IMG/VR virus record: IMGVR_UViG_3300031608_000041
Span: 1-25,575 of that record
Direction: 5' to 3' (one strand)
DNA from: a virus
DNA length: 25,575 nucleotides
Part shown: positions 1-25,575 of the stretch, piece after piece
Position numbering within the stretch: the first letter of the stretch is position 1
How the letters are laid out: the number at the start of each line of letters is the position of its first letter
Position numbers and translations under genes: made by a program
Notes under the pieces: generated by a model
What the model was told of the DNA's origin: nothing
What the model saw: the letters and a program-made list of their open reading frames with translations, nothing else
Databases searched by the model: none

Positions 1-3000
1 CGTATCCTACTACTTGATTTACACTAGTGTTATATCTAATCGAACCAATTGTTTGTGATGCATTTTCTTGTGCAGTTGTACCCTTTGGAACTATCATTGA
101 CCCTGTTGTATTAATAGTTAGTACATCAGCTGGATCTAATTGTAAGTTGCCACTTGTGTTTGTAAAAACATTAGTTCCAAACGTTAGTCCATTATAATCA
201 ACAGTTCCGGTGCCATTTGCATTAAGTTCTAAGTTGCTGTTACTAACCGTTGTTTCTATAAAGTTATCATTAATTTGTATGTTGCCAAGTACTTCAAGTG
301 ATCCTAAATCTACATCATTTTGTATATTAATGTTTGCCGCATATAGCTTGCCTGTTACTGTAATTCCGTTAGTTATCTCAACGTCTTCGTGCATTCTAAC
401 AGTGCCAGTACCGCTTGCACGTAACTCTAAATTAACATCGGTTGCTGTAGTTTTAATCGTGTTGCCACTTATTCTTACGTTATCAATTTGTACTGGAATT
501 CCTGCACTACTTGTATTCAAACTAGATACTGTAAGATTTACAGTATCAAAATCATTTGCAACAGATACAACACCAATAGTAGTTACACCATTAACAGTTA
601 ATCCGTTTTCAATAGTAACGTTGTCATTAAAGTTAACTACGCCAGTACCGTTTGCTCTAAGTTCTAAATTGGCATTTGAATCTTTTGTACTAATTACATT
701 ACCGCTTAAAGATATGCCTTCAAATATACTGCTACCAACACCTGTAATCCCAGTAGCAGTTATATTATTTGCAGTAAGTGTATTAGTTACTGTAGTCGAT
801 TGTAATGAAGTTTCTTTAGTTGTTGTTAAGTTATTACTAACAATAAAGTTTTCTTTAATCTTTACATTGCCTGTTCCAGTACCGCTTAATGTAAGATCAC
901 TGTTGCTTGAAGTTGTAGAAATCTTGTTGCCACTAAGCATAATATCTTCAAATATAATTTGCTTATTTGTCGAGTTTAATGTTTGTACTATTAAGTTGTT
1001 AGCGCCTAAATTGTTTGTTGATGTTGTAGCAACATTACTAGTTGTTGGTGTTATTACATCGCCTGCTAGTTCGACGTTATTTTTAAATCTAACACTGCCA
1101 GTTCCAGATGCCCTAAGCTCTAAGTCACTATTACTAGTAGTAGTTGATATCATGTTATCAGCAATAGCTACATTTTCTATAACAGCATCACCTGTGAGTG
1201 TAATGTTTTGTGAAAGGAATTCCTCTGCAATAACTGCATCGAGACCAGATACGTTTACTAAACTAAAACTAGCAACAGGTGCTATTAAGTCTCGGCCTAA
1301 TACTAAATCTGCTAATACTCTAACTGTACCAGTGCCTGCTGGAACAATTTGTAAATTAGAACTAGCCGAAGTGCCTTGTAAAACATTTCCAGTAAATGAC
1401 ACATTATCAATTGCAACAAATCCTTGTGCAGTTAATGTAGGTGCTGTTGTTGCTAGTAACGTTGCATTATTACTTGTAATATTATTAGCAACAGATACGT
1501 TACCAGTTACTCCGGCAGTACTTGAAAATGTGTTTGTTGCTCCGGTAGTTTGAGTAAAGGTATTATAAAATCTAGCAGGTCCTACAATAGATACCGTGCC
1601 ACTACCTGCGGCTTCTAGCTCTAATCCTGCGTTTGATAACGTAGTGGAAATACTATTTCCTGTTAGGTCAATAGTAGTAAGTACTGCATTGTGCCCTGTT
1701 ACTTTATCCCAGCGTTTAGCACTGCTACCAATTGTATAACTGTTTAAATTAGGAATTAAATTACCTTCAATGTCTGCATTAAAGTCAATCGTATCAGTGT
1801 CTGCATTTCCTAGTCTAATTAGTGTGCCGCCTAGTGTAACATTGCCTGTTACGTTTAAATTGCCCTGCGCTATAGTATTACTAGTAAACGCAATATCGTC
1901 TGCATTTGCATCTAATTTTAAAGTGCCTACAATTGATTCCATTGTAGATCCTGAGAATCTAATAAAATCTGTTTCTACTTTTTCGCCTCTTAAACTAACA
2001 GATTGTCCGCCTGTCGATACTGATAATTTCTCAACACCACTAAAGTCAAAGTTAGTAGAATCAATTACAGTTTCTCCTGTCTCCTGATTTACTATTAAAG
2101 CAGATCCTACTCGATAAGTGCCGTCTTGGTCCATTGACGTAAATAATATATTAGCACTATTTAATTCAGTAACTTCGTTTGCAGGTACAACTAATGTCTT
2201 ATCGTTACTTGTGTCTTTGCCAGTACCAATATATCCAAAGTTATGATTTACTAAGTAGATTAAATTACTTGCGCCGTCAGCTTCGATACCTTTAGTGCCG
2301 TATACATTTGCACTACCAATACATCGTATTTCTGCGCCAAACTTTACACCTTGTCCTGCTTGCCCAGTAGACCCTTGTTCAGCTTTAATTCCAATTGATG
2401 CAAAGTAAGCAAACGAATTTAACCATTCAATCCTTACACCGTTTCTTGCTGTTAATCCTTGTTGTCCTGGAGTAATAAATGTTGCCGCATGGAATAACAT
2501 ACCTGCTTCTTTAGATACTGTTGTAACACTTGCTCCGTCAACTAACGCTCCGCGTCCTGCATCTCCTTGATCAAACCCTCTAGGATCTCCTGCACTTGTT
2601 ACACTACCTTTAGTAATAACTGTACAGTTTCTAATATAAGGACTTCGTGATGTTACTACAGAACTTGCTTTATATCTAAATCCATAACCAGTATCAGCAC
2701 CACTATTATAATAGAAGTCTTTAACAGTTAAGTTTTCAATAGTCACTTCACCGTTAACTAAAAATGCATCATTAGACTCAGTTGCTCCAGTTGGTGTAAT
2801 AATAACATTGCGCATATCTTGTCCAGTTATTGTTACATTTACTGGTACAGTTAAAGGAAACGTTTCTACATAAGTTCCTGGAGATATGTGTATAGTATCG
2901 CCCGAGGATACTAATGTTAATGCCTTTGTTAATGTTAATACAGGATCTAATTGATGGTCGCCTGTAAATGTGTTGTTACCATTTTTAGCAACATAGTATA

Positions 3001-3680
3001 TATTACCTTGTCTGTTAGTAATGTTAACACCGTTAACTATTGCTGTAGTTCCGGTAATATCAGTTGCTGTTACATCGTCTGCCCAAACGTTTGCCCAGCG
3101 TCTACTAGTACTGCCTAAATTATATGTTGCTGTTACATCTGGAATAACATCACTTACAAGCTCTCCTGTAAATGTTAAATCGTCATCGCCGTCGTTACCA
3201 ATTGTAATTGATCCGTCTGAAGTTATAGTTCCACTAGCTTGAATATTACCAGTAACATTTGTGTTTGTTAGAAACTCAATAGTTCCAGAAGCGTTTGGAT
3301 CAAATTCTATACTTGCGTTACTTAGGTAACTGTATATTTTGTTGTCGCGAAGTAATAGTTGATCAGTGCCTATACCAGTTGCAACTACTCCAGTACTCCC
3401 TGAAAGTGTTATTGCTCCGCTTAATGCTGTAAATCCTGTAGGTCTAAATTGTAAGTTTCCAATAGCAACAGTAGTTTGTGACCGTAAGTTTGTAGCACTT
3501 GCTGTGCCAGTAATAGATAAATCTTGTGACGGGGCAGTTGTGTTGACACCAATTTTGTTATTAACTACGTCAAGTTTAAGAACAGGAGTACTAGCACTTA
3601 AATTTCTAAAATCTAAGTTAACATTTTGTCTTAGAAGATCGTCCTCTAAGACTTGCCCGCTTATTCTTCCTAATTGACTC
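1..3680 (-). CDS. Giant repeat-built tail fibre/virion structural protein (C-terminus beyond window)
   Basis: The open frame starts at ATG 3680 and runs for 1226 codons without a stop to the window edge, so the C-terminus is missing. Residues about 240-330 look like a parallel beta-helix (pectin-lyase-like) segment: SSGDTIHISPGTY, then LTVPVNVTITG. Two fibre-type motifs of the LGSTSRRW kind occur near residues 189-196 and 651-658. From about residue 675 to the visible end the chain is mainly a degenerate repeat, [D/G]N-x-I-x-T-T-x-S-N-x-x-L-E-L-x-A-x-G-T-G-x-V, with at least seven copies there and a weaker one near residues 113-138. Near the edge is a GSIRYNTS motif, typical of the end of fibre repeats. 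An ACTAAATA late-promoter box lies 25 bp upstream. The role in tail fibre or host contact is inferred from composition, repeats and neighbours. No known T4 gene is identified. Confidence 0.85.
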
Positions 3681-3704
3681 ATATCTATCCCTTACTTGTT
3701 ACAG

Positions 3705-3712
3705 TATTTAGT
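3705..3712 (-). promoter_or_regulatory. Late-promoter box ACTAAATA for the giant fibre gene
   Basis: The minus strand reads ACTAAATACTG, which matches the recurring NNTAAATA box of this window and six of eight bases of the T4 late box TATAAATA. It lies 25 bp upstream of the ATG at 3680. Assignment to gp55-type transcription is by similarity. Confidence 0.55.
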
Positions 3713-3715
3713 CGT

Positions 3716-3740
3716 AAAAAAAGGCACACTCGGTGCCTTT
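3716..3740 (-). terminator. Rho-independent terminator after the Cys-rich protein gene
   Basis: On the minus strand an 8-bp perfect stem, AAAGGCAC/GTGCCTTT with a 5-nt loop, runs directly into a T-rich tract (7 T in total). It sits 26 bp after the stop of the 317-aa gene and just before the late box of the next gene, so it separates the two units. Confidence 0.85.
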
Positions 3741-3765
3741 CATTATATACATTTAAATGTATTTT

Positions 3766-4719
3766 TTAGTTTTCGACATACTTAATACGTGCCGCGCCGT
3801 TACCGCCTCGGTGTCCACTATCTCTAACTCCTGGACACGGTATGGCTGCTGGGCCGCCTGCACCGTAAGGAACATACTGGGTACAACCGTTCATCTGGTA
3901 GCAACCACATGATCTGTTACCCATCCAACACGAACCGTGATACACGCCCTTGTCTGGATTTTTGCTCATTGCATTGAGTGCATTTACATACTGGTGAATT
4001 CCTTGTCCTGACCAGTTAGAGTAAGGATTGTCTGTTTCGATAGCGTATGTTACAGTTCCGCCTTCTTTAGAAAACATGTTTGCTGGTAGTGCCGCATGGT
4101 AATAGAACATACATAAACAAGTGACATAACAGCCTAAGAAACTTGCACAACTAATACGTCCACAGCAATTAACATCGCCGTTGTACGCACACGCAATGTG
4201 TCCGCCATCGTACATACATACTAGACCGCAGTTTGGACCTGTGTTTGTCGCGCAATATCCGTTAGCACGTAAGCAACAATACAGTGATGGTGTTGTTGAG
4301 CAAAAAGAAGTTCCGCTTCTGCCGCCTTGCGCACACAAACAACCGTTTGTACTTGAGCTAAACCAACACATTGCTGAGTTTGAACTACATCCTCTGTTAC
4401 AAAGACCGTCTGCATTACCGCACGATTTACCAAGACAGCCGCATGTATAATTTCCGCTTGTTACGTTGAATGATTTATTAGTATAAGCTCCTGCGTTGCC
4501 TGGTAAGCCTCCGCCACAGCAACACATCTTGCTGCCACTACCGCCTGCTCCCCAAAGCTCTGCTAATACTGTTCCGTTTCCTGGAGCAATCCAACAATAA
4601 CCGTTGCACAAGCAAGTATACATCTGCCCATTGTCAAACGACCATATTTTACCTTTTTCTAGGTTGACTTCAGCGGCACTGAAGTTCTTGCTACCTAGTA
4701 ATGTCTTTAACGATGCCAT
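3766..4719 (-). CDS. Cysteine- and glycine-rich adhesin-like virion protein
   Basis: This 317-aa protein holds 32 cysteines by my count, about 10%, many as CC, CCC or CxC, mixed with Gly, Asn and Ser. Residues about 50-110 show the glycine-rich pattern LAELWGAGGSGS followed by CCCGGG and PGNAG. This recalls the glycine-rich loop architecture of T4-like fibre-tip adhesins (gp38 type), but no homology can be shown here. The C-terminus has GAGGPAAIPCPG and GHRGGNGAARI, again Gly-rich. No signal peptide is visible. The gene lies between small structural genes and the giant fibre gene and ends at a strong terminator. An SD (AAGGAGA) and a GATAAATA late box precede the ATG. A receptor-binding or fibre-tip role is inference. 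Confidence 0.8.
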   Translation of the reverse strand: MASLKTLLGSKNFSAAEVNLEKGKIWSFDNGQMYTCLCNGYCWIAPGNGTVLAELWGAGGSGSKMCCCGGGLPGNAGAYTNKSFNVTSGNYTCGCLGKSCGNADGLCNRGCSSNSAMCWFSSSTNGCLCAQGGRSGTSFCSTTPSLYCCLRANGYCATNTGPNCGLVCMYDGGHIACAYNGDVNCCGRISCASFLGCYVTCLCMFYYHAALPANMFSKEGGTVTYAIETDNPYSNWSGQGIHQYVNALNAMSKNPDKGVYHGSCWMGNRSCGCYQMNGCTQYVPYGAGGPAAIPCPGVRDSGHRGGNGAARIKYVEN

Positions 4720-4737
4720 GCACGTATCTCCTTACAA

Positions 4738-5238
4738 TTATTTATCAAAGTTATGAATCACAGTGATTGGCTTACCTGCCGGGGGCGCCGATGAAAATCT
4801 AATATACCAACCTGCGGCTTTCCCAGCTGGGTTTTGAATTAGTGAATAGTTTGTTCCTGAAATTTGAAATACTGACTCAACTAACACTAGCACGTTTTGT
4901 GCGGCAGTCGGAACAGGACTATCAATATCTCCATTAGCTAACGGACCAAAGTCTAGTTCACTTGCATCGCCTACGCCTAAATTCTGTTGTACAATATTTA
5001 CAGGTTCTTGTCTTTTTAATCTTGCCCAAGTACCGTCTGCATAGGATTCATGGGCTTCGGTTTCTGTATTATATCTAATCATTCCATTAGCTGGAAATAG
5101 CGGTCGACTTGCAGTATTGCCCATTGGTACAACTACTGCTTGTTCACCACCTAGTTGAACAACTTGATTGATATCATACCTAATACCTTTAGCTTTGATA
5201 TTTCGTACGCTAGTACTTTGTGCTTTGATTAATCTCAT
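4738..5238 (-). CDS. Small virion/fibre-associated structural protein (166 aa)
   Basis: Residues about 52-71 carry the pattern GMIRYNT followed by E-x-Y-x-D-G-T-W. This is common in phage fibre and structural proteins, and a GSIRYNTS version occurs near the visible end of the giant fibre protein. The C-terminal half is rich in beta-strand formers and ends TVIHNFDK. The SD GGAAG lies close upstream, and the start is 3 bp from the stop of the 112-aa gene, so the two are probably cotranslated. Virion structural protein is the safest call; the exact position in the particle is unknown. Confidence 0.7.
   Translation of the reverse strand: MRLIKAQSTSVRNIKAKGIRYDINQVVQLGGEQAVVVPMGNTASRPLFPANGMIRYNTETEAHESYADGTWARLKRQEPVNIVQQNLGVGDASELDFGPLANGDIDSPVPTAAQNVLVLVESVFQISGTNYSLIQNPAGKAAGWYIRFSSAPPAGKPITVIHNFDK
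4739..4746 (-). promoter_or_regulatory. Late-promoter box GATAAATA for the Cys-rich protein
   Basis: GATAAATA on the minus strand lies 19 bp upstream of the ATG at 4719. It includes part of the stop codon of the preceding 166-aa gene (GAT AAA TAA). The spacing matches that of the gp48 late box. Confidence 0.5.
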
Positions 5239-5241
5239 TTT

Positions 5242-5580
5242 TTACACTTCCAAGAAGCTTACTGTTGCGCTTAAATTAGTAGGTGATTGTGATATACATA
5301 CAATCTTGTCACCTGCATCTAATACAATTTTTTCACTATCAAACGTAAACGTTTCGCCTGCTGGTAATGTAAGATCGTTAATAACCATATTAACAGCGCC
5401 TTTAGCCGCGCCACTTGCTATAAAGTGCATGTCAAACATTGTTTCACCATGCTCTAAGTGTAGCGGGTTAGTTGCGTCAGTGTTACATACCATTATTGTT
5501 AGCACTGCATATTGTTTTCCTGCTGGAACTAACAATATGTTTGTGTCTGTACTTGCTATTAGTGTGCTTGCTATTGCCAT
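5242..5580 (-). CDS. Small beta-rich structural protein (112 aa)
   Basis: This 112-aa protein has alternating hydrophobic strands and no charged tail, with segments such as ILLVPAGKQYAVLTIMVCN and LTLPAGETFTFDSEKIVLDAGDKI. The pattern fits a small beta-sandwich virion protein in which an external-facing loop follows PAGE or DAGD. The SD AAGGAA lies 7 bp before the ATG. It sits between the 319-aa fibre-like gene (12 bp) and the 166-aa gene (3 bp), probably in one transcript. I do not recognise a T4 counterpart. A structural role is inferred from context and composition. Confidence 0.65.
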   Translation of the reverse strand: MAIASTLIASTDTNILLVPAGKQYAVLTIMVCNTDATNPLHLEHGETMFDMHFIASGAAKGAVNMVINDLTLPAGETFTFDSEKIVLDAGDKIVCISQSPTNLSATVSFLEV

Positions 5581-5592
5581 TATGTTTCCTTT

Positions 5593-6552
5593 TTAAAACA
5601 ACATGCTCAACAAAAGAGCATTCTGTCTACTTATTATTTCGCCTGATTTTGAAGCACTGTGTTTGAAAAACAATCCAGTACCTCCTGCCGCAGGTGCTTT
5701 TACGTATACTTTAAGTCCGTCAAGTGGACTAGCTGGATCTGATCCTTGCAGTGTTAATGTAAAGTTGTCGTTAACTATAACTCCACCAGTTCCTTGTGAT
5801 TCTAAAATTAAATCAGTATCTGACGCAGTAGTTGATAAAATATTATCTTGGAATCTAAAATCTTCAAATTCAACTCTGTTTCCAAAAATTTGTCCCTTGT
5901 TGGTATTATCTATCTGGAAGCTAACTACACTAGGTGCACCACTTACTTCTGTATCTCTAACTTCTACAAACGACTTACTTGCCGAGCCTTCCTCAATTCT
6001 TCTTTGAAAAGTACTTGTAAGTTGTGTTACAATAGTATCATCGACATATTTCTTGTTTGGAATATCATCGTCGTCGGTAATTTGTGTTTCGTAGTTGTTT
6101 GTACCAGTAACACTAATAACACCTGTGCCGGAGTTAATAAGATATAAATCTCCTCCGCCTGTTGATACACTATTAATACGCAAGCCTTGTAGTGTACCTG
6201 ACGCATTAACTAATGTAAAGCCGCCAGTTATAGTTGTAGCACTAATTGGATCAGCCCAAGTAATAGTTTCATCAAACACAATCTTTGCATCAGAGTAACT
6301 ACCCCTGTCTATCTGTATTCCTGATTGATTAAGTGTAATACCTGTACCTGATTCACCATCATTAAGTGTAATAATATTATCTTTTAAGTTCAGATCACTT
6401 GAACTAACTTGTGTGGTTCCTCCTAAGACTACTAAGTTTCCTGTGACAGTTGTAATACCAGAGTTTAAGCCAGTGTCTAGTGTAATGTTACCACCAGATT
6501 GTACTTTAACTTTATAGTCACTATTTGGAAGAGCTAAAATTTTAGAAGACAT
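5593..6552 (-). CDS. Fibre-like virion structural protein (319 aa)
   Basis: This 319-aa protein is rich in Thr, Ser, Gly and Asn. Around residues 53-82 it has LNLKDNIITLNDGESGTG followed by ITLNQSGIQIDRGS, a pattern I associate with marine T4-like fibre/structural proteins. A segment near 160-172, DDDIPNKKYVDD, looks like the fibre motif before a trimeric stalk. Residues about 236-262 hold one copy of the same repeat that builds the giant fibre protein (DNILSTTASDTDLILESQGT). The SD AGGA precedes the ATG. It probably shares a fibre or collar assembly with the neighbouring structural proteins. The name is by pattern only. Confidence 0.75.
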   Translation of the reverse strand: MSSKILALPNSDYKVKVQSGGNITLDTGLNSGITTVTGNLVVLGGTTQVSSSDLNLKDNIITLNDGESGTGITLNQSGIQIDRGSYSDAKIVFDETITWADPISATTITGGFTLVNASGTLQGLRINSVSTGGGDLYLINSGTGVISVTGTNNYETQITDDDDIPNKKYVDDTIVTQLTSTFQRRIEEGSASKSFVEVRDTEVSGAPSVVSFQIDNTNKGQIFGNRVEFEDFRFQDNILSTTASDTDLILESQGTGGVIVNDNFTLTLQGSDPASPLDGLKVYVKAPAAGGTGLFFKHSASKSGEIISRQNALLLSMLF

Positions 6553-6574
6553 ATATAATTCCTATTGCAGATAT

Positions 6575-6596
6575 ATGGGGGAAGTTACTCCCCCAT
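6575..6596. other. Hairpin between two structural genes
   Basis: A perfect 8-bp inverted repeat, ATGGGGGA/TCCCCCAT with a 6-nt loop, lies between the 134-aa gene stop and the 319-aa gene start. On the minus strand, which is the transcribed one, it is not followed by a U-tract, so it is not a classic terminator. It could be an RNA-stability or partial attenuation element. Confidence 0.5.
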
Positions 6597-6603
6597 TTTA
6601 CTT

Positions 6604-7008
6604 TTACGATGTTATCGGTGTAACTCTCATAACTGATGTAGTTGAGTCGTTTTCAATAACCCAAGTATGTCGGTTGTTTGAATAGTCTCTAACTGATCTG
6701 TTGTAAAGTTTAGCAATTCTAATTGTACCGCCTGCCGCATCTTGTGAGTTGATTGACATTTCATTAGCGCCTAAAGCACCGTCTACTTTGTCAACTAGTG
6801 TACAAATGCCTACATTACCTGTACCTGTGCCTCCGACTGAAGTTTTAGTACCGGTTTTTAAATCGTTAACTAAAAACTTGTTTACTGATCGTTGTGCAAT
6901 AATAAATCCTACTGCTGATTCTCCATTACCAGCTACTTGACAGTTAATAGTAATGTTTGTACCATCGGCTAAAGCGCCAAAGTATCTTTTGTTTAGTGGA
7001 CGTCCCAT
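6604..7008 (-). CDS. Small virion structural protein with MGRPLNKRYFG N-terminus
   Basis: This 134-aa protein begins MGRPLNKRYFG, an N-terminus I associate with structural proteins of marine T4-like phages. The rest is beta-rich with Gly/Thr loops (GGTGTGNVG). The C-terminal part reads YSNNRHTWVIENDS. The start has a clear SD, AGGAG. It is separated from gp23 by the gp23 terminator and has its own GATAAATA late box about 90 bp upstream, so it opens the fibre/adhesin cassette. The exact position in the virion is unknown; decoration or fibre-associated protein are both possible. Confidence 0.7.
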   Translation of the reverse strand: MGRPLNKRYFGALADGTNITINCQVAGNGESAVGFIIAQRSVNKFLVNDLKTGTKTSVGGTGTGNVGICTLVDKVDGALGANEMSINSQDAAGGTIRIAKLYNRSVRDYSNNRHTWVIENDSTTSVMRVTPITS

Positions 7009-7098
7009 TTTTTTCTCCTAATAAGTTACGTTCTAAGTAATACGCAGTGGGTCAGTTCTGCATAAGTCTATATAGTATAGCACGATTTGTGACACAAG

Positions 7099-7106
7099 TA
7101 TTTATC
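7099..7106 (-). promoter_or_regulatory. Late-promoter box GATAAATA before the fibre cassette
   Basis: GATAAATAC on the minus strand lies just downstream of the gp23 terminator and 90 bp upstream of the ATG at 7008. It is well placed to start the fibre/adhesin transcript. Confidence 0.6.
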
Positions 7107-7136
7107 ATTAAAAGAAGCTAACGGAAATTAAGTCAT

Positions 7137-7163
7137 AAAAAAACAGAGCCCGTAGGCCCTGTT
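7137..7163 (-). terminator. Rho-independent terminator of gp23
   Basis: Minus-strand RNA forms the stem AACAGGGCC/GGCUCUGUU (one G-U pair), closed by a C(UACG)G tetraloop of the very stable UNCG class and followed by a U-rich run. It begins about 20 bp after the gp23 stop. This is the expected place to end the abundant capsid transcript. Confidence 0.92.
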
Positions 7164-7182
7164 TTTATTTTTAAAGCAAAGT

Positions 7183-8355
7183 TTAGCTAAAGCTAACGTT
7201 TGCAGATGTTATAGCAACATTCGCTAAGTAATCAGCGGCATTACCCAATGAAGATGCTGTGTTTGATAACTCAACATATCCATAACGAGTCATAAAGCTC
7301 ACTACTGGTTCGAATGTAGATGGATCCATTACAACACCACTTGACATCAACGGGATGTATGGGCAGTAAAATGCTGGAGCATCTGATTCACTATTACCTT
7401 TGTAACCAACAAGCGCCATAGCGTTATCGGCTGCGTAAGTATCTACATATACACGCATTGCATTGTTCAATGTACCAACAAACTTAGTGTTTGTAGGTGC
7501 TTCAAACGTGCCTTCCGTAGTACGTGCAAAAGCACTTGTAGTAGCAGACTGTAGGATTGTTAGTGCAAAAGGACTAACAACACAATAGTTACCTGCGCCA
7601 CGACGTGTACGCTGAGCAATCAAGTTAGCCGCTCTGTTGATCTGAACTGCCAATGCGGCATGCTCGTCACCAACGAAAGTTGCTGTACCTGAAACGGCTT
7701 GTTGGTTGTACGTTTGTACAGCCGTGCCACTCAATGAACGCAATGAAGCAATAACTTCCTGGTCAATCTCAGCAGTAATCTCTTGTGCAAGAGCTGCCAT
7801 GATTTCAGCTTCGACATCAATGCCGTGCTGTGCTTGTGCATCCTGAGCTGATTCAAAAGTCCAACGAGCACTTAACTTACGTGTTTTCGCTTCAACTGTT
7901 TGCTTCAAGATCTGAATGCTAAGTTTGTTACCAGCAGTACCTTCTGCTAAACTTGTTCCTTTTGCTTTACCAGCATCGGAACCAGCTTCGTCACCTGAAT
8001 AACCAACAGCAATTTTGAATGGGCTTAAAGCCTCTTCGCCACTTGTTGCATCATCAGCTGTATCACTGTAACGTACTCTTAATGTGTGGATTTGTCCCAC
8101 AGGACCGGTCATCGGTTGTACACCAACTAGCTCATTTGCTATTACTGTTGGCATAACACGTCTGATAACTGGTAAAATAACTCTGTTAAGAGTTGCGACA
8201 TTACCGGCAGTAGTCGAACCAGCGGCTGATGTTTCAGACAAATACTTGCGAGTATTTTCTAAAGTTGCTGACATTACAGATTTTTTAGTTCCTGAAAGGC
8301 CTTCCATCAATGCTGTTTTCGTCTCTTGCCAGCGACTTTCTAGTAATTCTGACAT
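7183..8355 (-). CDS. gp23: Major capsid protein gp23-like
   Basis: This 390-aa protein is the shell hexamer subunit of a T4-type head. The diagnostic stretch at about residues 62-95, IRRVMPTVIANELVGVQPM then TGPVGQIHTLRVRY, corresponds to the T4 gp23 segment around VQPMNSPTGQ. The precursor N-terminus (delta region) seems short. LSE at residues 39-41 sits where T4 has its LTE cleavage site for gp21, but is followed by Thr rather than Ala/Gly. An alternative site is LME|G at 16-19. The SD AAGGAGA precedes the ATG, 12 bp after the gp22 stop. The gene ends at a strong terminator, so it is the last gene of the head operon. It is shorter than T4 gp23 (521 aa). Confidence 0.97.
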   Translation of the reverse strand: MSELLESRWQETKTALMEGLSGTKKSVMSATLENTRKYLSETSAAGSTTAGNVATLNRVILPVIRRVMPTVIANELVGVQPMTGPVGQIHTLRVRYSDTADDATSGEEALSPFKIAVGYSGDEAGSDAGKAKGTSLAEGTAGNKLSIQILKQTVEAKTRKLSARWTFESAQDAQAQHGIDVEAEIMAALAQEITAEIDQEVIASLRSLSGTAVQTYNQQAVSGTATFVGDEHAALAVQINRAANLIAQRTRRGAGNYCVVSPFALTILQSATTSAFARTTEGTFEAPTNTKFVGTLNNAMRVYVDTYAADNAMALVGYKGNSESDAPAFYCPYIPLMSSGVVMDPSTFEPVVSFMTRYGYVELSNTASSLGNAADYLANVAITSANVSFS

Positions 8356-8367
8356 AATTATATCTCC

Positions 8368-9462
8368 TTAATTTAATCCAGCTAAACGACGAATATCGAT
8401 GACATTCTCGTCTTGCTTTTGTCTACTAACGTTAGTTTCTTGTTTGTTGCCTGTTATTGCTTTGCCTTCTGTTAGGTTCGCCTTCTTCTTCGCTGGACTA
8501 TTACCCTCAATAACTGTTGGTAAATACTTGTTAAACGCTGACTTTAATTTCAGTGTTTGAACAGATTCCAGTAAGTCTGTCATTATTTCACGCTGTGCTA
8601 CACTTAACGGTGCAACCAATTCGTTCATAACTTTTGCTCGTTGTACTGACTCATTAATCATTTTAATTTCAACAGTCTTTGCTTCTGCAAGTACTGTAGT
8701 CTTATCAACGATAGTCTTCGCTTCTGATAGTTGACGATTTTTAGTATCGATAACTTTCATTAACTTTGCTGTTTCACTCTTCTCATTCAAGTAGCTTCCT
8801 GCATACTCGGATGCGAATGATTCAAACAGCTTACGACCGAAGTCATTCTGTCTTGCAATTTCAATATCTTCTTTAAGTGTAGTAATTTCTTTATTCAAGT
8901 TCTTACTTACTGTTTCAGATACTAATTTTGCACTCTTTTCAATAAAGTTAGCTTTAACTTTCTTGAAGTGTGTCTTAGCTTCACGTACTAAACGTACTTT
9001 CGTTTCAGCTAGGTCTTGTTTATCCTCGTAAAATTCGTGGATTTCTTTAGCAAGAGCGTCTACAATAAAACTTTCTAACTGTCCAAACTTGTTAGACATA
9101 GTTTTTTGTTCTTCGTGTAGTTCAGATACTTCTTTTCCTAACTGTTGCACTACAAAACCTTTTAATAGGTCTGCGTTTTCACGCATTGCTACACCGTATT
9201 TTGCTTTAGCTTCAGCTAGTTGTTTGCGGTCATCTGCAAACTCAGAAATTTCTGCTTGAAGTCGCTCACTAAGCATCGAATCAATGGACTCAACCATTTG
9301 ACCCTTGTCATGCTCATATTTTTTAGCAAATTCTTCACGAAGTTCAGCAGTTACCTGCATCTTGTTCGCTTTAATTTTGCCTTCCCAAGCTTCTTCAATT
9401 TGCGCTCTGATATCTTCAGAAACGACATCGTTTTCAAAGAGTGTTTTCAGTGCATCTATCAT
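8368..9462 (-). CDS. gp22: Prohead scaffolding core protein gp22-like
   Basis: This protein of about 364 aa is almost entirely helical and charged, as expected for the assembly core that is degraded by gp21. It contains several matches to the T4 gp21 cleavage rule (I/L-x-E before A/G): LAE|A, LSE|A, LAE|A and LTE|G, plus VIE|G. It ends IDIRRLAGLN. I place the start at 9462 because AGGAG lies 6 nt before that ATG. An in-frame ATG at 9480, overlapping the gp21 stop (ATGA), would add six residues and has no good SD. It lies between gp21 and gp23 as in T4 and is longer than T4 gp22 (269 aa). Confidence 0.92.
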   Translation of the reverse strand: MIDALKTLFENDVVSEDIRAQIEEAWEGKIKANKMQVTAELREEFAKKYEHDKGQMVESIDSMLSERLQAEISEFADDRKQLAEAKAKYGVAMRENADLLKGFVVQQLGKEVSELHEEQKTMSNKFGQLESFIVDALAKEIHEFYEDKQDLAETKVRLVREAKTHFKKVKANFIEKSAKLVSETVSKNLNKEITTLKEDIEIARQNDFGRKLFESFASEYAGSYLNEKSETAKLMKVIDTKNRQLSEAKTIVDKTTVLAEAKTVEIKMINESVQRAKVMNELVAPLSVAQREIMTDLLESVQTLKLKSAFNKYLPTVIEGNSPAKKKANLTEGKAITGNKQETNVSRQKQDENVIDIRRLAGLN

Positions 9463-9468
9463 ACTATT

Positions 9469-9473
9469 CTCCT
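9469..9473 (-). promoter_or_regulatory. Shine-Dalgarno AGGAG that decides the gp22 start
   Basis: AGGAG lies 6 nt upstream of the ATG at 9462 and downstream of the competing in-frame ATG at 9480. It favours the shorter gp22 product. Confidence 0.7.
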
Positions 9474-9476
9474 GTT

Positions 9477-10094
9477 TCATTGGAGTTTGCTAATAATATT
9501 TATTAGCGATTCCTTAAGATACTTTTGTGCCTTTGGGTCGTGTCTTGTTGCCTGTGCCAATTCATATGCCTGGTGCCCGCCTCGAGCATTCATTAAGTGT
9601 TCGTAAATTGCTGTCGGATATGCTCCTGGCGCACTTGGCTGTGCCACAACGTCCACTGTAATAATTTCAAAGTCCGATACATCACCGGAATCTGTAACTT
9701 CACCAGAGCCCCTAGATGAAACACCTAGTTTAACACCTGCTTCTAACATAGTTTTAACTAAAGTGCCCATCGGGGTTGGTAATATCTTCAATTTACCATA
9801 ACCGTTATTATCTTCCATCCACATTTCTGTGATCATGTGCGATACACGGTCAAGGTTTATATTAAGGCCTTCTGGATGATCAACTTCGCCGAGAACACTA
9901 TATCCCCCAGTAACTTGATCGTTAAGAGTTTTGACAGCCCTACCAATTTCATTAACGGGGTACACACGCTGGTTAGCGTTACGTACTCCGCCCTGTATGC
10001 AAATACCTTTCATAAAAAGATCTTTGCCTTCGTTAGCAGATTCTACGACGATGTTCGCCTGTTGGAATGTCAAGTTCTCACTAAGTAGTTTCAT
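9477..10094 (-). CDS. gp21: Prohead core protease gp21-like
   Basis: This 205-aa protein is close to T4 gp21 (212 aa), the serine protease of assemblin-like fold that cleaves scaffold, capsid and internal proteins during head maturation. The catalytic His is probably His73 in GEVDHPEG, and the nucleophile Ser126 or Ser127 in GVSSRGSG. A downstream Asp in FEIITVDVVAQPSAPGAYP fits the conserved C-terminal strand of the family. The gene order gp67/68-like, gp21, gp22, gp23 is as in T4. The SD AAGGAAG precedes the ATG, and the stop overlaps an ATG (ATGA) at the gp22 5' end. Confidence 0.95.
   Translation of the reverse strand: MKLLSENLTFQQANIVVESANEGKDLFMKGICIQGGVRNANQRVYPVNEIGRAVKTLNDQVTGGYSVLGEVDHPEGLNINLDRVSHMITEMWMEDNNGYGKLKILPTPMGTLVKTMLEAGVKLGVSSRGSGEVTDSGDVSDFEIITVDVVAQPSAPGAYPTAIYEHLMNARGGHQAYELAQATRHDPKAQKYLKESLINIISKLQ
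9497..9504 (-). promoter_or_regulatory. Possible late-promoter box AATAAATA before gp22/gp23
   Basis: AATAAATA on the minus strand lies inside the gp21 3' end, 34 bp upstream of the gp22 start. It fits the spacing of other late boxes here, but AT-rich coding sequence could give it by chance. Confidence 0.35.
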
Positions 10095-10104
10095 TCAAAC
10101 TTCC

Positions 10105-11049
10105 TTATTTGCCAATGATCGATTTTTTATCACTAGCTGTTTCGCCTGCGCCTTTTTTCTCAGCACCGTGGCCTTTTGACATAGCTTTCATACCTGTTTT
10201 TCCGACTTTAGCACCCGGAACGTTTATGTTGCCCATGTTGTCCTCTTTAGGAGTTGGGTCAGCTAAGCCGCCTTTAGTTCCTTCAGAATTGGATTCGCCA
10301 CCTTGGTTTAAATTACCTGATGTGCCGTCGCCCATTTTGTTAGCACTTGCTGTTGGGGATTTAGTGTTTGCACCGTTGTCGCCCATTGTAGCATTTACTT
10401 TTTCAACATATTCACGCATGGTTTCTGCTTCTGATTTATCAGCTTCTTCGACTTCTTCATCAGTTGCTTCGTCTACGTCAAGATCAAAACTCTCTTCTTC
10501 AGGAGCTTCTTCTTCGTCACCGTCGTCACCTTCGGCATCGTCTTCTTCGCCTTCTTCGTCATCATCGGAATCCATATCGGAACCCATTTCTGCATCAAAA
10601 GCCGCTTTTAACTTTTCAATTTCGTCTTGCAAGTCTGCAATGTCGTCTGCCATGTCGCCTTCTTCAGCATCATCAGCATCCATATCAGCATCAGCATCAG
10701 GCATTTCTAAGTCGCGCATCATGTCTGCTGATTGATCCATATCCATTGGATCTGCTTCTACTTCAAATTCATCTAGATCAAAGTTTTCTTCTAACTCTTC
10801 ATCTGACTCTTCTACTTCTTCATCTGACTCTTCTACTTCTTCGTCACTAGATTCATCAACTTCTTCATCAGTTGCTTCATCTACTTCTTCGTCGGTTGTT
10901 TCGTCAACTTCAAGATCATCTTCTAAAAGATTCTCATAAATACTTCTGGATTTTTCTACAACTATTTCGTGAAATAGTGCTTCCGCTCCAGCGCGGTCTT
11001 CGTTAACTAATTTTTCGAGCATTTCCTCGAATTTATTACGTTCGCTCAT
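10105..11049 (-). CDS. Acidic prohead core protein (gp67/gp68-like N-terminus)
   Basis: This 314-aa protein lies between the portal region and gp21, where T4 has gp67 and gp68. The N-terminal 45 residues (DRAGAEALFHEIVVEKSRSI then YENLLED) resemble the start of a T4-type prohead core protein. They are followed by an extremely acidic, repetitive zone at about residues 45-205 with TDEEVDE and SDEEVEE heptads. The tail is Gly/Lys/Asn-rich and ends KKSIIGK. It is far longer than T4 gp67 (80 aa) or gp68 (141 aa). A GTAAATAC late box lies 53 bp upstream and the SD AGGAGAG precedes the ATG. A role as prohead core component is likely; the choice between gp67 and gp68 is uncertain. Confidence 0.75.
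   Translation of the reverse strand: MSERNKFEEMLEKLVNEDRAGAEALFHEIVVEKSRSIYENLLEDDLEVDETTDEEVDEATDEEVDESSDEEVEESDEEVEESDEELEENFDLDEFEVEADPMDMDQSADMMRDLEMPDADADMDADDAEEGDMADDIADLQDEIEKLKAAFDAEMGSDMDSDDDEEGEEDDAEGDDGDEEEAPEEESFDLDVDEATDEEVEEADKSEAETMREYVEKVNATMGDNGANTKSPTASANKMGDGTSGNLNQGGESNSEGTKGGLADPTPKEDNMGNINVPGAKVGKTGMKAMSKGHGAEKKGAGETASDKKSIIGK
10785..10905 (-). repeat. Tandem 21-bp acidic repeats in the core protein gene
   Basis: The coding strand repeats units encoding SDEEVEE and then TDEEVDE/SSDEEVD heptads back to back. The nucleotide copies around 10800-10845 are nearly identical, which suggests repeat expansion. Confidence 0.7.
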
Positions 11050-11101
11050 TTTGTTCTCTCCTAAATGAAATATGTTTTACCTACGGTGAGGCTGTCTAAT
11101 G

Positions 11102-11109
11102 TATTTACT
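11102..11109 (-). promoter_or_regulatory. Late-promoter box AGTAAATA before the core protein gene
   Basis: AGTAAATAC on the minus strand lies 52 bp upstream of the ATG at 11049, in the only sizeable gap of the head operon. Confidence 0.5.
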
Positions 11110-11139
11110 CATTGTGTTAAATATGGGTGTATTATAGGC

Positions 11140-11158
11140 TCAAAATGGTTCATTTTGA
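11140..11158. repeat. Short inverted repeat at the end of the GT42-like gene
   Basis: TCAAAATG and CATTTTGA form a perfect 8-bp inverted repeat with a 3-nt loop, covering the stop codon of the 202-aa gene. No U-tract follows. A TATAAT hexamer lies just downstream on the minus strand. The element could be an operator or weak RNA hairpin; its function is unknown. Confidence 0.4.
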
Positions 11159-11758
11159 AATACACGTAGATATGTTAAACGATTTTGCAAATTCTTCTAC
11201 AGTAATGTGTGTCAAGTTACTAAAATTCTCAAATGGTTCTGGAATAAATGAATCCTTTTCTTCTAACACTCTTATATATCTCTTTTCCGGAGATTTCTGC
11301 ATTACATTGCACGTTTGACGTAACCAATTGCCAAAATACGTTGCACCGTCCTCTGATCTTTTATAATTTTGTGTACTCGAGTATATGTTATTAACTCTTT
11401 TCTCTTCAGGACCAATACCTTTATAGTCAAAACCCAAAATATATATAGTTTCATGTGCATGCGATGCGGCTAAATGCATCGCAGTTGGTCCACTACTCCA
11501 ACCTAAACTAGGTTCAAAGTAATTAAACCCTGTATACTGTTCAAATGACTTATTGTAATTTGTCCATACCTGGTGTTCATTTTGATATCTTGACATGTTT
11601 ATTTCATTAACCATTTTAATGTCAACTGCAACAAGGTAGTCAGGTTGAAACTCTCTATACACTGCATTGCATGCATATATAGTTCCGTATTTTTTTAAAG
11701 GTTCTAAAGGTATAGTAGATCGGCTTGTGCCATTACCTAATACAAACGCTACGCTCAA
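11150..11758 (-). CDS. GT42 sialyltransferase-like protein in the head operon
   Basis: This 202-aa protein starts at TTG 11758, with GGAG 8 nt upstream and no nearby ATG in frame. Motifs in order are FVLGNGTSR (residues 5-13), GTIYACNAVY, DYLVAVD, and WSSGPTAMHLAA followed by TIYILGFDYKG. These recall bacterial GT42 sialyltransferases (GNGPSL, CNxxY, then SG...GY..IYL.GID), which suggests a CMP-sugar-binding fold. The catalytic His and Tyr residues of that family cannot be assigned by eye, so activity is open. It lies between the 81-aa gene and the core protein gene, with a 3-bp gap to the former, so it is expressed with the head genes. It could modify virion or host glycans, or be a non-enzymatic descendant. 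Confidence 0.6.
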   Translation of the reverse strand: MSVAFVLGNGTSRSTIPLEPLKKYGTIYACNAVYREFQPDYLVAVDIKMVNEINMSRYQNEHQVWTNYNKSFEQYTGFNYFEPSLGWSSGPTAMHLAASHAHETIYILGFDYKGIGPEEKRVNNIYSSTQNYKRSEDGATYFGNWLRQTCNVMQKSPEKRYIRVLEEKDSFIPEPFENFSNLTHITVEEFAKSFNISTCISK

Positions 11759-11761
11759 TTA

Positions 11762-12007
11762 TCATACTCCGCCCTCTGCATTCGAGGCTAGTCCATACAT
11801 TTGTCTTACAAACAATAATTCTTTTGCTTGCTCTTCAGTATGTAGCTCTGCGGCTTTTCTTACACGGTTAATCTGGCGTAGTGTCAATTTAGTTTTACGT
11901 GTATCGTCTAAATCTACAGGAGAGTCATCAAGGTCAGCTTCGTAACGCTTGTCTTCGACTGGGTCAACAGTCTCTTTGTCAAAATAAAATAATTCACGTA
12001 GTATCAT
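11762..12007 (-). CDS. Small conserved-looking protein downstream of gp20 (81 aa)
   Basis: This 81-aa protein has an acidic N-terminal half (VDPVEDKRYEADLDDSPVDL) and a basic helical part (TKLTLRQINRVRKAAELHTE), ending near MYGLASNAEGGV. It sits directly after portal gp20, where marine T4-like phages often have a small gene. A role as a head assembly accessory is inferred from position only. The start ATG is 8 bp after the gp20 stop and is overlapped closely by a TATAAATA box; no strong SD is visible. Confidence 0.65.
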   Translation of the reverse strand: MILRELFYFDKETVDPVEDKRYEADLDDSPVDLDDTRKTKLTLRQINRVRKAAELHTEEQAKELLFVRQMYGLASNAEGGV

Positions 12008-12012
12008 AATAG

Positions 12013-12020
12013 TATTTATA
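12013..12020 (-). promoter_or_regulatory. TATAAATA box at the gp20 stop codon
   Basis: This is a perfect T4 late box on the minus strand that includes the gp20 stop (GTA TAA ATA). It ends only 5 bp before the ATG at 12007, so initiation there would give an almost leaderless message for that gene. It may rather serve the genes further down. Confidence 0.4.
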
Positions 12021-13755
12021 CAGTTACGCCAGTATTACCTGCGTCCCCTGCATCTCCTCCTGCTGTTGGATCAGCACCTGTGTCCATAGCACCTTCAATT
12101 GGTGCTCCTTCTTCTGGTGCTTGGTCTTCCATACTGCCCATGTCGCCTGCTATTCCTGCGCCACTAATACCGGCAGTTCTCATTTCACCTTCGGCATCCG
12201 ACGGAGCTGGATCTAAGTTCTCGTCATTTTCTTCTTTCCACATACGTTCATTCTCTGCTACTTCTTCAGCACTAAGTCCTAAGAAGCGTTGAAGCGCAAA
12301 ACGATTAGAAATATAAGGTATAGCACTCATTTGTGTGTATGTTGGTACACGAGCATTATCAATTTCACTTTGTCTATAGCTTGCAAAGTTTTGTGGAGGT
12401 TGGAAACGTAAATCAAACATTGCAGTGTCTACGTTTACGCCTTTTTCAAGTATATAACGTTTGAACTCTTGATTAAGTTCTTCAACTACTAAGTTTTGTA
12501 ATCGTTCGCAGTATGTGTTGAAACGAAGTTCTTGAATGTATGCCGTGCCCACTCTGCCGTCATTATACTGTGCCGCACTATCGTCTGCTCCCGTTGGTAA
12601 GTAGCTACTAGGGATTCGTAAACCACGTACGAGCTTATTAGTAAAATATCTAAGGTCATCAATTTCTCCAAGGTTAGTACCGCCAGGCAATGTTTCAACT
12701 TTTGATCCACGTCCTTCAGCAGTTTGTGGGAAGAAATAATCTTCGTTAATTGATAACGGATTATAACTACTATCAATTACATTAGTGCCGCCGCCAGTTG
12801 CACTAGGAATACGTCTCTGATGTATTTCTGTTTTTACTCGCTCAACAAATTGCATTGCTAAGTGACTTGGCATATTACCTACGTCAACATAAAATACTCT
12901 TCTTTCCGGAGCACGTTGTACACGATAGATAATAATTGCATCTTCAAGTAATTCTTTTTGCTTGTATACTTTAAAAACTGTTTCTAACAAACTATTACCA
13001 AACGGATAGTTTTGATCTAGTCCTTCACTTAAACTTAAATGTATAACGTTTTCAGCGTTAACTGATAGTTCTCCATCTTCTGTAGTGTAACGGTTACCAG
13101 CACCTTGTGGTGCATTACCTACCATGCCGCGCACTTGGCCGCCTTGTGTACCACCACCGCCATTAACATTTCCGCTTGTAACATGCGGAGTAGTTGCAAC
13201 CATATCTCTAAAGTTTAAGTTAAAGTTTTTAATAACATATTGCTCAGGTGTTTTGCCTTCGCTTTCGTTAACAATGATACGTGTTACGTTTGCACTGTCT
13301 ACGTGGAATAATTTTTTAGTTTCTGGATCTCTTACAAAAAACTGATCTCCATACTTAAACACATTGCGCAATATTCTAAACATACGTGTTTCAAATTTGT
13401 TTAACTTACACCATTGCTGTAAGTACTGCGCTATAATAGTAGTTTCAGTGTTTGTAGATTTCTTTTTAAAGTCTATTGTAAAAGGAGTTCTGTTATTAGT
13501 ATTTTGTTGCGAACAAAACTCTGCTAGAATATCAAGTGCCGCATTAACTTCTGAATCCATATCCATAGTGTTATACTGGCCGTAACGTTCAACTCTGTTA
13601 GGACTTCCTACATATACATCCGGTAAGTAAGAACTGTAATTAGTTCTTGCAGGCCCAGGAGTTCCGCCGTTATACTTTCCACCGCCTAACGGTGAATAGC
13701 TTCCTCCCATATTGTCGCCTGTTTGTACAGGTGTAAAATGCTTCTTCCAACTCAT
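12016..13755 (-). CDS. gp20: Portal vertex protein gp20-like
   Basis: This 579-aa protein forms the dodecameric portal through which DNA is packaged and the tail attaches. Recognisable gp20 features are the N-terminal NTMDMDSEVNAALDILAEFC (residues about 62-81) and the central VKYGDQFFVR-like stretch (FKYGDQFFVRDPE). Further stretches are LEDAIIIYRVQRAPERRVFY and the conserved YFTNKLVRGLRIPSSYLP segment. The C-terminus is an acidic Gly/Ala/Asp-rich tail. It is somewhat longer than T4 gp20 (524 aa). It follows the tape-measure candidate by 17 bp, with SD TAGGAAA before the ATG, and leads the head cassette. Confidence 0.97.
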   Translation of the reverse strand: MSWKKHFTPVQTGDNMGGSYSPLGGGKYNGGTPGPARTNYSSYLPDVYVGSPNRVERYGQYNTMDMDSEVNAALDILAEFCSQQNTNNRTPFTIDFKKKSTNTETTIIAQYLQQWCKLNKFETRMFRILRNVFKYGDQFFVRDPETKKLFHVDSANVTRIIVNESEGKTPEQYVIKNFNLNFRDMVATTPHVTSGNVNGGGGTQGGQVRGMVGNAPQGAGNRYTTEDGELSVNAENVIHLSLSEGLDQNYPFGNSLLETVFKVYKQKELLEDAIIIYRVQRAPERRVFYVDVGNMPSHLAMQFVERVKTEIHQRRIPSATGGGTNVIDSSYNPLSINEDYFFPQTAEGRGSKVETLPGGTNLGEIDDLRYFTNKLVRGLRIPSSYLPTGADDSAAQYNDGRVGTAYIQELRFNTYCERLQNLVVEELNQEFKRYILEKGVNVDTAMFDLRFQPPQNFASYRQSEIDNARVPTYTQMSAIPYISNRFALQRFLGLSAEEVAENERMWKEENDENLDPAPSDAEGEMRTAGISGAGIAGDMGSMEDQAPEEGAPIEGAMDTGADPTAGGDAGDAGNTGVTV

Positions 13756-13772
13756 GTTGTTTCCTAATTAAT

Positions 13773-16268
13773 CTAGTTACTTAGTGTGTAATCTGTTAAC
13801 TTCTTGCCGTTTCTTCTGATAGCTTCGGTTTCTGTTACTAGCTTGTCTATGTTAGTATTTAGTAGGGTTAGCTGATCTGAGCTACCTGTTCCGGCGCCGC
13901 CACTAGGCATTGTTGTATTACCTGCGTTACTGCCTTTATAGAACGGTATCCAACTGTTGTCCTTAGTTAGCTCGTCGTTCATTTTTTCAAAAGCATTACC
14001 AAGGCGCTCCATTTGATCAGCATATAGTTTTAAATTACTAACGTCTAAATCTTTACCAAACTTTGACAACCCTTCTAATGCAGTTCCGCTTAATTTTACA
14101 TTCTCAATAGCTGTTGCATCAATTTTTTCAAACTCGTTAATACCATCAACTAGTGTAGTGAAAGGTGAACTAGAACCAAAGAAGCTAGTAATAGATTCTA
14201 GTACTCCGCCCTTAGTAAGATTTATTAGTGCAGGTCCTAGTAAGCCTAATGATGTAGCAATTTCTGCAAAGTTTGCGGCTCCCTTCATGTTAGCCATTTC
14301 GCCAACACCTGCGGCAATCTTTTCAACACCGTCTCCGGCTAAGTCGATGCCTTTTCCTGCAAGTGTTATTGCCGCGCCAGTACCAATAAGCATAGCAGTA
14401 AATACTGCCGCACCTATTGCTACTGGGCCATTTGCAAACATTTTAAACACTGTAGTAAGTGCTTTAAATCCAAGAAACACAGCACCAGTAGCTAGTATTG
14501 CTCCTAATGCACTTAGCCCACCTAAAAGAGCTGGTCCTGCAAGCATGCCTAGGAAACTACTTAATGCACCGCCTTCACGTTCGCCTGTTGCTTGTTGATC
14601 ATGATCTGGTCCTTCCATTGCTCTTTTACCAAATATAACATCTTTAGCTATGTTCATTAGACCTGACATTGCTGTTGATATGTGAGGAGCTATTAACACG
14701 CCGAGCTTATTTAATCCGTCGGCTAAGTATTTTCCTATGTCTTTCATCAAGGTACCTTTTTGGAAGGATTCCATTAAGCCTGTTATTACTTCTCCAAAAG
14801 ACGTAGCGGCTGATTTAATTTTACTAATTCCACCGCCCTCATCCATTAACTCTTGAAACTTAGTAGTTATGTTGGTTAATACTTTGGTAACTGAAGCAAA
14901 AATACCACTATCAATTAGTGCGGCTTTCATTTTGTTTCTTGTCTCTGTTATTGTTTTCTCAAATGCTAATACAGTCACTGCTCGCCCATCGTCAATTGCT
15001 TTTTGTTTTTTTGCTTGCTCAATTTGTGCTGCCGAAACTGATTCTACTAAATTACCAAGGCCAAGCACACTGAGCGTTGTTAACGCAACTTGGTCGCCCA
15101 TAGCCGCACGTACTGCTAACGCATCTTTTTCTGCTACTGACATGTTTAATACAGTCTGTCTAGCTTTTTCAATTTCTGCTGTCAGCATATCCGCCGCGCC
15201 AGGAACACCGTCACCTAATGCTTTAGTTGCTGCCGCAATTCCGGGGTTTAATAAAGCAAGTGCTGTTGCCGCTTCACTATATGGTACTCCGCCCATAGCA
15301 ATCATTTCTTTAACAGCTTCGCCTAGTTCAGCATCACGTGCAGATAACATAGTAACTGTACTTGTTACTGCTAGTCTAGCTGTTTCGTCTAATCCAGCTA
15401 GTACACCCTTTAATCGCTTATCATTAGATACCTCATTCATTGCTCCCGATATTTCATCACGTTGTTTACCAGTTGCTTTTGCAAGTTTGTCAACTTCTTT
15501 AATATATGCTTGAGCAGAGGCTAATGTCTGTTTACTAGATAACCGTTCACCTCGACCAAGTCGCTGTTGCTGGGTTACATAGTCAGCTGTATACTCACTA
15601 ACTTCTTCCATAGTCATGCCCAGTTGGAGGAATAATTGAGAGTTTTTACTTACACCCTGTAGTAATCCAGTAAATGCTTTTGCTCCACTGCCAGCTGAGC
15701 TGCCAAGTTTTGCTAACATCTCGGCGTTCGATGAAATCACTCCCGAATATGCTTCCAGAGATAAACTTGTTGTTGCCGCAATTGCAGATGCTTCGTACAA
15801 GTTTGCACCAAAGTCGATACCTACTTTTGACAAATCTCTAAACGTATCAATTTGGTTGTCTATTGTTGAAACAAGTAGTTGCCCTATTCCGCCTATTATT
15901 CCTCCAACAATTGGAATAGATTCTAACGCACCAGCAATATGACTAGTAAAGTCACTTATTCTGTCACCGCCTGTTAATAGTTCGCCTGTTAGACCTTTGA
16001 ATGCATTTGTAATTTGGCCCGCGGCGCGAATATAAACGTTACCTACATCGTTTGCAGCCTCTTCTAACTCTCCTAATTCTTTAGTAGTTTTGCCAGACTG
16101 TTTAGCTAGTGCCGCTAATTGTTTTTTAGATTCTTCACCACCGCCCTTGCTTCCGCCATCGCCTTTGGACCCCATCGCCTTGAGCAATTTAAGTAAGGTT
16201 GCTTCAGTTGCCGCGTTTTCTAACGTGACATCTTCTTGTCCAATTACACCTGTTACCTTTTCAGCCAT
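13773..16268 (-). CDS. Tail length tape-measure-like protein
   Basis: This 831-aa protein has the usual tape-measure composition: long Ala/Lys/Glu-rich helical stretches and hydrophobic segments. The hydrophobic segments lie at about residues 113-138 (SIPIVGGIIGGIGQLLVSTI) and about 570-640 (LAGPALLGGLSALGAILATG and onwards, through several Gly/Ala-rich helices). The N-terminus is a helical region with a Gly-rich linker (GDGGSKGGGEE). T4 gp29 has this role at 590 aa, but I see no direct gp29 signature. The gene is divergent from gp26, 78 bp away, with its own perfect TATAAATA box 59 bp upstream and SD AAGGAA. It lies upstream of gp20 in the same direction. A large structural or injected protein is the alternative. 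Confidence 0.7.
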   Translation of the reverse strand: MAEKVTGVIGQEDVTLENAATEATLLKLLKAMGSKGDGGSKGGGEESKKQLAALAKQSGKTTKELGELEEAANDVGNVYIRAAGQITNAFKGLTGELLTGGDRISDFTSHIAGALESIPIVGGIIGGIGQLLVSTIDNQIDTFRDLSKVGIDFGANLYEASAIAATTSLSLEAYSGVISSNAEMLAKLGSSAGSGAKAFTGLLQGVSKNSQLFLQLGMTMEEVSEYTADYVTQQQRLGRGERLSSKQTLASAQAYIKEVDKLAKATGKQRDEISGAMNEVSNDKRLKGVLAGLDETARLAVTSTVTMLSARDAELGEAVKEMIAMGGVPYSEAATALALLNPGIAAATKALGDGVPGAADMLTAEIEKARQTVLNMSVAEKDALAVRAAMGDQVALTTLSVLGLGNLVESVSAAQIEQAKKQKAIDDGRAVTVLAFEKTITETRNKMKAALIDSGIFASVTKVLTNITTKFQELMDEGGGISKIKSAATSFGEVITGLMESFQKGTLMKDIGKYLADGLNKLGVLIAPHISTAMSGLMNIAKDVIFGKRAMEGPDHDQQATGEREGGALSSFLGMLAGPALLGGLSALGAILATGAVFLGFKALTTVFKMFANGPVAIGAAVFTAMLIGTGAAITLAGKGIDLAGDGVEKIAAGVGEMANMKGAANFAEIATSLGLLGPALINLTKGGVLESITSFFGSSSPFTTLVDGINEFEKIDATAIENVKLSGTALEGLSKFGKDLDVSNLKLYADQMERLGNAFEKMNDELTKDNSWIPFYKGSNAGNTTMPSGGAGTGSSDQLTLLNTNIDKLVTETEAIRRNGKKLTDYTLSN

Positions 16269-16295
16269 ATTCTACAGTTCCTTATTAAGTACGCA

Positions 16296-16303
16296 TATAA
16301 ATA
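16296..16303 (+). promoter_or_regulatory. Late promoter TATAAATA for gp26
   Basis: A perfect TATAAATA on the plus strand lies 43 bp upstream of the gp26 ATG. It points towards the minus-strand box at 16328-16335. Confidence 0.7.
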
Positions 16304-16327
16304 TAAGAGATACATACTTGTATAATG

Positions 16328-16335
16328 TATTTATA
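16328..16335 (-). promoter_or_regulatory. Late promoter TATAAATA for the tape-measure gene
   Basis: A perfect TATAAATA lies on the minus strand within the palindrome GTATTTATAC, 59 bp upstream of the ATG at 16268. It faces the gp26 promoter, so both transcripts start inside the same 40 bp and probably overlap at their 5' ends. Confidence 0.7.
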
Positions 16336-16346
16336 CGGAGAATAGA

Positions 16347-17240
16347 ATGACAGATAATAACTCACCAGGAATGGTTGAACTAACTGCGCCAGGTGCTAAT
16401 CCTTTACAGAAATTCTTTAGACAACCTAAATTATATATTACGTTGCCTAGTAAAGGTCGCTGGTATCCAGCAGGGGCTTTAGAAACTACAGAAAATGGCG
16501 AGTTAGCAGTATTTGCCATGACTGCTAAAGACGAACTAACTTTAAAAACACCAGATGCACTTATTAACGGAGCCGCAACTGTTGAAATTATACAAAGTTG
16601 TGTGCCTAACATTTTAAATGCATGGGTAATGCCTAGTATTGATGTTGATGCATTACTTATTGCTATTAGAATTGCAACATATGGTCCAACAATGGACGTA
16701 GAAGTAACTGCACCAAACACAACAGAAGCAAACAACTTTCAAATGGACTTACGCCAAGTGCTAGAAACAGTTGGTGTTGAGGAGTTTGTTGAAGATGTAC
16801 CAACAACAACTCCAGGACTGCAAGTAAAAATTAGACCTGTGACATACAAAGAATATACTTCTGCCGCACTACAAACATTTGAAGAAGAAAGAATGTTTAG
16901 GATTGTTAACGACGGTGACTTAGAACAAGAACGCAAGCTAGAACTGTTTGGCGAAACGTTTAATAAAATTAGAGATTTAACTGTTGGAATGATTTCTAAC
17001 AGCATTGTATCGATTACAGTTGACAATGTTGAAGTTACTAATAGAGTTCACATAACTGATTTTATTGATAATGCTGATAAAAGTGTATTTGCAGATATAA
17101 CAAAGCATATTGAAACAGAAAAAACTAAACATGCTGTAAAGCCATTAAAGGTATTTGCAACTGAAGAACAACTTGAACTTGGTGCGCCTAAGGAGTTTGA
17201 AGTTCCGATTGTATTTGATCAATCAACTTTTTTCGCCTAA
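16347..17240 (+). CDS. gp26: gp26-like tail/baseplate assembly protein
   Basis: This 297-aa protein matches the T4 gp26 family (T4_baseplate). The N-terminal signature FRQPKLYITLPSKGRWYP occurs at about residues 25-42, followed by KDELTLKTPDALINGAA and IIQSCVPNILN. It is longer than T4 gp26 (208 aa). The family is classed as baseplate hub or assembly protein; a chaperone role is likely here. SD CGGAGA precedes the ATG. The last codons are ACT TTT TTC GCC TAA, a -1 slippery site directly before the stop, so a fraction of ribosomes probably continue to 17464. It is transcribed alone on the plus strand from its own late box, divergent from the tape-measure gene. Confidence 0.88.
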   Translation: MTDNNSPGMVELTAPGANPLQKFFRQPKLYITLPSKGRWYPAGALETTENGELAVFAMTAKDELTLKTPDALINGAATVEIIQSCVPNILNAWVMPSIDVDALLIAIRIATYGPTMDVEVTAPNTTEANNFQMDLRQVLETVGVEEFVEDVPTTTPGLQVKIRPVTYKEYTSAALQTFEEERMFRIVNDGDLEQERKLELFGETFNKIRDLTVGMISNSIVSITVDNVEVTNRVHITDFIDNADKSVFADITKHIETEKTKHAVKPLKVFATEEQLELGAPKEFEVPIVFDQSTFFA

Positions 17241-17264
17241 GGATCGTTAACTGGCCAGTTGATC
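17228..17264 (+). promoter_or_regulatory. Programmed -1 frameshift site at the end of gp26
   Basis: The heptamer T TTT TTC at 17228-17234 is in the gp26 frame as X XXY YYZ, and both tRNAs can re-pair after a -1 slip. A 6-nt spacer (GCCTAA, holding the gp26 stop) is followed by an inverted repeat: GATC 17242-17245 with GATC 17261-17264, and AACT/AGTT inside it around GGCC. The spacing suits a stimulatory structure, although the stem is weak and has a 3-nt bulge. Confidence 0.7.
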
Positions 17265-17464
17265 AAATCCTACAAGAAGTTTCAGACTTACAAGGCCAAG
17301 CAAAGCAGTTTCGACATTCTATATTAGAAATAATGTGGCACATGCGAGGAAGTATTAGTATGGATGAAGCGTTTATGTTATCTACTGAAGATAGAGAACT
17401 CATTAGTGACATTGTTAAAAGTAATTACGAAAACACCAAAAAGTCCGGACTACCTTTAGTTTAA
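17234..17464 (+). CDS. -1 frame extension of gp26 (tail assembly chaperone-like)
   Basis: The -1 frame opens after a stop at 17216-17218 and runs to TAA at 17464 with no ATG until 17333. If entered from the slip, it adds about 76 residues beginning RLRIVNWPVDQILQEVSDLQ. The C-terminal part, EIMWHMRGSISMDEAFMLS then TEDRELISDIV, has the W-x-M...DEA...L...DR pattern seen in second-frame products of phage tail-assembly chaperones (lambda G-T type). Coding character begins well upstream of the first ATG, so independent translation from 17333 (43 aa) is less likely. The last bases overlap the stop of the convergent minus-strand gene. Confidence 0.7.
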   Translation, partial: RLRIVNWPVDQILQEVSDLQGQAKQFRHSILEIMWHMRGSISMDEAFMLSTEDRELISDIVKSNYENTKKSGLPLV

Positions 17465-18066
17465 CGTACTGCTGGACCAATTGGAGCTGCCTTAGTTCCT
17501 GTAAGCATTGCTTTAACTGCTTCGCCCACTCCAGCTTTATTAATTTCTTTAGCTATATTAGTTACTCGCTTAGTAGACAACCCAGGACTAACTTCCTTAG
17601 GTGCAATAGCACCGGTAGCATTATTTTTCCATTGAGCACCTTGCCAAATATAAGTTTGACCATCATCGCCATCCAACAACTGTCCTGCGCCAGGTGCTAC
17701 CTTAATTTTTGGATTAGGAACTTTCTTTGGATCAAAATCTGTAGTAGTAGTTGCACTCTTTTCAACGCCGGCTTTCTTTTCAGCTTGTGTTATAAGTGTT
17801 TGAAACTTTTGTAACTGACCAACGTCTGCGAATATAGCTTGCAATCCTTTAGCAAATGGTGCTAGTTGCTTTGCTAAGTTTGCAGGCAATGCTTCTCCCT
17901 TTTCAAGTTTTTCAAGACCTTTGCCCATTTGACTTGCTGAGCCTTTGCCTTTTAACTTTGATGACATACGTTTAGCACCTTGGGCAACTTTATTCTTTAT
18001 ATCTTTCATACTAGGTGCTTCATTGATAGTTTGTTTTTCTAAACTTGTAATTTGAGTAACTTGCAT
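17461..18066 (-). CDS. Putative internal head protein with gp21 cleavage site (201 aa)
   Basis: This is a basic 201-aa protein rich in Lys, Ala and Gly. Residues 14-17 read INE|A, matching the T4 gp21 rule (I/L-x-E before A/G) at the usual distance from the N-terminus for a removable capsid-targeting peptide. A helical Lys-rich part (residues about 20-95) is followed by a small Gly/Trp segment (GQTYIWQGAQWKNNATG, about 135-152). The start overlaps the stop of the 204-aa gene (TAATG), so they are coupled. The same INEAP motif occurs in that neighbour. A packaged or injected protein is inferred; the function after ejection is unknown. The gene end overlaps the convergent gp26 extension by 3 bp. 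Confidence 0.6.
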   Translation of the reverse strand: MQVTQITSLEKQTINEAPSMKDIKNKVAQGAKRMSSKLKGKGSASQMGKGLEKLEKGEALPANLAKQLAPFAKGLQAIFADVGQLQKFQTLITQAEKKAGVEKSATTTTDFDPKKVPNPKIKVAPGAGQLLDGDDGQTYIWQGAQWKNNATGAIAPKEVSPGLSTKRVTNIAKEINKAGVGEAVKAMLTGTKAAPIGPAVR

Positions 18067-18680
18067 TATAACATTCCCGCTAATTCTTTTCTTTGCTTAA
18101 CTGATAAACTATCAATAGTTGCTTGTAACTTTGGATCAATTTTTGCTGGCTTACCTACTGGAGGCGCTTTTGTTCCTGGAGCATTACCTGTAGCCGGTGC
18201 TTTTGCGCCAGGCGTTTTTTTACTAGTTCCTGTTTTACCAGTTTTAGCTTGCATTTTATCTAATACACTGTTACCAACTGTTGGTTCTATTTTAGCTGTT
18301 CCAGCTGGTTGTTTATCTGGAGTTGTAGCCGCATTACCGCCTGTAAGTTTATTCTTTGCGGCTTGTTTCAAAACATCCATAACTGTTTTCTTATCAAGTG
18401 TGCCTGATGGTAATGTCATTCCACCCGCAGATAACTTATTTTGTTTCATAAATGCGCCAAAGTCTTGGTCAGTCATAGTTTTATCATTCTTGCCGTTAAT
18501 GCCCTGCCATTTTTTTAATACTTTGTATAGTTCATTTGCTTCTTTACCCATTTCAGCAGATCCAGCCATACGTTCACCACCAGGTAGCTTTCCGGCTAAT
18601 CCTTTAACAGCATTACCAACACCACTAGTAGGTGCTTCGTTAATTATTTTATCTTCGCTTATAATATCATAAACATTCAT
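18066..18680 (-). CDS. Putative internal head protein with capsid-targeting N-terminus (204 aa)
   Basis: This 204-aa basic protein begins MNVYDIISEDKIINEAP. The M-x-x-Y-x-x-I-x-E start resembles the capsid-targeting sequence of T4 internal proteins (for example IPIII), and I-N-E|A at residues 13-16 fits gp21 cleavage. The rest is low in hydrophobic cores and rich in Lys, Gly, Ala and Pro, with repeated PGAKAPATGNAPGTKAPP-like stretches at about 160-185. An ACTAAATA late box lies 28 bp upstream, with AAGGAC as a weak SD. It is the first gene of a two-gene late unit. A peptidoglycan or DNA-binding role cannot be read from the sequence. Confidence 0.6.
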   Translation of the reverse strand: MNVYDIISEDKIINEAPTSGVGNAVKGLAGKLPGGERMAGSAEMGKEANELYKVLKKWQGINGKNDKTMTDQDFGAFMKQNKLSAGGMTLPSGTLDKKTVMDVLKQAAKNKLTGGNAATTPDKQPAGTAKIEPTVGNSVLDKMQAKTGKTGTSKKTPGAKAPATGNAPGTKAPPVGKPAKIDPKLQATIDSLSVKQRKELAGML

Positions 18681-18708
18681 GAGTAGTCCTTAAATTACTT
18701 ATTAATTG

Positions 18709-18716
18709 TATTTAGT
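18709..18716 (-). promoter_or_regulatory. Late-promoter box ACTAAATA for the internal-protein pair
   Basis: ACTAAATAC on the minus strand lies 28 bp upstream of the ATG at 18680. It is the same eight-base box as the ones before the giant fibre gene and gp48. Confidence 0.55.
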
Positions 18717-18814
18717 GTTTTATATGTCTTAACTTCGTTAATACAAGTTATCGCTAACGCTCAAACTACTTACACTTCGTTTTAACTTAAATGTTATTAA
18801 ATGAATTATATGAA

Positions 18815-18842
18815 AAGCATTATTACGAATGTAATAATGTTT
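18815..18842 (-). terminator. AT-rich hairpin after the 55-aa ORF, possible terminator
   Basis: CATTATTAC/GTAATAATG is a perfect 9-bp inverted repeat (18818-18839) with a 4-nt loop. On the minus strand it is followed by CTTTT, and it lies about 22 bp after the 55-aa ORF stop. The stem is AT-rich, so termination would be weak. It would separate early transcripts from the late box below. Confidence 0.45.
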
Positions 18843-18861
18843 ATACTTCATGTAGATTGTT

Positions 18862-19029
18862 TTAGTCAGACGGAACTATTTCTAGCCCCGTCATCTTGTT
18901 GAAAACTTCATGTGAGTCTGCCACAGCCAAGACATTGGAAAGAGGTAATTTTTTATACACAAGTTCAATGGGCTCTGACCTTTCCCATCCTCCGTCGACA
19001 TTATGTTGCTTATAATATACAATGTACAT
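18862..19029 (-). CDS. Small hypothetical ORF (55 aa)
   Basis: This minus-strand ORF starts at ATG 19029 and encodes MYIVYYKQHNVDGGWERSEP and onwards, ending TGLEIVPSD. Its amino-acid mix (Lys, Glu, Asp, Tyr, Val) looks like a genuine phage protein and is better than that of the opposite strand. No good SD is visible. The ATG lies within TATAATG, the same string that forms the -10 of the gp55 and gp47 promoters, so the start could be fortuitous. No family is recognised. It would be the last gene of the recombination transcript. Confidence 0.45.
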   Translation of the reverse strand: MYIVYYKQHNVDGGWERSEPIELVYKKLPLSNVLAVADSHEVFNKMTGLEIVPSD

Positions 19030-19241
19030 TATATGTAACAATATTCCCCCGCTTCGTTCCTAGTGCTAAAGGGTTTTTATGAACTATGTTGTGTTTTTCG
19101 ACTGCCAACAATGCAATCTATATCAACCTGTGAGCCCAATTTGTTTGGTGGCTTCCTCTCATTGGAGAGTCGATCAATATGTACGTGTGCTTCTATACGA
19201 GAGCTTTTTCCACAGCGGTAATTTAAACTGGCCCGCTAACC

Positions 19242-19676
19242 TTATGTGTTGGAATGATTTGCCTGTAAATGCTCTTTAAGAATTTTGGATCCGCCAACTC
19301 TAACATTAATAATACCATTGTAGTATTCGTCTGTTTCGAGTACTCTGCGTTCAAACTGTTCTCGCGCCTCTAAGTAACTTGCTATGCCTCTGCTAGGACA
19401 AATGTGAATAATTTCTCTTATAAAATTATCTTCGCCTAACTCTAAAACGTCTGCATTAAGTCTATCACTGGAACCGTAATAAGTTTGCCAGTCACTTTCT
19501 TTAGTGCTACGTCTTTTGTTTTTTTTGCCTTTGAGTGGTTTCTTTGTTACTTTAAATTTTGCTAGTTTTTTGCCTACGTACATCATGCCATTGACTTTGT
19601 TTGTTATCAAGTAAACAAACGCTTCACAACCTTCTGGCAGTTCGTCTATTTGTTTACCTTGATAAGTCCATTGCAT
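19242..19676 (-). CDS. GIY-YIG-like endonuclease domain protein
   Basis: This protein of about 144 aa (ATG 19676; an in-frame GTG three bases earlier is possible) has VYLITNKVNGMMYVGKK near residues 21-37. This is a variant of the GIY-YIG nuclease core, with VYL in place of GIY and YVG in place of YIG. A Lys/Arg-rich loop follows, then SDWQTYYGSS and a candidate metal-binding Glu in SYLEAREQF. There is no separate DNA-binding domain, unlike T4 Seg or I-TevI enzymes, so it could be a free-standing repair or intergenic homing nuclease. It follows the 68-aa gene by about 13 bp in the gp47-gp46 transcript. Activity is unproven, since the canonical Gly-Ile-Tyr is not kept. Confidence 0.65.
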   Translation of the reverse strand: MQWTYQGKQIDELPEGCEAFVYLITNKVNGMMYVGKKLAKFKVTKKPLKGKKNKRRSTKESDWQTYYGSSDRLNADVLELGEDNFIREIIHICPSRGIASYLEAREQFERRVLETDEYYNGIINVRVGGSKILKEHLQANHSNT

Positions 19677-19689
19677 CACATACTTATTG

Positions 19690-19896
19690 TTATTCGCCTT
19701 TGTCTGCCTGTCGTTTGGTTTTGTGCTTTAAATTTATCTCATCACTTCTTATTTTAGCATATTTTCTTATTTCTCTCAACCTTCTTCTGCTTTCTTTATG
19801 TGTTCTAACAGAGTTACGGGCTTCAAACTTTTCATTTGCGTCAAAATAAGCTAGATATGCTTTTATAAGTAAGTCATGTGTGTCATCTTCGATCAT
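19690..19896 (-). CDS. Small basic hypothetical protein coupled to gp46 (68 aa)
   Basis: This 68-aa protein starts with the ATG that overlaps the gp46 stop (ATGA), a sign of translational coupling. It is helical, with an acidic N-terminus (MIEDDTHDLLIKAYLAYFDA) and a strongly basic C-terminal half (ESRRRLREIRKYAKI and onwards). It could bind nucleic acid or the gp46/47 complex, but no family is recognised and the role is open. Confidence 0.65.
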   Translation of the reverse strand: MIEDDTHDLLIKAYLAYFDANEKFEARNSVRTHKESRRRLREIRKYAKIRSDEINLKHKTKRQADKGE

Positions 19897-21665
19897 TCTA
19901 TAATCTCAATATCATTCTCGTAACTAGTAAAGCCGTTTTCTTTAATGACTTTCATTACGTTGTTAACTCTTCCAATCAGTTCATCCTTATGGGATATAAG
20001 ATACACGTTCTTATCGCCTTCTCTACCCATTTTCTTAAGAACACTAAGTGAACTTTCAACACCAGCAGTATCCATACCACTGTCAATTAACTCATCAATA
20101 AACAACAAGTTAATCTTTTGATATAAACTTTCCCACACATCGCGGAATGCAAAGCTCATACCAAGTATAAGTCTATTACGTTCGCCTCGTGACAAGTTAT
20201 CAAAGTCTAGGTCTTGTCCTAGCTGTGTAATTTCAACTGCTAAGTCGTTCTGGAACACAACTTGATGCGGCAACCCTAACTTATCAAGATAATATGTAAG
20301 TCTATTGTTAAGATACATTAAGTTCTGATCAATAATCTTCTTACGAATGAAGCTGTCTTTGTTTGTAAGTAGTTTTAACAAAAAGTCTTGATGCTCTTTG
20401 AAACTAGTAAGTTCATTTACTGCACCCCAGTTAACTTCTTGTATAGCACTACTGTTTAACTCGTCAATTTGAGCTTGATACGGGTCAGATTCTTGTTCTT
20501 TGCTAGTTAATGCTTGCTTTAAGCTATCAACATTAGTTCTATGATCATATGCTTCTTTTGCACTATCATAAAACGTTCTAGGCTTGCCGTTAATCTCACC
20601 AATATCCTCAAGTGCTTTCATAACATCCTTTACTTTTACAGTAATTTCTGTCTGATATGCAATAGCATCCTCGTATTCTTTAGTTTTGCGTGTTTCAATC
20701 TCTGCTTTCTTGTCTGCATGTAGTTCTTGACCGCATGTATAACAAGTAGCATCTTCTAAATCTGCGATATCTTTTTTAGCTTTAACAACTGTTCTGTCTG
20801 CACGTTGTAGTGCTGGTTCTAAAGTACTTAACTCCTTTTTAAGAGCCAAAATAGCATTATTATGTTGCGACCAGTTAGATAACTTTTCATGCAACTCAAG
20901 TTCTTCGTCGATGTCTAAATGTTCTAGTTCGTCTATACCTTTTTGTAGCTTAGATACGTCTTGACTCTTCTTAGATAGCCATGCACGTTGCGTATTTTGC
21001 AAACTAGTAATAGTTCCGCCTATCTTTTCGTTTGCACTCTGAATAGCATTAATTTTTAATGTCTCTTCTTGAATAGCATCCTTAGTATAGCGTGTTTGTT
21101 CTTTAAGTGCATCTGCTTTTTCAGATAATATAGTAATACCTAGCAATTGCTCAATAATAGCACGTTGATCGTTAGTGCGCATACTTAAAAACGGCTCTGT
21201 ATAAGTGTTTAAAGCAACAATATGCTTAAACATATCATGACTCATATCAAGCAAGTCGTTAATATACTCTTGTGTTTTACGACTATCACCTTGTGATTCG
21301 TCTGTCATCTCTTGTTCTTGGTTATCAACATAAAACTTGAGTATGTTAGGCGAACGTCCGCGCTCAATACGGTAATCTACGTTGTTCTTTTCAAAATGCA
21401 ATGTAACTAACATGCCTTTGCTGTTAGTTTTATTAATTAAGTTGTTACGTTTGATGTTTGTAAGTGCAGTACCGTATAATGCATACGACAATGCGTTGAT
21501 AATAGTAGTTTTACCAGTACCATTACGACTTCCGCTATCATCACCGCCTTGATCTAAGTTTTCACCTAACACAAGTGTTAAGTTGTCCTTATCGAAATCA
21601 ACTGCTTGAGTCTGATTACCCACACTCATGAAGTTCTTGCACGTTAAGTCTTTAATTTTTATCAT
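19893..21665 (-). CDS. gp46: Recombination endonuclease subunit gp46 (Rad50-like ATPase)
   Basis: This 590-aa SMC/Rad50-type ATPase, with gp47, resects DNA ends for recombination-dependent replication and helps degrade host DNA. Walker A is GSRNGTGKT (residues 45-53). The coiled-coil arms span about 180-460, with a zinc hook CYTC at 308-311. The ABC signature is NLSRGERNR (490-498), Walker B is LLFIDELIDSG (520-530), and the His switch is ISHKDE (557-562). It is close to T4 gp46 (560 aa). Its ATG overlaps the gp47 stop (ATGA), so both are translated together from the sigma70-type promoter at 22699-22727. Confidence 0.97.
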   Translation of the reverse strand: MIKIKDLTCKNFMSVGNQTQAVDFDKDNLTLVLGENLDQGGDDSGSRNGTGKTTIINALSYALYGTALTNIKRNNLINKTNSKGMLVTLHFEKNNVDYRIERGRSPNILKFYVDNQEQEMTDESQGDSRKTQEYINDLLDMSHDMFKHIVALNTYTEPFLSMRTNDQRAIIEQLLGITILSEKADALKEQTRYTKDAIQEETLKINAIQSANEKIGGTITSLQNTQRAWLSKKSQDVSKLQKGIDELEHLDIDEELELHEKLSNWSQHNNAILALKKELSTLEPALQRADRTVVKAKKDIADLEDATCYTCGQELHADKKAEIETRKTKEYEDAIAYQTEITVKVKDVMKALEDIGEINGKPRTFYDSAKEAYDHRTNVDSLKQALTSKEQESDPYQAQIDELNSSAIQEVNWGAVNELTSFKEHQDFLLKLLTNKDSFIRKKIIDQNLMYLNNRLTYYLDKLGLPHQVVFQNDLAVEITQLGQDLDFDNLSRGERNRLILGMSFAFRDVWESLYQKINLLFIDELIDSGMDTAGVESSLSVLKKMGREGDKNVYLISHKDELIGRVNNVMKVIKENGFTSYENDIEIIE

Positions 21666-22672
21666 AGTTCGTTGTAAATGTCCATAAGCGTCTTCTTATT
21701 GAAGTTGTCTGAGTCGATTGCGGCAATTTCACCAGCAACAATTTGGTCGACACTCTCAAATTGTCTTATATCTAGTTCGGTAGTAAGTTCGTCTAACTGC
21801 TTTTGTGGAATTAAACTAATTTCTCTGCAACCGTACTGGTTAATGAAGGTTTCTTTTACAAAACTAGCTTCTTCAAAGCTAATAGGCAAGTCTAAGTTAA
21901 CTCGTAAGTACATATTAGGCTTAATAAGGGTTTCTTGTTCGTCTATTAGTTGACTTAGCTTGATTGTGCGATACTTAGGACAGTCTGTCCAATTAATATA
22001 TTCAGGTTCTTTATCGTTTTCACGATCAAGTATCATCATACCTCGATTATCGTCCCATGCATCAGCATAGTTGTGCGGAAATGCATTACCAATATAATGT
22101 ATAACTCCTTGTTGTTGGCGCTTATGGAAGTGTCCACTAAAAACATATGATTGATGTTTAAAGTCTTCAGCTTTCAGCTCACCGTGATCGGGCATTTGTA
22201 CCATAGCATTCATATAGAAGCTAGGAAGCTCAAAATGCCCAAAAACATACTTGCTTTTAAGGCTTCTAAGTTTTTTCCATTCATCACCAACTAACCAAGG
22301 AACAATAGTTACATCTTCAATTGTAGTAATTTCGTCTATAAAGGTAATTCCTGGAATATGTTTTGCAAACGCAGTACTATTAACGTCACGCTTGTCTTTA
22401 TAATACAAATCGTGATTGCCGTCAAAGAAGAAGAACTGCTCAAAGGCAGCTCCTAGCTTTTCCATGCTTCTAATAGTAGCATCCATTGTTGTTAAGTTTA
22501 AACTATTCCGATTGTGATGCCAATCTCCACAAAAAATACCAGTTTCGCAACCGTTAGCTTTTGCTTCTTTGATATACCAATCGATAAAGTCTTCACAATC
22601 CTGATTGTGTACTTTACTGTTGCCTTTTAGGCCAAAGTGAATGTCTGTAAAGACTGCGGCTTTCTTAAACAA
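21662..22672 (-). CDS. gp47: Recombination endonuclease subunit gp47 (Mre11-like nuclease)
   Basis: This 336-aa calcineurin-like metallophosphoesterase is the nuclease partner of gp46 (T4 gp47 is 339 aa). All phosphoesterase motifs are visible: TDIHFG (9-14), GDWHHNR (49-55), GNHD (85-88), GHFE (145-148) and GHFHKR (180-185). The C-terminal part (about 235-336) is the capping and gp46-binding region. A host-type promoter lies 27 bp upstream of the ATG, so expression is expected before the late genes. The SD is GAGGA, 7 bp before the ATG. Confidence 0.97.
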   Translation of the reverse strand: MFKKAAVFTDIHFGLKGNSKVHNQDCEDFIDWYIKEAKANGCETGIFCGDWHHNRNSLNLTTMDATIRSMEKLGAAFEQFFFFDGNHDLYYKDKRDVNSTAFAKHIPGITFIDEITTIEDVTIVPWLVGDEWKKLRSLKSKYVFGHFELPSFYMNAMVQMPDHGELKAEDFKHQSYVFSGHFHKRQQQGVIHYIGNAFPHNYADAWDDNRGMMILDRENDKEPEYINWTDCPKYRTIKLSQLIDEQETLIKPNMYLRVNLDLPISFEEASFVKETFINQYGCREISLIPQKQLDELTTELDIRQFESVDQIVAGEIAAIDSDNFNKKTLMDIYNEL

Positions 22673-22698
22673 ATTTAAATCCTCTATAGTTCTAATAC

Positions 22699-22727
22699 AT
22701 TATACATTAAAAGCAGGCAAAAGTCAA
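22699..22727 (-). promoter_or_regulatory. Sigma70-type promoter for gp47-gp46
   Basis: The minus strand reads TTGACT (22722-22727), 17 bp, TATAAT (22699-22704): five of six and six of six matches to the bacterial consensus. The -35 overlaps the gp55 stop codon. It shares the strings TTGACTTTT and TATAATGTAT with the gp55 promoter. Confidence 0.9.
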
Positions 22728-23575
22728 TCGCTTTTGGTTTTAGTACCTGGATTAGCCATATCGTGCTCACGCTTTTGTTGTGCTTCCCATTCACCGGAAT
22801 GTTGTCTAGTAAAACTAGGATTCATGTTATTCATTTCAAGAATATCGTCACGTATGTTCTGCGCACGTTTTTCGATGTTGATAACACGTACAAAACTGTT
22901 AGTAACAGCGGCAGTATAATATGCAAACGGATTTTGTGACTTAGATTCGTCAAATTGTAGCCCAATTTGTGCAAGTTGTAGTATTGCTTGACCGCGCATT
23001 TCGTCATTGTAAGTGTATCCACGTACATTACCACGTGTTGCATAACGATCACATAACTTCATCCACATCATAGCAAGCGTATTAGTTGCTTTACCATGAG
23101 TTTTATTAAAGTTACCATTTTCCATACCACCTTGCCAATGACTTTTTCCAACTAATATAAGCTCACCTTCGTCATTGTACTTGTAATGATGATATGGCGG
23201 AAAGTTTAATTTAGTTTTTGTATCAGCAACGGTCTTTGGGTTCTTTTTACGACCTGGCTCTTCGGGTATATGGTCAAATGACATCACACGGAAGATTATT
23301 TCTTCTTTAGTAATTTTCTTATAGTCATGTTCGCACTCTGCTTGCTTAACTTTTTCTCCTGCTAGTTTTCTACGATCGTATTCAGCAACACTTAACTTCT
23401 TTGCTTTGTTTCGTTTTGCTTCAGCAGTAGTTCTTATGTTTATTTTATCAATATCAAGTAAGATAATGTCAAAATCGGCATACGAGTCTTCAGTATAGCT
23501 ACAAAAGGTAGCCTTTGATTTATGAATTTCTTTTAATATGTCTTTGTTGTTTAGGTAATTTACACGTCTAGCCAT
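22724..23575 (-). CDS. gp55: Late-transcription sigma factor gp55-like
   Basis: This 283-aa protein is the phage sigma factor that directs host RNA polymerase to late promoters. The gp55 core is the C-terminal part: YTYNDEMRGQAILQLA (187-202), then FDESKSQNPFAYYT (208-221) and NSFVRVINIEKR (226-237). This corresponds to sigma region 2 and contains the typical KSQNPFAYYT motif. The N-terminal 100-odd residues have no T4 counterpart (T4 gp55 is 185 aa). I choose ATG 23575 because GGAG lies 5 nt upstream; an upstream in-frame ATG at 23623 falls at the promoter -10 region. It is transcribed from a sigma70-type promoter, divergent from gp48. Confidence 0.93.
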   Translation of the reverse strand: MARRVNYLNNKDILKEIHKSKATFCSYTEDSYADFDIILLDIDKINIRTTAEAKRNKAKKLSVAEYDRRKLAGEKVKQAECEHDYKKITKEEIIFRVMSFDHIPEEPGRKKNPKTVADTKTKLNFPPYHHYKYNDEGELILVGKSHWQGGMENGNFNKTHGKATNTLAMMWMKLCDRYATRGNVRGYTYNDEMRGQAILQLAQIGLQFDESKSQNPFAYYTAAVTNSFVRVINIEKRAQNIRDDILEMNNMNPSFTRQHSGEWEAQQKREHDMANPGTKTKSD

Positions 23576-23605
23576 TATTTCTCCAAGTTCTAAGATGTTA
23601 CATAC

Positions 23606-23634
23606 ATTATAATATACATACATTAAAAAGTCAA
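23606..23634 (-). promoter_or_regulatory. Sigma70-type promoter for gp55
   Basis: The minus strand reads TTGACT (23629-23634), 17 bp, TATAAT (23606-23611). The -35 end touches the plus-strand late box of gp48 at 23634, so the two promoters may compete for polymerase. Confidence 0.9.
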
Positions 23635-23641
23635 CTAAATA
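23634..23641 (+). promoter_or_regulatory. Late-promoter box ACTAAATA for gp48
   Basis: ACTAAATA on the plus strand ends 20 bp before the gp48 ATG, leaving room for the SD AAGGAG at 23650-23655. It is the same box as before the giant fibre and internal-protein genes. Confidence 0.6.
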
Positions 23642-23661
23642 ACACTATAGAAGGAGCAATT

Positions 23662-24510
23662 ATGTCATTTGATAAATTTAGTAGCGTAGTAGAACAGGTC
23701 GGTGATGTTGTAAGACAAACTTCAGCCAAAGCAGTTAAAGCGATTAATCAAGCTACGTCTTTTGTAGACAATCCAATGGGTTTAATGAAAGGTATACGTA
23801 GTGCAAACTTACCAACTGACGCTATGCCAGTATTTAAATCACATACCGGCGCTACTGTTAAAATTCCTAAGGGCGATAATGACTGGCGAGTTAGTTTAAG
23901 TATTCCGCCTATTATGCAAAACATGCCAATGGACCTATTAGGGCCCCTTGCTAAAACAGATGGTAAAATGGTATTTCCCTTCACGCCTTCTATAATATTT
24001 TCTCACTCCGCAAGCTACAATGCAATGCAACCTACACATACTAATTATCCGTTTTTTAACTATCAGAGCTCAGCTGTGGACGCTATAACTATTGCAGGAG
24101 ACTTTTTTGCTGAAAATGCAGAAGATGCAGAATATTGGGTAGCGGCTGTAACGTATTTGCGTACTGTAACTAAAATGTTTTACGGCAATAGCGAAAATGC
24201 AGGTAATCCACCGCCCATTGTTAAACTTAATGGGTATGGAGAATTTGTGTTTAATGATGTGCCTTGTGTAGTGACAGCATTTAACATTGATTTACCTCAA
24301 GACGTTGATTATATTAAAACATCAAATGTAACAACTACTCCGGCAAGACTTGGAAATGAGCCAACATCACAATCTGGACCAGGAACTTGGGTACCAGCAC
24401 AAAGTTTAATCTCAGTAACAGTACAACCAATATACAGTAGAGCAAAACAAGCAGAATTTAATTTAAATAATTTTGTTAGCGGCGACTTAATAACTAAAGG
24501 AATGATTTAA
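23662..24510 (+). CDS. gp48: Baseplate tail-tube junction protein gp48-like
   Basis: This 282-aa protein caps the baseplate hub and starts tail-tube growth in T4-type phages. Marine T4-like gp48 features seen here are HTNYPFFNYQSSAVDAITIA (residues about 128-147), then EDAEYWVAAVTYLRTVTKMF, followed by PPPIVKLNGYGEFVFNDVPC. The N-terminus carries an amphipathic helix (KAVKAINQATSFVDNP). It is shorter than T4 gp48 (364 aa). gp54 is the main alternative, because the two families share the tube fold. The SD AAGGAG is 6 bp from the ATG. The gene overlaps gp53 by one base (TAATG). Confidence 0.82.
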   Translation: MSFDKFSSVVEQVGDVVRQTSAKAVKAINQATSFVDNPMGLMKGIRSANLPTDAMPVFKSHTGATVKIPKGDNDWRVSLSIPPIMQNMPMDLLGPLAKTDGKMVFPFTPSIIFSHSASYNAMQPTHTNYPFFNYQSSAVDAITIAGDFFAENAEDAEYWVAAVTYLRTVTKMFYGNSENAGNPPPIVKLNGYGEFVFNDVPCVVTAFNIDLPQDVDYIKTSNVTTTPARLGNEPTSQSGPGTWVPAQSLISVTVQPIYSRAKQAEFNLNNFVSGDLITKGMI

Positions 24511-24812
24511 TGGCAACTTACGGAAATAGCAGTCCTTGGCAAAATACTAAAGTTGTAGATAATCAGTATCTTGGACATTTTGAAATTAGACCCGTGCCCG
24601 GTGAAGCTGATGACATCCTTTATGAAATTGAAACACAATACACTCATAGACCAGACTTATTAGCGTATGACTTATACGGTACTACAAAATTATGGTGGGT
24701 ATTTGCACAAAGAAATATGGATACAATAAAAGATCCAGTATATGACATTGAAGCAGGCGTTGGTATTTTTCTACCAAAAGGTCCTTCATTAAAACGATTG
24801 CTAGGAATGTAA
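24510..24812 (+). CDS. gp53: Baseplate wedge protein gp53-like
   Basis: This 100-aa protein belongs to the short gp53 form of marine T4-like phages (T4 gp53 is 196 aa). The key stretch is YTHRPDLLAYDLYGTTKLWW, followed by VFAQRN and DPVYDIEAGVGIFLP, a LysM-like fold that docks the baseplate wedge. The ATG overlaps the gp48 stop (TAATG), so the two are coupled. It is followed by the partial tail gene after 3 bp. Confidence 0.92.
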   Translation: MATYGNSSPWQNTKVVDNQYLGHFEIRPVPGEADDILYEIETQYTHRPDLLAYDLYGTTKLWWVFAQRNMDTIKDPVYDIEAGVGIFLPKGPSLKRLLGM

Positions 24813-24815
24813 ATT

Positions 24816-25575
24816 ATGAGCGGACATCATAGTTTTACCGGAATAAAAAATAATATAACAAAAAAACTGAATGTTATTAGCAATCATCATCCGGAATTAA
24901 CACAACCTATAAACAATGTAGCCGCTGTCACCAGCGCAATCCATGTTGGCACAACTACAGAATTTAATGCCAGACGGGGAGGCGCTGTTGTTGATGCCGC
25001 CAAAGAAAAAGCAATGGACTTTTCAGCATCTCCGGGATCTGTAGGAAAAACATCTACACCGGGCGAACTTGAACCAGGAATTACTCCAGCACCGTGGGCT
25101 AATGAACTTGAAGGTTTTGCAAGTATGAACTGTATAGTAACACTTTCTGTATTAAGTGTTGACGAAGTTAACGATCCTGATGGCACTTATAGATCTAGCG
25201 GATTACGAAATGATTCAATAATTGCTAGAAGTGGCGGTAGCGGTAAGTTTAAAGTTAAAACAGCATATGAAAAAGTTCTAGGCAAATCCTTAGAGTTTTT
25301 TATAGATGATTTAGAGTTTATAGCAGTATGTTCTCCAGATATTAATTCTAGAAATGCTAACGTAACAACACTAGAATTTAAAATTCAAGAACCATATAGT
25401 ATGGGATTATTTTTAAATGCCCTTAAAGCGGCAGCAACTATAGGCGGTCATCCAAACTATGTAGCGGCAACTTATATGTTAACTCTTGAATTTGTCGGAA
25501 CTGACGAAGAAGGTAATGTAGGACAAGCACCTCATTCAAGAAGATTTCTTCCAATTAAATTTAAAAACGTTGAGT
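24816..25575 (+). CDS. Tail/baseplate structural protein, N-terminal part
   Basis: The frame starts at ATG 24816 (AGGA 9 bp upstream) and is open to the window edge, giving 253 codons and no C-terminus. Residues about 105-115 and 150-250 look like a compact beta domain. The segment EPYSMGLFLNALKAAATIGG, then NYVAATYMLTLEFVG, is typical of hub- or tube-like structural proteins in marine T4-like phages. It follows gp48 and gp53 in the same transcript, so a baseplate hub or wedge part is the best guess. I cannot assign a T4 gene. Confidence 0.65.
   Translation, partial: MSGHHSFTGIKNNITKKLNVISNHHPELTQPINNVAAVTSAIHVGTTTEFNARRGGAVVDAAKEKAMDFSASPGSVGKTSTPGELEPGITPAPWANELEGFASMNCIVTLSVLSVDEVNDPDGTYRSSGLRNDSIIARSGGSGKFKVKTAYEKVLGKSLEFFIDDLEFIAVCSPDINSRNANVTTLEFKIQEPYSMGLFLNALKAAATIGGHPNYVAATYMLTLEFVGTDEEGNVGQAPHSRRFLPIKFKNVE

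Follow-up and report, generated by a model that had tools for sequence, protein, structure and literature searches.

The window (all 25,575 nucleotides of IMG/VR record IMGVR_UViG_3300031608_000041, a 25.6-kb virus contig) is, judging from its encoded proteins, derived from a T4-like tailed phage. It encodes a T4-like major capsid protein (7183..8355, minus strand) with 69% identity to that of Sinorhizobium phage Phosso, a portal protein (12016-13755) nearest to those of Atu_ph07, Phosso, and PA5oct at about 49-50% identity, and a T4 baseplate protein. Downstream of the capsid gene, in the same structural block and likewise on the minus strand, lies the gene for P0001 (3766..4719), a 317-aa Cys/Gly-rich protein that, on its composition, homologues, and predicted TNF-like/glycine-rich fold, is a putative fibre-tip adhesin and the unpaired member 'A' of a trio of paralogues. 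The gene sits between small structural ORFs and a giant gene for a baseplate-wedge/tail-fibre-like protein (2..3682, minus strand; PHROG 13163, baseplate wedge subunit, E 8e-107) that lies next downstream and runs off the window, the protein reaching 1414 aa in relative L172. On its upstream side, and also on the minus strand, are a directly adjoining 166-aa protein whose first half resembles a stretch of virion structural proteins (4738..5238; PHROG 6005, E 5e-8, residues 22-70), a 112-aa small protein that is probably virion structural (5242..5580; PHROG 1276, unknown function), and a 319-aa fibre-like protein (5593..6552; weak match to PHROG 15769), with order or position kept in relatives for all three. 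Elsewhere in the window are a very acidic, TDEEVDE-type repeat-rich protein beside the prohead genes (10105-11049) and a putative SegE-type GIY-YIG endonuclease (19242-19679; Pfam E 1e-32).

Read on the minus strand, the ORF from 4719 to 3766 (stop included) encodes 317 residues with 32 cysteines (10.1%) and 50 glycines; the plus strand of 3766-4719 is full of stops, and the original prediction had named no strand. That prediction had drawn attention to an extreme cysteine content with CCC, CC, and CxC clusters, which was borne out: CCC lies at residues 66-68, CC at 148-149 and 185-186, and CxC at 36/38, 93/95, 127/129, 201/203, and 271/273. The 24 other window ORFs taken as genes together hold 33 cysteines in 7,705 residues (0.43%), so that the cysteine richness of P0001 is not compositional drift, and against this background 32 cysteines in 317 residues lie far beyond chance (binomial 4e-33). 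The ORF is a real gene, as seen from its dN/dS values (~0.29 against its 92%-identical relatives and 0.14 against a 78%-identical one) and from the gene order kept in relatives.

A first scan of IMG/VR returned 53 loci with proteins 42-100% identical to P0001; a second scan, based on alignment, confirmed 248 stretches, and the top 80 of these were retrieved. Proteins of the first homologue set held 28-34 cysteines, and the 175 distinct near-full-length copies held 28-46 each (8.6-11.9%). Cysteine was the most conserved residue type in 120 homologues (mean 0.85, followed by tryptophan at 0.79 and glycine at 0.77), and within a close clade (n = 14) mean entropy was 0.12 for cysteine, 0.21 for glycine, and 0.78 for all other residues. 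Tabulated by paralogue group, about 22 cysteine positions were near-fixed in every group (P0001 residues 42, 66-68, 100, 107, 111, 127, 129, 140, 149, 156, 164, 168, 201, 203, 264, 271, 273, 279, and 295 and, with exceptions, 118, 148, 191, and 197), and positions 38, 90, 93, 95, 170, 185, 186, and 219 were group-specific. Homologues thus keep their cysteines at equivalent positions, on which the original prediction depended. The CCC motif was present in 175/175 homologues, although one locus-finding pattern itself contained CCC, so that the fixity of 66-68 among the seeds came partly by selection; tandem sisters and cyanophage proteins, found independently of that requirement, still had about 8-12% cysteine.

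Neither P0001 nor its distant homologue L051 had a tblastn match in 50,697 phage records, a search in which a cyanophage member used as query found itself, so the method works on cysteine-rich queries, and P0001 had no PDB match by sequence. The A1 profile found no homologue in Phosso, Munch, Atu_ph07, PA5oct, or S-SCSM1, in a run that held no positive control and with a profile that matched in other searches. A search of bacterial and archaeal genomes gave 1 match, in a contig of a metagenome-assembled genome, which we took to be of viral origin and binned along with it.

Evaluating how fast the gene changes, we found P0001 to be 78% identical to its counterpart in L058, the closest informative pair, where the capsid protein is 100% and other neighbours 88-99.5% identical, yet still 68-72% identical in L059 to L065, where identity is down to 44-66% for the giant fibre and 58-83% for the 319-aa protein. 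These comparisons suggest an initially rapid divergence of P0001 that its Cys/Gly frame later restrains. A simpler description of P0001 as the fastest gene of the block was rejected, since it is true for the close pair only and the giant fibre is faster at larger distance. The hypervariable loops that had been proposed found partial support: between P0001 and its 78%-identical homologue in L004 there are 69 differences, all at residues other than cysteine, with 0 cysteines lost and all 32 kept, but the dN/dS values indicate selection that is purifying overall and not diversifying.

Modelled by AF2 with 22 sequences, P0001 reached a pLDDT of 68, and with 114 homologues a pLDDT of 82.9 and a pTM of 0.82. 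VIA-align of the model placed the Pam3 fibre protein gp24 at the top (Z 15.7 and 15.2), followed by the tail tip of Bxb1 (11.8) and the TG domain of ALK/LTK (Z 7.5-9.5), with all remaining rows <5, and an earlier, lower-confidence model ranked them alike. Uncharacterised proteins of S-CAM3 and P-SSM2 came out best in a comparison with predicted viral structures. The predicted fold is that of TNF-like plus glycine-rich fibre tips of the Pam3 gp24 type. Pam3 gp24 (PDB 7ypx, 7yfw) likewise combines a TNF-like sandwich with a glycine-rich loop domain (203 residues aligned at 16% identity) and, as is probable for the trio system, is a fibre with its own chaperone gene; it differs in being a homotrimer encoded by one gene, with a 39% Gly loop domain and a long N-terminal helical shaft, and the paper that describes it does not mention cysteine (PMC9608196). 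The model of P0001 has a 6-residue N-terminal helix only (residues 4-9), in place of the long trimerising helix of the Pam3 type. ALK/LTK ectodomains share the TNF-like and glycine-rich fold, but these are animal receptors, and the likeness says nothing on the function of P0001.

The glycine-rich, polyglycine-type domain named in the original prediction proved right as to fold family, but with far less glycine than is usual for it. Residues 43-314 of P0001 align to positions 8-225 of the 226 in Gly_rich_2 (PF21722), nearly its whole length, but the score lies under the cut-off (17.6 vs 24.3 bits), about one residue in ten is cysteine, and glycine is at roughly half its usual level; 5/114 homologues match the model at E<0.01, and the third copy of S-CAM1 scores 40.4. 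Over 175 homologues the composition is about 18% Gly and 11% Cys, and so not glycine-dominated, whereas ordinary Gly_rich_2 domains that these or related phages encode elsewhere than in the cassette contain 0-3% Cys and 23-42% Gly. On the predicted model, P0001 is a cysteine-fixed old variant of the known TNF-like/glycine-rich fibre-tip fold. As a separate observation, giant ORFs of Phosso that exceed 3,000 aa (PV764938.1 50555-64859; L183, L188, L192) hold ordinary glycine-rich domains almost devoid of cysteine.

Searching whole viral records with the family profile yielded 48 records of uncultured viruses, 44 of which hold three copies (in 1 the third is cut by the contig end), arranged either as three in tandem, with a median gap of 4 bp, or as one copy plus a pair ~23 kb away. 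The window holds the single copy A, and in split-type viruses B and C lie ~23 kb further on. The four records with 1-2 copies (G015, G019, G026, G028) belong to the split type, and their contigs stop short of where the missing copies are expected; in the uncultured family there are three paralogues per virus wherever the contig is long enough. Records with four profile matches proved to have the middle copy split by an insert. At L121:6761-7996 and its equivalents in L031, L097, L119, and L124, a lineage that includes a 353-kb contig, the middle copy has an extra insert of ~80 aa with conserved cysteines of its own. In a 58-sequence tree each of the 9 slot groups (3 lineages x 3 positions) formed one clade, with 8 changes of slot label (the minimum possible) vs 42 when shuffled, so each lineage has held its triplet for a long time. 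Six of the slot clades had 100% support, and those of the three tandem-lineage slots appeared in 48-72% of bootstrap trees; tandem slot 2 pairs with jumbo slot 3 (98/98), and the slots of the split lineage form one group of three (94/87). In the wider group the rule of three has exceptions, as P-SSM2 has two copies and AG-345-P14 one.

Gene order around the trio is kept in relatives, running from the giant fibre through ORFs of 106-112 aa and 108 aa to the Cys trio, an ORF of 208-231 aa, a GT9-like gene, and a carbamoyltransferase, and in tandem lineages the trio adjoins giant baseplate/fibre genes. In 53/53 loci the 208-231 aa ORF comes after the last copy, and 6/6 tested members of its family match phrog_9740, whose S-SSM7 protein exceeds the Phage_tail_APC cut-off (E 1e-9) and also matches tail fibre assembly PHROGs. 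On the Phage_tail_APC match in the S-SSM7 member, the ORF probably encodes a folding chaperone of the fibre, and a dedicated chaperone gene close by, as in the Pam3 gp24 system, would be represented by the phrog_9740 ORF, which does not adjoin the window's own copy. A GT9-like glycosyltransferase gene lies <=3.5 kb downstream of the trio in 49/50 loci, the divergent lineage L048 having its trio with no GT nearby; the L034 transferase is just over the Pfam GT9 (heptosyltransferase) cut-off (22.4 vs 22 bits), and the carbamoyltransferase has strong Pfam hits. Examples of this pair after the trio are L173:7862-11607, L034:7713-10459, and L121:9726-12486, to which cyanophages add a heptose kinase, a phosphoheptose isomerase, a 'cysteine dioxygenase', and an epimerase. 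The GT9-carbamoyltransferase set may modify the virion or the host LPS; a 2010 comparative paper described the adjoining LPS-type genes (T4-GC 304, 305, 307, 308) and gave their functionality as not known (PMC3037559).

The GT9-carbamoyltransferase pair was also our route to cultured cyanophages. At the same cassette position S-CAM1 encodes three proteins with 36, 31, and 25 cysteines, S-SSM7 three with 29, 28, and 30, and P-SSM2 two with 36 each, all annotated 'hypothetical' and of unknown function in PHROG. Profile-profile comparison groups them with the family of P0001 (99.6%, E 1.5e-23), and the PHROG 4205 profile matches P0001 over residues 33-315 (E 4.7e-8). The order in tandem lineages is that of S-CAM1 and S-SSM7, and for the window's copy it is the sister pair alone that lies in such a cassette. 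The proteins of PHROG 4205/35878 (from S-CAM1, S-CAM3, S-SSM7, Sf-FS3, and P-SSM2) share the cassette, have 7.6-11.6% cysteine, and in several cases show a WGAGG..CCC-like frame, but they are about 18-25% identical to P0001, are not detected from it by tblastn, and match its cysteine pattern only in part, P-SSM2 having two copies. No paper on cysteine-rich proteins of P-SSM2 was found in the collection searched. A Cys-rich trio is thus carried by marine and freshwater T4-like phages among their tail-fibre genes; neither this cassette and its trio nor the relatives in cyanophages figured in the original prediction, and they are new here.

Taken as a tip adhesin, of fibre or baseplate, P0001 is very likely placed correctly: the adhesin-like fibre tip of the original prediction is supported by the predicted fold, the baseplate/fibre neighbours, and the fibre-chaperone-like gene beside the paralogue pair. 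A capsid decoration protein is improbable, for while some 2.5 kb separates the gene from that of the capsid protein in the window's lineage, the trio of tandem lineages stands beside giant baseplate/fibre genes, and fold and chaperone-like neighbour suit fibre tips. The fuller account that we consider reasonably probable is a tip adhesin whose trio belongs to one tip system with a chaperone, cysteine-held loops, and likely disulfides after lysis. In it a TNF-like beta-sandwich would carry the glycine-rich loop domain, with cysteine in place of much of the glycine; A, B, and C would be paralogous subunits serving a single tip system, with their folding chaperone probably encoded by the gene that follows the pair; and the loops would bear the changing, receptor-facing residues while conserved cysteines fix the position of one loop against another. 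The thiols would be reduced during folding in the cell and, after lysis in oxic water, would form disulfides within and perhaps between subunits, giving a rigid tip that dispenses with a high glycine content. Presence in the virion, receptor binding, disulfides, and association of the three subunits are what we infer from this evidence.

How the subunits associate may be read in two ways that share the adhesin function. A hetero-oligomer of the three is a tentative suggestion drawn from the three-copy rule, weakened by the split arrangement and by the copy numbers of P-SSM2 and AG-345-P14. The alternative, in which each paralogue independently forms a homotrimeric adhesin for a receptor of its own, has a little under an even chance: Pam3 gp24 is a homotrimer (PMC9608196), one copy stands ~23 kb from the other two in the window's lineage, and P-SSM2 and AG-345-P14 make do with two copies and one, but the strict three-copy rule in the uncultured family, the 4-bp median gap between tandem copies, the recurrence of three copies in S-SSM7 and S-CAM1, and a single chaperone-like gene after all copies argue against independence. 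The most elaborate form of the proposal, in which the cassette would make an undescribed hetero-oligomeric adhesin of marine and freshwater T4-like phages, with three Cys-dense subunits served by one chaperone, sugar-modified by the GT9-carbamoyltransferase pair, and passing from a reduced form to a covalently locked tip in oxic water, is unlikely to hold in every part.

What the cysteines mainly do is split similarly, with disulfides given an even chance and metal binding, on the one hand, and some role other than these two, on the other, each considerably less probable. Disulfides formed after release are favoured by the oxic water met after lysis and by analogy with phage Milano, a precedent for disulfides in the virion (PMC10811340) and a possible parallel for a virion stabilised by cysteine, but the structural proteins of Milano average 2.1% Cys, its disulfides link sheath, tube, baseplate, and fibre anchors, and what is proven there is proposed for the trio. 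Odd and even cysteine totals were equally common in 175 homologues (88/87) and losses were not cleanly paired, the best co-varying pairs (42/201, 170/186, and 118/191) falling short of a clear partner assignment, so that a simple all-disulfide scheme is not favoured and metal binding remains in play. Nor is there a consistent redox helper, as glutaredoxin exceeded the cut-off in 2/16 records; a sulfhydryl oxidase search, run with no working control, gave no match. The metal reading keeps the adhesin and has its cysteines bind Zn, Fe, or Cu, ordering loops or luring a metal-uptake receptor (the Trojan or Ferrojan Horse idea), and we hold it to be a minority possibility. Besides the parity of totals it draws on the CCC in all 175 homologues, the CC and CxC clusters, sites that can form in a reducing cytoplasm, and the iron reported at T4-like fibre tips, but that iron is held by HxH motifs of histidine and not by cysteine (PMC11705849), histidine is scarce here (2%), the cysteines are spread across the whole loop domain instead of being gathered at a single compact site, none of the metal-binding Pfam models turns up repeatedly in the 114 members, and the CCC fixity owes something to the search pattern. 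That cysteine simply replaces glycine as a small residue in a tight loop lattice, kept for packing and neither cross-linked nor metal-bound, would fit the fall of glycine from 23-42% to about 18% as cysteine rises from 0-3% to about 11% in the same domain; this seems unlikely, since Ala or Ser would serve, variable cysteine columns often show Arg, Tyr, or Thr instead, and about 22 positions remain cysteine in nearly all paralogue groups. Least probable of all is that cysteines or other residues of the trio are modification sites, for instance for sugar from the GT9-like transferase and carbamoyltransferase: the proximity of these genes in nearly all loci, the L034 score, the strong carbamoyltransferase hits, the same pair with heptose-pathway genes in cyanophages, and the known heptosylation of bacterial adhesins (PMC4358343) speak for it, but other virion proteins or host LPS may be the pair's substrates, L048 has a trio with no nearby GT, and in the window's lineage the single copy is >20 kb from these genes.

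Returning to the tip adhesin, it is receptor-binding tips that determine which hosts abundant aquatic viruses infect, and this tip protein would still stand among the 'hypothetical' ones because its sequence changes beyond the reach of BLAST while its cysteines stay. Each subunit has 25-40 cysteines made in a reducing cytoplasm, which raises the question of when and how they are locked, and the cultured cyanophages S-CAM1, S-SSM7, and P-SSM2, with the same cassette, make testing practical. As to hosts, psbA was absent from the 16 records searched (the control worked), so these contigs give no hint of cyanobacterial hosts. The same trio occurs in L135 (PAOW01000006.1), a contig binned into a marine Euryarchaeota genome, which is probably a viral contig in the bin yet offers a host hint. 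The capsid and portal proteins of the window resemble those of Phosso and jumbo phages and the adhesin cassette is common with cyanophages, a possible mosaic of lineages.
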